Source of the DNA: Streptomyces phaeolivaceus
Lineage (GTDB): Bacteria; Actinomycetota; Actinomycetes; Streptomycetales; Streptomycetaceae
Direction of reading: 5' to 3'
NCBI RefSeq assembly: GCF_009184865.1
Contig: NZ_CP045096.1
Location: 7,626,001 to 7,690,000, forward strand
Length of the DNA stretch: 64,000 nucleotides
How positions within the stretch are numbered: position 1 is the stretch's first letter; each line of letters starts with the position of its first letter. Positions 1-64,000 of this stretch are shown piece by piece. The position numbers were made by a program, and so were the translations under genes. The notes under the pieces are model-generated. The model made no database searches. It saw only the letters and a program-made list of their open reading frames with translations, and was not told where the DNA came from.

Positions 1-108
1 GGCGAAGGCGAGGGCCAGGCCGGGGCGCACCGCGTCCGCGGCGGTGTCCGAGAGTCTGCTCTTGGCCCGCGCCAAGGGCTTCACGGGTACGACCAGGGTC
101 CACTGCAC
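1..108 (-). CDS. cofC: CofC, 2-phospho-L-lactate guanylyltransferase (5' end only)
   Basis: The reverse strand reads from a GTG at 108 into VQWTLVVPVKPLARAKSRLS and runs off the left edge with no stop. This matches the start of CofC-type nucleotidyltransferases, where a PVKPL..AKSRL segment near the N-terminus resembles the MobA-like nucleotide-binding loop. CofC activates 2-phospholactate or phosphoenolpyruvate with GTP during coenzyme F420 synthesis. A purine-rich stretch (AGAGAGGGA) lies just upstream of the GTG. The gene is divergent from the acyltransferase gene at 273, which fits the usual Streptomyces arrangement. Only 36 codons are visible, so the call rests on the N-terminal motif and the neighbourhood. 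Confidence 0.75.
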   Translation of the reverse strand, partial: MQWTLVVPVKPLARAKSRLSDTAADAVRPGLALAFA

Positions 109-272
109 GGGGGTTACGTCCCTCTCTTGTCGCCGCCATTGTCACCTGGGCGCAATGGACCGTCGCGGGGCGGGGCGTACGGTGTTCTCGACAGACCGGC
201 AGCCCGGGGCGACACTTGTGCGGCTCCGGGCCCCGGAACAGGCCCTGGGAAGTCCTAGAGGAAGGTGTCCGC

Positions 273-1094
273 GTGCCCCGCCGGAGAATCGGCTTCTGGT
301 ACCGCCTCGCCGCGGTGATCGCCAAACCACCCCTGGTGGTGCTGATCAAGCGGGACTGGCGTGGAATGGAGAACATTCCGGCCGAGGGTGGATTTATCAC
401 CGCCGTGAACCACAATTCGCATGTCGATCCCTTTGCGTACGCCCATTATCAGTACAACAGCGGCCGGGTTCCGCGATTTCTCGCGAAGAGCGGTCTCTTC
501 GGCAAGGGATTCATCGGCGCCGTGATGCGCGGCACCGGACAGATCCCCGTCTATCGCGAGAGCACCGACGCGCTGAGCGCCTTCCGGGCCGCGATCGACG
601 CCGTGGAGCGCGGCGAGTGCGTCGCCTTCTACCCCGAGGGCACCCTCACCCGCGACCCGGACGGCTGGCCCATGACCGGCAAGACCGGCGCCGCGCGGGT
701 CGCCCTGCAGACCAGGTGCCCGGTGATCCCGGTCGCGCAGTGGGGCGCCAACGAACTGCTGCCGCCGTACGCCAGGAAGCCCAGCCTCCTGCCGCGCAAG
801 ACCCACCATGTGCTGGCCGGCCCGCCCGTCGACCTGTCGGCCTTCTACGGCCGGGAGATGAGCCCCGACCTGCTGAAGGACGCGACGGAGGTCATCATGG
901 CCGCCGTCACCCGCCAGCTGGAGGAGATCCGCGGCGAGCAGGCGCCCGAGACGCCGTACGACCCGAAGCGGGAGCGGATCGAGCAGCGGCGCAGGTCCGC
1001 CCGCGCGGTCGAGCACCGGCGGCCCGAGCAGCACAATGGAGCGTTGCGGGGGCAGCAACGTCCCGAACGTCAGGAAGAGGGGCAGGGCAAGTGA
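273..1094 (+). CDS. PlsC-type 1-acylglycerol-3-phosphate acyltransferase family protein
   Basis: A 273-aa protein of the lysophosphatidic acid acyltransferase family, which moves an acyl group onto glycerophosphate lipids at the inner face of the membrane. The catalytic NHxxxxD box is NHNSHVD at residues 46-52, and the second signature EGT lies at 122-124 (YPEGTLTRD). A hydrophobic stretch at about residues 10-25 could anchor it. The C-terminal 50 residues are rich in Arg, Gln and Glu and low in complexity. GTG at 273 was chosen because GAGGAAGG precedes it by about 8 bases; the frame stays open further upstream but without that signal. The stop overlaps the gpsA start (GTGA), so acyltransferase and glycerol-3-phosphate synthesis are coupled. 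The exact acyl acceptor cannot be told from sequence. Confidence 0.85.
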   Translation: MPRRRIGFWYRLAAVIAKPPLVVLIKRDWRGMENIPAEGGFITAVNHNSHVDPFAYAHYQYNSGRVPRFLAKSGLFGKGFIGAVMRGTGQIPVYRESTDALSAFRAAIDAVERGECVAFYPEGTLTRDPDGWPMTGKTGAARVALQTRCPVIPVAQWGANELLPPYARKPSLLPRKTHHVLAGPPVDLSAFYGREMSPDLLKDATEVIMAAVTRQLEEIRGEQAPETPYDPKRERIEQRRRSARAVEHRRPEQHNGALRGQQRPERQEEGQGK

Positions 1095-2101
1095 GCAAGC
1101 CGGTCAAGGCGGCCGTGTTCAGCGCCGGTTCATGGGGCACGGCCTTCGGTACGGTGCTCGCCGACGCCGGGTGCGAGGTCACCCTGTGGGCGCGCCGCGC
1201 GGAGGTCGCGGACGCGATCAACTCCACACGGATCAACAGCGACTACCTGCCGGGCCTGGAACTCCCGGGGAACGTGCGGGCCACCACGGACCCGGCCGAG
1301 GCCGCCGCCGACGCCGACTTCACGGTGCTGTCCGTACCGTCCCAGACGCTGCGCGCCAACCTCGCCGAATGGGTGCCCCTGCTGGCCCCCGGCACTGTCC
1401 TCGTCTCCCTCATGAAAGGCGTCGAACTCGGTTCCGCCATGCGGATGAGCGAGGTCATCGAGGACGTCGCCAAGGTCGGGCAGGACCGTATCGCCGTCGT
1501 CACCGGGCCGAACCTGGCGCGGGAGATCGCCTCCCGGATGCCGGCCGCCTCGGTGGTCGCCTGTACCGACGAGGCCGTGGCCCAGCGGCTCCAGACCGCC
1601 TGCCACACCCCCTACTTCCGCCCGTACACCAACACCGACGTCGTCGGCTGCGAGCTGGGCGGCGCGGTGAAGAACGTCATCGGGCTCGCCGTCGGCATCG
1701 CGGACGGCATGGGCCTCGGCGACAACGCCAAGGGCTCGCTCATCACCCGCGGTCTCGCCGAGACGACCCGGCTCGGTCTCGCGATGGGCGCCGACCCGCT
1801 CACCTTCGCCGGACTCGCGGGCCTCGGCGACCTGGTGGCGACCTGTTCCTCGCCGCTCTCCCGGAACCACACCTTCGGCACCAACCTCGGCAAGGGCATG
1901 ACCCTCCAGGAGACCATCGCGGTCACCAAGCAGACCGCCGAGGGCGTCAAGTCCTGTGAGTCCGTACTGGACTTGGGGCGCCGGCACGGCGTCGACATGC
2001 CCATCACGGAGACGGTCGTCGACATCGTGCACGACGGCAAGCCGCCGGTCGTCGCCCTCAAGGAGATGATGTCGCGCAGTGCCAAACCGGAGCGACGCTG
2101 A
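1091..2101 (+). CDS. gpsA: Glycerol-3-phosphate dehydrogenase [NAD(P)+]
   Basis: A 336-aa enzyme that makes sn-glycerol-3-phosphate from dihydroxyacetone phosphate, supplying the backbone for phospholipids. The N-terminal dinucleotide-binding loop reads FSAGSWGTAFG; most homologues have GAGSWGTA, so the first loop glycine is Ser here. The catalytic segment GGAVKNVIGLAVGIADG carries the expected lysine, and NAKGSLITRGLAE and AGLGDLVATCSS are typical C-terminal motifs. The start is the GTG that overlaps the acyltransferase stop by four bases. The length is normal for GpsA. It is followed by ddl after 59 bases, and that gap seems to hold a separate ddl promoter. Confidence 0.95.
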   Translation: MSKPVKAAVFSAGSWGTAFGTVLADAGCEVTLWARRAEVADAINSTRINSDYLPGLELPGNVRATTDPAEAAADADFTVLSVPSQTLRANLAEWVPLLAPGTVLVSLMKGVELGSAMRMSEVIEDVAKVGQDRIAVVTGPNLAREIASRMPAASVVACTDEAVAQRLQTACHTPYFRPYTNTDVVGCELGGAVKNVIGLAVGIADGMGLGDNAKGSLITRGLAETTRLGLAMGADPLTFAGLAGLGDLVATCSSPLSRNHTFGTNLGKGMTLQETIAVTKQTAEGVKSCESVLDLGRRHGVDMPITETVVDIVHDGKPPVVALKEMMSRSAKPERR

Positions 2102-2122
2102 GCGAAAGCGACCGTTCGGGCA

Positions 2123-2151
2123 CTGACTGGCGTCCTACCAACGGGTACTCT
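2123..2151 (+). promoter_or_regulatory. Candidate promoter for ddl, possibly giving a leaderless transcript
   Basis: CTGACT (2123-2128) and TACTCT (2146-2151) are separated by exactly 17 bases and resemble the HrdB-type consensus TTGACw/TAnnnT. Transcription would begin near 2158-2161, at or next to the ATG of ddl, and no Shine-Dalgarno sequence precedes that ATG. Confidence 0.5.
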
Positions 2152-2160
2152 CATCGCGAT

Positions 2161-3318
2161 ATGAGCACCGAGAACCTCCCCCAGAGCCCTCAGCAGCCGT
2201 CCCGCAAGCCGCGCGTGGCCGTCGTCTTCGGCGGCCGAAGCTCGGAACACGGGATCTCCGTGGTCACGGCCGGCGCCGTCCTGCGGGCCATCGACCGGAC
2301 CAAGTACGACGTCCTGCCGATCGGTATCACCCGGGAAGGCCGCTGGTTCCTCACCGCCGACGAACCGGACCGCATGGCGATCACCGACCGCCGTACGCCG
2401 AGCGTCGAGGATCTCGCCGAGTCGCGGGAGGGCGGTGTGGTGCTCCCCGTCGACCCCGCCAACCGCGAAGTCGTCTACAGCGAACCCGGATCGGTGCCCA
2501 AGGCGCTCGGCGAGGTCGACGTCGTCTTCCCCGTCCTGCACGGTCCGTACGGCGAGGACGGCACCCTCCAGGGCATGCTGGAGCTGTCCGGTGTCCCGTA
2601 CGTCGGCTCGGGCGTCCTCGCCTCGGCCGTCGGCCAGGACAAGGAGTACATGAAGCGGGTGTTCACCTCCTTCGGGCTCAAGGTCGGCCCGTACGTGGTG
2701 ATCCGGCCCCGCGAGTGGCAGCTCGACGAGTCCGCCGCCCGGAAGAAGATCATCGACCTCGCCGGTGAGCACGGCTGGCCGCTCTTCGTGAAGCCGGCCC
2801 GCGCGGGCTCCTCGATCGGCATCACCAAGGTCGACGACCTCGCCGGGCTCGACGAGGCGATCGCCGAGGCCCAGCGGCACGACCCGAAGATCCTGGTCGA
2901 GGCGGCGCTGCGCGGCCGGGAGATCGAGTGCGGCGTCCTGGAGTTCGAGGACGGCCCGCGCGCCTCCGTCCCGGCCGAGATCCCGCCGCCCGAGGCCCAC
3001 GCGTACTACGACTTCGAGGCCAAGTACATCGACTCGACGCCCGGCATCGTCCCGGCCCCGCTCACCGAGTTGGAGACCGCCGAGGTCCAGCGGCTCGCGG
3101 TCGACGCCTTCGAGGCGGCCTCCTGCGAGGGCCTGGTCCGCGCGGACTTCTTCCTCACGGACGACGGCGAGTTCGTGATCAACGAGATCAACACGCTCCC
3201 CGGCTTCACCCCGATCTCGATGTACCCGGCGATGTGGAAGGCGAGCGGGGTCGAGTACGGCGAACTGGTGGACCGTCTGATCCAGGCCGCGCTGCACAGG
3301 TCGACGGGCCTGCGCTGA
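2161..3318 (+). CDS. ddl: D-alanine--D-alanine ligase
   Basis: A 385-aa ATP-grasp ligase that joins two D-alanines for the peptidoglycan stem peptide. Visible family signatures are VVFGGRSSEHGISVVTAG at residues 21-38, VLHGPYGEDGTLQGMLEL (signature 1), the ATP-binding lysine segment PLFVKPARAGSSIGI, and the magnesium/substrate region DFFLTDDGEFVINEINTLPGFT near the C-terminus. A Tyr or Phe beside the second D-Ala site separates D-Ala-D-Ala from D-Ala-D-Lac ligases. The segment here (AKYIDSTPG) lacks the extended lactate-type motif, so a normal Ddl is more likely. The N-terminal 15 residues are extra and polar. The ATG immediately follows a promoter-like element and has no ribosome-binding site. 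Confidence 0.95.
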   Translation: MSTENLPQSPQQPSRKPRVAVVFGGRSSEHGISVVTAGAVLRAIDRTKYDVLPIGITREGRWFLTADEPDRMAITDRRTPSVEDLAESREGGVVLPVDPANREVVYSEPGSVPKALGEVDVVFPVLHGPYGEDGTLQGMLELSGVPYVGSGVLASAVGQDKEYMKRVFTSFGLKVGPYVVIRPREWQLDESAARKKIIDLAGEHGWPLFVKPARAGSSIGITKVDDLAGLDEAIAEAQRHDPKILVEAALRGREIECGVLEFEDGPRASVPAEIPPPEAHAYYDFEAKYIDSTPGIVPAPLTELETAEVQRLAVDAFEAASCEGLVRADFFLTDDGEFVINEINTLPGFTPISMYPAMWKASGVEYGELVDRLIQAALHRSTGLR

Positions 3319-3334
3319 GACGAGCCCCTGATGG

Positions 3335-3400
3335 GCCGCGAGGCCCAAAAGGGGCGCGGGGCTGTGTCGATGTGCGGCTCCGCCGCGTGGGCGCGACCAG
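3335..3400. repeat. Streptomyces-type GC-rich intergenic repeat, divergent copy
   Basis: The tract contains AAAAGGGGCGCGGGGCTGTG and, further on, GCGCGACCAGCCACGA. Both are pieces of a repeat also seen at 10696-10765, 18980-19040, 23240-23385 and inside smc at 28852-28900. It fills the convergent gap between ddl and the lipoprotein gene, where such repeats usually sit and may act as a bidirectional terminator. Confidence 0.55.
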
Positions 3401-3446
3401 CCACGATCCGGCTCGCAGCCTCCCGACGGCCTCTCGAGGCACCCCC

Positions 3447-3968
3447 TCAGGAGGCCACTCCCTCAGGAACCGCCTGCTTGATGGCAGGCGCCAGCCCGAC
3501 CAGGATCGGCGACGTGTCCTCCGCGGCCCGCTCCGCCGTCACGGACACCTCCACATACGCGGAGCGATTCGCCGTGGTGAAGCGGTAAGCCCCCCCGTCC
3601 CGCTTCTCCATCAGCCAGTTCACCCCGTCCACCACCCCGGCCAACGCGTCGGCGTCCCGCCCCTCCGCCACCCCGGGGTCGATCATCTTGGGCGGCTGGG
3701 GTACACCACAGCGCAGTATGATCACCGCGTCACCCCAGCCCGCCGTCAGCTCGGAGGCCGGCCGCGGATCCCGGCGGCCGAGACCGTCCACCTTCCGCGG
3801 CAACACCTTGTCCAGGTTCCGGCACAGTTTCACGGCGGCGGCCCCCGTGCTGGGAACCGCCGCCGAGCCGCCGTCGTCTGCTGAGGAGCAGCCCGCGACG
3901 GCGATCAACGACATGGCGAGGACGGGCAGCCCGAGGCGAGCGGGGCGCCGGTGACGGAACGAGTTCAC
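3447..3968 (-). CDS. DUF3515-type secreted lipoprotein
   Basis: A 173-aa protein with a basic N-terminus, a hydrophobic core and the lipobox VAGC at about residues 24-27, so it should be lipidated and anchored outside the membrane. The remainder resembles the actinobacterial DUF3515 family, with WGDAVIILRCGVPQPP and a second conserved block around VDGVNWLMEKRDGG. Its function is unknown. It lies between ddl and the Lrp-type gene, facing ddl tail to tail, a position that is conserved in Streptomyces as far as I recall. The ATG at 3968 gives the full signal peptide, and no better start is visible. Confidence 0.8.
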   Translation of the reverse strand: MNSFRHRRPARLGLPVLAMSLIAVAGCSSADDGGSAAVPSTGAAAVKLCRNLDKVLPRKVDGLGRRDPRPASELTAGWGDAVIILRCGVPQPPKMIDPGVAEGRDADALAGVVDGVNWLMEKRDGGAYRFTTANRSAYVEVSVTAERAAEDTSPILVGLAPAIKQAVPEGVAS

Positions 3969-3988
3969 CGGCCAAGGGTAGACGGGGG

Positions 3989-4222
3989 CTACAGATGCAC
4001 GACCGGGCAGGTCAGGGTGCGGGTGATCCCGTCCACTTGCTGGACCTTCGCGACCACCAGCCGGCCGAGATCGTCGACGGTGTCGGCCTGGGCGCGCACG
4101 ATGACGTCGTACGGACCCGTCACGTCCTCGGCCTGGACGACACCGGGGAGCTTGCTGATCGTGTCGGCGACGGTCGACGCCTTGCCGACCTCCGTCTGGA
4201 TCAGGATGTACGCCTGTACCAC
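3989..4222 (-). CDS. Stand-alone Lrp/AsnC ligand-binding (RAM) domain protein
   Basis: A 77-aa protein that is only the effector-binding and oligomerisation half of an Lrp/AsnC regulator, with no DNA-binding helix-turn-helix. The sequence VVQAYILIQTEVGKASTVAD starts the beta-alpha-beta-beta-alpha-beta RAM fold, and GPYDVIVRAQADTVDDLGRL is the usual central block. Such proteins may sense amino acids or modulate full-length Lrp proteins by mixed oligomers. The GTG at 4222 was chosen because GGAGG precedes it; an extension to 4432 would be arginine- and proline-rich and unlike the family. It is divergent from thiL. Confidence 0.85.
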   Translation of the reverse strand: MVQAYILIQTEVGKASTVADTISKLPGVVQAEDVTGPYDVIVRAQADTVDDLGRLVVAKVQQVDGITRTLTCPVVHL

Positions 4223-4449
4223 GGAACCTCCAGGGCGGCCACGAGGATCATGTGGATCATGTCGGGAAAAGGAACGCCACGGTATCGCGTCGCCGAGCGC
4301 CAGGGGGAGACCCGTGGAGGCCGCGCCGCACGCACCGGGGTGCGGGGACGACGGAAGTTGACGGTCCACTCGACCGTACCGAGGACGAGAACGGCCCGCG
4401 ACCGGGCGCCTGTGACACTGGAAGCGGCACAAGAAGGGGCGATACGACG

Positions 4450-5415
4450 ATGAAGGGCACCGTGGGCGAGCTGGGGGAGTTCGGGCTCATCAGGGAGCTG
4501 ACCTCCCGGCTCACCACCACCCCGGCGGTCCGGGTCGGCCCCGGCGACGACGCCGCCGTGGTGGCGGCGCCGGACCGCAGGGTCGTGGCGAGCACCGACA
4601 TCCTCCTGGAAGGGCGGCACTTCCGCCGCGACTGGTCCACGGCGTACGACGTCGGCCGCAAGGCCGCCGCGCAGAACCTCGCGGACATCGCCGCCATGGG
4701 CGCCGTGCCCACCGCGCTGCTCCTCGGCCTGGTGGCGCCCGTCGAACTCCCGGTGACCTGGGCCACCGAACTGATGGACGGCCTGCGCGACGAGTGCCAG
4801 GTGGCCGGCGCGGCCGTGGTCGGCGGTGACGTGGTGCGCGGCGACACCATCATGATCTCGATCACCGCGCTCGGTGATCTGCGCAACCACGAGCCCGTGA
4901 CCAGGGGCGGCGCCCAGCCCGGCGATGTGGTCGCCGTCACCGGCTGGCTCGGCTGGTCCGCCGCCGGGCACGCCGTGCTCTCCCGGGGCTTCCGCTCGCC
5001 CCGCGCCTTCGTGGAGGCCCACCGGCGGCCCGAGCCGCCGTACCACGCGGGCCCGGCCGCCGCCTCGCTCGGCGCGACCGCGATGTGCGACGTCAGCGAC
5101 GGGCTGATCGCGGACCTGGGGCACATCGCCGAGGCGAGCAAGTGCCGGATCGACATCCGCTCCGGCGCGATCGACATCCCCACCCAGATGCACGACATCG
5201 GGCAGGCCGTCGGCGTCGACCCCCTCCAGTGGGTGCTCACCGGCGGCGAGGACCACGCGATCGTGGCGACCTTCCCGCAGGACGTGAAGCTGCCCGCGCG
5301 CTGGAAGGTGATCGGGGAGGTCCTCAACCCCTCCGCGCTGCCCCAGGTGACCGTGGACGGGGCGCCCTGGACCAGCAAGGGTGGCTGGGACCACTTCGGG
5401 GACATCGAGTCATGA
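4450..5415 (+). CDS. thiL: Thiamine-monophosphate kinase
   Basis: A 321-aa enzyme that phosphorylates thiamine monophosphate to the active cofactor thiamine diphosphate, using ATP. The N-terminal glycine/aspartate motif GPGDDAAVV (residues 30-38) coordinates magnesium and nucleotide. [15 protein letters not shown] and [16 protein letters not shown] are the expected ThiL segments, as is [17 protein letters not shown] further on. Together they place it in the PurM-like fold. The ATG at 4450 has purine-rich sequence upstream (AAGAAGGGG). Its stop overlaps the thiD start in ATGA, so the two thiamine genes are translationally coupled. Confidence 0.95.
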
Positions 5416-6221
5416 GTCCGGCTCCCGTACGGGTCCTGACCGTGGCCGGCTCCGACTCCGGTGGCGGGGCCGGGATCCAGGCGGACCTGAAGACGATGCT
5501 CGCGCTCGGCGTGCACGGCATGAGTGTCGTCACCGCCGTCACCGCGCAGAACTCCCTCGGCGTGCAAGGCGCTTGGGAGCTTCCGGTGGAGGCCGTACGG
5601 GCCCAGTACCGCAGTGTCGTCGACGACATCGGCGTCCGGGCGGTCAAGACCGGCATGCTCGCCTCCGCCGAACTCGTCGAGGCCGTCGCCGAGTTGCTGG
5701 CCACCACGGACGCCCCGGTGGTCGTCGACCCGGTCGGTGTCTCCAAGCACGGCGACCCGCTCCTCGCCGCCTCCGCGCTGGACTCCGTACGGAAAAGACT
5801 GCTGCCGACGGCCACCGTCGCGACCCCCAACCTCGACGAGGTCGCCCAGCTCACCGGCGTACGGGTCGAGTCGGAGGCCGGGATGCGGGAAGCGGCCGAG
5901 GCCGTGCTGGCGTACGGGCCCCGGTGGGCGCTGATCAAGGGCGGGCATCTCGCGGGCGACGCCGTCGACCTGCTGACCGACGGCTCCGCCGCGCACTGGC
6001 TGCGCGCCCCCAGGCACGACAACCGGCACACCCACGGCACGGGTTGCACCCTCGCCTCCGCGATCGCCTCGCACCTCGCCCTGGGACGGACCGTCCCCGA
6101 GGCCGTGACGGCGGCCAAGGAGTACGTCACCGGCGCGATCGCCGCCGGGTTCGCGCTCGGCGGGGGGATCGGGCCCGTGGACCACGGCTGGGCCCTCACA
6201 CGGGGTACTCCGGCAGCTTGA
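5412..6221 (+). CDS. thiD: Hydroxymethylpyrimidine / phosphomethylpyrimidine kinase
   Basis: A 269-aa ribokinase-family enzyme that phosphorylates HMP and HMP-phosphate to the pyrophosphate used for thiamine assembly. The signature [18 protein letters not shown] lies near residues 11-28, [16 protein letters not shown] follows in the middle, and the anion-hole motif [14 protein letters not shown] near the C-terminus carries the catalytic cysteine region. The start ATG overlaps the thiL stop. Its 3' end overlaps the remains of a convergent monooxygenase gene by about 26 bases, showing that the decayed locus abuts this operon directly. Confidence 0.95.
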
Positions 6222-6780
6222 TGTTCGTCGCCGACCTTTCGGTGAGGCGCTTGAAGAAGCCGGCCGGCGGGCGGGAGGCCGGCAGTCGGTACATACGGTC
6301 CCGGCTGCGGATCCGCCGCTCGGTGGGCGGCGCGAAGAACGGCCCGGCGTTGCCCGAGGTCTTCTGGCAGCCCTTGGCGAAGTCCCGGATCCGGGGCTCG
6401 TACGCGGCGAACGCCGTACGGTGGTCCCCGCCCGCCAGGGCGAGTTCACCGGCCAGGACGTAGGCGCCGACGACCGCCGCACCGGTGCCCATCCCGCCCC
6501 TCGTGGCGCCGTACCCCGCGTCCCCGAGCAGCGCCCCCGGCCCTCGGTGAGCCGGTCCACATGGATCTGGGCGATCGCGTCGAAGTACAGGTCGTCCGCC
6601 GTCTCCAGCGCCTTGAGGACGCGCGGCCCCTCCCAGCCCATCCCCGCGAACCGCTCGGCGAGGATCCGTTTCTGCGCGGCCACGTCCCGCCGGTCGTACG
6701 ACAGCCGCTCGGACCGGAAGACCAGCAGCGCGCCCGCGCGGTCGGGGGCGTCGGCGGTCCCCGGTGCGGGGCCGTGGGTG
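6196..6780 (-). pseudogene. C-terminal remnant of a FAD-dependent monooxygenase, frameshifted
   Basis: Reverse-strand reading from about 6740 gives LVFRSERLSYDRRDVAAQKR, then DDLYFDAIAQIHVDRLTEGR. The frame must shift by one base near 6540, after which the protein continues ALLGDAGYGATRGGMGTGAA and AYEPRIRDFAKGCQK to the stop at 6196. GDAGYG..GGMGTG is the FAD-binding block near the C-terminus of aromatic-ring and polyketide-tailoring monooxygenases of the UbiH/PHBH group. The N-terminal FAD fold with GxGxxG is absent. Upstream sequence instead belongs to a SARP-type regulator, so the two appear fused by a deletion around 6745-6805. Almost certainly nonfunctional. Confidence 0.75.
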
Positions 6781-8316
6781 CCGTTGTCCGCGTGGGTGTC
6801 GTGGGTGTCCAGCCGGGTGCCGAGGCGGTCGGCGAGTTCGTGGACGGACAGGGTGCGCAGCCGGGCGGCGGCCAGTTCGCTGGCCAGGGGAAGACCGGCG
6901 AGGGCGGCGCAGATGTCGGCCCCGCGCGCGTGCGCGTCCGCCACAGCCCCGCGCGCGTGCTCCTCGCCGGAGCCGCTCCCCAGGTCGGGGCGTACGGCCC
7001 GCGCGCGGTCCAGGAACAGGCGGCCGGCGGACTCCGGGGGCAGCGGCGGGACCGGTACGAGGATCTCGCCGGTGATACCGAGGGACTCCCGGCTGATGGC
7101 CAGGACCCGGAGACCGGGGCAGCCGCCGAGCAGCAGACCGACGGGCCGGGCGGCCTCCTCGACGAGGTGCTCGCAGTGGTCGAGCACGAGCAGCAGTTCG
7201 CGTTCCTCAAGGGCGGCCAGCAGCCGTTCCGCGGCGCCTGCGACGGGGCTCCCCGGCGCCCGCGTGCCCTCCCGGACGCCGAGGGCCGCGAGGACGGCGT
7301 ACGGGATCTGCGCGCCGTCGGTCAGGGGCGCCAGCTCGGTCACACAGACGTGCGCGGAGGCGTCCGCCCGGACCCGCGCGCCTCGATCGCGAGCCGCGTC
7401 TTGTCGACCCCGCCGGGGCCGGTCAGCGTGATCAGCCGGGCACCGGACGGGCCCGAGCCGGACCGCCCCGCGTCGGACGGGCCCGCGCCGGACAGCAGTG
7501 TGGCGATGCGTGTGAGTTCGGTGTGACGGCCGATGAAGCGGGTGAGTTGGGCCGGTACCCGGGGGCGGTGCGCGGCGGGATCCTGGCCCCGCAGCAGCTC
7601 CAGGTGGAGCGCGGCGAGGTCGGGGGACGGGTTGTCCGCGCCCAGTTCGTCGGCGAGGGTGCGCCGGGCCTCCTCGTAGACGGCGAGGGCCTCGGCGGGA
7701 CGCCCGCTCGCCCGGAGCGCCCGTATCAGCTGGCCGTACAGCCGTTCCCTCAGCGGGTGCGCGGTGAGCAGCGAGCGCACCTCGGGGACGGGTTCGGGTC
7801 CGCCGCCGAGCACGAGGTCCGCCTCGATCCGGTCCCGTACGGCGGCCAGCCGCAGTTCGTCGAGGCGCGCGACCTCGGCGTACGCGCCGGGGAGGTCGGG
7901 CAGCGCGGGGCCGCGCCGGAGGGCGAGCGCCTCACGCAGCAGTGCCGCCGCCCGGGGACGGTCCCCCGCGGTGAGAGCGGCCCGCCCTTCCCTGGACAGC
8001 CGTTCGAAGAGATGGGGCGTCGACGGCGTCGGGCGGGACGGCGAGGCGGTACCCGGCGGAGGTGATCTCGATCTCCGCGAGCGGGCCGAGGCGTCCGCGC
8101 AGCCGGGAGATCTGGGACTGCAGGGCGTCGGGCGGCCCCGGCGGGCGGTTCGGAGCCGTACAGGCCGTCCGTGAGGCGCCGGACGGAGACCGTACGGCCC
8201 GCTTCGAGCAGGAGCAGGAGCAGGAGCAGGGTCAGCAGGGCGCGGGGGCCACCCGGGTCCAGCGAGGTGCCGTCGTCGGTGCGTATGTCGAGAGGACCGG
8301 GGATGCCGAACCGCAT
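6780..8316 (-). pseudogene. Decayed SARP/AfsR-type regulator (BTAD plus ATPase), multiple frameshifts
   Basis: Starting at ATG 8316, the reading begins like a SARP winged helix (MRFGIPGPLDIRTDDGTSL). It changes frame near 8140 into PDALQSQISRLRGRLGPLAE, then near 8015 into the bacterial transcriptional activator domain (HLFERLSREGRAALTAGDR), and again near 7375 into the NB-ARC-like ATPase (ELAPLTDGAQIPYAVLAALG and LLVLDHCEHLVEEAA). The Walker A reads GPGGVDKTR where homologues have GPGGVGKTR. The coding trace ends inside the ATPase and runs into the monooxygenase remnant. SARPs usually activate antibiotic clusters, so this may be all that is left of a small cluster. Sequencing error could explain one frameshift but hardly all of these lesions. 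Confidence 0.75.
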
Positions 8317-8401
8317 TCACGGGATTCCGGCAGCAGGGCGCCCGACGGGCACGGCGGATGGGGGAGGACGGAGTCCCCGAGGCCGTGTGTGCGGGCACGG
8401 C

Positions 8402-8433
8402 AAAAAGCCGGCCCACCCTTCGGTGGACCGGCT
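8402..8433 (-). terminator. Rho-independent terminator of rpmB
   Basis: On the reverse strand AGCCGGTCCACC (8433-8422) can pair with GGTGGGCCGGCT (8417-8406), with one G-T pair and a short GAAG loop, and is followed by a T-run (8406-8402). It lies 40 bases after the rpmB stop. Confidence 0.8.
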
Positions 8434-8473
8434 CTGTGCGGCGAACCGGCAGTGGCCGCGCGCTGGCTGAGCG

Positions 8474-8659
8474 TCAGCGCGAGACCTTGCCGGCCTTGAT
8501 GCACGAGGTGCAGGCGTTCACGCGCTTCGGCGTCCCACCGACCACGGTACGCACGCGCTGGATGTTCGGGTTCCAGCGACGGGACGTACGGCGGTGCGAG
8601 TGCGAGATGTTGTTGCCGAAGCCCGGCCCCTTGCCGCAGACGTCGCAGTTGGCAGCCAC
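8474..8659 (-). CDS. rpmB: 50S ribosomal protein L28, zinc-binding form
   Basis: A 61-aa basic protein with the L28 sequence, including [21 protein letters not shown]. It contains CDVC near residues 5-8 and CTSC near residues 50-53, so it is the C+ form that binds a zinc ion. Streptomycetes often hold a second, cysteine-free L28 elsewhere for zinc starvation; that copy is not in this window. The GTG at 8659 is preceded by TTGGAG. The gene is monocistronic, with a leader hairpin at 8695-8714 and a terminator at 8402-8433. It is divergent from the DhaL-domain gene, as in other streptomycetes. Confidence 0.95.
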
Positions 8660-8694
8660 GGGTCACTCCAAAGACTTCAGATGCACTTACGGTT

Positions 8695-8714
8695 GATCCC
8701 GGCATGCCGGGATC
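8695..8714 (-). promoter_or_regulatory. Perfect palindrome / hairpin in the rpmB leader
   Basis: GATCCCGGCATGCCGGGATC is a perfect 20-base palindrome, giving an 8-bp stem with a CATG loop 36 bases upstream of the rpmB start. It could be an operator or an RNA hairpin in the leader. I do not recognise it as a known binding site. Confidence 0.45.
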
Positions 8715-8798
8715 ACGATCCCAGTGACTGGGGTCTGAGTGGCGCTGCCAGGGGGAGAGTCCGATCTCGATCATCGATCTGAATCGGACAACCGGAGC

Positions 8799-8828
8799 AG
8801 CATACAACGACTGCGTCCGTACAACGAA
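8799..8828 (-). promoter_or_regulatory. Candidate rpmB promoter in the 308-base divergent gap
   Basis: On the reverse strand TTCGTT (8828-8823) and TATGCT (8804-8799) are spaced 18 bases apart, which would give a leader of about 130 nt containing the palindrome. The remainder of the gap 8660-8967 must hold the promoter of the DhaL gene, but no convincing element was found for it. Confidence 0.35.
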
Positions 8829-8967
8829 ACTACCATGGCTGGTCCGGGCCTCGTCCCGGCCCTCTTACCGGCGGTCACCACCACGGGTCTACGCTGCGTG
8901 CGACGTGCGGCGTCCCCCTGGTCCCGCGTCCAGCAGCCGAGCAGGCAAGCAGTTCAAGGAGGCGCAG

Positions 8968-10659
8968 GTGCCGCAGGTGCCGCAGACATTCTTCGATGCT
9001 CTCGCGGTGCGCACCTGGTGCGGACTCGCGCTGGCGGCGCTGGGACGCGCGCGCGAGGAGATCGACGCCATCAACGTGTATCCGGTGGCCGACGGCGACA
9101 CCGGCACCAATCTGTATCTGACGATGGAGTCGGCGGTCGCCGCCGTCGAGGCGGTGTTCGCGGGCCACGAGGCCGGCGGGCCGCCGGCCGGCGCGGGCCG
9201 GCCCACGCTCGCCGAGGCCGCGCGGGCCATGGCGCACGGCGCCCTGATCGGCGCCCGGGGGAACTCCGGGACGATCCTCGCCCAGCTCCTGAGGGGCATG
9301 GCCCAGGTCCTCGCCGACGACGGTGACGCGATCCACACCGACGGCCGAGGGCTGCGGCTCGCCCTCCGGCACGCCGCCGACTCCGCCCGTGACGCCGTCG
9401 CCCACCCCGTCGAGGGCACCGTCCTCACGGTCGCCTCGGCCGCGGCCGACGCGGCCACCGGCGCCGAGGGCGACTGCGGCACCGTCGCCCGCGCGGCCTA
9501 CGAGGGCGCCGGTACGGCCCTGGCGGCGACCCCCGCCCAACTGGCCGCCCTGGCCCGCGCCGGGGTCGTGGACGCGGGCGGACGGGGGCTGGTGGCGGTG
9601 CTGGCGGCGCTGGTGGAGACGTTCACCGGGGAGGCGCCTCGGGCCGTGGCCGTTCCCGCCGTGCACGCGCGCGTGCACGGCACCGAGGGTGTGGCGGAGG
9701 TGTGCGACGGGGACGACCGGCCCGAGACGGGCGGACCGGCCTTCGAGGTGATCTACCTCCTGGAGGCGTCGGACGCGGCCGTGGCCCGTCTGCGGCGCCG
9801 CCTGGACGAACTGGGCGACTCGCTGGTGGTGGTCGGCGGGGACGGGCTGTGGAACGTCCATGTGCACGTCGACGACGCCGGGGCCGCCGTGGAGGCGGGC
9901 GTGGAGGCCGGGCGGCCGTACCGGATCCGGATCACGCACTTCGGGGCCGAGGACGCCCATATGACCGGCGAGGCCGGGCGGCAGCCGCGCGAGCGCGCCC
10001 AGCGGGCCGTCGTGGCCGTCGTCCCGGGGGAGGGGCTGGCCGGGCTGTACGCCGAGGCCGGCGCGACCACGGTCCTGGCCCGGCCCGGGGAGCCGCCCGC
10101 CAGCGGAGAACTGGTGGAGGCCGTACGGCGGGCCCACGCGCGCGAGGTGGTGCTGCTGCCCAACGACGCCGACCTCCGCCACACGGCTGCCGCCGCGGCC
10201 GAGCAGGCCCGCGCCGAAGGGGTCCGGGTCGCCCTCATCCCCACCCGCTCGGCCGTCCAGGGCATCGCCGCGCTCGCCGTCCACGAGCCCGACCGGCGCT
10301 TCGACGAGGACGTCGTCTCCATGACCTCCGCGGCCGGGGCCACCCGCTACGCCGAGGTCGTCGTCGCCGAGCGGCAGTCCTGGACCATGGCCGGCATCTG
10401 CCAGGCCGGTGACGTCCTCGGCCTCATCGACGGCGATGTCGCCGTCATCGGCTCCGATGTGACGCTGACGGCTGCCGCGGTGGTCGACCGGATGCTCGCC
10501 GCGGGCGGCGAGATGGTCACCCTGGTGCTGGGCGACGAGGCCCCCCTCGACGTCGTGGACCACGTGGAGACGCGAGTGCGCGAGGGGTACTTGGCGGTGG
10601 ACACGGTGGTGTACCGGGGCGGGCGGCAGGGGGCGCTGCTGCTCATCGGCGTGGAGTAG
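8968..10659 (+). CDS. DhaL/DegV-system kinase domain protein (YloV/FakA-like)
   Basis: A 563-aa protein whose first 200 residues form a DhaL (Dak2) nucleotide-binding domain: NVYPVADGDTGTNLYLTMES at 36-55 holds the magnesium-binding aspartates, and GALIGARGNSGTILAQLLRG is the second nucleotide loop. The middle and C-terminal parts match the FakA-type extension, for example IYLLEAS...VVVGGDGLWNVHVHVDD and SAVQGIAALAVHEPDRRFDED. In Firmicutes FakA works with DegV-like FakB proteins to phosphorylate fatty acids; whether that applies here is inference. GTG 8968 is chosen because AAGGAGG lies 5 bases upstream. The C-terminus ends in a region with a GC-rich repeat. The gene precedes recG in related genomes, but here a two-gene insert intervenes. 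Confidence 0.85.
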   Translation: MPQVPQTFFDALAVRTWCGLALAALGRAREEIDAINVYPVADGDTGTNLYLTMESAVAAVEAVFAGHEAGGPPAGAGRPTLAEAARAMAHGALIGARGNSGTILAQLLRGMAQVLADDGDAIHTDGRGLRLALRHAADSARDAVAHPVEGTVLTVASAAADAATGAEGDCGTVARAAYEGAGTALAATPAQLAALARAGVVDAGGRGLVAVLAALVETFTGEAPRAVAVPAVHARVHGTEGVAEVCDGDDRPETGGPAFEVIYLLEASDAAVARLRRRLDELGDSLVVVGGDGLWNVHVHVDDAGAAVEAGVEAGRPYRIRITHFGAEDAHMTGEAGRQPRERAQRAVVAVVPGEGLAGLYAEAGATTVLARPGEPPASGELVEAVRRAHAREVVLLPNDADLRHTAAAAAEQARAEGVRVALIPTRSAVQGIAALAVHEPDRRFDEDVVSMTSAAGATRYAEVVVAERQSWTMAGICQAGDVLGLIDGDVAVIGSDVTLTAAAVVDRMLAAGGEMVTLVLGDEAPLDVVDHVETRVREGYLAVDTVVYRGGRQGALLLIGVE

Positions 10660-10695
10660 AACTCTTTCTCGCCCCCGCCGCCCCTGCCCGTCCCA

Positions 10696-10765
10696 TCCCT
10701 GGGGCTCCGCCCCAGACCCCGTTCGCGCAGTTCCCCGCGCCGCTTCCAGGGGCGCGGGGGCGAAA
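10696..10765. repeat. GC-rich intergenic repeat, stem-loop type
   Basis: The tract carries CTGGGGCTCCGCCCCAG (a hairpin) followed by TTCGCGCAGTTCCCCGCGCC and AGGGGCGCGGGGGCG, which can fold back. It is a member of the family also present at 18980-19040, 23240-23385 and 28852-28900. It separates the convergent DhaL-domain and TPR genes and probably serves as their shared terminator region. Confidence 0.65.
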
Positions 10766-10784
10766 AAGGCCATGGCGCCCCCAC

Positions 10785-13766
10785 TCAGCCCTCTGCGCGT
10801 CCCCTCGCCGCCTCCGCCAACCGCTCCGCCTCCGCACGCCGAGCCACGGCCGTCTCGTCGTCCCGCCCGGCGAACGCGGACGACACACCCCCGGCCCGCT
10901 CCACCGCGGCAGCCGGCCGCCGGAGATCGATCTCCAGCCAGCCCGCGGCCAGTTCGGCGGCGGCGCGCGCGTCGAGGAAGTCCGCGCCCAACGCGTCGTA
11001 CACGGACACCGCCCGCTCCACGAACCCGAGCGCCTCTTCGAAGACCGGCCGGAACACGTCGAGTTCCGCGTCCTCGGCCACGGACCGGGCGAGCAGATCA
11101 CCGAACTGCCGGGAGGTCTCGGCGAGTTCCGCGAGGATCCGCCGCCGGTTCTCCTCACCGGTCACGTCGGACAGGGCCGCCTCGCAGCCCACCACGGCGT
11201 CACCCATCAGCTCCCGGGCGTCGTCCAGGGACGAGGACCCGGCACCCTCCCGCACCGCGTACCAGGCCCGCGCCCGCAGCGCCCGCGCATACCCGTGGAC
11301 GTTCCCCAGCTCACCCCAGAGGTCGACGGCGCGCGCGTACGCGCGATCGGCCTCGCCGGGCAGCCCCCCGCGCGCGAGCGCCTCCGCCGCGAGATGCGCG
11401 AGCATCGCGTGGTCGCGCTGCTCGGGCCAGTGCCGGGCGATGTCGGCGGCCCGCAGCCACCGCTCGGCGGCCTCCCGGTGCTCACCCAGCTCGGTGTGGC
11501 AGTCGCCGAGCCACCACAGGGCCTGCGCGACGGCCCCGTCCCCGTGCGTCTCGGCGGTGAGATCCGGCAGCGCCGACTCCAGCACCTCGGCCGCCTCCGC
11601 CCACCGCCCCAGCCCCAGCAGGAACCCGCCGAGCAGATGCCGGGCCCAGGCGCCGAGCGTCGGCCCCTCGCCCGCCTCGTCGGCCCAGTGCGCCGCCTCC
11701 AGGGCGTGCACGGCGGCCTCCGCCACCCGCTCCCCGGCACCGAGCAGCTCGGCCAGCTGGAGCCGCAGCTGCGCCTGGCCCACCGGCTCCAGCTCCGCCC
11801 CGCCGTGCTCCAGGGCCGCCAGAGCGGCCCGCTCGGCGGTCTCCAGATCCCCGAGGTGCTGCGCGACCCCGGCGAGCCGGGCCTCGTACTGCACCGCGAA
11901 CCAGGGCAGCCCGGCCGCCACATACCGCTCCGCGGCCTCCGCGAACAGCTCGGCGGCGGCCTCCAGGTCCCCGCCGCGCACGGCCAGCTCCCCGAACATC
12001 GCCCGCGCCTCCGCGGCCCGCGAGGCCAGCCGTACGTCCTCCGCGCGGCGCGGCTCGACGAACTCCGCCAGCTCCCGCACGGCGGCCTCGGCCGGGAGCA
12101 CCGCGCCGGTGTCCTCGGCCTGCGTCTCGTGCATCCGCTGCACGAGTATCCGGGCCCGTCCCACCAGCACGGACGCCGTCTGCCGCACCCCCGTCCCGCC
12201 GTCCGCCCAGAGCGCGAGGATCCGCTCGTACGGCCCGGAGATCAGCTCCAGGGCGGCGTCCGGGTGGCCCGTCAGGGCGTGGACGTTCGCCCCACGCGCG
12301 CGTGCCGCCAGCGCCTCGCCGGGGTCGCCGGCCTCCTCGTACAGCTCGGCCGCCCGTTCGAAGAGGGCGCGGCCCTCCGGGCCCAGGGCGATCGCCTCGT
12401 GTTCCACGATCTCCGCGCGGTCCCGGGCGTCCAGCTCCGCGCCCTCCGCCTCGGCGGCCCGCGCCACGGCGGCCCAGGCCTCGACGGACCCCGGATGCAG
12501 CGCCTCGGACAGCCGCCGCGCCTCGGCGAGGAGGCCGGGCAGACCGTCCGGCGCCGGGGCCGCCCAGGGTCCCGTCCGCTCCACGGTGTCCGGCCGCCGG
12601 GGCGCCGGCACCGGGACGACGGGCCGCGTCGAGCGCACCCCCAGCGGCAGCCGGTCCAGCAGCGGCGAGCGGTCCATCCGCTCCCGGACCTGCGTGCTCA
12701 CATACGCCGTGCCGTTGCGCTCGTCGAAGAGCGCGGCCAGGGAAACCGCCTCCACGCGCGCGTGGGAGGCCAGTTCGCGGGCGGTCCAGGCGCGGTCGGG
12801 GGGACCGGGGACCGTCTGATCGCCGAACCCGCGTGCCGTGAGGCGGTCCATGAGCAGCGCCACCACACTCAGGAAGTCCAGCTTGCTGCGCGGGTCCCCG
12901 GAGTCCGTGAAGTACGCCGGACGCTCGGCCAGCAGCTCCAGGCCGCGCGCCTCGTTGCCGGTCAGCGCACAGAACTCCACATGGTCCGCGAACGCGCCCC
13001 GCATGCTCTCCATGGCCCGCACCAGCCGGAAACCCCGCAGATGGTGGGCCCGCGCCTCGTCCGGGCGCCCCAGGCGCAGCAGCGGCAGCAGGGAGGACGC
13101 CAGGACGGTGTGCGGCTCGTGGGCGCACGCGTACTCGCCCTCCAGGACCGGCGCCCACAGCTCCAGCGCCGCCGCGTCCTCGCGCCGCCGCGCCCGCCAC
13201 CAGCCCTGCCCGTGCAGCTCGCACGCGTGGCAGTCGGCCATCGTGTCCCGGTCGGCGGCCAGCCACGCCCCGTACGCCCGCTCGGCCCGCGCCAGATCGC
13301 CGATGTGCGCGGCCACACTGAACTCGGCGCTGCGCACGGCCCGTTCCGAGTGCCCGGCGAGCCGATAGCGGTGCTCCATCTCGCCGAGCCACTTCTCGAC
13401 GGAGGCCAGCGGGACGTGCGGCTGGTTCAGCATGCCGGCCGACATCCACTTGAACACCCAGTGCAGGGAGTGGATCTCGTACTCGTCGAAGTCCTCCGGA
13501 CGCTCGTCCCACATGCGCAGCAGACGCGCGAAGGGGACGAACATCTTGTCCTTCTCGGAGCTGTAGTTGTAGACCTTCAGCTGGTGCCCGAGCGCCTCGA
13601 TCACGGCGAGCGGCACCTTCAGCTTCTCGGCCTCCACGAGCAGCCGCTCCGCGCGCGCGTTGCGCGCCGGGCCCTCCGGCCGCTCGTAGTTCTCCGCCAT
13701 GGCCCGGCGCAGCTCGTCGAAGTCCATGGCGTCCATGGCGTTCGTGGAATCCATGGGATCCGTCAC
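10785..13766 (-). CDS. Large TPR-like repeat protein coupled to the HSP90-like gene
   Basis: A 993-aa, Ala/Glu/Leu/Arg-rich helical protein with no recognised catalytic motif. Many 34-37-residue helix pairs are visible through the C-terminal two thirds, such as RALFERAAELYEEAGDPGEA, LAARARGANVHALTGHPDAA and REAAERWLRAADIARHWPEQ, typical of TPR solenoids. The N-terminal 250 residues are more unique (LHWVFKWMSAGMLNQPHVPL), and a CHAC motif occurs there. The GTG at 13766 overlaps the stop of the HSP90-like gene by four bases, so the two are translationally coupled. Eukaryotic HSP90 works with TPR co-chaperones, so a co-chaperone or client adaptor role is an attractive inference, but nothing in the sequence proves contact. 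A signalling or defence role is equally open. Confidence 0.75.
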   Translation of the reverse strand: MTDPMDSTNAMDAMDFDELRRAMAENYERPEGPARNARAERLLVEAEKLKVPLAVIEALGHQLKVYNYSSEKDKMFVPFARLLRMWDERPEDFDEYEIHSLHWVFKWMSAGMLNQPHVPLASVEKWLGEMEHRYRLAGHSERAVRSAEFSVAAHIGDLARAERAYGAWLAADRDTMADCHACELHGQGWWRARRREDAAALELWAPVLEGEYACAHEPHTVLASSLLPLLRLGRPDEARAHHLRGFRLVRAMESMRGAFADHVEFCALTGNEARGLELLAERPAYFTDSGDPRSKLDFLSVVALLMDRLTARGFGDQTVPGPPDRAWTARELASHARVEAVSLAALFDERNGTAYVSTQVRERMDRSPLLDRLPLGVRSTRPVVPVPAPRRPDTVERTGPWAAPAPDGLPGLLAEARRLSEALHPGSVEAWAAVARAAEAEGAELDARDRAEIVEHEAIALGPEGRALFERAAELYEEAGDPGEALAARARGANVHALTGHPDAALELISGPYERILALWADGGTGVRQTASVLVGRARILVQRMHETQAEDTGAVLPAEAAVRELAEFVEPRRAEDVRLASRAAEARAMFGELAVRGGDLEAAAELFAEAAERYVAAGLPWFAVQYEARLAGVAQHLGDLETAERAALAALEHGGAELEPVGQAQLRLQLAELLGAGERVAEAAVHALEAAHWADEAGEGPTLGAWARHLLGGFLLGLGRWAEAAEVLESALPDLTAETHGDGAVAQALWWLGDCHTELGEHREAAERWLRAADIARHWPEQRDHAMLAHLAAEALARGGLPGEADRAYARAVDLWGELGNVHGYARALRARAWYAVREGAGSSSLDDARELMGDAVVGCEAALSDVTGEENRRRILAELAETSRQFGDLLARSVAEDAELDVFRPVFEEALGFVERAVSVYDALGADFLDARAAAELAAGWLEIDLRRPAAAVERAGGVSSAFAGRDDETAVARRAEAERLAEAARGRAEG

Positions 13767-15616
13767 GTGCGGCCGTTCCCCTCGGTGTGCGTGGCCCACT
13801 CCAGCAGGCCGATGAAGGCGCGGTTCAGCAACGCCGAGTCCGCGGGCCTGAGCGGCCGCTGGGCCATCAGCAGGGCCTGCCCGTACAGGGACTCCGTGGC
13901 CGTGCCGATCAGTTCGCGGTCGGACAGGGAACTGATCCGCCGGATCAGCGGGTTGAGATGGTTGAGCACCAGCCGCGCGCGCGGGGCGCTGCCCCGCAGC
14001 GAGCCGAGGATGCCCGCCCACAGGTCGTCGGCCTGCTCCTCGGCCTCCGCGCGGGCCTGCTCGTGCCGCGAGGACCGGTCGTCCAGGTGCAGCGCGGGCA
14101 CCGACAGCGGATGGAAGGCCCGCAGCACCACATCGCAGCCCAGTGGGTCGAGTTTGGCCCGCGCGGCCGACAGGAAGCCCGCGAGCGCCAGTTCGTCGTC
14201 CGGGTCCAGCGGGTCCAGATGCGCGGTCACCGTGTCGGCGTCCAGCTCGGCGACCACCGTCCCCGGGCGGACCGACGGCAGCGCCTCCACCAGCTCGCTG
14301 TCGTACGTGTAGCCGCCGTTGATCACCCCGACGCCCTGCGCGGACGCGATCGGCGCGACCTGCCGGTACTCCTCGACCGTGCGCGTGAAGTGCACCACCG
14401 GGTGCCGCTGCGCGAACTCCTCCAGGGACAGCCGCCCGTCGGTCGTCTCGAAGGGCAGCCACGGCAGCATCGTGCGCAGCATCTCCCGGTCGTGCCGCGC
14501 CAGGGACTTCACGCCCAGGTAGTGCACCGACAGGAAGGCCGCCAGCCGCTCCGGCTCACCGGCGGCGAGCCCGGTGAGCCAGCCCCGGATCCGCTCGCCC
14601 AGCGCCTCCCGTACGGCCGCCAGGGTCTCGTCCTCGTACAGCGACTCCCGTGACGCGGTGGGCCGCAGACTGTCCGTGTCGAGGACACAGCGCACGAAGA
14701 ACGCCCAGTCCGGCAGCAGCTGTTCGGCCCGCTCGGTGAGCAGCATGCCCTTCAGGTGCACCCGGTGGCTCGCCCGCTGCGCCGGGCTGACGGCCGAGGG
14801 CAGGACGTACGCCACGCCCCGGATCCCGGCCAGCGGCACGTCCAGCTCTATCGAGTCCAGCGGGGTGAACCCGAACAGGTCGTGGCAGTGCCGGGCCAGG
14901 GCCACCCGCCGGCCCGCGGGGGAGGCGTACGCGCGGTTCCAGGGCGCCGGCAGGTCGGTGACCGCCTCGTCGCCGACCCGGACGTCGTAGGGCAGCAGCG
15001 AACCGAAGTCCCGTGCCAGGGTCAGCACGCGCGCGGGGGAGAGCCATTCGGCCGCCCCGGGCCGCGCGACCAGGTGCACGGTGGTGCCCGGCTCGGGGCG
15101 CGCCTCGTCGGGCAGCGTCCGCACGGTGTACGAGCCGTCGTCGGCCGCCGTCCACTCCACGGGCGGCGCGTGGGGCGTACGGGCGCTGCGGCTGACCACC
15201 CGGATGCGCTCGGCGACCACGAAGCACGCCAGCAGCCCGATGCCGAACTGACCGAGGAAGTCCGAGCGGACCTCCTGGAGGCCGCCGTCGTCCCGCTTGG
15301 AACTGCGGCCGATGGTGGCGAGCAGGTTGTGCACATCGGCCTCGGTGAGCCCGATGCCCGAGTCCTCCACCCGCAGCGCGCCGCCCTCCGCGAACAGCCG
15401 TACCCGGGCGGGCGCGTCGGGCTGCTCTGCGCGGCGCGCGGTGATCGCGTCCACGGCGTTCTGCAGCAGCTCGCGCAGATAGACCTTCGGACTGGAGTAG
15501 AGGTGGTGCGAGAGAAGATCCACCAGGCCACGCAGATCGACCTGGAAGGTATGAGGCGACTGGGGTGCCTGAGGAGTCTGGGGTGCCTGGGATGACTGTG
15601 AGGTCATTGAATCCAT
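13763..15616 (-). CDS. HSP90-family ATPase (HtpG-like)
   Basis: A 617-aa protein with the GHKL ATP-binding fold. LRELLQNAVDAI (residues 48-57) gives the catalytic Glu and magnesium-binding Asn, VEDSGIGLTEADVHNLLATI (83-102) gives the DxGxG box and ATP lid, and GQFGIGLLACFVVA (122-135) is the second glycine box. A GTTVHL motif follows. The length and the C-terminal RLVLNHLNPLIRRIS block resemble HtpG, so middle and dimerisation domains appear present. The N-terminus has an extra Gln/Pro/Ala/Ser tail (about residues 7-21) not found in HtpG. There is no MEEVD tail. ATG 15616 has no clear ribosome-binding site, and ATG 15607 is an alternative. It faces away from recG. Confidence 0.85.
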   Translation of the reverse strand: MDSMTSQSSQAPQTPQAPQSPHTFQVDLRGLVDLLSHHLYSSPKVYLRELLQNAVDAITARRAEQPDAPARVRLFAEGGALRVEDSGIGLTEADVHNLLATIGRSSKRDDGGLQEVRSDFLGQFGIGLLACFVVAERIRVVSRSARTPHAPPVEWTAADDGSYTVRTLPDEARPEPGTTVHLVARPGAAEWLSPARVLTLARDFGSLLPYDVRVGDEAVTDLPAPWNRAYASPAGRRVALARHCHDLFGFTPLDSIELDVPLAGIRGVAYVLPSAVSPAQRASHRVHLKGMLLTERAEQLLPDWAFFVRCVLDTDSLRPTASRESLYEDETLAAVREALGERIRGWLTGLAAGEPERLAAFLSVHYLGVKSLARHDREMLRTMLPWLPFETTDGRLSLEEFAQRHPVVHFTRTVEEYRQVAPIASAQGVGVINGGYTYDSELVEALPSVRPGTVVAELDADTVTAHLDPLDPDDELALAGFLSAARAKLDPLGCDVVLRAFHPLSVPALHLDDRSSRHEQARAEAEEQADDLWAGILGSLRGSAPRARLVLNHLNPLIRRISSLSDRELIGTATESLYGQALLMAQRPLRPADSALLNRAFIGLLEWATHTEGNGRT

Positions 15617-15758
15617 CGTCGCAGCGCCGGTGGATGGGATTCTGGCGACGGCGGCGGGGTCGGGCGGTCCCGGGAGACGGTGACCGCGGACGGGAGGCGA
15701 TACGGACCCTGACACGGCTGGGCCCGGGAGTGCGCCATCCTAGGCGCGAACGACCCGT

Positions 15759-15787
15759 CTGACCAGCGGATTTCGAGTATGTATACG
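15759..15787 (+). promoter_or_regulatory. Candidate recG promoter
   Basis: CTGACC (15759-15764) and TATACG (15782-15787) are 17 bases apart. Transcription would start near 15794, downstream of the ATGs at 15779 and 15791, which favours ATG 15812 as the recG start with a very short leader. Confidence 0.4.
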
Positions 15788-15811
15788 GCAATGTCAGTGC
15801 CGTGGTGTGCA

Positions 15812-18800
15812 ATGGATCTCGTGCCCGCGCTCGAAGAACCGCTCAAGAACTCGCTCGGCGCCGCCACCGCGAAGGTGATGGCCGAGCACCTCGGCCTGCA
15901 CACCGTCGGGGACCTGCTGCACCACTACCCCCGCAGATACGAGGAGCGCGGCCAGCTCACCCACCTCGCCGACCTGCCGATGGACGAGCACGTCACGGTG
16001 GTCGCCCAGGTCGCCGACGCCCGTCTGCACAGCTTCGCCTCCGCCAAGGCGCCCCGGGGCAAGGGCCAGCGCCTGGAGGTCACCATCACCGACGGCAGCG
16101 GTCGCCTCCAGCTCGTCTTCTTCGGCAACGGCGTGCACAAACCCCACAAAGACCTCCTCCCCGGCACCCGTGCCCTCTTCTCCGGCAAGGTCTCCGTCTT
16201 CAACCGCCGCCTCCAACTCGCCCACCCGGCCTACGAACTGCTGCGCGGCGACGACGTCACGGAGACCGTCGACACCTGGGCCGGCGCCCTCATCCCGATC
16301 TACCCGGCCACCGCCAAACTGGAGTCCTGGAAGATCGCCAAGGCGGTCCAGACGGTCCTGCCGAGCGCCCAGGACGCCGTGGACCCCCTCCCCGAGTCGC
16401 TGCGGGAGGGCCGGGGCCTGGTCTCCCTCCCCGAAGCCCTCCTGAAGATCCACCGCCCGCACTCCAAGACGGACGTGGAGGGCGCCCGCGACCGCCTCAA
16501 GTGGGACGAGGCCTTCGTCCTCCAGGTCGCCCTGGCCCGCCGCCGCCACGCCGACGCCCAACTCCCCGCCGCCGCCCGCCGCCCCGCCCCCGAAGGCCTC
16601 CTCACCGCCTTCGACGCCCGCCTCCCCTTCACGCTCACCGACGGCCAGCGGAAGGTCTCCAAGGAGATCTTCGACGACCTGGCCACGGAACACCCGATGC
16701 ACCGCCTGCTCCAGGGCGAGGTGGGCTCCGGCAAGGCTCAGCCTCTCGACTCGCTGGTGCTCACTCCCGCCGGTTTCCGCCGGATGGGGGACTTGAGCGT
16801 GGGAGACGAGGTTGTCGTGCCCGACGGGGAGATCGCGGCGATCGACGGAGTCTTCCCACAAGGAGAGCGCGACGTCTGGAGGCTGGTGCTGTCCGACGGC
16901 AGCTCCGTCGAGTGCGACGACGAGCATCTCTGGATCGTCGGTACGAGCCGTGGGTGGCACCGAGGGCAGGAACCCAAGGTCATGACCGCTCGGGAGATCC
17001 GTTTCGACACCTTCGCGGCGGACGGATCATCCAAGTGGTACATCCCGGCCGCAACCCCTGTCGACCTCGGAGGCGATTCGGGACCGCCGTTGGATCCCTA
17101 CCTGTTCGGCCTGCTTCTCGGAGACGGCTCGTTCCGTCACAACCTGAGTTTCCCCACGGTCGACGAGGAGATCCGAGGGGCCGGCGGCGTCCGCAGTCCC
17201 GTGATCCAGACGCTGCGCGACCTGAACCTGTGGGGCCTCACGTCATACGGGAAGTTCGTGCCGGACGATTTCAAGAACACGTCGGTCAAGAACCGTCTGG
17301 CCCTGCTGCAAGGCCTTCTGGACACGGACGGCACCGTCCAGGCGGACGGTTTCGGCATCTCGCTCCGCTCGGCCTCGCGCAGGCTGGCGGACGACGTCGC
17401 CTGGCTCGTGCGATCGCTGGGTGGCCGTGCACGAGTTCTACCGAAGGGAGCCGCTTTCAACGTCTCGGTCGCCCTGCCCGAGGGGCACGCGCCCTTCCGG
17501 CTGACCCACAAGGCCGAACGCGTACGGAGCCGGCCGAAGGACAACACGTTTCGACGCGGAATCCGGGCCGTCGAGTACGTGGGCCGGAAACCGGTCCAGT
17601 GCATCAGCGTCGCCCACCCGAGCCATGCCTATGTCACGGACAACTTCACAGTCACCCACAACACCATGGTGGCCCTGCGCGCCATGCTCGCCGTCGTCGA
17701 CGCGGGTGGGCAGGCGGCGATGCTCGCGCCCACCGAGGTGCTCGCCCAGCAGCATCACCGGTCGGTGACCGAGATGATGGGGGAACTGGCCGAGGGCGGG
17801 ATGCTGGGCGGCACCGAGCACTCCACCAAGGTGGTGCTGCTCACCGGTTCGATGGGCGCCGCGGGCCGCCGTCAGGCACTGCTGGACCTGGTCACCGGCG
17901 AGGCCGGCATCGTCATCGGCACGCACGCGCTGATCGAGGACAAGGTGCGGTTCCACGATCTGGGCCTGGTCGTCGTGGACGAACAGCACCGCTTCGGCGT
18001 GGAACAGCGCGACGCCCTGCGTGGCAAGGGCAAACAGCCGCCCCACCTCCTCGTGATGACGGCCACCCCCATCCCGCGCACGGTCGCCATGACCGTCTTC
18101 GGCGACCTGGAGACCTCCGTCCTCGACCAGCTCCCCGCCGGCCGCTCACCCATCGCCAGCCATGTCGTCCCCGCCGCCGACAAGCCGCACTTCCTCGCCC
18201 GCGCCTGGGAGCGCGTCCGCGAGGAGGTGGAGAACGGCCACCAGGCGTACGTCGTCTGCCCCCGCATCGGGGACGAGGAGGACGACCCGAAGAAGGCGGG
18301 CCGGAAGTCCGCCGAGGACGAGGCCGAGAAGCGCCCGCCCCTCGCCGTCCTCGACATCGCCGACCAGCTGACCAAGGGCCCGCTCCAAGGCCTCAAGGTC
18401 GAGGTCCTGCACGGCCGGATGCACCCCGACGACAAGGACGCGGTCATGCGCCGCTTCGCCGCCGGCGAGACCCATGTCCTGGTCGCCACCACGGTCATCG
18501 AGGTAGGTGTGAACGTCCCGAACGCGACCGCCATGGTGATCATGGACGCCGACCGCTTCGGCGTCTCCCAGCTCCACCAGCTCCGCGGCCGGGTGGGCCG
18601 GGGATCGGCCGCAGGCCTCTGCCTCCTGGTCACCGAGATGCCGCCCGCCAGCGCCGCCCGCCAGCGCCTCAACGCCGTCGCCGCCACCCTCGACGGCTTC
18701 GCACTCTCCCGCATCGACCTCGAACAACGCCGCGAGGGCGACGTCCTCGGCCAGGCCCAGTCCGGCGCCCGCACCAGCCTGCGCATGCTCGCCGTCATCC

Positions 18801-18946
18801 AGGACGAGGAGATCATCGCGGAGGCGAGAGAGGAAGCGACGTCCCTGGTCGCCACCGACCCCGACCTCAACACCCTCCCCGGCCTGCGCACAGCCCTGGA
18901 CGCCCTCCTGGACGAGGAGCGGGAGCAGTACTTGGACAAGGGGTAG
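15812..18946 (+). CDS. recG: ATP-dependent DNA helicase RecG containing an in-frame intein
   Basis: A 1044-aa precursor, of which 309 residues are an intein (16736-17662), leaving a 735-aa RecG of normal length. RecG remodels stalled forks and Holliday junctions. The N-terminal wedge/OB region is followed by motif I GEVGSGK/T, split exactly between Lys and Thr by the intein. Then come TEVLAQQH, motif II VVVDEQHRFG (the DEQH variant expected for RecG), TATPIPRT, LHGRMHPDDK and the motif VI/TRG region QLHQLRGRVGRGS. Since the Walker A is interrupted, the helicase can only work after splicing. ATG 15812 begins the usual MDLVPALEEPLK. The frame is open further upstream to 15779, but a promoter-like element lies there. 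It is divergent from the HSP90-like gene. Confidence 0.95.
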   Translation: MDLVPALEEPLKNSLGAATAKVMAEHLGLHTVGDLLHHYPRRYEERGQLTHLADLPMDEHVTVVAQVADARLHSFASAKAPRGKGQRLEVTITDGSGRLQLVFFGNGVHKPHKDLLPGTRALFSGKVSVFNRRLQLAHPAYELLRGDDVTETVDTWAGALIPIYPATAKLESWKIAKAVQTVLPSAQDAVDPLPESLREGRGLVSLPEALLKIHRPHSKTDVEGARDRLKWDEAFVLQVALARRRHADAQLPAAARRPAPEGLLTAFDARLPFTLTDGQRKVSKEIFDDLATEHPMHRLLQGEVGSGKAQPLDSLVLTPAGFRRMGDLSVGDEVVVPDGEIAAIDGVFPQGERDVWRLVLSDGSSVECDDEHLWIVGTSRGWHRGQEPKVMTAREIRFDTFAADGSSKWYIPAATPVDLGGDSGPPLDPYLFGLLLGDGSFRHNLSFPTVDEEIRGAGGVRSPVIQTLRDLNLWGLTSYGKFVPDDFKNTSVKNRLALLQGLLDTDGTVQADGFGISLRSASRRLADDVAWLVRSLGGRARVLPKGAAFNVSVALPEGHAPFRLTHKAERVRSRPKDNTFRRGIRAVEYVGRKPVQCISVAHPSHAYVTDNFTVTHNTMVALRAMLAVVDAGGQAAMLAPTEVLAQQHHRSVTEMMGELAEGGMLGGTEHSTKVVLLTGSMGAAGRRQALLDLVTGEAGIVIGTHALIEDKVRFHDLGLVVVDEQHRFGVEQRDALRGKGKQPPHLLVMTATPIPRTVAMTVFGDLETSVLDQLPAGRSPIASHVVPAADKPHFLARAWERVREEVENGHQAYVVCPRIGDEEDDPKKAGRKSAEDEAEKRPPLAVLDIADQLTKGPLQGLKVEVLHGRMHPDDKDAVMRRFAAGETHVLVATTVIEVGVNVPNATAMVIMDADRFGVSQLHQLRGRVGRGSAAGLCLLVTEMPPASAARQRLNAVAATLDGFALSRIDLEQRREGDVLGQAQSGARTSLRMLAVIQDEEIIAEAREEATSLVATDPDLNTLPGLRTALDALLDEEREQYLDKG
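16736..17662 (+). other. Intein with LAGLIDADG endonuclease, inserted in RecG Walker A
   Basis: A 309-residue insertion beginning AQPLDSLVLTPAGFRRMGDL and ending VTDNFTVTHN, directly before the Thr of GSGKT. Block A starts with Ala instead of Cys/Ser. Block B reads ECDDEHLWIV with His64 and Trp66, block F has Cys289 in KPVQCISVAHPSHAYVTDNF, and block G has Thr307-His308-Asn309. The Trp/Cys/Thr triplet with a non-nucleophilic first residue is the hallmark of class 3 inteins, in which the block F Cys makes the first branched ester. The LAGLIDADG motifs are LFGLLLGDGSF (from about residue 123) and LALLQGLLDTDGTV (188-201), so a homing endonuclease may be active. Its base composition is a little less GC-rich than the flanking recG. 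Confidence 0.93.
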
Positions 18947-18979
18947 AGAGCGCCGCTCCGCCGCGGGCCGAGAACAGCC

Positions 18980-19040
18980 GCGCCGCTTGTGCTTTCAAGG
19001 GGCGCGGGGGACTGCGCGAGAAGCCCCACGAACCCGCGGC
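18980..19040. repeat. GC-rich intergenic repeat, single arm
   Basis: CAAGGGGCGCGGGGGACTGCGCGAGAAGCC is one arm of the family whose complete inverted form lies at 23240-23385. It fills part of the 173-base gap between recG and rsmD. Confidence 0.6.
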
Positions 19041-19119
19041 CCCGCCCACCACGCGAAGGCCTCTCCACCTTCGACTGCCAAACTGGACCTGTGACCACGC
19101 CCTCGAACAAGGACCCAAG

Positions 19120-19704
19120 ATGACCCGCGTGATCGCCGGCGCAGCCGGCGGACGCCGCCTGGCAGTCCCGCCAGGGACCGGCACCCGCCCCACCTCCGAC
19201 CGCGCCCGCGAGGGCCTCTTCTCCACCTGGCAGTCCCTCCTCGGCGGCCCTCTGGACGGCGAACGCGTCCTCGACCTCTACGCGGGCTCGGGCGCCGTCG
19301 GCCTGGAGGCCCTCTCCCGAGGCGCCGGCCACACCCTCCTCGTCGAGGCCGACGCACGAGCGGCCCGCACGGTCCGGGACAACGTCAGATCGCTCGGCCT
19401 CCCCGGCGCCGAGGTGAGGGCGGGCAAAGCGGAGCAGATCGTCCGTGGCTCGGCCCCGGACGAGCCGTACGACCTCGTCTTCCTCGACCCCCCGTACGCC
19501 GTCTCGGACGACGATCTTCGCGAGATCCTGCTCACACTCCGTACCGGGGGCTGGCTCGGCGAGGAAGCGCTCGTCACCGTGGAGCGCAGCACCAGAGGCG
19601 GTGAATTCGCCTGGCCGACCGGTTTCGAGGCCCTCAGGGCCCGTCGCTACGGCGAGGGAACGTTTTGGTACGGTCGCGCCGCCTCTACGTGCGAAGACGC
19701 ATGA
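19120..19704 (+). CDS. rsmD: 16S rRNA (guanine966-N2)-methyltransferase RsmD
   Basis: A 194-aa class I methyltransferase. The SAM-binding loop is [20 protein letters not shown], the acidic residue after it sits in [16 protein letters not shown], and the catalytic motif for adenine/guanine N-methylation is FLDPPYAV. These and the N-terminal [22 protein letters not shown] match RsmD, which modifies G966 in 16S rRNA. The gene lies directly upstream of coaD as in most actinobacteria. ATG 19120 is the only start that keeps the conserved N-terminus, although its ribosome-binding site is weak. Confidence 0.93.
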
Positions 19705-19733
19705 TGACCGGACCGGAGAGCGAGGGACCTCAA

Positions 19734-20213
19734 GTGCGCCGTGCCGTCTGTCCCGGGTCGTTCGACCCGATCACCAACGGACACCTCGACATCATTGGCC
19801 GCGCGTCCAAGCTGTACGACGAGATCTATGTCGCGGTGATGATCAACAAGTCCAAGAAGGGCCTCTTCGAGGTCGAGGAGCGGATCGAGCTGATCCGTCA
19901 GGTCACCGCCGAGTACGCGAACGTACGCGTGGATGCCTTCCACGGACTCCTGGTCGACTTCTGCAAGCAGCGCGACATCCCGGCCATCGTCAAGGGCCTG
20001 CGCGCGGTCAGCGACTTCGACTACGAACTGCAGATGGCCCAGATGAACATCGGCCTGTCGGGCGTGGAGACCCTCTTCGTCCCCACCAACCCCACCTACA
20101 GCTTCCTGTCGTCCTCCCTCGTCAAGGAGGTCGCGACCTGGGGCGGCGACGTCTCCCACCTGGTGCCCCCGCTCGTCCTCGAAGCGCTGAACGAACGCCT
20201 GAAGCGCGACTGA
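19734..20213 (+). CDS. coaD: Phosphopantetheine adenylyltransferase
   Basis: A 159-aa enzyme that joins ATP and 4'-phosphopantetheine to dephospho-CoA, the fourth step of coenzyme A synthesis. The nucleotidyltransferase T/HxGH motif is in [20 protein letters not shown] (residues 5-24). The C-terminal [19 protein letters not shown] is the second conserved block, and [20 protein letters not shown] lies between. GTG 19734 was chosen over an upstream ATG at about 19701 because AGGGA precedes it and because homologues begin at [12 protein letters not shown]. It follows rsmD closely, so the pair is likely co-transcribed. Confidence 0.95.
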
Positions 20214-20312
20214 CACGGGACTGGCGCGGGACCGGGCGGACGAACCTCCCCCGCTGGCCGTACAGTCGACCCGACCGTCTCCAACCCGGCTGTAGAGAGT
20301 GGCGAGCACACG

Positions 20313-21410
20313 GTGGACCACACGGTGGACGTGCAGAAGAAGCTCGACGAGATCGTCTCGGTGGTCTCCGGCGCCCGATCCATGCCCATGTCGGCCTCGT
20401 GCGTGGTCAATCGCGCCGATCTGCTCACCCTGCTCGACGAACTGCGCGCGGCCCTGCCCGACTCCCTCGCCCAGGCGGCGGAGCTGATCGGCGACCGTGA
20501 CCACATGGTCGAGCGGGCCCGCCAGGAGGCCGAGCGGATCATCGAGAACGCGCACGCCGAGCGCGGCTCCCTGATCTCCGACACCGAGGTCGCCCGCCGC
20601 TCCCAGAACGAGGCCGACCGCATCCTGGGCGAGGCCCGCCAGGAGGCCGAGGAGGTCCGCGCCGAGGCCGACGACTACGTCGACTCCAAGCTCGCCAACT
20701 TCGAGGTCGTCCTCACCAAGACCCTCGGTTCGGTGGGCCGCGGCCGGGAGAAGCTCCTCGGCACCGGCCCCGGCCTCGACGAACAGGGCTACGCGGACGA
20801 GGACGCCCCCGAGCGCAGCCACGACCCCGAGACCCTGCGCCGCGACGCCGACGCCTATGTCGACTCCAAGCTCGGCGCCTTCGAGGCGGTGCTCGCCAAG
20901 ACCCTGGAGGCCGTCGGCCGGGGCCGCCAGAAGCTCCACGGCCGGATCGCCACCGACGACCTCGGCGCCCTCTCCCTCGGCGACGACGGCACCTCCGGGC
21001 AGCTCACCAGCGACGCCGACTACCTGGCCGGGCTCGCCGACCTCTCCGACAGCCCCGCCCAACAGTCCCGCGCGGTGCCGGAGCAGCCGTCGTACGGGCA
21101 GCAGCAGGACGCGTACCAGGCGACGGCGTACCAGCAGGACCCGTACGGCGGCTACCAGCAGCAGTACGCCCAGCCCCAGCAGGCCGCCGACCCCTACGGG
21201 TACCAGCAGGCCGACCCCTACGCGGCCGGCTACCCGCAGCAGCCGGCGTACGACCCGAACCAGGGGCATCCGGACCCCCAGGCGCACCAGGAACAGCAGG
21301 GGCACCAGGGGTACGCGCAGCAGCCGGCGAACGTGCTCGACGAGACCAGCCTGTTCGACACGACCATGATCACGGCGGAGCAGTTGCGCCGCTACGAACA
21401 GGGCCGCTGA
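20313..21410 (+). CDS. DivIVA/ATP-synthase-b-like coiled-coil protein with Gln/Tyr/Pro-rich tail
   Basis: A 365-aa protein of unknown function. Residues about 55-125 form a long charged coiled coil (ERARQEAERIIENAHAERGS, EADRILGEARQEAEEVRAEA) that annotation pipelines often call ATP synthase subunit b-like or cell-division initiation protein. A duplicated element YVDSKLaNFEvVLtKTLgsVGRGReKL occurs twice, around residues 122-147 and 184-209. The C-terminal third is a Gln/Tyr/Pro/Ala-rich low-complexity tail built on QQDPYGGYQQQ-like units. The start is GTG 20313, with a second GTG at 20325. Position between coaD and the DUF177-rpmF-rnc genes is conserved in Streptomyces; a membrane-associated scaffold role is only a guess. 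Confidence 0.8.
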   Translation: MDHTVDVQKKLDEIVSVVSGARSMPMSASCVVNRADLLTLLDELRAALPDSLAQAAELIGDRDHMVERARQEAERIIENAHAERGSLISDTEVARRSQNEADRILGEARQEAEEVRAEADDYVDSKLANFEVVLTKTLGSVGRGREKLLGTGPGLDEQGYADEDAPERSHDPETLRRDADAYVDSKLGAFEAVLAKTLEAVGRGRQKLHGRIATDDLGALSLGDDGTSGQLTSDADYLAGLADLSDSPAQQSRAVPEQPSYGQQQDAYQATAYQQDPYGGYQQQYAQPQQAADPYGYQQADPYAAGYPQQPAYDPNQGHPDPQAHQEQQGHQGYAQQPANVLDETSLFDTTMITAEQLRRYEQGR

Positions 21411-21417
21411 CAGCGGA

Positions 21418-21447
21418 TTGGGCCGAGAGCGAAAGGTCCAGTATCCT
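21418..21447 (+). promoter_or_regulatory. Candidate promoter for DUF177-rpmF-rnc
   Basis: TTGGGC (21418-21423) and TATCCT (21442-21447) are spaced 18 bases apart, a good HrdB-type match, about 90 bases upstream of the first start codon. Confidence 0.55.
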
Positions 21448-21537
21448 GGCTCTTCGGTCGCGTGTACGTCCGCGATCAACGCTGCCCGGGAAACATCGAA
21501 GGGCGGCGTTTCCCAAGCTTCAAGATCGAAAGCAGGA

Positions 21538-22182
21538 ATGGCCCTGAACGCCCGCCTCGACCACCGCAACCCTCTCGTGTTCGACACACACGAGCTGGGG
21601 CGGCGTCCTGGCGCGCTGCAGCGCCTGACCCGTGAGATCGACGCCCCCAAGGATCTCGGGATCCAGGGAGTGATCGGAGTGCCGGAAGGCGCCCCGGTGG
21701 AGCTCGGACTCCGCCTGGAGTCGGTCATGGAAGGTGTGCTTGTCACAGGCACCGCCCGTGCACGGGCCAAGGGGGAGTGCGTAAGGTGTCTGGAGCCGCT
21801 GGAGCTGGAGCTCGAAGCGGAATTCCAGGAGATGTTCTCGTACCCTGACGCCGACGACCGGGGCCGCCCCAAGGCGGAGCCGGCCGACGACGCCGAGGAA
21901 GACGAGGACAGGCTCTTCATCGAGGACGGCCTGTTCGACCTCGAATCCGTGCTGCGCGATGCGGTGGTGCTCGCACTGCCGATGCAGCCGGTGTGCCAGG
22001 ACGACTGCCCCGGCCTGTGCTCCGAGTGCGGAGCCCGGCTGGCGGACGACCCGGACCACCACCACGACGCCGTCGACATCCGTTGGGCGGCACTGCAGGG
22101 ACTCGCCGGTTCACTCGAAGACGGCGAGAAGGACGAGATGAGCGGCGCCGAGTCCGGTGTCGACGAGAAGCAGGAGAAGTAG
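21538..22182 (+). CDS. DUF177 / YceD family protein
   Basis: A 214-aa acidic protein of the YceD family, which is found next to rpmF in most bacteria and has been linked to 23S rRNA processing and ribosome assembly. Conserved cysteine motifs are [10 protein letters not shown] in the centre and [13 protein letters not shown] near residues 155-167, likely a zinc site. The C-terminal tail is Glu/Asp-rich. The ATG at 21538 is preceded by AGCAGGA. The frame is open upstream, but that stretch contains the promoter-like element at 21418-21447. The stop is two bases before rpmF, so the genes form one operon with rnc. Confidence 0.9.
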
Positions 22183-22184
22183 CC

Positions 22185-22358
22185 GTGGCTGTTCCGAAGC
22201 GGAAGATGTCGCGCAGCAACACGCGCCACCGCCGGTCGCAGTGGAAGGCTGCGGTCCCCACCCTGGTTGCGTGCGAGCGCTGCCACGAGCCCAAGCTGCA
22301 GCACATCGCGTGCCCGTCTTGCGGCACCTACAACAAGCGCCAGGTCCTCGAGGTCTGA
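22185..22358 (+). CDS. rpmF: 50S ribosomal protein L32, zinc-binding form
   Basis: A 57-aa basic protein starting [24 protein letters not shown] (about residues 29-32) and CPSC further on form a zinc ribbon, so this is the C+ version of L32. GTG 22185 lies two bases after the DUF177 stop, with the ribosome-binding site CAGGAGAAG inside the end of that gene. Together with rnc downstream, this is the classic yceD-rpmF-rnc arrangement. Confidence 0.96.
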
Positions 22359-22377
22359 GCGGCTGGTGAGAGGCTCT

Positions 22378-23193
22378 ATGTCTGACGCCAAGGCGGAGAC
22401 CAACGCCAAGAAAAAGGCGGAGAACACAGCCTCGTCCCACACGCTTCTGGAAGGGCGGCTCGGCTATCAGCTCGAGTCCGCCCTTCTGGTGCGCGCGCTG
22501 ACCCACCGTTCGTACGCGTACGAGAACGGCGGTCTGCCCACCAACGAGCGCCTGGAGTTCCTCGGGGACTCCGTCCTCGGCCTCGTGGTCACGGACACGC
22601 TGTATCGCACCCACCCCGACCTGCCCGAAGGCCAACTGGCCAAGCTGCGGGCCGCGGTGGTCAACTCTCGTGCGCTGGCGGAGGTGGGCCGCGGGCTCGA
22701 CCTCGGCTCCTTCATCCGGCTCGGCCGCGGTGAAGAGGGCACAGGTGGCCGGGACAAGGCATCCATCCTCGCCGACACCCTCGAAGCGGTGATCGGCGCG
22801 GTCTATCTCGACCAGGGGCTGGACTCGGCGGCGGAGCTGGTGCACCGCCTGTTCGACCCGCTGATCGAAAAGTCCTCCAACCTCGGTGCCGGCCTGGACT
22901 GGAAGACCAGTCTCCAGGAGCTCACCGCGACCGAGGGGCTCGGTGTGCCCGAGTACCTGGTCACGGAGACCGGCCCCGACCACGAGAAGACCTTCACCGC
23001 TGCCGCCCGCGTCGGAGGCGTCTCGTACGGCACCGGCACCGGCCGCAGCAAGAAGGAAGCGGAGCAGCAGGCGGCCGAGTCCGCCTGGCGTGCGATCCGC
23101 TCCGCGGCGGACGAGCGGGCGAAGGCGGCGGCGGAGGCCGCCGCGCTGCCCGAAGAGTCCGCCGAGACTCCTTCGGACACGGCCCCGGCGTAA
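22378..23193 (+). CDS. rnc: Ribonuclease III
   Basis: A 271-aa double-strand-specific endoribonuclease that processes rRNA precursors and mRNAs. In Streptomyces it is also known as AbsB, a global regulator of antibiotic production. The catalytic signature [13 protein letters not shown] is at residues 56-68, [15 protein letters not shown] carries the second set of acidic residues, and a double-stranded-RNA-binding domain covers about 180-250 ([11 protein letters not shown] to [13 protein letters not shown]). The C-terminus adds an Ala/Glu/Pro-rich tail. The ATG at 22378 has weak upstream purines (GAGAGG). It is followed by a large inverted repeat at 23240-23385. Confidence 0.96.
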
Positions 23194-23239
23194 CGGCTCC
23201 GCCGGGTGCGGGTGCGGTGAGGTGTGTTGTCGGGTGCGG

Positions 23240-23385
23240 GTGGGTGGGGCTTCTCGCGCAGTTCCCCGCGCCCCTGAAAAGCAGGGGCTGCGCCCCATGC
23301 TTTTCGGTCAGAAAGGGCCGTGGCCCGTCAGGGCCCACGGCCCTTTCAGGGGCGCGCGGGGAACTGCGCGACCAGCCCCCACCCA
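23240..23385. repeat. Large nested inverted repeat between rnc and mutM
   Basis: Left arm GCGCAGTTCCCCGCGCCCCTGAAA (from about 23256) is matched by the right arm TTTCAGGGGCGCGCGGGGAACTGCGC (ending near 23370). GTGGGTGGGGCT and AGCCCCCACCCAC extend the pairing outward. An inner hairpin pairs AAAGGGCCGTGGCCC with GGGCCCACGGCCCTTT. The complete element is about 145 bases and would form a very stable cruciform or RNA stem. Fragments of the same arm sequence occur elsewhere in the window. A terminator or recombination relic are both possible. Confidence 0.8.
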
Positions 23386-23444
23386 CCCGCACCCGACTCA
23401 CGACATCACCCACCCCCACCCCCCCGCACTCTCCGGAGGACCCC

Positions 23445-24305
23445 GTGCCAGAACTTCCCGAGGTCGAGGTCGTGCGGCGCGGCCTGGCGCGCTGGGTGGC
23501 CCACCGCACCGTCGCCGACGTCGAGGTGCTGCACCCCCGGGCGATCCGCCGCCACCTGGCCGGTCCGGAGGACTTCGCGCACCGGCTGAAGGGGAGCCGT
23601 ATCGGCGAGCCGAGCCGACGCGGCAAATACCTCTGGCTGCCCGTGGAGGACACCGGTATCGCCGTCCTCGCGCACCTCGGCATGAGCGGCCAACTCCTCG
23701 TGCAGCCGCACGACACGGCGGACGAGAAGCACCTCAGGATCCGTGTCCGCTTCGCGGACGACCTGCGCAGGGAACTCCGCTTCGTCGACCAACGCACCTT
23801 CGGCGGGCTGTCGTTGCACGGCACCACCCCCGACGGCCTGCCGGACGTCATCGCGCACATCGCCCGCGACCCCCTCGACCCGCTGTTCGACGCGGAGGCC
23901 TTCCACCAGGCGCTGCGCCGCAAGCGTACGACCGTCAAACGGGCCCTGCTCGACCAGTCGTTGATCAGCGGGGTCGGCAACATCTATGCCGACGAGGCGC
24001 TTTGGCGGTCGCGCATCCACTACGAGCGCCCCACCGCCGGCTTCACCCGCCCGCGCACCACCGAACTCCTGGGCCATGTACGGGACGTGATGAACGCTGC
24101 CCTCGCCCAGGGCGGCACGAGCTTCGACAGCCTCTACGTCAATGTGAACGGCGAGTCGGGGTACTTCGACCGGTCGCTGGACGCGTACGGCCGTGAGGGA
24201 CTGCCCTGCCGCCGCTGTGCCACACCGATGCGGCGGCGGCCGTGGATGAATCGGTCCAGCTACTTCTGCCCGACGTGTCAGCGGGCGCCGCGCGTCTCGT
24301 CGTAA
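23445..24305 (+). CDS. mutM: Formamidopyrimidine-DNA glycosylase
   Basis: A 286-aa base-excision repair enzyme that removes 8-oxoguanine and opened purines. The start [14 protein letters not shown] gives the catalytic Pro2 and Glu3 after initiator removal. [12 protein letters not shown] contains the conserved loop, and [23 protein letters not shown] is the helix-two-turn-helix. CRRC...CPTC near the C-terminus is the zinc finger. GTG 23445 is preceded by GGAGGA. The final 28 bases overlap the convergent HxlR gene. The catalytic N-terminus and zinc finger together make MutM more likely than Nei. Confidence 0.95.
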
Positions 24306-24718
24306 CGCTCGCGGGCCCGGAGCACGTCCTCCATGCGGTCCTCCACACAGGTGATGAGGGACAGCAGACGCTCGGAGACCTCGCGGCCGAGCGGGGTGAG
24401 GGTGTAGTCGACCCGGGGCGGGTTGGTGGGCTGGGCCTCGCGGTGGACCAGGCCGTCGCGCTCCAGGGCGTGCAGGGTCTGGGAGAGCATCTTCTCGCTG
24501 ACGCCGTCCACCCGGCGCCGCAGTTCGTTGAAGCGGAGCGAGCCCTCGTACAGCGCGCCCACGGTGAGCACGCCCCAGCGGCCCGTGACGTGCTCCAGGG
24601 TGCCCCGCGACGGACAGTTCCTGGCGAACACGTCGAAGGCCAGCTCGTCGAGGTTCAAGGCGTCCGCGCCCGCGGCGGCCTGCGCGGGCGTCACGGCGGT
24701 CTGCGCGGTTGATTCCAT
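24278..24718 (-). CDS. HxlR-family winged-helix regulator
   Basis: A 146-aa regulator. The family core [20 protein letters not shown] is followed by [20 protein letters not shown] and [20 protein letters not shown], the recognition helix and wing, then [16 protein letters not shown]. The Cys in NCPSR is the conserved residue that senses quinones or aldehydes in several HxlR proteins. The ATG at 24718 was chosen over 24739, which would read across AT-rich promoter-like DNA. A perfect inverted repeat lies 23 bases upstream, so the protein probably represses its own gene. No obvious target enzyme is adjacent: its neighbours are mutM and a CAP-domain gene. Confidence 0.88.
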
Positions 24719-24741
24719 ACCCCGAGGATACTCCGGCACAG

Positions 24742-24777
24742 CGCTAACCAGAAGGTTGCACTAACTTCTGGTTAGCG
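24742..24777. promoter_or_regulatory. Perfect inverted repeat, likely HxlR operator
   Basis: CGCTAACCAGAAG (24742-24754) and CTTCTGGTTAGCG (24765-24777) are perfect 13-base arms around a 10-base centre GTTGCACTAA. The tract is clearly AT-richer than its surroundings and lies directly upstream of the HxlR gene, as expected for an autorepressor site. Confidence 0.75.
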
Positions 24778-24830
24778 ACTCGGGAGGGGAGGAGCGGGGA
24801 AAGGAGGGGCTGACGGCCGCCCGGCGGGGG

Positions 24831-25799
24831 CTAGTAGCCGAAGTCCTGCGTCCACCACGGTCCGCCGTCACCCAGGTGGACGCCGACGCCGAGGGTCTTG
24901 AAGTCGCAGTTGAGGATGTTCGCCTTGTGGCCGGGGCTGTTCATCCAGGCCTCCATGACCGCCTCGGCGGTGGCCTGGCCGCGGGCGATGTTCTCGCCGC
25001 CGAGGCCGGTGATCCCGAGGGCCGCCGCGCGGTCCCAGGGGTCGTCGCCGTCGGGGTTGGTGTGGTCGAAGAAGCCGCGGAGGGCCATGTCGGCGCTGAA
25101 GGTCTCGGCCAGCTTCGCCAGATCGCTGCTCGCCGCCACCGGGCTGCAGCCGGCCTTGGCCCGCTCCTCGTTGACCAGCAGGAGGACCGCGGCCTCGGCC
25201 TGGGTCTCCACGGAGGCCTCCACCGGGGGAGTGGCCTCCTCCTTCTCCTTGGTCGGCTCGGCGGACGGCGTCCTGTTCTTCTGCGAGCCGGACTCCTTCT
25301 CCGCTTCGTCGGCGGGCTTCTCGGTCGGCTTCTCGGAGGGGGACGGGCTGTTCGACGGCGAGGCCTCGCGCTCGGCGTCACGGCTGGTGGACTCGTCCTC
25401 GCGCTGTTCCTGCGCGGCGCCGTCCGTACCGCCCTGCTGGCTCGCCGCACCCGTCGGCGAGCCTGCCGGAACCACCGTCTCGTTGCTGCTGCCCCCGCTG
25501 ACCGCGTACTTGTCGCCGCCCGGCAGCACGCCGGTGGCCACCGCGACGGTACCGAGGGCGACGGCGGCGGAGACACCGAGGAGGCCGGTCTTCACGGGCG
25601 TCACGGTCCGCTTCTTACGGCGACGCGCACCACCGGCACGCGAGGCGGCCTGGGCGTCTGCCTCCAGGAAGGCGGCGAACCCGTACAGGTTCTCCGGGCC
25701 GTAGTGCGGCTCCTCGGTGGCGAAACCCGTGTCAGTGACCCCGGCGGCGCGGCCCCCCCTGGCGGCGCGGCCGGCGGCGGAGCGTCGGTGGCGTCCCAT
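24831..25799 (-). CDS. Membrane-anchored CAP/SCP-domain protein
   Basis: A 322-aa protein. Residues 1-65 are basic and cytoplasmic, 71-92 (TGLLGVSAAVALGTVAVATGVL) form one membrane helix, and 100-200 are a Ser/Glu/Pro/Thr-rich spacer. The C-terminal 120 residues are a CAP domain with LLVNEERAKAGCSPV, DMALRGFFDHTNPDGDDPWD, GENIARGQATAEAVMEAWM and SPGHKANIL. It therefore displays an extracytoplasmic CAP domain, a fold found in allergens and in the bacterial sporulation protein YkwD. Its role is unknown. ATG 25799 has GAGGAAGG upstream. The final WWTQDFGY is typical of bacterial CAP proteins. Confidence 0.88.
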   Translation of the reverse strand: MGRHRRSAAGRAARGGRAAGVTDTGFATEEPHYGPENLYGFAAFLEADAQAASRAGGARRRKKRTVTPVKTGLLGVSAAVALGTVAVATGVLPGGDKYAVSGGSSNETVVPAGSPTGAASQQGGTDGAAQEQREDESTSRDAEREASPSNSPSPSEKPTEKPADEAEKESGSQKNRTPSAEPTKEKEEATPPVEASVETQAEAAVLLLVNEERAKAGCSPVAASSDLAKLAETFSADMALRGFFDHTNPDGDDPWDRAAALGITGLGGENIARGQATAEAVMEAWMNSPGHKANILNCDFKTLGVGVHLGDGGPWWTQDFGY

Positions 25800-25833
25800 G
25801 TCTTGGCCTTCCTCGTCCTTGCGGTGTCCTGCG

Positions 25834-25914
25834 GTCAACGTTGGGGATCTTGTCAACGTTGTGATCGTGGCCTTCACGAATCTCACACGAAGGAGTGAGT
25901 TTCATATGAGATTC
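25834..25914. promoter_or_regulatory. AT-rich divergent regulatory region with direct and inverted repeats
   Basis: GTCAACGTT occurs twice (25834-25842 and 25852-25860), and GAATCTCA (25878-25885) is mirrored by TGAGATTC (25907-25914). The tract lies between the divergent CAP-domain and acylphosphatase genes and is much lower in GC than its surroundings. Promoters or operators for one or both genes are likely, but no regulator can be named. Confidence 0.35.
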
Positions 25915-25989
25915 ATTGGGTCGGGACGGTACAGCATGGCGCCAGGGGAGGGAGAGACCCGAGAGACATTGGCCCGTTAGCGTGCAGCC

Positions 25990-26271
25990 ATGAGTGAGGA
26001 TGTACGGCTGGTCGTCTGGGTGCGCGGACGGGTGCAAGGGGTGGGTTTCCGCTGGTTCACCCGGGCTCGGGCGCTGGAGATCGGGGGGCTGAGTGGGTTT
26101 GCTCTCAATTTGGCCGACGGGCGGGTGCAGGTGGTCGCCGAGGGCTCACCCGAGGCGTGCCAAGGGCTTCTGGGGTGGCTCCAGGGTGACGACACGCCCG
26201 GACGCGTGGACGGTGTCACCGAGATCTGGGACACACCGCGAGGGGGCTACGACGGCTTCGCCATCCGCTGA
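25990..26271 (+). CDS. Acylphosphatase
   Basis: A 93-aa enzyme that hydrolyses acyl phosphates. The family signature is [19 protein letters not shown] with catalytic Arg21, and the second signature holds Asn40 in [17 protein letters not shown]. The length is typical. In actinobacteria this gene conventionally sits between mutM and smc, as here. ATG 25990 begins shortly after the promoter region with repeats; the ribosome-binding site is weak. Confidence 0.93.
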
Positions 26272-26671
26272 CCGCCCTCGGCGGGAGGGGCCCGGCAGGA
26301 GTGGAGGGTGACGCCACCGGCATATGCCAGGAGCATGCACAGGACAGAAATGTGCAGGTGATTGCCAAGACGGACTTGTCATGGCAGGCTCCGAAGAAAG
26401 GATGATCCCCTCGCTCCGCCGGCCAGGAGAGGTTCCCGAACCGCCGCGGCGTCGCCCGATCCGGGCCGCGCGGCACCGGGATGCCCGCCAATGCGGGGCG
26501 TGATCGTGTTGACCGTCAAACTTTTTGGTGAGACGCTGAAAGCCCCGCGCACCTTAGCTGTTTGGCATGGAGAACGGCAGCGAAAATTCAACAGTGCCAA
26601 GCACCGCGGGTGCGATTCCCTCACGACCCACACCGCTTCGGTCGGTCACTCAGTGTGGAGGACCATCCATC
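26272..26671. other. 400-base gene-free leader region upstream of the small coiled-coil gene
   Basis: No open reading frame with normal codon use was found. The first half holds a short inverted tract around GGCATATGCC (26318-26327). The second half is AT-richer and folds into the structure described at 26548-26658. A TTGACC at about 26508 could be a -35 box, but no good -10 is paired with it. Confidence 0.5.
26548..26658 (+). ncRNA. Candidate structured 5' leader (possible cis-regulatory RNA)
   Basis: Stem P1 pairs CGCACC (26548-26553) with GGTGCG (26609-26614). Nested in it, TTGGCA (26562-26567) pairs with TGCCAA (26595-26600). A third stem pairs CCACAC (26628-26633) with GTGTGG (26653-26658), and its 3' strand runs into the GGAGG ribosome-binding site of the small coiled-coil gene. 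That geometry could hide or expose the start. I do not recognise a known riboswitch class, and the structure is inferred by eye. Confidence 0.35.
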
Positions 26672-26872
26672 ATGGCAAAGGCGCTTCTCGGTTACGTCGG
26701 CGGCTCCGATCCGCGACTCCTCGCCGAGATGCGACGGCTCCAGCAGCGCGTCCAGGACCTGGAATCCGAACTCGGACGAATCCAGGCGGAGAACGACGCG
26801 CTGACGGCTGCCGCTTCTCACGACTCGCTCATGGAGCTCGACGCACACCAGGCGGAGCCTGCGCTCACCTGA
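26672..26872 (+). CDS. Small conserved-looking coiled-coil protein (66 aa)
   Basis: A 66-residue protein starting MAKALLGYVGGSDPRLLAEM. Residues 12-45 follow a heptad pattern (RLLAEMRRLQQRVQDLESEL, then GRIQAENDALTAAA), so it should form a parallel coiled coil. The N-terminal GYVGGSDPRL part is not a signal peptide. GGAGG lies about 10 bases upstream of the ATG, and a strong terminator follows at 26944, so it is an independent small transcript. From memory similar proteins sit before smc in other streptomycetes. Function unknown; a dimeric adaptor or regulator is plausible. Confidence 0.75.
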   Translation: MAKALLGYVGGSDPRLLAEMRRLQQRVQDLESELGRIQAENDALTAAASHDSLMELDAHQAEPALT

Positions 26873-26943
26873 TCACTGCATCGCACCACGACAGACAGCA
26901 GTGGTTGGGCTGCCCGTATCAACCGCTAAGTTGTCAGATCTGC

Positions 26944-26976
26944 AAGGGACGCCTTCTCTAGAGGCGTCCCTTCTTT
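26944..26976 (+). terminator. Strong Rho-independent terminator
   Basis: AAGGGACGCC (26944-26953) pairs perfectly with GGCGTCCCTT (26963-26972) around a 9-base loop and runs into a T-rich tract. It ends the small coiled-coil transcript about 70 bases after its stop and insulates smc. Confidence 0.9.
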
Positions 26977-27096
26977 CTTTCCCCCGAACCCCCGCGTTCT
27001 CGTCACACTCTTCAACGTCTGATGTGCCCTGCACGTTCATGGGTGAAACCGCGCGTTCATGGAGTGGGACAAGGCCGGAAGGTAGAGTCCAGCGCC

Positions 27097-30000
27097 GTGC
27101 ACCTCAAGGCCCTGACCCTGCGCGGGTTCAAATCGTTCGCCTCGGCGACCACGCTCCGGTTCGAACCGGGCATCACGTGTGTCGTCGGACCGAACGGTTC
27201 GGGCAAGTCCAATGTCGTGGACGCGCTCAGCTGGGTCATGGGCGAGCAGGGCGCGAAGTCGCTGCGCGGCGGCAAGATGGAGGACGTCATCTTCGCCGGC
27301 ACCACCGGGCGCCCCCCGCTCGGCCGCGCCGAGGTCTCCCTGACCATCGACAACTCCGACGGCGCCCTCCCCATCGAGTACTCCGAGGTCACCATCACGC
27401 GGATCATGTTCCGCAACGGCGGCAGCGAGTACCAGATCAACGGCGACACCTGCCGTCTCCTCGACATCCAGGACCTGCTCTCCGACTCCGGCATCGGCCG
27501 CGAGATGCACGTCATCGTCGGCCAGGGCCAACTCGACTCCGTCCTGCACGCCGACCCCATGGGCCGCCGCGCGTTCATCGAGGAGGCCGCCGGAGTCCTC
27601 AAGCACCGCAAGCGCAAGGAGAAGGCGCTCCGCAAACTCGACGCCATGCAGGCCAACCTGGCCCGCGTCCAGGACCTCACCGACGAACTCCGCCGCCAGC
27701 TCAAGCCGCTGGGCCGGCAGGCCGCCGTCGCCCGCCGGGCCGCCGCCATCCAGGCGGACCTGCGCGACGCCCGTCTGCGCCTGCTCGCCGACGACCTCGT
27801 ACGGCTCCACTCCGCGCTGCGCACCGAGGTCGCCGACGAGGCCGCGCTGAAGCAGCGCAAGGAGGCGGCCGAGACCGAGCTGAAGAAGGCACTCCACCGG
27901 GAGGCCGACCTGGAGGGCGAGGTACGCCGCCTCACCCCGCGCCTCCAGCGCGCCCAGGAGACCTGGTACGAACTGTCGCAGCTCGCCGAACGGGTACGCG
28001 GCACGATCTCCCTGGCCGACGCCCGGGTCAAGAGCGCCACCTCCGCGCCCCCCGACGAGCGCCGGGGCCGCGACCCGGAGGACATGGAACGCGAGGCCGC
28101 CCGCATCCGCGAACAGGAGGCGGAGCTGGAGGCGGCTCTCGAAGCCGCCGAGCGGGCGTTGGAGGACACGGTCGAGCACCGGGCCGAGCTGGAGCGCCAA
28201 CTGACCGTCGAGGAACGCCGGCTGAAGGACGTCGCCCGTTCCATCGCCGACCGCCGCGAGAGCCTCGCCCGGCTGGGCGGCCAGGTCAACGCCGCCCGCT
28301 CCCGCGCAGCCTCCGCCCAGGCCGAGATCGACCGACTCGCAGCCGCCCGGGACGAGGCACGGGACCGTGCCGTCGCCGCCCAGGAGGAGTACGAGGCACT
28401 GAAGGCCGAGGTCGACGGCCTCGACGCCGACGACTCCGAACTCGCCGAGCGGCACGACGCCGCGAAACGCGCCCTGGCCGAGGCCGAGTCCGCCCACGCC
28501 GCCGCCCGCGAGGCCACCACCACCGCCGAACGTCGCCGCGCCGCCACCCAGGCCCGCCACGAGGCCCTCGCCCTGGGCCTGCGCCGCAAGGACGGCACGG
28601 GCGCGCTGCTCACCGCGAAGGACCGCCTCGGCGGCGTACTGGGCCCGGCGGCCGAACTCCTGACGATCACCCCGGGCCACGAGGTCGCCCTCGCGGCGGC
28701 CTTCGGCGCGGCGGCGGACGCGATCGCGGTGACCTCACCGTCCGCGGCGGCGGAGGCGATCCGGCTGCTGCGCAAGCAGGACGCCGGACGAGCGGCGCTG
28801 TTGACCGCGGGAGGGCTGGAGGACCCGACGCCGGATCCCTCGGCCGAGCCCCGAAGGGGCGCGGGGAACCGCGCGACCAGCCACGACGGACCCGCGGACG
28901 AACAACGGCCCCACCCGGGGATTCCCGCGGAGCGCCTGGTCCGGGCCCCCTCCGACCTCACCCCCGCCGTCCGCCGCCTCCTCCACCGCATCGTCGTGGT
29001 CGACACCCTCGAAGCCGCCGAGGCCCTCGTCTACGCCCGCCCCGACCTCACCGCGGTCACCGCCGAAGGCGACCTGCTCGGGGCCCACTTCGCCCACGGC
29101 GGCTCCGCCGGCGCGCCGAGCCTGCTGGAGGTGCAGGCCTCCGTCGACGAGGCCGCGGCCGAGCTGGAGGAACTGGCCGTACGGTGCGAGGAGTTGGCCG
29201 AGGCCCAGGAGCGCGCGGTCGGGCTGCGCCGGGAACGGGCCGGACTCGTGGAGGAGCTGGGCGAGCGGCGCCGGGCGGCCGAGCGGGAGAAGTCCGCCGT
29301 CGCCCAGCAGCTCGGGCGGCTGGGCGGGCAGGCGCGGGGCGCCGCCGGGGAGGCCGAGCGGTCCACGGCCGCCGCCGCCCGCGCCCAGGAGGCGCTCGAC
29401 CGGGCCGTACAGGAGGCCGAGGAGCTGGCCGAACGGCTCGCGGTGGCCGAGGAGATGCCCGTCGAGGAGGAGCCGGACACCTTCGTACGGGATCGGCTCG
29501 CGGCGGACGGGGCCAACGCGCGGCAGACCGAGATGGAGGCGCGGCTCCAGGTGCGGACGCACGAGGAGCGTGTGAAGGGGCTCGCGGGGCGTGCCGACTC
29601 GCTCGACCGGGCCGCGCGCGCCGAGCGCGAGGCGCGGGCGCGCGCCGAACAGCGCCGGGCGCGGCTGCGGCACGAGGCGGCCGTGGCCGAGGCCGTCGGC
29701 TCCGGCGCCCGGCAGCTGCTCCTGCACGTCGAGGTCTCCCTCGCCCGCGCGGACGAGGAACGCACCGCCGCCGACGCCGCCAAGGCCCGCCGGGAGCGGG
29801 AACTCGCCGAGGCCCGCGGCGAGGGGCGCGACCTCAAGGCCGAGCTGGACAAACTGACCGACTCCGTCCACCGGGGCGAGGTGCTCGGTGCCGAGAAGCG
29901 GATGCGGATCGAGCAGCTGGAGACCAAGGCGCTGGAGGAGCTGGGCGTCGAACCGGAGGGGCTGATCGCGGAGTACGGGCCCGACCAGCTCGTACCGCCG

Positions 30001-30717
30001 TCGCCATCGGCCGAGGGTGAGGAGCTGCCGGAGGACCCGGAGCATCCCCGTAACCAGCCGAAGACGTTCCACCGGGCCGAGCAGGAGAAGCGGCTCAGGG
30101 CGGCCGAGCGGGCGTACCAGCAGCTCGGGAAGGTCAATCCGCTGGCCCTTGAGGAGTTCGCGGCGCTGGAGGAGCGGCACAAGTTCCTCAGCGAGCAGCT
30201 GGAGGACCTGAAGAAGACCCGCGCCGATCTGCTCCAGGTGGTGAAGGAGGTCGACGAACGGGTCGAGCAGGTCTTCACCGAGGCCTTCTGGGACACCGCA
30301 CGCGAGTTCGAGGGTGTCTTCGGCAGGCTCTTCCCCGGCGGCGAGGGACGACTCATCCTCACCGACCCGGACAACATGCTCACCACCGGTGTCGACGTCG
30401 AGGCCCGGCCGCCGGGCAAGAAGGTCAAGCGGCTGTCGCTGCTCTCCGGCGGGGAGCGTTCGCTGACCGCCGTCGCCATGCTGGTGTCGATCTTCAAGGC
30501 GCGGCCCAGCCCGTTCTATGTGATGGACGAGGTCGAGGCGGCGCTCGACGACACCAATCTGCAGCGGCTGATCCGGATCATGCAGGAGCTGCAGGAGGCC
30601 TCCCAGCTGATCGTGATCACCCACCAGAAGCGGACCATGGAGGTCGCCGACGCGCTGTACGGCGTCTCCATGCAGGGCGACGGCGTCTCGAAGGTGATCA
30701 GCCAGCGGCTGCGTTAG
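27097..30717 (+). CDS. smc: Chromosome segregation ATPase SMC
   Basis: A 1206-aa condensin ATPase that compacts and separates chromosomes, important in Streptomyces spore formation. The N-terminal head has Walker A GPNGSGKSNV (residues 31-40) and the SDSGIGREMHVIVGQGQLD segment. Two long Glu/Ala/Arg-rich coiled coils flank a hinge at about residues 500-680. The C-terminal head carries the ABC signature LSGGERSL (about 1116-1123) and Walker B FYVMDEVEAALDD (from 1140). GTG 27097 matches the usual VHLKALTLRGFKSF. The hinge contains a proline-rich insert encoded by a copy of the genomic GC-rich repeat (28852-28900). ScpA and ScpB genes are not in this window. Confidence 0.97.
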   Translation: MHLKALTLRGFKSFASATTLRFEPGITCVVGPNGSGKSNVVDALSWVMGEQGAKSLRGGKMEDVIFAGTTGRPPLGRAEVSLTIDNSDGALPIEYSEVTITRIMFRNGGSEYQINGDTCRLLDIQDLLSDSGIGREMHVIVGQGQLDSVLHADPMGRRAFIEEAAGVLKHRKRKEKALRKLDAMQANLARVQDLTDELRRQLKPLGRQAAVARRAAAIQADLRDARLRLLADDLVRLHSALRTEVADEAALKQRKEAAETELKKALHREADLEGEVRRLTPRLQRAQETWYELSQLAERVRGTISLADARVKSATSAPPDERRGRDPEDMEREAARIREQEAELEAALEAAERALEDTVEHRAELERQLTVEERRLKDVARSIADRRESLARLGGQVNAARSRAASAQAEIDRLAAARDEARDRAVAAQEEYEALKAEVDGLDADDSELAERHDAAKRALAEAESAHAAAREATTTAERRRAATQARHEALALGLRRKDGTGALLTAKDRLGGVLGPAAELLTITPGHEVALAAAFGAAADAIAVTSPSAAAEAIRLLRKQDAGRAALLTAGGLEDPTPDPSAEPRRGAGNRATSHDGPADEQRPHPGIPAERLVRAPSDLTPAVRRLLHRIVVVDTLEAAEALVYARPDLTAVTAEGDLLGAHFAHGGSAGAPSLLEVQASVDEAAAELEELAVRCEELAEAQERAVGLRRERAGLVEELGERRRAAEREKSAVAQQLGRLGGQARGAAGEAERSTAAAARAQEALDRAVQEAEELAERLAVAEEMPVEEEPDTFVRDRLAADGANARQTEMEARLQVRTHEERVKGLAGRADSLDRAARAEREARARAEQRRARLRHEAAVAEAVGSGARQLLLHVEVSLARADEERTAADAAKARRERELAEARGEGRDLKAELDKLTDSVHRGEVLGAEKRMRIEQLETKALEELGVEPEGLIAEYGPDQLVPPSPSAEGEELPEDPEHPRNQPKTFHRAEQEKRLRAAERAYQQLGKVNPLALEEFAALEERHKFLSEQLEDLKKTRADLLQVVKEVDERVEQVFTEAFWDTAREFEGVFGRLFPGGEGRLILTDPDNMLTTGVDVEARPPGKKVKRLSLLSGGERSLTAVAMLVSIFKARPSPFYVMDEVEAALDDTNLQRLIRIMQELQEASQLIVITHQKRTMEVADALYGVSMQGDGVSKVISQRLR
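28852..28900 (+). repeat. Copy of the intergenic GC-rich repeat translated inside smc
   Basis: CGAAGGGGCGCGGGGAACCGCGCGACCAGCCACGACGG matches the arm of the repeat at 23341-23375 almost base for base over AGGGGCGCGGGGAAC-GCGCGACCAGCC. It is in frame and encodes RRGAGNRATSHDGP at about residues 586-600 of SMC, within a proline-rich loop of the hinge region. Confidence 0.8.
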
Positions 30718-30809
30718 GCGTTCCCGAGCGCGGGTAGGCGGGGCTGGTCCAGCAGATCATCAGGCCCGTTCCCCCGAGATCGGCGACGTGCCCGCCGAGG
30801 AGTACAGAC

Positions 30810-32225
30810 GTGACCAGCACAGCGCAGCCCAGGGCAGGAGCTCGTGGCGCCCAGCCCGAACATCTCTCGCACGTGATCTTCATCGCGGCGGCGGCCGCGA
30901 TGGGCGGCTTCCTCTTCGGCTACGACAGTGCCGTGATCAACGGCGCCGTCGAAGCCATCCGGCACCGCTACGACATCGGCTCCACGGCCCTGGCACAGGT
31001 CATCGCCATCGCCCTCGTCGGCTGCGCCGTCGGCGCGGCCACGGCCGGCCGGATCGCCGACCGCATCGGCCGTATCAGGTGCATGCAGATCGCGGCGGCC
31101 CTCTTCACGGTCAGCGCCGTCGGCTCCGCGCTCCCCTTCGCGCTGTGGGACCTCGCCTTCTGGCGGATCGTCGGCGGCTTTGCCATCGGCATGGCGTCCG
31201 TCATCGGCCCCGCCTACATCGCCGAGGTCGCCCCGCCCGCCTACCGGGGGCGGCTCGGCTCGTTCCAGCAGGCCGCGATCGTCGTCGGTATCGCCATCTC
31301 CCAGCTGGTCAACTGGGGCATCCTCAACGCCGCCGACGGCGACCAGCGCGGTGAACTGCTGGGCCTGGAGGCCTGGCAGATCATGCTCGGCGTCATGGTC
31401 GTCCCGGCCGTGCTGTACGGCCTGCTCTCCTTCGCGATCCCCGAGTCCCCGCGCTTCCTGATCTCCGTCGGCAAGCGCGAGCGCGCCCGTGAGGTGCTCG
31501 CCGAGGTCGAGGGCGACGGCGCCGACCTGGACGCCCGGGTCGCCGAGATCGAGTCCGCGACGCACAGCGAGCACACGTCGACGTTCAAGGACCTGCTCGG
31601 CGGCAGCTTCCTCTTCAAGCCGATCGTCTGGATCGGTATCGGCCTGTCGGTCTTCCAGCAGTTCGTCGGCATCAACGTCGCCTTCTACTACTCCGCGACG
31701 CTCTGGCAGTCCGTCGGTGTCGACCCGGCCGCGTCGTTCTTCTACTCCTTCACGACCTCGATCATCAACATCGTCGGCACCGTCATCGCGATGATCTTCG
31801 TGGACCGGATCGGCCGCAAGCCGCTCGCTCTCATCGGCTCCGTCGGCATGGTCGTCGGCCTCGCCCTGGAGGCCTGGGCCTTCTCCTTCGACCTGGTCGA
31901 CGGCAGGCTCCCCGCCACCCAGGGCTGGGTCGCCCTGATCGCCGCCCATGCCTTCGTCCTCTTCTTCGCCCTCTCCTGGGGCGTCGTCGTCTGGGTCATG
32001 CTCGGCGAGATGTTCCCGAACCGGATCCGCGCCGCCGCCCTGGGCGTGGCCGCCTCCGCGCAGTGGATCGCCAACTGGGCCATCACCGCGAGCTTCCCGT
32101 CCCTCGCCGACCGGAACCTCTCCGTGACGTACCTGATCTACACGGTCTTCGCCGCGCTCTCCATCCCCTTCGTCCTCAGGTTCGTGAAGGAGACGAAGGG
32201 CAAGTCGCTGGAGGAGATGGGCTAG
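30810..32225 (+). CDS. MFS sugar transporter (GlcP-like glucose permease)
   Basis: A 471-aa, 12-helix permease of the sugar porter family. Family marks are GGFLFGYDSAVINGAV in helix 1, GRIADRIGRIR between helices 2 and 3, PESPRFL after helix 6, QQFVGINVAFYYS in helix 7, VDRIGRKPLALIG, and PETKGK-like KETKGKSLEEMG at the C-terminus. It probably imports glucose or another hexose by proton symport; the position after smc is that of glcP in S. coelicolor, from memory. The GTG at 30810 is preceded by GAGGAG. The QQFVGIN motif is typical for hexose carriers. Confidence 0.88.
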   Translation: MTSTAQPRAGARGAQPEHLSHVIFIAAAAAMGGFLFGYDSAVINGAVEAIRHRYDIGSTALAQVIAIALVGCAVGAATAGRIADRIGRIRCMQIAAALFTVSAVGSALPFALWDLAFWRIVGGFAIGMASVIGPAYIAEVAPPAYRGRLGSFQQAAIVVGIAISQLVNWGILNAADGDQRGELLGLEAWQIMLGVMVVPAVLYGLLSFAIPESPRFLISVGKRERAREVLAEVEGDGADLDARVAEIESATHSEHTSTFKDLLGGSFLFKPIVWIGIGLSVFQQFVGINVAFYYSATLWQSVGVDPAASFFYSFTTSIINIVGTVIAMIFVDRIGRKPLALIGSVGMVVGLALEAWAFSFDLVDGRLPATQGWVALIAAHAFVLFFALSWGVVVWVMLGEMFPNRIRAAALGVAASAQWIANWAITASFPSLADRNLSVTYLIYTVFAALSIPFVLRFVKETKGKSLEEMG

Positions 32226-32367
32226 CCCATGGCTAGCCCGTCCGCACCGCAGGCCCGCACCGCCCGCGAGGTCCGGCCCGCCCGCACCGCCCGGCCCGCC
32301 GTCCCGTCCCGACCGCCGAGCGGGCCGGGACGGCGGGACGCCGAGGGGTTGGCGCCAGGGGCGAGGG

Positions 32368-33339
32368 TCAGCCGTCGAGGCGCGGCAGCACCTGCTCGGC
32401 GAACAGCCGCAGCCCGCGCCACCCCTCCTCGACCGGCATCCCACCGGCCAGCGGATGCAGGACGTAGTTGTCCAGACCCAGCGCCACACACTCGTCCGGC
32501 GTGACGATCCGGTACACCCCCTCCGCACGCAGCTCCGCCACCGTCGCCGCCCCCGACCGCACCGCCGACCGGATACCGGCCGACTGCCAGGAGGCGTACG
32601 TTCGCGCCTCGTGCAGGAAATGCCCGCCGTACTCTGCCCACGCCCGGTCCGGATCCTCCGCCACGTGCAGCAACGGCGTCTCGGCGGCCGGCATCATCGT
32701 CCAGCCCTCGGTGCCGTACTCGACCAGCCGCTCCTTGTAGTACGCCTCCAGCTCCGGCAGATGCGCGCTCGGGAAGAACGGCAGCCCGAGGCGGGCCGCC
32801 CGGCGGGCCGCGGCCTTCGAGGAACCGCCGACCAGCAGCAGCGGATGCGGCTCGGTTCCCGGACGCGGGGTGACCCGGACCGTGCGCCCCCGATACGCGA
32901 ACGGCTCACCGGTCCACGCCCGCAGCAGCGTCTCCAGCACCTCGTCCTGGAGTCTGCCGCGCCCCTTCCAGTCCACGTCGAACTGCGCGTACTCCTCCGG
33001 CCGGTACCCGATCCCGGCCACCGTCACCAGCCGTCCGCCGCTCAGCAGATCCAGTACGGCGATGTCCTCGGCCAGCCGCAGCGGGTCGTGCAGCGGCCCG
33101 ATCACCGCCGACACCGTCACCGCGATCCGCTTCGTCGCCCCGAACACCGCTCCCGCGAAGACGAACGGCGACGGCAGCCAGTTGTTCTCGACGCCGTGGT
33201 GCTCCTCCGTCTGCACGGTGGAGAGGCCCCGCTCATCGGCGTACGCGGCCATCTCGACGGCGGCCCGGTAGCGGGCCCGGAGCGAGGCGGGCGTGGCACC
33301 GGGCTCGACCAGATTGAAACGGACGACCGTGACGGGCAT
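32368..33339 (-). CDS. LLM-class (luciferase-like) flavin-dependent oxidoreductase
   Basis: A 323-aa TIM-barrel monooxygenase-like protein. EHHGVENNWLPSPFVFAGAV, LRLAEDIAVLDLLSGGRLVT and GIGYRPEEYAQFDVDWKGRG are standard bacterial luciferase-family blocks, and PLLLVGGSSKAAARRAARLG follows. The flavin may be FMN or coenzyme F420; cofC at the left end shows that F420 is made here, but the choice is not decided by the sequence. The ATG at 33339 has GGGGG upstream. The gene is convergent with the sugar transporter and divergent from ftsY. Confidence 0.88.
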   Translation of the reverse strand: MPVTVVRFNLVEPGATPASLRARYRAAVEMAAYADERGLSTVQTEEHHGVENNWLPSPFVFAGAVFGATKRIAVTVSAVIGPLHDPLRLAEDIAVLDLLSGGRLVTVAGIGYRPEEYAQFDVDWKGRGRLQDEVLETLLRAWTGEPFAYRGRTVRVTPRPGTEPHPLLLVGGSSKAAARRAARLGLPFFPSAHLPELEAYYKERLVEYGTEGWTMMPAAETPLLHVAEDPDRAWAEYGGHFLHEARTYASWQSAGIRSAVRSGAATVAELRAEGVYRIVTPDECVALGLDNYVLHPLAGGMPVEEGWRGLRLFAEQVLPRLDG

Positions 33340-33475
33340 GGGGGACCCCCTTCGGGCGGCTGTGGAGGGGGACGGTAGCTGACGGGGCATCAGGTGGCCA
33401 GGGATGCGGAAGGCCCGTGTGGCCCCGTACGGCGATCGAACGCGGCGCGGGGCGGTCCCGCATACTGGTCGGGTT

Positions 33476-34675
33476 ATGGAACTCATCCTTGCTGTAGTCA
33501 TCGCCGTGGTCGTGCTCGGCGTGCTGGGCGGGCTCGTCGTAGGCAGCCGCAGGAAGAAGCCGCTGCCCCCGGCGCCCCCCACGACACCCGACATCACCGC
33601 ACCTCCGGCCGAGCCGCATGTCGGCGACGAGGCCGAGACACTGCGCGACGAACCGCGCCGCACGATCGAGGAGGTGGACCTCCCGGACGGCTCGGCGTCG
33701 GCGCCCGTGGCCGTCGAGGAACCGCCCGCCGCCCCCGAGATCGAGATCCCGGAACCGACCGCCGGCCGTCTGGTACGGCTGCGCGCCCGGCTCTCCCGCT
33801 CGCAGAACGCGCTCGGCAAGGGGCTGCTCACGCTGCTCTCGCGCGAGCACCTCGACGACGACACCTGGGAGGAGATCGAGGACACCCTCCTCACCGCCGA
33901 CGTCGGCGTCCAGCCCACCCAGGAGCTGGTCGAGCGGCTGCGCGAGCGCGTGAAGGTCCTCGGCACCCGCACCCCGGCCGAGCTGCGCGCCCTGCTGCGC
34001 GAGGAACTGCTGACGATCCTCGTCCCCGAGTTCGACCGCGAGGTCAACACCGACTCGCCGCTCGACACCCCGGGCATCGTGATGGTCGTCGGTGTCAACG
34101 GCACCGGGAAGACCACCACCACCGGCAAGCTCGCCCGGGTGCTCGTCGCCGACGGCAAGAACGTCGTCCTCGGTGCCGCAGACACCTTCCGGGCCGCCGC
34201 CGCCGACCAGCTGCAGACCTGGGGCGAACGGGTCGGCGCCCGTACCGTGCGCGGCCCCGAGGGCGGCGACCCGGCGTCCATCGCCTTCGACGCCGTCAAG
34301 GAGGGCATCGAGGAGGGCGCCGACGTCGTCCTCATCGACACCGCCGGCCGACTGCACACCAAGACCGGCCTCATGGACGAGCTGGGCAAGGTCAAGCGCG
34401 TCGTCGAGAAGCACGCGCCGCTGGACGAGATCCTGCTCGTCCTCGACGCCACCACCGGTCAGAACGGTCTCGTCCAGGCCCGCGTCTTCGCCGAGGTCGT
34501 CGACATCACCGGCATCGTCCTGACCAAGCTCGACGGCACCGCCAAGGGCGGCATCGTCATCGCCGTCCAACGCGAGCTGGGCGTCCCCGTGAAGCTGGTC
34601 GGTCTGGGGGAGGGCGCCGACGATCTGGCGCCGTTCGAGCCGGAGGCGTTCGTGGATGCGCTTATCGGCGACTGA
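33476..34675 (+). CDS. ftsY: Signal recognition particle receptor FtsY
   Basis: A 399-aa GTPase that receives SRP-bound ribosomes at the membrane. A single N-terminal helix MELILAVVIAVVVLGVLGGL (residues 1-20) anchors it directly, followed by an acidic Pro/Glu-rich A domain (25-95). The NG domain follows: P-loop GVNGTGKTTTTGKLA (206-220), ADTFRAAAADQL, DTAGRLHTKTGLMDELGKVK and TKLDGTAKGG. It pairs with ffh encoded at 42956. The transmembrane anchor is the actinobacterial style of FtsY, unlike the amphipathic E. coli form. Confidence 0.96.
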   Translation: MELILAVVIAVVVLGVLGGLVVGSRRKKPLPPAPPTTPDITAPPAEPHVGDEAETLRDEPRRTIEEVDLPDGSASAPVAVEEPPAAPEIEIPEPTAGRLVRLRARLSRSQNALGKGLLTLLSREHLDDDTWEEIEDTLLTADVGVQPTQELVERLRERVKVLGTRTPAELRALLREELLTILVPEFDREVNTDSPLDTPGIVMVVGVNGTGKTTTTGKLARVLVADGKNVVLGAADTFRAAAADQLQTWGERVGARTVRGPEGGDPASIAFDAVKEGIEEGADVVLIDTAGRLHTKTGLMDELGKVKRVVEKHAPLDEILLVLDATTGQNGLVQARVFAEVVDITGIVLTKLDGTAKGGIVIAVQRELGVPVKLVGLGEGADDLAPFEPEAFVDALIGD

Positions 34676-34678
34676 TCG

Positions 34679-34702
34679 GCGCCTACGGAGATCCGTAGGC
34701 GC
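34679..34702. terminator. Hairpin terminator after ftsY
   Basis: GCGCCTACGG (34679-34688) and CCGTAGGCGC (34693-34702) form a perfect 10-bp stem with an AGAT loop, starting 4 bases after the ftsY stop. A second imperfect stem (GAAGCGCCC with GGGCGCTTC, about 34719-34756) follows and may serve the convergent gene. Neither has a long T-run, as is common in Streptomyces. Confidence 0.6.
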
Positions 34703-34780
34703 GACAAGAGGCGGTACGAGAAGCGCCCACCCCGAGGTCCAGTGGGGGCGGGCGCTTCGCCGTCTCTGCTTCTGCTGCTT

Positions 34781-35437
34781 CTACGCCCGCGACCGGTGGG
34801 CCACATACGCCAGCGTCCCCAGCAGCAGCCGTGCGGCCGGTGGCTTCGTCGCCGAGTCGAGGGCGGGGGAGCGGAGCCAGCGGACCGGGCCGAGGCCGCC
34901 GCGGTCGGAGGGCGGGGCGGTGACATGGCTGCCGGGGCCGAGGCCGCGCAGATCGAGCGCGGAGGGGTCGTCCCAGCCCATGCGGTAGAGCAGGGTGGAC
35001 AGCTCGGCGACCGAACCAGGGGCGACGAGGAAGTGGGCGCGGCCCTCGGGGGTGGCCATCACGGGGCCGACGGGCAGACCCATCCGTTCGAGCCGGACCA
35101 GTGCGTGGCGGCCCGCCGACTCGGCGACCTCGATCACGTCGAAGGCGCGGCCCACCGGCAGCATCACGGCGGCGCCGGGGAACTCGGACCAGGCCTCGGT
35201 CACCTCGTCGAGGGTCGCTCCGGCGCGGACCGGAGGCGCGAAGTCGAGCGGATGCGCGCCGGGCGCGGAACAGGTGCTCCGGCCGCACGAGCACGCGCCC
35301 GAGGCCGTCCGCGCGCCGGGGACGACGTCCCACCCCCAGAGGCCGGTGAACTCGGCCACGGCCGTGCATTCCGAGGAACGGCCGCGCCGACGTGTGCCGG
35401 ATCGCATCTCCCGGATGCCGCCGATCGTGAAGCCCAT
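34781..35437 (-). CDS. Bifunctional DNA primase/polymerase (Prim-Pol) N-terminal-type domain protein
   Basis: A 218-aa protein resembling the N-terminal domain of actinobacterial primase-polymerases: EFTGLWGWDVVPGART near residues 29-44, then a cysteine cluster ACSCGRSTCSAPGAHPLDFAP, and LPVGRAFDVIEVAESAGRHA in the centre. No helicase or polymerase partner domain is attached. The acidic catalytic pair expected of an active polymerase (DxD/DxE) is not clear, since the region reads FDVIEVAE. Expression and role are unknown. ATG 35437 is chosen because GGAGGGGG precedes it. From memory, a gene of this kind lies between ftsY and nsdA in S. coelicolor. Confidence 0.7.
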   Translation of the reverse strand: MGFTIGGIREMRSGTRRRGRSSECTAVAEFTGLWGWDVVPGARTASGACSCGRSTCSAPGAHPLDFAPPVRAGATLDEVTEAWSEFPGAAVMLPVGRAFDVIEVAESAGRHALVRLERMGLPVGPVMATPEGRAHFLVAPGSVAELSTLLYRMGWDDPSALDLRGLGPGSHVTAPPSDRGGLGPVRWLRSPALDSATKPPAARLLLGTLAYVAHRSRA

Positions 35438-35864
35438 GCCCCCTCCAACGGGTCCAGCGCGCCGGTGGTTACGCGACGGAGTCGGAATGCGACGCTCTGC
35501 TTCCGCATGGGCGGCGCACTCCGGCGTCACGGGTGGCGTGGTCGGCGACGCGCGCCCCTGAACGCATCGCTCCGCCCACTCCCGGCCGTCATGTGTCAAG
35601 TGAATCGCGGACCGGGGACCGTTAGTTCATTCGAAGGGGTGGCGAATGGTGGCGTTTCTGGAATCACCGTGGCCGGACGCGTGATCGTAGGATTACTTTG
35701 AGTGCACGGGACCTGGGGACGTATGCGCTCGTGGGTATGCCGGAGGCAAGTCGTCTTTCCGTTCGATGGGTGACAAGGGTCGGACGTACGGCGTGGTAAC
35801 CGGCATTCTGGTAGGGCTTGGCGCACACAGCGCAACAGGTGGTTTCAGGGATGGGGGCGTTCCA
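35438..35864. other. 427-base gene-free region upstream of nsdA
   Basis: The first third is GC-rich and holds the promoter side of the Prim-Pol gene. The part from about 35600 is AT-richer, with TAGGAT at about 35688 as a possible -10 for nsdA. An ATG at 35766 is in frame with nsdA but has no ribosome-binding site, and the intervening codons are not GC3-rich. Nothing else was recognised. Confidence 0.4.
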
Positions 35865-37340
35865 GTGGGCGGCAACGGCGGAAGCGGCACGAACGCTGAG
35901 AAGCGCCCGAACGAGCTGCTGGGCTCGTGGTTCGTCCGCAGCGGCTGGTCCAAGGGCGAGCTGGCCCGCCAGGTGAACCGCAGGGCCCGTCAGCTCGGCG
36001 CCAACCACATCTCCACCGACACCTCGCGCGTACGGCGCTGGCTCGACGGGGAGAACCCGCGCGAACCGATCCCGCGCATCCTGTCCGAACTGTTCTCCGA
36101 GCGGTTCGGCTGTGTCGTCGCCGTCGAGGACCTGGGGCTGCGCGCGGCCCACCAGGCACCGTCCGTCTCCGGTGTCGACCTGCCCTGGACGGGCCCGCAG
36201 ACCGTGGCGCTGATCAGCGAGTTCTCGCGCAGCGACCTGATGCTGGCGCGGCGCGGCTTCCTCGGGAGCTCGCTCGCCCTCTCCGCGGGCCCGGCCCTCA
36301 TCGAGCCGATGCAGCGCTGGCTCGTCCCCACGCCCCCCGCCCCGCGCGCGGAGCCCGAGCCCCCGGTCGTCTCCCGTCGCCCGGGGCGGCTCTCCACACC
36401 GGAGCTGGACCTCCTCGAATCCACCACCAGGATGTTCCGCGAGTGGGACGCCCAGTGCGGCGGCGGTCTGCGCCGCAAGGCGGTCGTGGGCCAGCTGCAC
36501 GAGGTCACCGACCTCCTCCAGGAACCCCAGCCCGAGGCCACCACCCGGCGACTGTTCAAGGTCGCCGCCGAACTGGCCGAGCTGGCCGGCTGGATGAGCT
36601 ACGACATCGGCCTCCAGCCCACCGCCCAGAAGTACTTCGTCCTCGCCCTGCACGCCGCCAAGGAGGCGGGCGACAAACCCCTCGGCTCGTACGTCCTGTC
36701 CAGCATGAGCCGGCAGATGATCCACCTCGGCCGGCCCGACGACGCCCTGGAACTGATCCACCTCGCCCAGTACGGCAGCCGTGAGTGCGCGAGCCCGCGC
36801 ACCCAGTCGATGCTGTATGCGATGGAGGCCCGCGCCTACGCCAACATGGGCCAGCCGGGCAAGTGCAAACGGGCGGTGCGGATGGCCGAGGACGTCTTCG
36901 CCGACGCCGAGGAGTGGGACGACCCGGACCCCGACTGGATCCGCTTCTTCAACGAGGCCGAGCTGCACGGCGAGAACTCCCACTCCTACCGCGACCTCGC
37001 CTATGTCGCGGGCCGCAGCCCCACCTACGCCTCCCTCGCCGAGCCCGTGATGCGCCGGGCCGTCGAGCTCTTCTCCACGGACACCGAACACCAGCGGTCG
37101 TACGCGCTGAACCTCATCGGCATGGCCACCGTCCATCTGCTCCAGCGCGAGCCCGAGCAGGGGGCCACCATGGCGAAGCGGGCCATGGACGTCGCCGGCA
37201 AGGTCCGCTCCGAGCGCGTCAACACCCGTATCCGCAAGACCGTCGACACGGCCGTCCGCGAGTTCGGCGGGCTCGCCGAGGTCGTCGACCTCACCGACCA
37301 GCTCGCCGTCCACCTCCCGGAGACCGCCGAGGCGGTCTGA
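35865..37340 (+). CDS. nsdA: NsdA-like regulator of sporulation and antibiotic production
   Basis: A 491-aa protein with strong resemblance to NsdA, which in S. coelicolor negatively affects sporulation and antibiotic output. The N-terminus (KRPNELLGSWFVRSGWSKGE, then HISTDTSRVRRWLDGENPRE) looks like a helix-turn-helix. LARRGFLGSSLALSAGPALI follows, and the C-terminal half is built of TPR-like pairs (TAQKYFVLALHAAKEAGDKP, DDALELIHLAQYGSRECASP). No enzymatic motif is seen. GTG 35865 gives the VGGNGGSGTNAEKRPNELL start of the family; ATG 35766 would add 33 residues. Position before amtB matches S. coelicolor, except for one inserted gene. Confidence 0.88.
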   Translation: MGGNGGSGTNAEKRPNELLGSWFVRSGWSKGELARQVNRRARQLGANHISTDTSRVRRWLDGENPREPIPRILSELFSERFGCVVAVEDLGLRAAHQAPSVSGVDLPWTGPQTVALISEFSRSDLMLARRGFLGSSLALSAGPALIEPMQRWLVPTPPAPRAEPEPPVVSRRPGRLSTPELDLLESTTRMFREWDAQCGGGLRRKAVVGQLHEVTDLLQEPQPEATTRRLFKVAAELAELAGWMSYDIGLQPTAQKYFVLALHAAKEAGDKPLGSYVLSSMSRQMIHLGRPDDALELIHLAQYGSRECASPRTQSMLYAMEARAYANMGQPGKCKRAVRMAEDVFADAEEWDDPDPDWIRFFNEAELHGENSHSYRDLAYVAGRSPTYASLAEPVMRRAVELFSTDTEHQRSYALNLIGMATVHLLQREPEQGATMAKRAMDVAGKVRSERVNTRIRKTVDTAVREFGGLAEVVDLTDQLAVHLPETAEAV

Positions 37341-37754
37341 CCCGGGCCCGGCACACCCCGGGCCCCACGCACTCCGGCCGCGGCCGGCCATCCCGACTGC
37401 CCGACTCGGCTCCCCCATGCCAGGTCATCGGATGGTCTGCCGTGGTCGGTCTCCTTGGCTCGTCCAGCTTTGCTGTCTGCCCAATCCGGGTTGTCTGCAA
37501 AGGATGCACTGCGATAGCCATCAGTCGTGGCTGGTGTCGGCGATCTCGAGTGAAACACGAAGAAGAATCCGGCATATCGCGCATTCGTCTCGCTTTTTCT
37601 TCGGGGGATCATTTCTGTTGGAGTGGGGTTGCGTTTGCAGATTGACATGGGCGTGTCGAACTGGCAGCCTTTTCTCTCGCGAGCTGGGATTCGGTTGCTT
37701 GCTAGTGATGGTGCTCGATCAGATGCCATCTTTCACGGGGACGAGGAATTTTCC
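37341..37754. other. 414-base gene-free, AT-richer region
   Basis: GC falls sharply compared with the neighbours, and no reading frame shows Streptomyces codon bias. A weak frame in line with the secreted protein extends upstream from 37755 to 37623 but lacks a ribosome-binding site. The tract likely holds the secreted-protein promoter and may be part of the same acquired segment. Confidence 0.45.
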
Positions 37755-38402
37755 ATGTTCAAAAAGACGTCGGTTTCGGCTGCCCTGGCAGGCCTTGCAG
37801 CGGGTCTGTTCGTTGTGCTTCCCGCTTCTGAAGCCAATGCGGCCACGTGGACGACGCACACGAAGAAGTACGCGCAGACGAAGAGCTTCTACTCCAAGCC
37901 GCTCAAGCGCTGCGTTCGCGCCACCCTGTCCGGTAAGGTGACCTTCAAGTACGGCTACATTGTGGGTAGGCACACGTATAAGGACATCAAGGTCATCGAG
38001 CCGAAGATGGCGACCAAGGTCCTGACCAAGTGCTCGGGTGGTAAGGCCGCCACCACCACGAAGATGGAGATGACTCAACGCTGGTACGAGAGCCGTAAGT
38101 GCGAAATGGAGGTCGGGGTATCTGCGGGTGCCCCGTGGAGCATCTCGGTAACCCCGACGGTGGAGTGCGGCTCGCGCAAGGCCGGCACTCGCAAGTCCGT
38201 GTACAGCAACAAGAATAAGACCTACACCCAGTCCAACACCGGTCGGCCCCTTTACTTCAAGGGGAAGCTGGAGATCCGGCACTCGCCCACCGCCAAGTAT
38301 GACCGGAGGTTCTGTATGTCGGGTCGTACGACAGTGCAGGCGTACGTCAAGAACAACTCCGATGCCTGGTCGCAGACGATGAAGTTCTGCTTCAAGAAGT
38401 AA
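37755..38402 (+). CDS. Secreted basic, six-cysteine protein of unknown function
   Basis: A 215-aa protein with an N-terminal signal peptide (MFKKTSVSAALAGLAAGLFV...ASEANA) and likely cleavage after ANA at about residue 29. The mature part is Lys/Thr/Ser-rich and holds six cysteines (KRCVR, TKCSGG, SRKCEM, VECGS, RFCMS, KFCFKK), enough for three disulfides. It is mostly predicted beta strand by eye. Codons use many A- and T-ending positions, unlike neighbouring genes, which suggests horizontal origin. GAGGA lies about 9 bases before the ATG, and a perfect terminator follows. No family was recognised; a small secreted toxin, inhibitor or structural protein are possibilities without evidence. 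Confidence 0.8.
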   Translation: MFKKTSVSAALAGLAAGLFVVLPASEANAATWTTHTKKYAQTKSFYSKPLKRCVRATLSGKVTFKYGYIVGRHTYKDIKVIEPKMATKVLTKCSGGKAATTTKMEMTQRWYESRKCEMEVGVSAGAPWSISVTPTVECGSRKAGTRKSVYSNKNKTYTQSNTGRPLYFKGKLEIRHSPTAKYDRRFCMSGRTTVQAYVKNNSDAWSQTMKFCFKK

Positions 38403-38427
38403 AAGCGGGGAGTGACCAGAAAATCGA

Positions 38428-38472
38428 AGCGGGTTGCCAGGGTTTCATTCTGCACTGGCAACCCGCTTTTTC
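38428..38472 (+). terminator. Strong Rho-independent terminator after the secreted protein gene
   Basis: AAGCGGGTTGCCAG (38428-38441) and CTGGCAACCCGCTT (38456-38469) are perfect 14-base arms around a 14-base loop, followed by five T residues. On the minus strand an A-rich stretch upstream makes it usable in both directions. Confidence 0.92.
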
Positions 38473-38585
38473 GTTGTGAGGCCGAGGGGGCTTCGGGTAG
38501 GTAGCGGTCCGGGTCGGATGGTGTACGGAAAGGTCTCGCCCAGATAACGGGAAAGTGTGCGCAGAGCCTGCGATTTTACAGAGAT

Positions 38586-38621
38586 GTAACATTATCGGCC
38601 AGTTGGTTACATCCTTGAAAT
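38586..38621 (+). promoter_or_regulatory. GlnR-like binding box upstream of amtB
   Basis: GTTAC-ATCCTT-GAAAT (38606-38621) fits the actinobacterial GlnR consensus gTnAc-n6-GaAAc. A second half-site, GTAAC (38586-38590), lies 20 bases earlier. A TAGTGT at about 38627 could be the -10. GlnR activates amtB-glnK-glnD under nitrogen limitation in S. coelicolor. The remainder of the 316-base gap 38403-38718 holds the terminator at 38428-38472 and no gene. Confidence 0.65.
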
Positions 38622-38718
38622 GTTCCGTAGTGTCGATGGAAACCGGGTTTGGTGAGCCTGGGGCGCATCTTGGCCCCAACGCCCGCACGGGCCGTTCCAA
38701 CGACGAGGAGTACCGGCA

Positions 38719-40331
<1,613 letters not shown>

Positions 40332-40357
40332 TCGAAGAGAAGAACAGGAGTCGCTGG

Positions 40358-42808
40358 GTGACGAGTACGGACGTACGTACGGAAGCAGAGGACTCGGGAC
40401 CCAGCGGCTATGCGGCGGCCCGGCTGCGCCTCCTCCAGGAGGAGGCGCGGTCCGGGCCGCCGCGCCGTGCGGCCCTCGCCGAACTGACCGACGACTGGCT
40501 CGCGGGCCTGTTCGGCGCCGGCGCCACCGAACTGCGCGGGGCCTCCCTGGTCGCCGTCGGCGGATACGGGCGGGGCGAGCTGTCGCCCCGCAGCGACCTG
40601 GACCTGTTGCTCCTGCACGACGGGTCCGACGAACGGGCGGTGGCCGCGCTGGCCGACCGCATCTGGTATCCCGTCTGGGACCTCGGACTGGCCCTCGACC
40701 ACTCCGTGCGCACCCCCGCCGAGGCCCGCAAGACCGCCGGGGAGGACCTCAAGGTCCAGCTGGGCCTGCTGGACGCCCGGCACATCGCCGGCGACCTGGG
40801 CCTGACCGCCTCCCTGCGCACCGCCGTCCTCGCCGACTGGCGCAACCAGGCACCCAAACGCCTCCCCGAACTCCAGGAGCTGTGCGCCGAGCGGGCCGAG
40901 CGCCAGGGCGAACTGCAGTATCTGCTGGAACCCGACCTCAAGGAGGCGCGCGGCGGACTCCGCGACGCCACCGCCCTGCGCGCCGTGGCCGCTTCCTGGC
41001 TCGCCGACGCCCCGCGAGAGGGCCTCGCCGACGCCCGCCGCCGACTCCTCGACGTCCGGGACGCGCTGCATCTCACCACCGGGCGCGCCACCGACCGGCT
41101 CGCGCTCCAGGAACAGGACCAGGTCGCCGCCGAACTGGGACTGCTGGACGCCGACACCCTGCTGCGCCAGGTGTACGAGGCGGCGCGGGTCATCTCGTAC
41201 GCCAGTGATGTCACCTGGCGTGAAGTGGGGCGCGTACTGCGGTCGCGCGCCGTGCGGCCCCGGCTGCGCGCCATGCTCGGCGGTGGGAAGCCCGCTCCCG
41301 AGCGGTCGCCGCTGGCCGAGGGTGTGGTCGAACAGGACGGCGAGGTCGTGCTCGCCCGCGCCGCCAAGCCCGACCGGGACCCCGTGCTGCCCCTGCGCGC
41401 CGCCGCCGCGGCCGCCCAGGCCGGACTGCCGCTCTCCCTGCACGCCGTACGACGGCTGGCATCCGCCGCCCGGCCGCTGCCGACGCCCTGGCCCGCCGAG
41501 GCCCGCGAACAGCTCGTCACCCTGCTGGGCTCCGGGCGGCCGACCGTGGACGTCTGGGAGGCGCTGGAGGCCGAGGGGCTCATCACGCATCTGCTGCCCG
41601 ACTGGGAGCGGGTGCGCTGCCGGCCGCAGCGCAACGCCGTGCACATCTGGACCGTCGACCGGCATCTCATCGAGACCGCCGTCCAGGCCTCCGAGATGAC
41701 CCGCCGGGTCCACCGGCCCGACCTCCTGCTGGTCGCCGCGCTGCTGCACGACATCGGCAAGGGCTGGCCCGGCGACCACTCCGTCGCCGGCGAGATCATC
41801 GTCAAGGACGTGGCCGCCCGGATCGGCTTCGACCGCGACGACGTGGCCGTCCTCTCCACCCTCGTACGCCACCATCTGCTGCTCGTCGACACGGCCACCC
41901 GGCGTGACCTGGAGGATCCGGCCACCGTCCGGTCCGTGGCCGACGCCGTCGGATCACCGGGCACCCTCGAACTGCTGCACGCGCTGACCGAGTCGGACGC
42001 GCTGGCCACCGGGCCCGCCGCCTGGTCGACCTGGCGGGCCTCGCTGGTGACCGAACTGGTCCAGCGGGTCGAGGCGCTGTTCGCCGGGGACGCCCCCGAG
42101 GAGCCGGAGCCCGGCGAGACCAGCGCCGAGCAGGAGCGGCTCGCCATCGAGGCGTTCCGTACCGGCGGGCCGGTGCTGTCGCTGCGCGCGCAGACGGAGG
42201 CCGCCGCCGAGGAGAAGGACGAGAAGGCCGACCCCGAGCCGCTCGGTGTGGAACTCCTCATCGCCGTACCCGACCAGGCGGGCGTGCTGCCCGCCGTCGC
42301 CGGTGTCCTCGCCATGCACCGGCTCACCGTGCGCACGGCCGAACTCCGGACGCTCGACCTCCCGGACGGCGTCGAGGGCTCGGTGCTGCTGCTGAACTGG
42401 CGGGTGGCCGCCGAGTACGGCTCACTGCCCCAGGCGGCCCGGCTCCGCGCGGACCTCGTCCGGGCCCTGGACGGGTCGCTCGACATCGCCGGGCGGCTGG
42501 CCGAGCGGGACGCGGCCTACCCCCGGCGCCGGGGCGTCGTCGCGCCCCCGCCGCGCGTCACGGTGGCCCCGGCGGCCTCCCGGCACGCCACGGTCATCGA
42601 GGTCCGCGCCCAGGACGCACCGGGGCTGCTGCACCGGATCGGACGGGCGCTGGAGGACGCGGCGGTGCGGGTGCGGAGCATGCATGTCAGCACGCTGGGC
42701 GCCAACGCGGTGGATGCCTTCTACGTGACGGGCGACAAGGGGCTGCCATTGCCGGGCGAGGAGGCGGCGTCCCTGGCGCGGAAACTGGAGGAGACGCTGC
42801 GCGGCTGA
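40358..42808 (+). CDS. glnD: PII adenylyltransferase/uridylyltransferase GlnD
   Basis: An 816-aa bifunctional enzyme. The nucleotidyltransferase motif GGYGRGELSPRSDLDLL lies at residues 68-84, followed by the HD hydrolase domain with LLHDIGKGWPGDHS near 460 and HHLLLVDTATRRD. Two ACT domains close the protein: LLIAVPDQAGVLPAVAGVLA near 630 and VIEVRAQDAPGLLHRIGRAL near 746. It modifies Tyr51 of GlnK and removes the group when nitrogen returns; ACT domains sense glutamine. In Streptomyces the group is AMP rather than UMP, by literature. GTG 40358 starts 26 bases after glnK, and a perfect terminator follows. Confidence 0.95.
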   Translation: MTSTDVRTEAEDSGPSGYAAARLRLLQEEARSGPPRRAALAELTDDWLAGLFGAGATELRGASLVAVGGYGRGELSPRSDLDLLLLHDGSDERAVAALADRIWYPVWDLGLALDHSVRTPAEARKTAGEDLKVQLGLLDARHIAGDLGLTASLRTAVLADWRNQAPKRLPELQELCAERAERQGELQYLLEPDLKEARGGLRDATALRAVAASWLADAPREGLADARRRLLDVRDALHLTTGRATDRLALQEQDQVAAELGLLDADTLLRQVYEAARVISYASDVTWREVGRVLRSRAVRPRLRAMLGGGKPAPERSPLAEGVVEQDGEVVLARAAKPDRDPVLPLRAAAAAAQAGLPLSLHAVRRLASAARPLPTPWPAEAREQLVTLLGSGRPTVDVWEALEAEGLITHLLPDWERVRCRPQRNAVHIWTVDRHLIETAVQASEMTRRVHRPDLLLVAALLHDIGKGWPGDHSVAGEIIVKDVAARIGFDRDDVAVLSTLVRHHLLLVDTATRRDLEDPATVRSVADAVGSPGTLELLHALTESDALATGPAAWSTWRASLVTELVQRVEALFAGDAPEEPEPGETSAEQERLAIEAFRTGGPVLSLRAQTEAAAEEKDEKADPEPLGVELLIAVPDQAGVLPAVAGVLAMHRLTVRTAELRTLDLPDGVEGSVLLLNWRVAAEYGSLPQAARLRADLVRALDGSLDIAGRLAERDAAYPRRRGVVAPPPRVTVAPAASRHATVIEVRAQDAPGLLHRIGRALEDAAVRVRSMHVSTLGANAVDAFYVTGDKGLPLPGEEAASLARKLEETLRG

Positions 42809-42814
42809 GCGCGG

Positions 42815-42844
42815 CGGGTGCGGGGCCGCCCGGCCCCGCACCCG
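42815..42844 (+). terminator. Hairpin terminator of amtB-glnK-glnD
   Basis: CGGGTGCGGGGCC (42815-42827) and GGCCCCGCACCCG (42832-42844) form a perfect 13-bp stem with a GCCC loop, beginning 6 bases after the glnD stop. No T-run follows. Confidence 0.8.
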
Positions 42845-42955
42845 TGAATCGGGTGCGGCCGGTGACTATCCACAGGGGTGGAGACCCGACCACACCCAGA
42901 CAGATACCCTGGAGGGCAGCCCACCCTGCCCCCGACTCCGAGGACCGACACCGCC

Positions 42956-44506
42956 GTGTTCGATACGCTCTCCGATCGCCTCTCAGCGACTTTCAAGAAC
43001 CTGCGCGGCAAGGGGCGCCTGTCCGAGGCGGACATCGACGCCACGGCCCGCGAGATCCGCATCGCCCTCCTCGAAGCGGATGTGGCCCTGCCTGTCGTCC
43101 GCACGTTCATCAAGAACGTCAAGGAAAGGGCGCTCGGGAGCGATGTCTCCAAGGCGCTGAACCCGGCCCAGCAGGTCCTCAAGATCGTCAATGAGGAGCT
43201 GGTCGGGATCCTCGGCGGCGAGACCCGCCGCCTGCGCTTCGCCAAGAACCCGCCGACCGTGATCATGCTCGCCGGTCTCCAGGGTGCCGGTAAGACCACC
43301 CTCGCGGGCAAGCTGGGCCGCTGGCTGAAGGAGCAGGGCCACTCGCCGCTCCTCGTCGCCTGTGACCTCCAGCGCCCCAACGCGGTGAACCAGCTCAGCG
43401 TCGTCGCCGAGCGCGCGGGCGTCGCGGTCTACGCGCCGGAGCCGGGCAACGGCGTGGGCGACCCGGTCAAGGTCGCCAAGGACTCCATCGAGTTCGCCAA
43501 GTCGAAGGTCCACGACATCGTGGTCGTCGACACCGCGGGCCGGCTCGGTATCGACGCCGAGATGATGCGGCAGGCCGCGGACATCAGGGACGCCGTCGGC
43601 CCCGACGAGATCCTCTTCGTCGTCGACGCGATGATCGGTCAGGACGCCGTCAACACGGCCGAGGCCTTCCGGGACGGCGTCGGCTTCGACGGTGTGGTCC
43701 TGTCCAAGCTCGACGGTGACGCCCGCGGTGGTGCCGCCCTGTCGATCGCCTCGGTCACCGGCAAGCCGATCATGTTCGCGTCGAACGGCGAGAAGCTCGA
43801 CGAGTTCGACCAGTTCCACCCCGACCGGATGGCCTCCCGTATCCTCGACATGGGTGACCTGCTCACCCTGATCGAGCAGGCGGAGAAGACCTTCAGCCAG
43901 GAAGAGGCCGCCAAGATGGCGGGCAAACTGGCGTCCAAGAAGGGGCAGGACTTCACGCTCGACGACTTCCTGGCCCAGATGGAGCAGGTCAGGAAGATGG
44001 GCAGCATCAGCAAGCTGCTCGGCATGCTGCCCGGCATGGGCCAGATCAAGGACCAGATCAACAACATCGACGAGCGCGACGTCGACCGCACGGCCGCGAT
44101 CATCAAGTCGATGACCCCCGGCGAGCGCCAGGAACCGACGATCATCAACGGCTCGCGCCGCGCCCGTATCGCCAAGGGCTCCGGTGTCGAGGTCAGCGCG
44201 GTGAAGAACCTCGTCGAGCGGTTCTTCGAGGCCCGCAAGATGATGTCCCGCATGGCCCAGGGCGGCGGCATGCCCGGGATGCCGGGTATGCCCGGAATGG
44301 GTGGTGGCCCCGGTCGCAGCAAGAAGCAGCCCAAGCAGGCCAAGGGCAAGCAGCGCTCCGGCAACCCGATGAAGCGCAAGCAGCAGGAGCAGGAGGAGGC
44401 CGCCCGTCGCGCCGCCGCCGCTCAGGGCGGTGCCCTCGGTCTGCCGGGTCAGCAGGGTGCCCAGGACTTCGAGCTGCCGGACGAGTTCAAGAAGTTCATG
44501 GGCTGA
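42956..44506 (+). CDS. ffh: Signal recognition particle protein Ffh
   Basis: A 516-aa SRP GTPase that binds signal sequences on ribosomes and delivers them to FtsY. The P-loop is GLQGAGKTTLAGKLG (107-121), then ACDLQRPNAVNQL, VVVDTAGRLGID and LSKLDGDARGGAALS. The methionine-rich M domain begins near residue 320 and includes GSISKLLGMLPGMGQ and RARIAKGSGVEVSAVKNLVE. The C-terminal tail is a Met/Gly/Pro repeat followed by Lys/Gln/Ala-rich sequence, longer than in E. coli. GTG 42956 gives the usual VFDTLSDRLSATFKNLRGKG. A 6-bp hairpin lies at its 3' end. Confidence 0.96.
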   Translation: MFDTLSDRLSATFKNLRGKGRLSEADIDATAREIRIALLEADVALPVVRTFIKNVKERALGSDVSKALNPAQQVLKIVNEELVGILGGETRRLRFAKNPPTVIMLAGLQGAGKTTLAGKLGRWLKEQGHSPLLVACDLQRPNAVNQLSVVAERAGVAVYAPEPGNGVGDPVKVAKDSIEFAKSKVHDIVVVDTAGRLGIDAEMMRQAADIRDAVGPDEILFVVDAMIGQDAVNTAEAFRDGVGFDGVVLSKLDGDARGGAALSIASVTGKPIMFASNGEKLDEFDQFHPDRMASRILDMGDLLTLIEQAEKTFSQEEAAKMAGKLASKKGQDFTLDDFLAQMEQVRKMGSISKLLGMLPGMGQIKDQINNIDERDVDRTAAIIKSMTPGERQEPTIINGSRRARIAKGSGVEVSAVKNLVERFFEARKMMSRMAQGGGMPGMPGMPGMGGGPGRSKKQPKQAKGKQRSGNPMKRKQQEQEEAARRAAAAQGGALGLPGQQGAQDFELPDEFKKFMG

Positions 44507-44808
44507 CGGGCCCGGCCCGTACATGGCGGACGCCGCGTGACCGGCCGGGGGGTGTGGCCGGGCGCGCGGCGCCGGGTGCCGTGTGCGTGGACGGCATGGG
44601 TGTGGTGTCGCTCGTGGTGCTCCTGCTGGCAACTCCCCTACGCGGATGTGGTGTTCCCCTGGACGATGCGTCAGGTTAGGTGCGCGGTGGGTCACTTGGC
44701 CAAGGGAAAGCGCTGCCGGACCGCTTTCTTCACACCATTCACACCCGCATCGGAAGAAGTCTCGAAGACCTTCTCAGGGGGTCCCCGAACGTGCGGGGTG
44801 CCCGCCGT
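44507..44808. other. 302-base gene-free gap between ffh and the methyltransferase
   Basis: A short hairpin, ACGGGC-CCG-GCCCGT (44506-44520), starts at the last base of ffh and may terminate it. The remainder includes an AT-richer patch around 44720-44760. No reading frame has convincing codon use. Confidence 0.5.
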
Positions 44809-45678
44809 TCAGGGGGTCCGCGCGATCAGGTAGCGGAAGACGTTCGGCATCCACACCGTGCCGTCGCGGCGGCGGTGCGGGTGCAGGGCCTCGGTCAGTT
44901 CCTTGTCCACCTGGGCCTGGTCGGTGGCCCGGATCGCCGCGTCGAACAGTCCGGTCGACAGCAGCCCCCGTACCGCGTTGTCCACGTTGGCGTACCCGAA
45001 GGGGCAGGCCACGCGTCCGGAGCCGTCCGGTTTCAGGCCGGCCCGCTGGGCGACCTCCTCCAGGTCGTCCCGTAGCGCCGGGCGCCAGCTGCCCGCGCTG
45101 CGCAGGGGATCGGCGAGCTTGGTCGCCACCCGCAGCACGGTGGACGTGGTGCAGCGCTCCGGTGGGCCCCAGCCGGCGAGGACCACGGGGGTGCCGCGTT
45201 CCGCGAGCGGGGTCGCCGAGGCGAGCAGATCGCCGAGGCCCTCGGAGTCGCCGGCCAGACAGCCGATCGGCTCGAAGGCGGTCACCAGGTCGTACAACCC
45301 CTCACTGGGGGCGCGTGCCGCGTCCTCGGGGGTGCCTTCGACGATCCGTGCGCCGGCTCGCGCGCGCCTGCCCCACGCCTCCGGTTGCAACCGCTCCCGC
45401 GCGAGCGCCGTGAGTGCCCTTCTCCCGGGCGACCCCGTGTCCACGCCGGTGACCGCCGCGCCCCGGGACGCCGCCATCAGCAGCGCGAGCCCCGAGCCGC
45501 AGCCGAGGCCGAGCAGCCGGGTGCCGGTGCTGATGTCGAGCCGCCGGTGGACGGCCTCGTACAGCGGTACCAGCATCCGTTCCTGGATCTCGGCCCAGTC
45601 ACGCGCGCGTGCACACCGGTCCACGCGGGGTGCGGTCCCCGCGCGAGGCAGTTGCTGCCGCACGAGCGTAGGTGTCAT
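44809..45678 (-). CDS. Class I SAM-dependent methyltransferase
   Basis: A 289-aa protein. Motif I reads LLGLGCGSGLALLMAASRGA, in which the expected first acidic residue of VLDxGCGxG is Gly. The next acidic residue sits in VTGVDTGSPGRRALTALARE, as usual. LYDLVTAFEPIGCLAG is motif II/post I. The substrate cannot be inferred. The C-terminal third (VDNAVRGLLSTGLFDAAIRA) resembles many Streptomyces methyltransferases of unknown target. ATG 45678 has no strong ribosome-binding site. It is divergent from the prolyl-tRNA synthetase gene with 200 bases between, so shared regulation is possible. Confidence 0.82.
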   Translation of the reverse strand: MTPTLVRQQLPRAGTAPRVDRCARARDWAEIQERMLVPLYEAVHRRLDISTGTRLLGLGCGSGLALLMAASRGAAVTGVDTGSPGRRALTALARERLQPEAWGRRARAGARIVEGTPEDAARAPSEGLYDLVTAFEPIGCLAGDSEGLGDLLASATPLAERGTPVVLAGWGPPERCTTSTVLRVATKLADPLRSAGSWRPALRDDLEEVAQRAGLKPDGSGRVACPFGYANVDNAVRGLLSTGLFDAAIRATDQAQVDKELTEALHPHRRRDGTVWMPNVFRYLIARTP

Positions 45679-45880
45679 ATCGAAAGCGCCCCAATCCGCC
45701 GTGAGTTGCCGTTGCCGGATTTCCTGGCCCCCGTGGCAGTGCGCGCTCGCACTCCCCCCGTATGCCAGGTAACTCCGCGCCCGGCGAGTCGTCCAGGGGT
45801 CTCGGACACCGGCTTGCGGACTGTCTGTGCGTGGGCAAAAGAATTCACATCCCCGCAACGTGGACCCGTACCATCGCGCC

Positions 45881-47296
45881 ATGGCAAAGGCACCCGTACT
45901 CACGCCCCGCGCGGACGACTTCCCGCGCTGGTACCAGGATCTGATCACCAAGGCCGAGCTGGCCGACAACGGTCCGGTGCGCGGCACCATGGTGATCCGA
46001 CCGTACGGGTACGGGCTCTGGGAGCGGATGCAGCAGGAGATGGACGCCCGGATCAAGGAGACGGGCACGCAGAACGCGTACTTCCCGCTGCTGATCCCGC
46101 AGTCGTACCTGACCCGAGAGGCGGAGCATGTCGAGGGCTTCGCGCCCGAACTGGCCGTGGTGACGCACGGCGGCGGCAAGGAGCTCGAAGAGCCCGCCGT
46201 GGTCCGCCCCACCTCCGAGATGATCATCAACGACTACTTCTCGAAGTGGGTGCAGAGCTACCGCGATCTGCCGCTGCTGATCAACCAGTGGGCGAACGTG
46301 GTCCGTTGGGAGCTGCGGCCCCGGCTCTTCCTCCGCACGAGCGAGTTCCTCTGGCAGGAGGGCCACACGGCGCACGCGACGTACGAGGAGGCGCGCGACT
46401 TCGCCGCGCACATCCACCGGGAGGTCTACGAGGACTTCATGGTGAACGTCCTCGCGATGGACGTGGTCCCCGGCCGCAAGACCGTCCGGGAGCGGTTCGC
46501 GGGCGCCATCAACACCCTCACGCTGGAAGGGATGATGGGCGACGGCAAGGCCCTCCAGATGGCCACCAGTCATGAGCTGGGCCAGAACTTCGCCAAGGCC
46601 TTCAACACCCGCTATCTGTCGAGGGAAGGCACGCAGGAGCTGGTCTGGCAGACCTCCTGGGGCTCCACCACCCGCATGATCGGCGCCCTGGTGATGATGC
46701 ACGGCGACGACAACGGTCTGCGGGTGCCGCCCCGGCTGGCCCATGTCCAGGCCGTCGTTCTCGCGATCAAGGGCGACGAAGCGGTTCTGGCCAAGGTCCG
46801 CGAGCTCGGCGACCGGCTCAAGGCGGCCGGTGTCCGGGTGCGGGTCGACGACCGTACGGACGTCCCGTTCGGCCGTCGAGCCGTCGACTGGGAGCTGAAG
46901 GGCGTGCCTGTACGGATCGAGGTCGGCCCCCGTGACCTGGAGAACGGTACCGCGATGCTGGCCCGCCGCATCCCGGGCGGCAAGGAGCCGGTCGCCCTCG
47001 ACTCGCTCGTCCAGCTGCTGCCCACGATTCTGGAGGAGGACCAGGCGCTGCTGTTGAAGCAGTCGCGTGAGCGCCGGGAGTCCCGGACGACCGAGGTGTC
47101 CACGCTCGACGAGGCTATCGAGGCCGCCGCGGCCGGTGGTTGGGCGCGTATCCCCTGGTCGACGCTGGGCGAGGACGGCGAGAGCAAGCTCGGTGAGCAC
47201 GCCGTGACCGTAAGGTGTCTGGTCGCCGAGGACGGGTCGGTGCCCGACTCCTACGCCGCACCCGGTAACGTCGCCGTCGTGGCGCGCGCTTACTAG
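45881..47296 (+). CDS. proS: Prolyl-tRNA synthetase, archaeal/eukaryote-like (short) type
   Basis: A 471-aa class II synthetase that charges tRNA-Pro. VRPTSEMIINDYFSKWVQSY, QWANVVRWELRPRLFLRTSE and FLWQEGHTAHAT are class II motif 2 and flanking blocks. ALQMATSHELGQNFAKAF and ELVWQTSWGSTTRMIGALVM are typical of the archaeal/eukaryotic group. It lacks the ~180-residue editing insertion that bacterial-type ProRS carries between motifs 2 and 3, and it ends in the expected C-terminal Tyr. Most streptomycetes have a bacterial-type proS elsewhere, from memory, so this may be a second copy. ATG 45881 has no clear ribosome-binding site. No T-box leader was seen upstream. Confidence 0.92.
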   Translation: MAKAPVLTPRADDFPRWYQDLITKAELADNGPVRGTMVIRPYGYGLWERMQQEMDARIKETGTQNAYFPLLIPQSYLTREAEHVEGFAPELAVVTHGGGKELEEPAVVRPTSEMIINDYFSKWVQSYRDLPLLINQWANVVRWELRPRLFLRTSEFLWQEGHTAHATYEEARDFAAHIHREVYEDFMVNVLAMDVVPGRKTVRERFAGAINTLTLEGMMGDGKALQMATSHELGQNFAKAFNTRYLSREGTQELVWQTSWGSTTRMIGALVMMHGDDNGLRVPPRLAHVQAVVLAIKGDEAVLAKVRELGDRLKAAGVRVRVDDRTDVPFGRRAVDWELKGVPVRIEVGPRDLENGTAMLARRIPGGKEPVALDSLVQLLPTILEEDQALLLKQSRERRESRTTEVSTLDEAIEAAAAGGWARIPWSTLGEDGESKLGEHAVTVRCLVAEDGSVPDSYAAPGNVAVVARAY

Positions 47297-47556
47297 AGCA
47301 CCCCGTTCCGCCGGGAGAGCGACCGAAACGTCCCTTGCGCATCTGCCGACCACAGGTGCCCCGGCGCGCGGACCTCGTCTACGCGCCGGGGCGTACGTGT
47401 TACTACGTACCGCCTTGTGGTGAGCTGTGAGGCTTCTCCGCAGATCAGCGCACCCGCCCTCGTCAGGACGCACTAGTGGCAACTGACGGGTACGTGCAAA
47501 TTATTTGGGATGGCCCGGAATCGGAACACACGGGCACTCCGGCTCGTTCTCATTAC

Positions 47557-48153
47557 GTGAGCACGACACAGACACCACCTGTTCTCGCCGCAGAACTGGC
47601 GCAGGCGTGGGCCGACATTCAACGGCACCACCCCGAGCTGCCGGATCTTGCCGCTCCCGAGTCCCTGATCGGGGAGTCGTCGTCCGCCTGCGGACACGAG
47701 CTCTCCTTCGAGCGACTGCTCCATGAGGCAGTCCATGGCATCGCCGCCGCGCGCGGAGTCCGCGACACCTCCCGGGCCGGCCGGTACCACAACCGCAGAT
47801 TCCTCGCGATCGCCGAGGAACTCGGCCTCGACCACCCCGAGGAGCCGCATCCCAGCAGCGGTTTCTCGCTGGTCACGCTGAACCCCGAGGCCAAGCGTCG
47901 CTACCGGCCCACGATCGACAGACTGCAGCGCGCCCTCAAGGCGCACACGGCCGCGACCTCCGCGGACACGGCCCGCAGCTTCCGGGGCCCGGCCGCTCGC
48001 CACGGCTCCTCCGGCGGCGGCGTCCGCGTCAAGGCCGTCTGCGACTGCGGTCGCAACGTCCGGGTCGTCCCGTCCGTGCTCGCCCAGGCGCCCATCGTCT
48101 GCGGCGGCTGCGGCAAGCCCTTCCGGATCCCGGAGGTCGTGGGAGCCGCGTGA
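47557..48153 (+). CDS. SprT-like HExxH protein with C-terminal zinc ribbon
   Basis: A 198-aa protein with LLHEAVHGIAAARGV at residues 55-69, an HExxH zinc-protease motif. A following RYHNRRFLAIAEELGLDHP supplies a possible third ligand. Near the C-terminus CDCGRNVRVVPSVLAQ and CGGCGKPFRIP form a zinc ribbon. The layout recalls SprT-like proteins, which act on DNA-protein crosslinks in other organisms; function here is inference only. GTG 47557 was chosen because the codons before it (from GTG 47476) are AT-rich and look like promoter DNA, though that start would add 27 residues. A 12-bp stem terminator follows at 48212. Confidence 0.72.
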   Translation: MSTTQTPPVLAAELAQAWADIQRHHPELPDLAAPESLIGESSSACGHELSFERLLHEAVHGIAAARGVRDTSRAGRYHNRRFLAIAEELGLDHPEEPHPSSGFSLVTLNPEAKRRYRPTIDRLQRALKAHTAATSADTARSFRGPAARHGSSGGGVRVKAVCDCGRNVRVVPSVLAQAPIVCGGCGKPFRIPEVVGAA

Positions 48154-48211
48154 CACGACGAGCTGAACAGACGGCCGCTCGTGGCAGCCGTACCAGTGAG
48201 TCGTGCGGGGA

Positions 48212-48244
48212 GTGCGGGGTGCCGCCGACGGTGGCACCCCGCAC
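48212..48244 (+). terminator. Hairpin terminator before rpsP
   Basis: GTGCGGGGTGCC (48212-48223) and GGCACCCCGCAC (48233-48244) form a perfect 12-bp stem with a 9-base loop, 58 bases after the HExxH-protein stop. Confidence 0.75.
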
Positions 48245-48479
48245 GCGCCCGTGAGCAGCGGCAAGCACCCCTGGCGCGGGGTGCCGCTTCGGCATGGCTT
48301 CCGCCCGGCCCTGGTAAGAGGCCTGGCGCGGCGTGTGGCACAATGGCTAGCTGTACTCGACAGTCGCACAGGACCCCTCTCTCCTCCGGCTGACGCGTCC
48401 ATCGGGCACTCGGGTACCGCAACCCCACGCGGCTCTTCCGCCGTGCCCAATCACGTCAAAACCAGGAGAACCCACTCCC

Positions 48480-48899
48480 GTGGCAGTCAAGATCAAGCTG
48501 AAGCGTCTGGGCAAGATCCGTTCGCCTCACTACCGCATCGTCGTCGCCGACTCCCGCACCCGTCGTGACGGCCGTGCGATCGAGGAGATCGGCAAGTACC
48601 ACCCGACGTACAACCCGTCGGTCATCGAGGTCGACGAGGAGCGCGTCGCGTACTGGCTGGGTGTCGGCGCGCAGCCGACCGAGCCCGTGCTCGCCATTCT
48701 GAAGAAGACCGGCGACTGGCAGAAGTTCAAGGGCGAGCCCGCTCCGGCGCCGCTCCTCGTGGCTCAGCCGAAGTCCGCGCGCCCGTCGTTCGAGGCCCTG
48801 GGCGGCGACGACGAGGGCAAGGGTGAGGCGATCACCCAGAAGAAGAAGGCCGACAAGAAGGACGAGGCCGCCGCCGAGTCCGAGTCGACCGAGGCCTGA
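48480..48899 (+). CDS. rpsP: 30S ribosomal protein S16
   Basis: A 139-aa protein: the S16 core [32 protein letters not shown] at the N-terminus is followed by [23 protein letters not shown]. The family is normally 80-90 residues, so there is an Ala/Lys/Glu/Asp-rich C-terminal tail of about 50 residues, as in other actinobacteria. GTG 48480 has AGGAG upstream. It heads the conserved rpsP-khpA-rimM-trmD-rplS cluster. A CACAAT -10-like box about 130 bases upstream is a possible promoter. Confidence 0.96.
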
Positions 48900-48901
48900 G
48901 C

Positions 48902-49141
48902 ATGCTCGAGGAGGCTCTCGAGCACCTCGTCAAGGGCATCGTCGACTACCCCGACGATGTGCAGGTCGCTTCGCGCAACCTGCGCCGCGGGCGCGTGCTC
49001 GAGGTCCGGGTCCACCCCGACGACCTCGGCAAGGTGATCGGCCGCAACGGCCGTACCGCCCGCGCTCTGCGTACCGTCGTGGGCGCCATCGGCGGGCGCG
49101 GTGTCCGTGTCGACCTCGTCGACGTGGATCACGTCCGCTGA
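48902..49141 (+). CDS. khpA: KH-domain RNA-binding protein (KhpA-like)
   Basis: A 79-aa single KH domain protein. VRVHPDDLGKVIGRNGRTAR carries the IGxxGx RNA-binding loop (IGRNGR), and GIVDYPDDVQV is the usual N-terminal strand. The gene begins two bases after rpsP, as in almost all Gram-positive genomes. KhpA in Firmicutes forms a complex with KhpB and influences cell wall and division genes; a KhpB homologue is not in this window. Confidence 0.92.
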   Translation: MLEEALEHLVKGIVDYPDDVQVASRNLRRGRVLEVRVHPDDLGKVIGRNGRTARALRTVVGAIGGRGVRVDLVDVDHVR

Positions 49142-49225
49142 CGAAGATTCGCAGCACCGGCTCGGGCCGGGGAGGGCCACTGGGCCGTCCCCGGCCCGTA
49201 GTCGTATGACAGGAGATCAAGCACA

Positions 49226-49795
49226 GTGCAGCTCGTAGTCGCACGGATCGGCCGCGCCCACGGCATCAAGGGCGAGGTCACCGTCGAGGTCCGCACCGAC
49301 GAGCCGGAGCTTCGGCTCGGCCCCGGCGCCGTCCTGCTCACGGACCCCGCCTCGACGGGACCGCTCACCATCGAGACCGGCCGGGTCCACAGCGGCCGGC
49401 TGCTCCTGCGCTTCGAGGGCGTCCGCGACCGCAACGCCGCCGAGGCCCTCCGCAACACCCTGCTGATCGCGGAGGTGGACCCGGAGGAGCTGCCGGAGGA
49501 GGAGGACGAGTACTACGACCATCAGCTGATGGACCTGGACGTGGTCACCAAGGACGGCGTCGAGGTCGGCCGGATCACCGAGATCTCGCATCTGCCCTCC
49601 CAGGACCTCTTCATCGTCGAGCGGCCCGACGGCAGCGAGGTGATGATCCCGTTCGTCGAGTCGATCGTCACCGAGATCGACCTGACCGAGCAGCGAGCGG
49701 TCATCGACCCGCCGCCCGGCCTGATCGACGACCGGGCGGAGATCGCGTCCTCCCGGGATGCCGATGACGCCGAAGACGCCGGGGACGAGGCCTGA
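49226..49795 (+). CDS. rimM: Ribosome maturation factor RimM
   Basis: A 189-aa 16S rRNA assembly factor that binds S19. [24 protein letters not shown] at the N-terminus and [25 protein letters not shown] followed by [22 protein letters not shown] (the PRC-barrel) are diagnostic. GTG 49226 was chosen because AGGAGATC precedes it. The last base of its TGA is the first base of the trmD ATG (TGATG), giving tight coupling. The C-terminus adds an acidic Asp/Ala/Glu tail. Confidence 0.94.
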
Positions 49796-50628
49796 TGCGG
49801 CTCGACGTCGTCACGATCTTCCCCGAGTACCTCGAACCCCTGAACGTCTCGCTCGTCGGCAAGGCACGCGCGCGCGGGCAGCTCAAGGTGCACGTCCACG
49901 ACCTGCGGGAATGGACGTACGACCGGCACAACACGGTCGACGACACCCCCTACGGCGGCGGCCCCGGCATGGTCATGAAGACCGATCCCTGGGGTGAGGC
50001 GCTCGACGACGTGCTGGCCCAGGGGTACGAGGCCGGATCCGCCCGGCCCGCGCTCGTCGTCCCCACCCCCGGCGGCCGGCCCTTCACCCAGGCGCTCGCC
50101 GTCGAACTCTCCGAGTGCCCCTGGCTGGTCTTCACACCGGCGCGCTACGAGGGCATCGACCGGCGCGTGATCGACGAGTACGCGACCCGGATGCCCGTCC
50201 ACGAGGTCTCCATCGGCGACTACGTGCTCGCCGGCGGCGAGGCGGCCGTCCTCGTCGTCACCGAGGCCGTGGCACGGCTGCTGCCCGGTGTCCTCGGCAA
50301 CGCCGAGTCCCACCGGGACGACTCCTTCGCACCCGGCGCCATGGCCAATCTGCTGGAGGGGCCGGTGTACACCAAGCCCCCCGAGTGGCGTGGCCGCGAC
50401 ATCCCCGAGGTGCTGCTCAGCGGCCACCACGGGAAGATCGCACGCTGGCGGCGCGACGAGGCCCTGAAGCGTACGGCGGCCAACCGGCCCGACCTGATCG
50501 AGCGTTGCGACCCCGAGGCCTTCGACAAGAAGGACCGCGAGATGCTCTCCATCCTGGGCTGGGCCCCGGATCCGGAGGGGGAGCCCCACGGCCGATTTTG
50601 GCGGCGGCCGGAGGGCGTGGAAGAATAG
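49795..50628 (+). CDS. trmD: tRNA (guanine37-N1)-methyltransferase TrmD
   Basis: A 277-aa trefoil-knot SAM methyltransferase that makes m1G37 in tRNAs and prevents frameshifting. [20 protein letters not shown] starts the protein. FTPARYEGIDRRVIDEY and SIGDYVLAGGEAAVLVVTEA form the knot and catalytic loop, and GNAESHRDDSFA plus GLLEGPVYTKP-like residues follow. TGATG overlap with rimM. It is one of the most conserved genes of this cluster. Confidence 0.96.
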   Translation: MRLDVVTIFPEYLEPLNVSLVGKARARGQLKVHVHDLREWTYDRHNTVDDTPYGGGPGMVMKTDPWGEALDDVLAQGYEAGSARPALVVPTPGGRPFTQALAVELSECPWLVFTPARYEGIDRRVIDEYATRMPVHEVSIGDYVLAGGEAAVLVVTEAVARLLPGVLGNAESHRDDSFAPGAMANLLEGPVYTKPPEWRGRDIPEVLLSGHHGKIARWRRDEALKRTAANRPDLIERCDPEAFDKKDREMLSILGWAPDPEGEPHGRFWRRPEGVEE

Positions 50629-50761
50629 GCCGCTGTTGTGCGTCGTCCGGCGCGCGCCCCTGCCGCAGGGGGACACGACGCCCGCCCCGACCGGACAGCA
50701 TCCTCTCGAAACACCTAGCTCCCGCCTATGACCTGTGGCATGGGCGAAGAAAGCAGACGAA

Positions 50762-51112
50762 ATGTCTCACCTGCTCGACTCCGTCGACTCCGCGTCGCTG
50801 CGCAGCGACATCCCGGCCTTCCGCCCGGGTGACACCGTCAACGTCCACGTCCGCGTCATCGAGGGCAACCGCTCCCGTGTGCAGCAGTTCAAGGGCGTGG
50901 TCATCCGTCGCCAGGGCGCCGGTGTCCGCGAGACCTTCACGGTCCGCAAGGTCTCGTTCTCCGTCGGCGTCGAGCGCACCTTCCCGGTGCACACCCCGAT
51001 CGTCGAGAAGATCGAGCTCGTGACCCGCGGTGACGTCCGTCGCGCGAAGCTGTACTACCTGCGCGAGCTGCGCGGCAAGGCCGCGAAGATCAAGGAGAAG
51101 CGCGACAACTGA
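50762..51112 (+). CDS. rplS: 50S ribosomal protein L19
   Basis: A 116-aa protein: [20 protein letters not shown] at the start, [26 protein letters not shown] in the middle and [21 protein letters not shown] at the end are L19 family blocks. The ATG at 50762 is preceded by GAAGAAAG. An upstream in-frame ATG at 50735 would add nine residues foreign to the family. It sits 133 bases after trmD and 81 before sipW; no clear terminator was found between. Confidence 0.96.
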
Positions 51113-51193
51113 TCGCGCGCCCGGGTCACGGCTCAGGCCACGACCCGAGTCACAAAAGGTCGTCACAGCGGGGCCGGATACGATTTGGCCCCG

Positions 51194-51922
51194 ATGGACA
51201 CCGAAGCACAGCAGCACATGGAGCGCGACCGTTCCCCCCGCCCTTCCGGCGCGGAGGTCTCCGAGGAGATCTCCGACACAGAAGGGCCGAGGGAGCGGTC
51301 GCGTTTCGCATGGGGGGACCGCGCCACCGCATGGGTACCGGGCGGGTATTACACCCTGACCGTGCTGATCTGCCTGCTTTTCCTGGCGCTCTTCAGCAAC
51401 TTCGTGATGCAGCCGTTCCAGATTCCCAGCAGCTCCATGGCCGACTCATTGAGGATCGGGGACCGCGTTCTCGTAAATAAGTTGGCGTACCGTTTCGGAT
51501 CTGAGCCGCGGCGCGGTGACGTCGTCGTCTTCGACGGCACCGGCTACTTCGGGAACGCCGACTATGTCAAGCGCGTTGTCGGCGTGGGGGGAGACCGGGT
51601 GGTCTGCTGCGACCAGGAGGGGAGGCTTGAGGTGAACGGCCGGTGGGTCGACGAGTCGTCGTTTCTGTACCCGGGCGACAGCCCGTCGAACGTTCCCTTC
51701 GACGTGGTCGTCCCCGAGGGCAGGCTGTTCCTCCTCGGCGACCACCGTGGTGACTCCAGCGATTCCCGTGACCACCTGGGATCGCCCGGCGGTGGCATGG
51801 TCCCCCTGGACTCCGTGATCGGCAGAGCCGACTGGATCGCCTGGCCCGCCGACCACTGGACGCGGCTGGACCGTCCGGACGCCTACGCGCGTGTGCCCGC
51901 CGCCGGCGGTGCGCATGGGTAA
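51194..51922 (+). CDS. sipW: Type I signal peptidase SipW
   Basis: A 242-aa membrane protease that cuts Sec and Tat signal peptides outside the membrane. One helix at about 54-76 (YYTLTVLICLLFLALFSNFV) is followed by the catalytic serine box IPSSSMADSLRIGDRVLVNK, the lysine box DYVKRVVGVGGDRV, and box E LLGDHRGDSSDSRDHLG. There is no C-terminal helix, which separates it from SipX, SipY and SipZ. The ATG at 51194 is selected; an ATG at 51185 is also possible. It overlaps sipX by eight bases and begins a four-gene peptidase cluster typical of Streptomyces. Confidence 0.9.
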   Translation: MDTEAQQHMERDRSPRPSGAEVSEEISDTEGPRERSRFAWGDRATAWVPGGYYTLTVLICLLFLALFSNFVMQPFQIPSSSMADSLRIGDRVLVNKLAYRFGSEPRRGDVVVFDGTGYFGNADYVKRVVGVGGDRVVCCDQEGRLEVNGRWVDESSFLYPGDSPSNVPFDVVVPEGRLFLLGDHRGDSSDSRDHLGSPGGGMVPLDSVIGRADWIAWPADHWTRLDRPDAYARVPAAGGAHG

Positions 51923-53054
51923 CCGTGGCAAACCCCGTGGTGCGGCTCCCGCCAGCCCCGCGGCCAACCTGCTGCCCACCGGTTCGCGGCGGTCCGGCGG
52001 GGCCGCCCGCCCGAGCCGGGTCGAGCGGCGCAAACTCGCCCGTAAGATCAAGCGGCGCAGGCGTCGCTCCGCGGTCAAGGAGATCCCGCTCCTCGTCGGT
52101 GTCGCCGTCCTCATAGCCCTGGTCCTGAAAACCTTCCTCGTCCAGGCGTTCGTGATCCCGTCGGGCTCCATGGAGCAGACGATCCAGATCGGCGACCGGG
52201 TCCTGGTCGACAAGCTCACCCCCTGGTTCGGCTCCGAACCCACCCGCGGGGACGTCGTCGTCTTCAAGGACCCGGGCGGCTGGCTGGAGGACGAGCAGAC
52301 GACGGCGGCCACCGAGGACCCCATCGTCATCAAGCAGATAAAGGAAGGCCTGCAGTTCATCGGCCTCCTCCCGTCCGACGACGAGCAGGACCTGATCAAG
52401 CGGGTCGTCGCGGTCGGCGGCGACACCGTCAAGTGCTGCGACACCCAGGGGCGCGTCACCGTCAACGGCATGCCGCTGGACGAGACGGCGTACATCCACC
52501 CCGGCAACCAGCCCTCGACCCAGCAGTTCCAGGTGACCGTCCCCCAGGGCCGACTGTGGGTGATGGGCGATCACCGGGAGAACTCCGCGGACTCGCGCGC
52601 TCACCAGTCCGACGACTCGACGACGGCGAAGTTCGGCGGGACGGTCCCTCAAGACTCCGTCGTCGGCCGGGCCGTGGTCATCGCCTGGCCGGTCGGCCAC
52701 TGGGGGCAGTTGGAGGAGCCGGACACATTCTCCGCCGTACCGAGCGGGTCGACCACGGCCCTCGGCGCTTCGCATAGGGTGGCCTCCGCGGATCGAAATG
52801 GATTGATCCCCCTCCCGACCCCTGCGGAACTCCCGCTCGTTATGGGAGTGGTGGGCCTGCACCGGCTGTGGCGCGGGCGGCGGTACGGAGTGAGGAGTGG
52901 ATGTGGGGGATTTGGCGGTCGGCGCACGGTCGGGACACGGTGGTTCCGAAGAGCGGCCGGAGCGATCCGACGAGGCGGCTTCCCCGGCCGCGGAGAACAT
53001 GGAGAACGTGGAGAGCACCGTGAATTCCGAGGGTTCCGCCGACTCCGGGAGTGA
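51915..53054 (+). CDS. sipX: Type I signal peptidase SipX, with unusual C-terminal extension
   Basis: A 379-aa enzyme. A helix lies at about 57-80 (EIPLLVGVAVLIALVLKTFL), followed by the serine box IPSGSMEQTIQIGDRVLVDK, lysine box DLIKRVVAVGGDTVKCC and box E MGDHRENSADSRAH. A weak hydrophobic stretch (LPLVMGVVGL) lies near 311-320. The last 50 residues (GVRSGCGGFGGRRTVGTRWF and beyond) are Gly/Arg-rich and are encoded in DNA that also codes for the start of SipY. That makes the protein longer than usual and suggests that the tail is a relic or that the true stop was lost. ATG 51915 overlaps the end of sipW. Confidence 0.85.
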   Translation: MGNRGKPRGAAPASPAANLLPTGSRRSGGAARPSRVERRKLARKIKRRRRRSAVKEIPLLVGVAVLIALVLKTFLVQAFVIPSGSMEQTIQIGDRVLVDKLTPWFGSEPTRGDVVVFKDPGGWLEDEQTTAATEDPIVIKQIKEGLQFIGLLPSDDEQDLIKRVVAVGGDTVKCCDTQGRVTVNGMPLDETAYIHPGNQPSTQQFQVTVPQGRLWVMGDHRENSADSRAHQSDDSTTAKFGGTVPQDSVVGRAVVIAWPVGHWGQLEEPDTFSAVPSGSTTALGASHRVASADRNGLIPLPTPAELPLVMGVVGLHRLWRGRRYGVRSGCGGFGGRRTVGTRWFRRAAGAIRRGGFPGRGEHGERGEHREFRGFRRLRE

Positions 53055-53916
53055 CTCCCCGGACGAAACGAACGGAACGCCCGACGGCGACGGCACCCCG
53101 GCCCCGGCCGACGGCGACCGGAACGAGCGGCCCAGGAAGAAACAGCGTTCCTTCTGGAAGGAACTGCCGATCCTGATCGGTATCGCGCTGGTGCTCGCGC
53201 TGCTGATCAAGACCTTCCTGGTGCAGGCGTTCTCCATCCCGTCCGACTCGATGCAGAACACCCTGCAAGAGGGCGACCGGGTCCTGGTCGACAAGCTCAC
53301 CCCCTGGTTCGGTTCCGAGCCCGAGCGCGGTGAGGTCGTCGTCTTCCACGACCCGGACGGCTGGCTGGACGGCGAACCCACCCTGGAGCCCAACGCCGTG
53401 CAGCGCGTCCTCGGCTGGATCGGTCTGATGCCGTCCGCCGAGGAGAAGGACCTCATCAAGCGCGTCATCGGTGTCGCCGGCGACACCGTGGAGTGCAACG
53501 GCACGGGCCCGCTCAAGGTCAACGGCAAGGCGCTGAACGAGCCTTACGTGTACCCGGGCAACACCCCCTGCACCGTCGACGACACGGGCGGTCAGTTCAA
53601 GGTGAAGGTACCCGAGGGCAAAATCTGGGTCATGGGTGACCACCGGCAGAACTCGCTGGACTCCCGCTACCACCAGAACGACAGCAACAAGGGCATGGTC
53701 CCCGTCGACCAGGTCGTCGGCCGCGCCATCGTGGTCGCCTGGCCGCCCACCCGCTGGTCCACGCTGCCGGTTCCCGACACCTTCGACCAGAATCTGAGCG
53801 CCGCCGCCCCCGGCGCGCTCGGCCTCGCGGGCGCGGTGCCGCTGGTGCTGTGGCGCCGGCGCCGCCTTCTGGCCACCGCGAGCCCGAGGGTTTCTGGCAC
53901 GGGTACCGCCGGGTAG
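52897..53916 (+). CDS. sipY: Type I signal peptidase SipY
   Basis: A 339-aa protease. An acidic Ser/Glu/Gly-rich N-terminus of about 85 residues precedes the helix LPILIGIALVLALLIKTFLV. IPSDSMQNTLQEGDRVLVDK holds the catalytic serine, DLIKRVIGVAGDTV the lysine, and MGDHRQNSLDSRYH box E. A C-terminal hydrophobic stretch (GALGLAGAVPLVLW) precedes RRRRLLATA and could be a second anchor. GTG 52897 has GGAG and AGGAG upstream. ATG 52999 is an alternative that would shorten the acidic part and reduce the overlap with sipX from 158 to 56 bases. Confidence 0.88.
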   Translation: MDVGDLAVGARSGHGGSEERPERSDEAASPAAENMENVESTVNSEGSADSGSDSPDETNGTPDGDGTPAPADGDRNERPRKKQRSFWKELPILIGIALVLALLIKTFLVQAFSIPSDSMQNTLQEGDRVLVDKLTPWFGSEPERGEVVVFHDPDGWLDGEPTLEPNAVQRVLGWIGLMPSAEEKDLIKRVIGVAGDTVECNGTGPLKVNGKALNEPYVYPGNTPCTVDDTGGQFKVKVPEGKIWVMGDHRQNSLDSRYHQNDSNKGMVPVDQVVGRAIVVAWPPTRWSTLPVPDTFDQNLSAAAPGALGLAGAVPLVLWRRRRLLATASPRVSGTGTAG

Positions 53917-53995
53917 GGTGCCGTCCCAGATCGCCGATCTTCCGCGGCCCGTACGGGGCCCGGACGGTCGATTCTCCGAACGGGGGAGCACTGGG

Positions 53996-54739
53996 ATGAG
54001 CGGGACGACACGTCGTACGGACGAGGGCCTCGGACGGCTCGGCAGCACGCTGTCGGGACTGGCCGTGGCCCTCGGCTGTGTGCTCTTCCTGGGCGGCTTC
54101 GTGTGGGGTGCGATCGTCTACGCGCCCTACACCGTGCCCACCGACTCCATGGCCCCCACCATCGTCTCCGGGGACCGCATACTCGCCCAGCGGATCGACG
54201 GCGCCGAGATCGAGCGCGGTGACGTCGTGGTCTTCCGGGAGGAGACCTGGGGCAACTCCCCGATGGTCAAGCGGGTCGTCGCGGTCGGCGGGGACACGGT
54301 CGCCTGCTGCACCGACGGCAGGCTGACCGTCAACGGCAAGAAGATCGACGAGGCGTATCTGCACGGCGAGGACGCCGAGCTGACCGGTATCCCCGAGATC
54401 ACCGTCCCCAAGGGCCGGCTGTTCCTCCTCGGCGACGAGCGCAGCGGCTCCCTGGACTCCACCGCCCACCTCACCGAGGCCGGCCAGGGCACGGTGCCCC
54501 GGGCCAACGTGGACGCGCGCGTGGACGCCGTCGTCTGGCCCATGGACGGCATGCTGGCCCGCCCCACGGGCTTCGAGAAGCTCGGCGCGCTCTCCACTCC
54601 CGGCCCGCTGCGGCTGATCACCGCCGCGCTGGTCGTGGGCATGGTGCTCGTGCTGGGCGGCGCCGCCTACGGGCCCGTCGCCAAGCGCCTCGGGGGACGC
54701 GGTCGTACGACGCGGCCGGAGCCTGCCCGTGTCGGCTGA
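53996..54739 (+). CDS. sipZ: Type I signal peptidase SipZ
   Basis: A 247-aa protease with an N-terminal helix LSGLAVALGCVLFLGGFVWG (about 17-42) and a C-terminal helix LITAALVVGMVLVLGGAAYG. VPTDSMAPTIVSGDRILAQR carries the catalytic serine, SPMVKRVVAVGGDTVACC the lysine, and LLGDERSGSLDSTAHL box E. ATG 53996 is preceded by GGGGGAGCA. It overlaps the NUDIX gene by eleven bases. From the literature the first three sip genes form one operon and sipZ another with downstream genes, and the 79-base gap before sipZ fits that. Confidence 0.9.
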   Translation: MSGTTRRTDEGLGRLGSTLSGLAVALGCVLFLGGFVWGAIVYAPYTVPTDSMAPTIVSGDRILAQRIDGAEIERGDVVVFREETWGNSPMVKRVVAVGGDTVACCTDGRLTVNGKKIDEAYLHGEDAELTGIPEITVPKGRLFLLGDERSGSLDSTAHLTEAGQGTVPRANVDARVDAVVWPMDGMLARPTGFEKLGALSTPGPLRLITAALVVGMVLVLGGAAYGPVAKRLGGRGRTTRPEPARVG

Positions 54740-55280
54740 CGGCCTGTCCGGGGGCGCGCACGAGGCCGCTCACGGGGACACGTACGAGGGTGGGCTGCGC
54801 AGGGTGGCCCGGGTGATCCTGCTGGACCCGGGGGAGCGCGTCCTGCTGCTCCACGGGCACGAGCCGGACGACCCGGCCGACGACTGGTGGTTCACGCCCG
54901 GCGGCGGTGTGGAGGGCGTGGAGACCCGTGAGGAGGCCGCCCTGCGGGAACTCACGGAGGAGACCGGGATCACCGACGTAGAGCTGGGCCCCGTGCTCTG
55001 GCGGCGGATGTGCTCCTTCCCCTTCGCCGGGCGCCGCTGGGACCAGGACGAGTGGTACTACCTCGCCCGGACCCCCGATACGCACCAGGTGGTGCCCGCC
55101 GCGGCGGGGCTGACGGAGCTGGAACGACGCAGTGTCGCCGGAGCACGCTGGTGGACGTGCGGGGAACTGGCCCGGACGCATGAGACGGTGTACCCGACCA
55201 GGCTCGCCGAACTGCTTCGCACGCTGCTCGACGAGGGTCCCCCGGCCAGACCCGTGGTCCTCGACACCGAAATTGTCTAG
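54729..55280 (+). CDS. NUDIX hydrolase
   Basis: A 183-aa protein with the complete NUDIX box GGGVEGVETREEAALRELTEETGI, fitting the pattern Gx5Ex7REUxEExGU. It would hydrolyse a nucleoside diphosphate linked to some other group; the substrate is not defined by the sequence. The N-terminal 18 residues are disordered. The GTG at 54729 lies within the last codons of sipZ, so it is co-translated with the peptidase. The location downstream of sipZ is conserved in Streptomyces, from memory. Confidence 0.9.
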   Translation: MSADGLSGGAHEAAHGDTYEGGLRRVARVILLDPGERVLLLHGHEPDDPADDWWFTPGGGVEGVETREEAALRELTEETGITDVELGPVLWRRMCSFPFAGRRWDQDEWYYLARTPDTHQVVPAAAGLTELERRSVAGARWWTCGELARTHETVYPTRLAELLRTLLDEGPPARPVVLDTEIV

Positions 55281-55336
55281 GGGCTCGCGGGACTGGCGCA
55301 CAATGGTGGGATCGCACGGCTGAAGGGGAACATGCC

Positions 55337-55645
55337 ATGAGCGCCGAGGACCTCGAGAAGTACGAGACCGAGATGGAGCTGAAGCTCTACCGGGAGTACC
55401 GCGATGTCGTCGGTCTGTTCAAATACGTGATCGAGACCGAGCGGCGTTTCTACCTCACCAATGACTACGAGATGCAGGTGCACTCGGTCCAGGGCGAGGT
55501 GTTCTTCGAGGTGTCGATGGCGGATGCCTGGGTGTGGGACATGTACCGGCCGGCTCGGTTCGTGAAGCAGGTACGGGTGCTCACGTTCAAGGACGTGAAC
55601 ATCGAGGAGCTGAACAAGAGCGATCTGGAGCTGCCGGGCAGCTGA
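55337..55645 (+). CDS. DUF2469 family protein
   Basis: A 102-aa acidic protein: MSAEDLEKYETEMELKLYRE, then YRDVVGLFKYVIETERRFYL, YEMQVHSVQGEVFFEVSMAD and AWVWDMYRPARFVKQVRVLT. These are the blocks of actinobacterial DUF2469, strongly conserved and of unknown function, mostly found next to yraN and rnhB. AAGGGG precedes the ATG, and GGCGCACAATGG about 36 bases upstream looks like a -10 region. No enzyme motif is visible. Confidence 0.92.
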   Translation: MSAEDLEKYETEMELKLYREYRDVVGLFKYVIETERRFYLTNDYEMQVHSVQGEVFFEVSMADAWVWDMYRPARFVKQVRVLTFKDVNIEELNKSDLELPGS

Positions 55646-55773
55646 GCCTGTGGTGGCGGACGGGGGCTGTCATTCGTGTGGGTGACGGAGATATCCACAA
55701 TCGGCTTCTTGTCCACCAAGATCCAATAGCGGGCTGAGCTGCCCTCAGTGTTGGCGCCGGAGGTGGTGCCGAC

Positions 55774-56154
55774 ATGAGCGAGGCACGAGGCGGCGGCGCA
55801 CGAGGTGCGCTCGGGAAGTACGGCGAGGAGCTGGCCGCGCGGCGGCTGGTCCAGGCCGGGATGACGGTCCTGGAGCGCAACTGGCGCGGGGGCAGGGCCG
55901 GCGAGATCGACATCGTGGCCCGTGACGGGGACGCGCTGGTCGTCTGCGAGGTGAAGACCCGCAGGGCCGGCCCCTTCGAGCATCCGATGGCGGCCGTCAC
56001 GACCACCAAGGCGCAGCGGCTGCGCGGCCTCGCCGAACGCTGGCTCCAGGAACACGGAGGGAGCCCACCGGGCGGCGTCCGCATCGACGTCGTGGGCATC
56101 GTCCTCCCCGACCGCGGCGCCCCCGTCGTGGAGCATGTGCGGGGGGTGGCGTGA
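55774..56154 (+). CDS. yraN: YraN / UPF0102 family nuclease-like protein
   Basis: A 126-aa protein with the core [40 protein letters not shown] and [20 protein letters not shown]. The E-I-D...(C)EVK arrangement is the restriction-nuclease-like active-site pattern, so it may be a Holliday-junction-type nuclease, though biochemical proof is scarce for the family. The last base of its stop is the first base of the comM ATG (TGATG), so the two are translationally coupled. Confidence 0.93.
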
Positions 56155-57776
56155 TGGGATTCGCCCGCACATGCTCCGTGGCCCTCGTCGGCGTCGAGGG
56201 CGTCGTCGTCGAGGTCCAGGCCGACCTGGAACCGGGCGTCGCCGCCTTCACACTGGTGGGGCTCCCGGACAAGAGCCTGACGGAGAGCAAGGACCGGGTC
56301 AGGGCGGCGGTGGTCAACTCGGGCGCCGAGTGGCCGCAGAAGAAGCTGACGGTGGGGCTCAGCCCCGCCTCGGTGCCGAAGGCCGGCAGCGGGTTCGACC
56401 TGGCGATCGCCTGCGCGATCCTGGGGGCCGCCGAGCGGATCGATCCCCGGGTGCTCTCCGACATCGTGATGATCGGGGAGCTGGGGCTCGACGGCCGTGT
56501 CCGTCCGGTACGGGGCATCCTGCCGGCCGTGCTGGCCGCCGCCGAGGCCGGATACGAGCAGGTGGTCGTGCCGGAGTGCGCCGCCGCGGAGGCCTCGCTG
56601 GTGCCCGGTGTCTCGGTACTGGGCGTGCGCACCCTGCGGCAGCTGATCGCCGTGCTCGCGGACGAGCCCGTGCCGGAGGAGGAGCCCGACGAGGGCCGTC
56701 CTGACCCGCTGTTGGCGGGACTCCGGCTGCCGGGCGCGGGGGCGGCCACCGGGATGCACACCGCGGGAGCCGCCCAGCAGGACCTGGGTCACGACCTGGC
56801 CGACGTCGTCGGGCAGCTCGCGGCCCGGACCGCCGTGGAGGTGGCCGCCGCGGGCGGACACCATCTCTTCCTGGAAGGGCCGCCGGGCGCGGGCAAGACG
56901 ATGCTCGCCGAGCGGCTTCCGGCCATCCTGCCGAAGCTGGCCAGGGAGGAGTCGTTGGAGGTCACGGCGGTGCACTCGATCGCCGGTCTGCTGCCGGCGG
57001 GGAAACCGCTGGTCGACGTGGCGCCCTACTGCGCCCCTCACCACTCGGCCACGATGCAGGCCCTCGTCGGCGGCGGTCAGGGCATCGCCCGGCCCGGTGC
57101 GGTCTCCCTCGCCCACCGTGGAGTGCTCTTCCTCGACGAGACCCCCGAGTTCAGCGGTCAGGCGCTGGATGCCCTGCGGCAGCCGCTGGAGGCGGGGCAT
57201 GTCGTGATCGCGCGGAGCGCGGGGGTGGTGCGCTTCCCGGCGAAATTCCTGATGGTGCTCGCCGCCAATCCCTGTCCTTGTGGGCGCTTCTCACGGACGG
57301 ACGACTTCTGCGAGTGTCCGGCCGCGTTGATCCGCCGCTATCAGGCCCGGCTCTCCGGGCCGCTGCTGGACCGGGTGGACCTACGGGTCGAGGTCGACCG
57401 GGTCACCCGCTCCGAACTCACCCGGCGCGGGGCCCGGGGCGAGTCCACGGCGACGGTCGCCGACCGGGTGCGCTCGGCCAGGGAGCGGGCGGCCGACCGT
57501 CTGCGGGGCACACCGTGGCGGACGAACAGCGAGGTGCCTGGGCGGGAGCTGCGCAGCCGGTGGCATGCGGCGCCGGGCGCGATGGACGAGGCCGAGCGGA
57601 GTCTTGAGCGGGGTGTGCTCACCGCGCGCGGCCTGGACCGGGTCCTGCGGGTCGCCTGGACCATCGCCGACCTCGTCGGTCACGACCGCCCGGACGCGAT
57701 GGACGTCAACCTGGGTCTGCAACTGCGCACCGGAGTTCCCCGAGGGGTGCCGATGGCGATCGGGGCGCTGACATGA
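56154..57776 (+). CDS. comM: YifB/ComM-like AAA ATPase (Mg-chelatase-like)
   Basis: A 540-aa protein: an N-terminal Lon-protease-like domain (LVGLPDKSLTESKDRVRAAV) and an AAA+ core with Walker A GPPGAGKTMLAERL (242-255) and Walker B VLFLDETPEF. A cysteine cluster NPCPCGRFSRTDDFCECP follows, then a winged-helix C-terminus. ComM in other bacteria is a branch-migrating helicase that aids natural transformation. With dprA next to it, the pair looks like the DNA-uptake processing set although Streptomyces are not known to be naturally competent. ATG 56154 is chosen; GTG 56151 is in frame just before it. Confidence 0.92.
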   Translation: MGFARTCSVALVGVEGVVVEVQADLEPGVAAFTLVGLPDKSLTESKDRVRAAVVNSGAEWPQKKLTVGLSPASVPKAGSGFDLAIACAILGAAERIDPRVLSDIVMIGELGLDGRVRPVRGILPAVLAAAEAGYEQVVVPECAAAEASLVPGVSVLGVRTLRQLIAVLADEPVPEEEPDEGRPDPLLAGLRLPGAGAATGMHTAGAAQQDLGHDLADVVGQLAARTAVEVAAAGGHHLFLEGPPGAGKTMLAERLPAILPKLAREESLEVTAVHSIAGLLPAGKPLVDVAPYCAPHHSATMQALVGGGQGIARPGAVSLAHRGVLFLDETPEFSGQALDALRQPLEAGHVVIARSAGVVRFPAKFLMVLAANPCPCGRFSRTDDFCECPAALIRRYQARLSGPLLDRVDLRVEVDRVTRSELTRRGARGESTATVADRVRSARERAADRLRGTPWRTNSEVPGRELRSRWHAAPGAMDEAERSLERGVLTARGLDRVLRVAWTIADLVGHDRPDAMDVNLGLQLRTGVPRGVPMAIGALT

Positions 57777-57825
57777 GGACCGCGGCCTGTGGCCCGTCGG
57801 CGGACGGGCCATCGGCGGGTGGGCG

Positions 57826-58986
57826 ATGACCGGCGGCGGCGCACCGGAGGAAGAGCGGCTCGACCGCGCCTTCCTGGCCCGTGTCATCGAACCCGGGGAC
57901 GAACTCGGCGGGCGGTGGCTGCGGGAGTACGGCGCCCGGGACGTGGTGCGGAGGCTTACCGGGGGCGGGCGACCGCTGCCGGAGGCCTCGGAGAAACGGT
58001 GGGCGGGGCTGTGCGCCCGCGCCGACCGTGCCGATCCTGAAGGAGACCTGCACCAGGCGCGGGAGGCCGGGGTCCGGTTTCTCGTGCCCGGGGACGGGGA
58101 GTGGCCCGGTCAGCTCGATGATCTCGGGGACGGGCGGCCTGTGGGGCTGTGGGTGCGGGGGAGGGCGAATGTGCGGATGTGGGCGTTGCGGTCCGTGGCC
58201 GTGGTGGGGGCGCGTGCCTGTACGGAGTACGGCGCGCACGTCGCGGCCTCGCTGGCGGCGGGGCTCGCCGAGCGGGGATGGGTGGTGGTGTCCGGCGGCG
58301 CCTACGGTGTGGACGGCGCCGCGCACCGGGGCGTGCTCGGCGTCGGCGGGGCGACCGTCGCCGTGCTGGCCTGCGGGGTGGACCGGCCCTATCCCCGGGG
58401 CCATGTGCAGTTGATCGGCAGGATCGCCGAACAGGGCCTGGTGGTCGGGGAGTTGCCGCCGGGGGAGCATCCGACGTCGAGCCGGTTCATTCTGCGGAAC
58501 CGGGTCATCGCCGCCCTCACCCGGGGGACCGTGGTCGTGGAGGCCGCCTACCGCAGCGGCGCGCTGGTCACGGCGCGGGCGGCCCAGCGGTTGGGTCGAT
58601 TCACGATGGGTGTGCCGGGGCCGGCGACCTCGGCCCTCTCGGCCGGAGTGCACGAACTGCTGCGGGGCGACGCCGTGCTCGTGTCGGACGCCGCCGAAGT
58701 CGTCGAGTTGGTCGGTGACATGGGAGAGCTGGCGCCGGACCGGCGAGGGCCCGTGCTCCCCCGTGATCTGCTGGAACCCGGAGCGCGCCAGGTGCTGGCC
58801 GCGCTGCCCGGACAGGGCACCGCGGCCGTCGACGAGGTCGCCCGGGGCGCGGGCACCTCCGTGGACGAGGCGGTCGGGAGACTGTACGAACTCCGCGCAC
58901 TTGGATACGTCGAACGACACGGCGACGGCTGGAAGTTGACACGCCAGGCGATGATCTCCGTATCGCCGGATCGGAGGCCTGGTTGA
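57826..58986 (+). CDS. dprA: DNA-processing protein DprA
   Basis: A 386-aa protein with an N-terminal SAM-like domain and a Rossmann core: [40 protein letters not shown] and [20 protein letters not shown], then [22 protein letters not shown]-terminal winged helix ([20 protein letters not shown]) follows. DprA loads RecA on single-stranded DNA. The ATG at 57826 lies 49 bases after comM. It is the standard neighbour in actinobacteria, where its role outside transformation is unsettled. Confidence 0.93.
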
Positions 58987-59270
58987 CCGAGCGTGTTCGG
59001 CCGTCCGGGGGAACGCCGACAGCCTTGCGGTTTCCGGCAGTTGGCGTCCGGACCAGGTCACACAGCGCGATCGCCGTGCCCCCGGGGGGCGCCCAGCGGA
59101 ACGTATCTGCGCACCGGCGGTCCCTCGCCCTTCGCGCACTGCGACTCCCCAGTCACGCTACGCTCACAAGGATTCCCCTCAGGGCAGGCGATCAGGACAG
59201 GCAACTCGACATCAGACCGACAGCTCACCCAGGCACCCCCAGTTCACGGCAGAACGGCACAAGGCGACGA

Positions 59271-60107
59271 ATGCCCCAGCACACCTCCGGGTCTGACCGG
59301 GCGGCGGTTCCCTCCGCCGCCCGCGGCACCGTGCGCCCGCCCGCCCCCTCGACACTCGACGAGCTGTGGCGGACGTACAAGACGACGGGCGACGAACGGC
59401 TGCGCGAGCAGTTGATCCTGCACTACTCACCGCTGGTGAAGTACGTCGCGGGCCGGGTGAGTGTCGGTCTGCCGGCCAATGTCGAGCAGGCCGACTTCGT
59501 CTCCTCCGGGGTCTTCGGGCTCATCGACGCGATCGAGAAGTTCGACATCGACCGCGAGATCAAGTTCGAGACGTACGCGATCACCCGGATCCGGGGCGCG
59601 ATGATCGACGAGCTGCGCGCGCTGGACTGGATCCCCCGGTCGGTGCGGCAGAAGGCCCGCAATGTGGAGCGGGCCTACGCCACGCTGGAGTCACGGCTCA
59701 GACGCACCCCGAGCGAGGGTGAGGTGGCCGTCGAGATGGGGATCGCGGTCGACGAACTCCACGCGGTCTTCAGTCAGTTGTCGCTGGCCAATGTGGTGGC
59801 GCTGGAGGAGCTGCTGCATGTCGGGGGCGAGGGCGGCGACCGGCTGAGTCTGATGGACACGCTGGAGGACACGGCCGCGGACAACCCGGTCGAGGTCGCC
59901 GAGGACCGGGAGCTGCGCCGCTTCCTGGCGCGGGCCATCAACACGCTGCCGGAGCGGGAGAAGACCGTCGTCACGCTGTACTACTACGAGGGCCTCACGC
60001 TCGCGGAGATCGGGAACGTGCTGGGGGTCACCGAGAGCCGGGTGAGCCAGATCCACACGAAGTCGGTGCTGCAGCTGCGGGCGAAGCTGGCGAGTTTCGG
60101 CCGCTGA
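59271..60107 (+). CDS. whiG: RNA polymerase sigma factor WhiG
   Basis: A 278-aa FliA-like sigma factor that commits aerial hyphae to sporulation. Region 2 is [20 protein letters not shown] and [20 protein letters not shown] through [20 protein letters not shown]. Region 3 covers [20 protein letters not shown], and region 4 holds [20 protein letters not shown] and [20 protein letters not shown]. In S. coelicolor it transcribes whiH and whiI and is held inactive by RsiG with c-di-GMP. ATG 59271 gives the known family start. The 284-base gap upstream (58987-59270) should contain its promoter; no strong element was fixed. Confidence 0.95.
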
Positions 60108-60268
60108 ACGGCCTCGGACGGCCTCGGACGGCCTTGCTCGGGCTGCGGCCGGGCTGTTTGGCCGGGCTGTGGTCCGGGGCTCGGCAGGGGCCCGGGGTGG
60201 GGGCTCGGAGGGGGCTCGTGCGGGGAAGGCATTCCCGTGGGTGGCGGTCCGTCCGTAAAGTGGATGAC

Positions 60269-60850
60269 GTGCCAAGGATTCGAGCGGCCTCCGTGGCCGA
60301 GCACCGGTCGATGCAGCGAGCCGCCCTGCTGGACGCGGCTCGGTCCCTGCTGTCCGAGGGCGGGACGGAGGCGTTGACGTTCCCCGCGCTCGCCGAGCGG
60401 ACGGGGCTGGCGCGGTCGTCCGTCTATGAGTACTTCAAATCCCGGGCCGCCGTGGTCCAGGAACTGTGCGAGGTCGACTTCCCGGTCTGGGCGGCGGAGG
60501 TCGAGGCGGCGATGGCCTCGGTCGAGCGGCCCGAGGGCAAGGTCGAGGCGTACGTCCGCAAGCAGTTGGAGCTGGTCGGGGACCGGCGGCATCGGGCCGT
60601 CGTGGCGATCTCGGCGAGTGAGCTGGACGCCGGGGCGCGGGAGAAGATCCGGGCCGCGCACGGTGGGCTCGTGGCGATGATCGTGGAGGCGTTGGCGGAG
60701 CTCGGGCAGGCGGAGCCCCGGTTGGGGGCGATGCTGTTGCAGGGGGTCGTGGACGCGGCTGTGCGGCGGATCGAGCTGGGGGCCGCCGAGGATCCCTCCG
60801 CTATCACCGAGGCCGCCGTGGCCATGGCTCTGCGGGGGGTTCGGGGCTGA
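60269..60850 (+). CDS. TetR-family transcriptional regulator
   Basis: A 193-aa protein. The N-terminal HTH is RAALLDAARSLLSEGGTEAL plus TFPALAERTGLARSSVYEYF, closely fitting the TetR consensus. The remainder is a helical ligand domain without recognisable ligand. Position between whiG and the M23 gene agrees with S. coelicolor, from memory. GTG 60269 matches the family N-terminus VPRIRAASVAEHRSMQ. GTG 60260 and a much longer upstream frame are possible, but the latter is Gly/Arg-rich and unlikely to be coding. Confidence 0.88.
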   Translation: MPRIRAASVAEHRSMQRAALLDAARSLLSEGGTEALTFPALAERTGLARSSVYEYFKSRAAVVQELCEVDFPVWAAEVEAAMASVERPEGKVEAYVRKQLELVGDRRHRAVVAISASELDAGAREKIRAAHGGLVAMIVEALAELGQAEPRLGAMLLQGVVDAAVRRIELGAAEDPSAITEAAVAMALRGVRG

Positions 60851-60952
60851 GCGTGCGGCGCCTTGCCTCGGGGCCGGGCCCTCGTGGCTTCGGCGCCCTC
60901 CGCCAGGGCTGAGCCGGGGCGGGGTGGGCCGGGGTGGGCCGGGAGAACCCCG

Positions 60953-61681
60953 TTACCCGGGGACCGGCAGTAGGCGTGAGGGGCCCCGGCGTAGGAGCCA
61001 TGGCGGCAGTAGGGACAGTGGGTCCAGGTAGGTGTCGCCTCTGCGCAGGCCCCAGTGGAGGCAGGCCGTCGGGCAGTGGGACGGGGCTGCCTCCAGGGCG
61101 CCGAGAAGGGTGCCCGCAGTCACCTCGTCGCCCTTTTGTGCCGATGCGCGTACCGGCTCGTAGGTTGTGCGCAGGGGCGGGTCGCCCGTGCCGGTCAGCT
61201 CGACCGTGACGACTCCGCGGCCCGCGACCCGGCCCGCGAAGGACACCTGGCCCGGCGCGACCGCGCGTACCGGGGAGCCGGCGGGGGCGGACAGGTCGAC
61301 GCCTCGATGGCCCCGGGCGTAGGGGGTCGGCGGCGGGTCCCAGGAGCGGACCACCAAGGGGCGCAGGCCCACCGGCCAGGCACGGCCCACGGCGGGTACG
61401 GACTCGTCGGCGCCCGGTGGTCCCGGGGCCGCGCGTGGTGCCGTCGTCCCGGCCGTGGCCAGGAGTGTCGAGGTCAGACACAGCAGTAAGGCCAGCCACA
61501 CTCTCGCTCGCCGTGCGGGCCTTCGCCGGTGAGGCGACTCGTGAGGCGACTCGTGACGCGACTCGTGACGCGACTCGTGAGGCGACTCGTGACGCGACTC
61601 GTGAGGCGACTCGTGAGGCGACTCGTGACGCGACCCGTGACGCGACTTGTGACGCAACTCGTCAGGCATCTCTTGAGACAT
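60953..61681 (-). CDS. M23-type (LytM) peptidase-like secreted protein with HES tetrapeptide repeat
   Basis: A 242-aa protein. Residues 1-50 hold a run of RHES/PHES tetrapeptides encoded by the 12-base repeats at 61534-61665. A signal-like helix ARVWLALLLCLTSTLLATAG (about 59-78) comes after, and the M23 domain follows. GHRGVDLSAPAGSPVRAVAP supplies the HxxxD zinc ligands. The usual HxH near the C-terminus reads CLHWG, so the first histidine is Cys, and peptidase activity is doubtful. A Gly-rich linker and a basic C-terminus close it. The ATG at 61681 includes the repeats. A start after them, beside the signal peptide, cannot be excluded. It is convergent with the TetR gene. Confidence 0.78.
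   Translation of the reverse strand: MSQEMPDELRHKSRHGSRHESPHESPHESRHESPHESRHESRHESPHESPHRRRPARRARVWLALLLCLTSTLLATAGTTAPRAAPGPPGADESVPAVGRAWPVGLRPLVVRSWDPPPTPYARGHRGVDLSAPAGSPVRAVAPGQVSFAGRVAGRGVVTVELTGTGDPPLRTTYEPVRASAQKGDEVTAGTLLGALEAAPSHCPTACLHWGLRRGDTYLDPLSLLPPWLLRRGPSRLLPVPG
61534..61665. repeat. 12-base tandem minisatellite in the M23 gene, 11 units
   Basis: Eleven head-to-tail copies of GCGACTCGTGA(G/C), the last three degenerate (GCGACCCGTGAC, GCGACTTGTGAC, GCAACTCGTCAG). In the reverse frame each unit encodes one tetrapeptide (RHES or PHES). Units have no spacers, so it is not a CRISPR array. Length variation between strains is expected from such repeats. Confidence 0.9.
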
Positions 61682-61954
61682 GGGGGAAGCGTCCCGCGAG
61701 TGGCGTGATCATGGCCGGGATCTGTGGAGTACTCGTCGGTTGTGGATATCGGCGTCACCCGGGGCCTCCCGGGTCCCGTACACTTCTGGTGGCGATCCGG
61801 GTCACCGGGTCGACTTCGCACGCCCCGGTACGAGGCCCTTCACGGGTCCGTATCAGCGCCCCTCGGTCCTTAGTGGCAACGGCGCATCGCGGGCGTCAGG
61901 CGCGGGAGCCGTCCGGTTCCCGCGGCACAACCGAGAAATTCAAGGAGAACGGCC

Positions 61955-62881
61955 ATGGCCGTCGTCACGATGCGGGAGCTGCTGGAAAGCGGCGTCCACT
62001 TCGGTCACCAGACCCGTCGTTGGAACCCGAAGATGAAGCGCTTCATCTTCACGGAGCGCAACGGCATCTACATCATCGACCTGCTCCAGTCGCTGTCGTA
62101 CATCGACCGCGCCTACGAGTTCGTCAAGGAGACCGTCGCCCACGGCGGCACGGTCATGTTCGTCGGCACGAAGAAGCAGGCGCAGGAGGCCATCGCCGAG
62201 CAGGCCACCCGCGTCGGCATGCCCTACGTCAACCAGCGCTGGCTGGGCGGCATGCTCACCAACTTCTCGACCGTCTACAAGCGTCTGCAGCGCCTCAAGG
62301 AGCTTGAGCAGATCGACTTCGAGGACGTCGCGTCGTCGGGTCTGACCAAGAAGGAGCTCCTGGTCCTCTCGCGTGAGAAGGCCAAGCTGGAGAAGACCCT
62401 CGGTGGTATCCGCGAGATGCAGAAGGTGCCCAGCGCCGTCTGGATCGTGGACACCAAGAAGGAGCACATCGCGGTCGGCGAGGCCCGGAAGCTCAACATC
62501 CCGGTCGTCGCCATCCTCGACACCAACTGCGACCCCGACGAGGTCGACTACAAGATCCCCGGCAACGACGACGCGATCCGCTCCGTCACGCTGCTCACCC
62601 GTGTGATCGCGGACGCGGTCGCCGAGGGCCTCATCTCCCGTTCGCGTGTCGCGACCGAGGGCAAGGGCGACAAGGCCGCCGGCGAGCCGCTGGCCGCCTG
62701 GGAGCGCGACCTGCTCGAGGGCGAGAAGAAGGCGGACGAGGCTCCGGCCGCCGCTGAGGCTCCGGCCGAGGCTGCTGCCGAGGCCCCCGCCGAGACCGAG
62801 GCTCCGGCCGAGGCCGTCGCCGAGGCCCCCGTCGCCGAGGTCGAGGCCGAGGCTCCGGCCGCGGACGCCGAGCAGGCCTGA
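61955..62881 (+). CDS. rpsB: 30S ribosomal protein S2
   Basis: A 308-aa protein. The N-terminus [20 protein letters not shown] and [20 protein letters not shown], plus [20 protein letters not shown] and [20 protein letters not shown], are S2 signatures. The C-terminal 60 residues are an Ala/Glu/Pro tail ([20 protein letters not shown]) missing in E. coli but common in Streptomyces. AAGGAG precedes the ATG. The leader of about 270 bases is long, and a TACACT box at about 61776 might be its -10. Confidence 0.97.
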
Positions 62882-62909
62882 CCTTCACGGTCGTAAGGCT
62901 GTCGAGATG

Positions 62910-62942
62910 ACGGCGGGTGGCGCCGAGCACGCCACCCGCCGT
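62910..62942 (+). terminator. Hairpin between rpsB and tsf
   Basis: ACGGCGGGTGGCG (62910-62922) and CGCCACCCGCCGT (62930-62942) form a perfect 13-bp stem with a 7-base loop, 29 bases after the rpsB stop. It may be a partial terminator or attenuator setting the S2 to EF-Ts ratio; no T-run follows. Confidence 0.7.
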
Positions 62943-63074
62943 TCATCCACAGCCACTAGATCTTCGTGGCCGTGGAAACCCCACAACCCGTAGATCTTCG
63001 GCGGGCGCCCGCCCTGAGCGCGGCGGCGGACGCCGACTTCGAGACTTCGAACTCCGAGAAGAGATTCACAGATC

Positions 63075-63911
63075 ATGGCGAACTACACCGCCGCTGACGT
63101 CAAGAAGCTCCGTGAGCTCACCGGCGCCGGCATGATGGACTGCAAGAAGGCCCTGGACGAGGCCGAGGGCAGCGTCGACAAGGCCGTCGAGGCCCTGCGC
63201 ATCAAGGGCCAGAAGGGCGTCGCCAAGCGCGAGGGCCGCTCCGCCGAGAACGGCGCCGTCGTCTCCCTCATCGCCGACGACAACACCTCCGGTGTCCTGG
63301 TCGAGCTGAAGTGCGAGACGGACTTCGTCGCCAAGGGCGAGAAGTTCCAGGCCGCCGCCCACGCGATCGCCGCGCACGTCGCCGCGACCTCCCCGGCCGA
63401 CCTTCAGGCCCTGCTCGCCTCCGAGATCGAGGCCGGCAAGACCGTCCAGGCGTACGTGGACGAGGCCAACGCCAACCTCGGCGAGAAGATCGTCCTCGAC
63501 CGCTTCGCGCAGTACGCCGACGGCTTCGTCTTCTCCTACATGCACCGCACCATGCCCGACCTGCCCCCGCAGATCGGTGTCCTGGTCGAGCTGGACAAGG
63601 CCGACGCCGACGTCGCCAAGGGCATCGCCCAGCACATCGCCGCCTTCGCGCCGAAGTACCTGGCCAAGGAGGACGTGCCGGCCGAGGTCGTCGAGTCCGA
63701 GCGCCGCGTCGCCGAGGAGACCACCCGCGCCGAGGGCAAGCCCGAGGCCGCCCTGCCGAAGATCGTCGAGGGTCGCCTCAACGGCTTCTTCAAGGACGCC
63801 ACGCTGCTCGGCCAGCCGTACGCGCTGGACAACAAGAAGTCCGTCCAGAAGGTCCTGGACGAGGCCGGTGTCACCCTGAAGCGCTTCACGCGCATCAAGG
63901 TCGGCATCTGA
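63075..63911 (+). CDS. tsf: Translation elongation factor Ts
   Basis: A 278-aa factor that recycles EF-Tu from the GDP form. MANYTAADVKKLRELTGAGM, then MDCKKALDEAEGSVDKAVEA, is the UBA-like N-terminus, and GAVVSLIADDNTSGVLVELK, CETDFVAKGEKFQ and LDNKKSVQKVLDEAGVTLKR mark the core and C-terminal module. Length is typical of the actinobacterial form. The gene lies after rpsB with a hairpin between. No ribosome-binding site of full strength is seen (GAGAAGAG). Confidence 0.97.
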   Translation: MANYTAADVKKLRELTGAGMMDCKKALDEAEGSVDKAVEALRIKGQKGVAKREGRSAENGAVVSLIADDNTSGVLVELKCETDFVAKGEKFQAAAHAIAAHVAATSPADLQALLASEIEAGKTVQAYVDEANANLGEKIVLDRFAQYADGFVFSYMHRTMPDLPPQIGVLVELDKADADVAKGIAQHIAAFAPKYLAKEDVPAEVVESERRVAEETTRAEGKPEAALPKIVEGRLNGFFKDATLLGQPYALDNKKSVQKVLDEAGVTLKRFTRIKVGI

Positions 63912-64000
63912 GTCCGTTACGCGACGGGCGCCCCGCCCCGATAGGGTCGGGGGCAGTCGTCCGCGTACGCCGCCACGTTGCGCGCGTGACGCGCGACGGA
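63912..64000 (+). promoter_or_regulatory. Post-tsf gap, likely upstream region of pyrH
   Basis: CCCCGATAGGGTCGGGG (about 63937-63953) forms a short hairpin and includes TAGGGT, a -10-like box. In streptomycetes pyrH follows tsf, but no coding start is present before the window ends. Confidence 0.3.

Follow-up and report, generated by a model that had tools for sequence, protein, structure and literature searches.

The 64,000-nucleotide stretch of DNA analysed here (the window) carries an intein-containing recG gene, coding for an ATP-dependent DNA helicase, on the + strand at 15779..18946 (1055 codons plus stop). With the RecG equivalog NF008167, for which the cut-off is 995, the whole reading frame scored 1123.5 bits. 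The N-extein (15779..16735, +; translation may in fact begin downstream of 15779) ends with the Walker A motif up to the lysine (GEVGSGK), and the C-extein (17663..18943, +), as read from the sequence, has the Walker A threonine as its first (+1) residue. Between them, reading of the sequence and alignment to relatives placed an intein of 309 codons, Ala1 to Asn309 (16736..17662, +), which corresponds to RecG residues 320-628, is stop-free and in frame, and is preceded by LLQGEVGSGK and followed by TMVALRAMLA, the junction GEVGSGK/T thus falling between Lys and Thr. A preliminary description had reported a 309-codon in-frame insert at this junction, bearing Ala1, Trp66, Cys289, Thr307 and a His-Asn end, and all of these were found at the places claimed (insert residues 1, 66, 289, 307, 308 and 309 are A, W, C, T, H and N). 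Its figure of 735 residues for the remaining RecG fits a later start; counted from the first ATG, removal of the insert leaves 746 codons. An intein-less second copy of RecG was considered and rejected, as the genome itself showed, besides both RecG halves, only a 39% match (E 6e-22). The third-position GC of the insert is 0.822 vs 0.934 and 0.941 in the flanks, and it lay below that of the flanks in 80 of the 80 intein-bearing rows compared.

The sole Pfam match in the insert was LAGLIDADG_3 (3.8e-8, residues 187-231; threshold E 0.001). Among solved chains, the best phmmer match was the class 3 DnaB intein 6bs8 (2e-7); further matches were to other solved DnaB inteins of class 3, to gp41-1 inteins and, with weak scores, to PI-SceI-like chains. 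A HINT fold with N- and C-terminal splicing blocks was found both in the model of the insert, through its Foldseek matches to solved inteins, and through the sequence match to intein chains; the nearest structure was that of PI-SceI (1dfa, TMq 0.72), and 6bs8 matched with a TMt of 0.84. In passages of PMC5050341 and PMC5222942, class 3 inteins are defined by a position 1 without nucleophile, a W at B:12, a C at F:4 and a T at G:5. We found a non-nucleophilic position 1 (Ala1) together with the W-C-T triplet in 81 of 81 RecG inteins. In the window, the triplet consists of Trp66 in block B (16931..16933, +), with His64 two codons upstream, Cys289, the block F nucleophile (F:4; 17600..17602, +), and Thr307, which opens the block G sequence Thr307-His308-Asn309 (G:5 to G:7; 17654..17662, +), the latter two elements being assigned by alignment. 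W66, C289 and T307 align with the W, C and T of solved class 3 inteins, and W, C, T, H and N plus the block B His are invariant in an alignment of 35 sequences that includes 21 RecG inteins of Streptomyces. Judged by its sequence, the insert is an intein of the class 3 type, in agreement with the earlier proposal.

From this class membership we infer how splicing would proceed. In the precursor, which should not bind ATP before splicing, the Lys-Ala1 bond would be attacked by Cys289 to form the block F branched intermediate, a mechanism established for the class; the acyl group would then be transferred to Thr+1, and cyclisation of Asn309 would join the exteins and restore an intact GEVGSGKT. 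The joined RecG would yield a peptide spanning GEVGSGKTMVALR. Class 2-like chemistry, with direct attack by Thr+1, could operate instead of the class 3 route.

Insertion of class 3 inteins into P-loops is already known. The Mycobacterium inteins Msm DnaBi1 and Mch DnaB1 likewise have a non-nucleophilic first residue, the W-C-T triplet and a helicase P-loop site, and the solved DnaB inteins 6bs8, 6rix and 6riy match the window intein by sequence and fold. DnaBi1 is characterised, in the passages describing it, as a mini-intein in DnaB with Ser+1, whereas the window intein interrupts RecG, has Thr+1, retains most of a LAGLIDADG domain and has no Cys48 equivalent. Full-length Streptomyces RecG inteins (L005 and others, 338-339 aa) share host and site with that of the window but have a complete two-half LAGLIDADG domain. 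The inteins of Actinomadura RecG and of a RecG-like helicase carried by Rhodococcus plasmids lie at a GDVGxGK/T site, with Ala1 and a terminal THN, and show 47.5-50% identity; the plasmid-borne Rhodococcus intein has 353 aa, and 'RecG-like' is our reading of its flanks, the record naming a helicase-related protein. Class 3-type inteins of PhoH have the W, C, T and H-N at corresponding positions and 36-48% identity in three pieces, but occupy another host and site. RecG had earlier been described as not commonly cited as an intein host; the table of a 2018 review (PMC5874633) lists it among such hosts. A literature search, with most subscription journals and InBase outside its scope, gave, among the matches listed, no article dealing with RecG inteins of Streptomyces or with their class, and none was found for 'class 3 intein' together with RecG.

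Two LAGLIDADG motifs are present in the insert, as previously noted: motif 1 (LFGLLLGDG; 17102..17128, +; predicted helix 121-129), with Asp130, and motif 2 (LQGLLDTDG; 17306..17332, +; predicted helix 184-198), with Asp198, the two aspartates being presumably the catalytic residues of the LAGLIDADG family. The accompanying claim of a homing endonuclease is not supported in that form: the domain exists, but its first half is short of 29 residues. With 309 codons, the window allele is 29 below the common 338-codon allele and 30 below the 339-codon one. Relative to the full-length L005 allele, 87 bp (29 codons) are deleted within the first LAGLIDADG half, with an approximate junction at 17175..17182 (+) according to DNA and protein alignment, and the rest of the intein is 91% identical to L005. 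In the AlphaFold model of L005 (pLDDT 93.8), the first half contains strands 138-140, 158-162 and 169-174 and a helix at 144-153, whereas the model of the window intein (pLDDT 91.9, pTM 0.90) has no first-half strand of three or more residues and only a helix at 144-147; the deleted stretch covers two of the three L005 strands. Both LAGLIDADG helices with their aspartates (D130, D198) appear in the window's model, but a DNA-binding beta-sheet in each half does not, the first-half strands modelled in L005 being missing. Because these 29 residues are lacking, the homing activity of the window allele is probably gone, though both presumed catalytic Asp remain. The retention of Asp130 and Asp198 and the 91% identity to L005 elsewhere would be compatible with some residual endonuclease activity.

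A scan of GTDB species genomes yielded 141 encoding stretches, 80 of which were kept. All 80 carry, at the same K/T junction of RecG, a homologous insert that begins with A and ends in HN, and all but one, from Actinacidiphila, bear Streptomyces titles. In uninterrupted recG genes, K and T were adjacent, with zero bases between them, in 40 of 40 fetched genes, which had been chosen among listed contiguous matches. Both results speak against the insert being a chance feature. In a sample of 295 genomes of the genus, a related RecG intein was found in 55, the genomes beyond the 64 considered next being counted as empty by their best E-values among the matches listed. This figure derives from 64 genomes whose best match to the joined RecG flanks was weaker than 1e-100, leaving aside G001, G050 and G099, whose only match was near 1e-22, like the second, 39% locus of the window's own genome. 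In 45 of the 64, a match to the intein of the window at E<=1e-55 was present as well, and a further search of the remaining 19 gave ten with shorter, more divergent inteins at K/T, hence the total of 55. Among the other nine, G121, G205 and G058 were read as empty, G119 was read as frameshifted directly after GSGKTM, and G204, G157, G115, G148 and G072 were judged empty by a match that crosses the junction and by frames of 770-786 aa. For 13 of the 55 (G000, G013, G095 and the ten eroded alleles), the exact K/T junction was seen in the sequence; for the other 42 it was deduced from a split RecG match combined with an intein match. An intein-less RecG allele at the same site, whose existence had been raised as a question in the preliminary description, is found in most sampled genomes of the genus.

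In a 118-genome sample of the class, four matches at E<=1e-45 were obtained, comprising three RecG inteins from the genus, among them that of the window, and one that we read as a PhoH intein. Distant relatives occur in RecG of Actinomadura (P0002, P0004), in the RecG-like helicase of the Rhodococcus plasmid at GDVGSGK/T, in other proteins at GK/T (P0006, P0008, P0030) and in PhoH. The Rhodococcus rhodochrous plasmid (L129:1103-4780), typed as mobilizable, has its 353-aa intein at K/T, and a tyrosine-type integrase gene adjoins the RecG-like helicase; it is a possible vehicle between genera. In a RecG-like fragment (P0003), a related intein ends in His-Lys, not His-Asn, before the Thr, and is possibly splicing-defective or a sequence error.

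Among 81 aligned alleles, 72 are full-length (338-339 aa) and nine are short. Eight of the nine short alleles were compared by DNA and have different deletions (L063 and L079 share the 5-prime end), and the nine short alleles represent nine changes on a 121-row RecG tree in which L066 is included; such different deletions, each with its own change on the tree, point to decay and not to a compact design. Of the 55 alleles in the 295-genome sample, 34 measure 1014 or 1017 bp and are thus full-length. The other 21 have been shortened or eroded: ten were measured at 816-948 bp, that of G073 was deduced from frame length, and ten are remnants of 247-327 residues. A1, W, C at F:4 and THN are kept in the 11 shortened alleles aligned (the ten remnants and G013), and the splicing residues are kept in all alleles whose sequence was read. 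Eight of the ten remnants make up exactly one clade of eight on a 132-row recG tree (midpoint root), and the other two, G223 and G233, are placed elsewhere. There are point changes as well: of the 72 full-length alleles, 10 have another residue in place of Asp130 and 6 in place of Asp198. The eroded RecG intein of G233 (L147; 327 aa) has lost motif 1 and shows low-complexity Gly/His/Pro-rich stretches in the endonuclease region. Endonuclease erosion is frequent at the K/T site of recG. A relative-rate test on eight short alleles showed both parts evolving faster (110 vs 76 for the endonuclease and 58 vs 33 for the splicing parts), so the endonuclease was not singled out for relaxed constraint.

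The distribution of the intein on the 121-row RecG tree required 31 changes, of which well-supported branches forced 24; when labels were shuffled the mean was 33.7, 88 of 500 shuffles being as low as 31. The 40 empty rows of this tree were hand-chosen among listed contiguous matches, and it includes L066 (Streptomyces phaeoluteigriseus), a doubtful row with a long branch. In L066, recG is apparently frameshifted just before the intein, by assembly error or as a pseudogene, the tblastn piece there running out in another frame, and this row was left out of the pS comparison, the flank tests, the rate test, the 132-row tree and the pN/pS medians. L024 and L029 have in-frame stops close to the 5-prime end of what was extracted, at codon 4 and codon 2 respectively; these were dropped for the 121-row alignment and, where inside the stretch, read as X in the 132-row tree.

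Synonymous distances told the histories of intein and host apart in several pairs. Between L014 and L023, pS was 0.046 for the intein vs 0.254 for recG, and between L047 and L048 it was 0.042 vs 0.154; the reverse was seen for L067 and L069 (0.690 vs 0.099). From its patchy presence and these intein pairs, far closer or more distant than their RecG, the intein is, as the sequences indicate, mobile. Over all pairs, intein and recG synonymous distances correlate (Spearman 0.54), which argues that much of the inheritance is vertical. Intein-bearing and empty recG genes were compared for third-base usage over 736 columns. The largest and second largest differences lay at codons -3 and -7 relative to the junction, and in label shuffles the largest value was reached in 32 of 2000 and the second largest in 1 of 2000; the same two codons also led in a test among 380 codons, from which L066 and L073, the latter at a contig end, were left out. 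This signal would fit co-conversion or a preferred homing target. Bins of 15 codons, again without L066 and L073, showed no distinct flank peak (z 2.4 beside the site and up to 3.2 elsewhere), the favoured codons are absent from the window's own flank, and single transfer pairs, compared without gap handling, gave a co-conversion tract that was weak at best. A recent transfer of the window's copy is unsupported, recG pS (0.219) and intein pS (0.210) relative to L005 being alike. The nearest rows to the window by recG, L085 and L086, are empty, both having been chosen as best contiguous matches. Recent donors were sought and rejected in three pools: in 720 phage records all matches were below 60%, with the best 15 of 720 reaching 37.7% (top-ranked 37.0%); viral contigs gave two loci at 33-34%; and in 40 plasmid records all were below 60%, with 47.5% at the top.

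Taken together, we consider it very likely that the insert belongs to a class 3-type homing intein of the recG K/T site which, in this strain, is past its spreading phase, probably no longer cuts, is inherited vertically and is kept by the need for splicing. The deletion would have taken much of the first-half beta-sheet, with the probable consequences that empty sites are no longer cut and that inheritance is vertical; the intein would be kept because RecG needs splicing and exact removal is rare. That the insert might instead be dead and non-splicing, leaving the strain without RecG activity, appears extremely improbable: the endonuclease part is damaged and the case for splicing here is built on sequence comparison, but the splicing residues are all kept in the 81 aligned alleles and in the 11 further shortened ones, and recG pN/pS is no higher in intein-bearing strains than in empty ones. 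Median recG pN/pS was 0.139 in short/short, 0.150 in full/short and 0.165 in full/full intein-bearing pairs, 0.160 and 0.181 in pairs with one empty row and 0.202 in empty/empty pairs, all for pairs under pS 0.35 that are not independent. Within the intein, pN/pS was 0.142 in the splicing parts vs 0.254 in the endonuclease part. As RecG is under purifying selection in intein-bearing strains, these data suggest that splicing works there, and a non-splicing insertion or pseudogene was rejected on the strength of the conserved splicing residues and of selection on recG. Another reading is that the intein still homes with full activity and that its endonuclease is compact by nature. This reading could draw on the presence of Asp130 and Asp198 and on a second half intact in the model; we regard it as very unlikely, given the missing first-half strands and the decay-like pattern of the short alleles described above.

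A regulatory role has also to be weighed. In passages of PMC6195587, the class 3 intein DnaBi1 of M. smegmatis, located in the P-loop of another helicase, DnaB, is reported to be inhibited by oxidation through a Cys118-Cys48 disulfide. By analogy, RecG activity may depend on splicing conditions, and the window intein could be a domesticated regulatory element in which slow or redox-sensitive splicing by Cys289 keeps RecG inactive under stress, the benefit maintaining endonuclease-less forms. The only other cysteine, Cys60 (16913..16915, +), is a conceivable redox partner present in 81 of 81 aligned alleles, and the eight remnant genomes that form a whole clade indicate that remnants persist. 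Against this, the position of the DnaBi1 partner Cys48 aligns with Val47 of the window intein, one eroded allele, that of G191, has Ala instead of Cys60, the greater part of the genus sample is without intein (55 of 295 have one), presence shows no clustering on the RecG tree, and persistence without benefit is possible if exact removal is rare. We judge such domestication to be unlikely, although it and the preferred reading of a decayed, vertically inherited intein are not mutually exclusive. A broader version, in which the endonuclease has decayed many times independently and the remnants act as a splicing switch (Cys F:4 plus Cys60) gating ATP binding by RecG under stress, seems to us improbable as well.

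A homing-cycle model of spread, decay and loss is described in PMC1654191. The recG site is fixed, and within a single genus it can be seen empty or occupied by a full-length, partly deleted or remnant allele. This wide natural decay series is the useful part of the present system: it supplies many decay events, apparently independent, on which the homing-cycle model can be tested, and it allows one to ask whether inteins without endonuclease persist through constraint or through benefit. For the strain itself, annotation and expression of RecG must take splicing into account.

Other inteins were observed in the same genome. A class 3-type PhoH intein (L002; G000:C2:2964969-2966048, -) has, by our reading, Ser as its first residue and keeps W, C and T-H-N. 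A presumed ThyX (L127; G000:C2:7811396) contains an intein that starts with Cys and has an HNH-like stretch inside, and a LAGLIDADG-like intein, also starting with Cys, lies in a presumed RecA (L128; G000:C2:7894175), so that RecA and RecG would both be interrupted in this genome.
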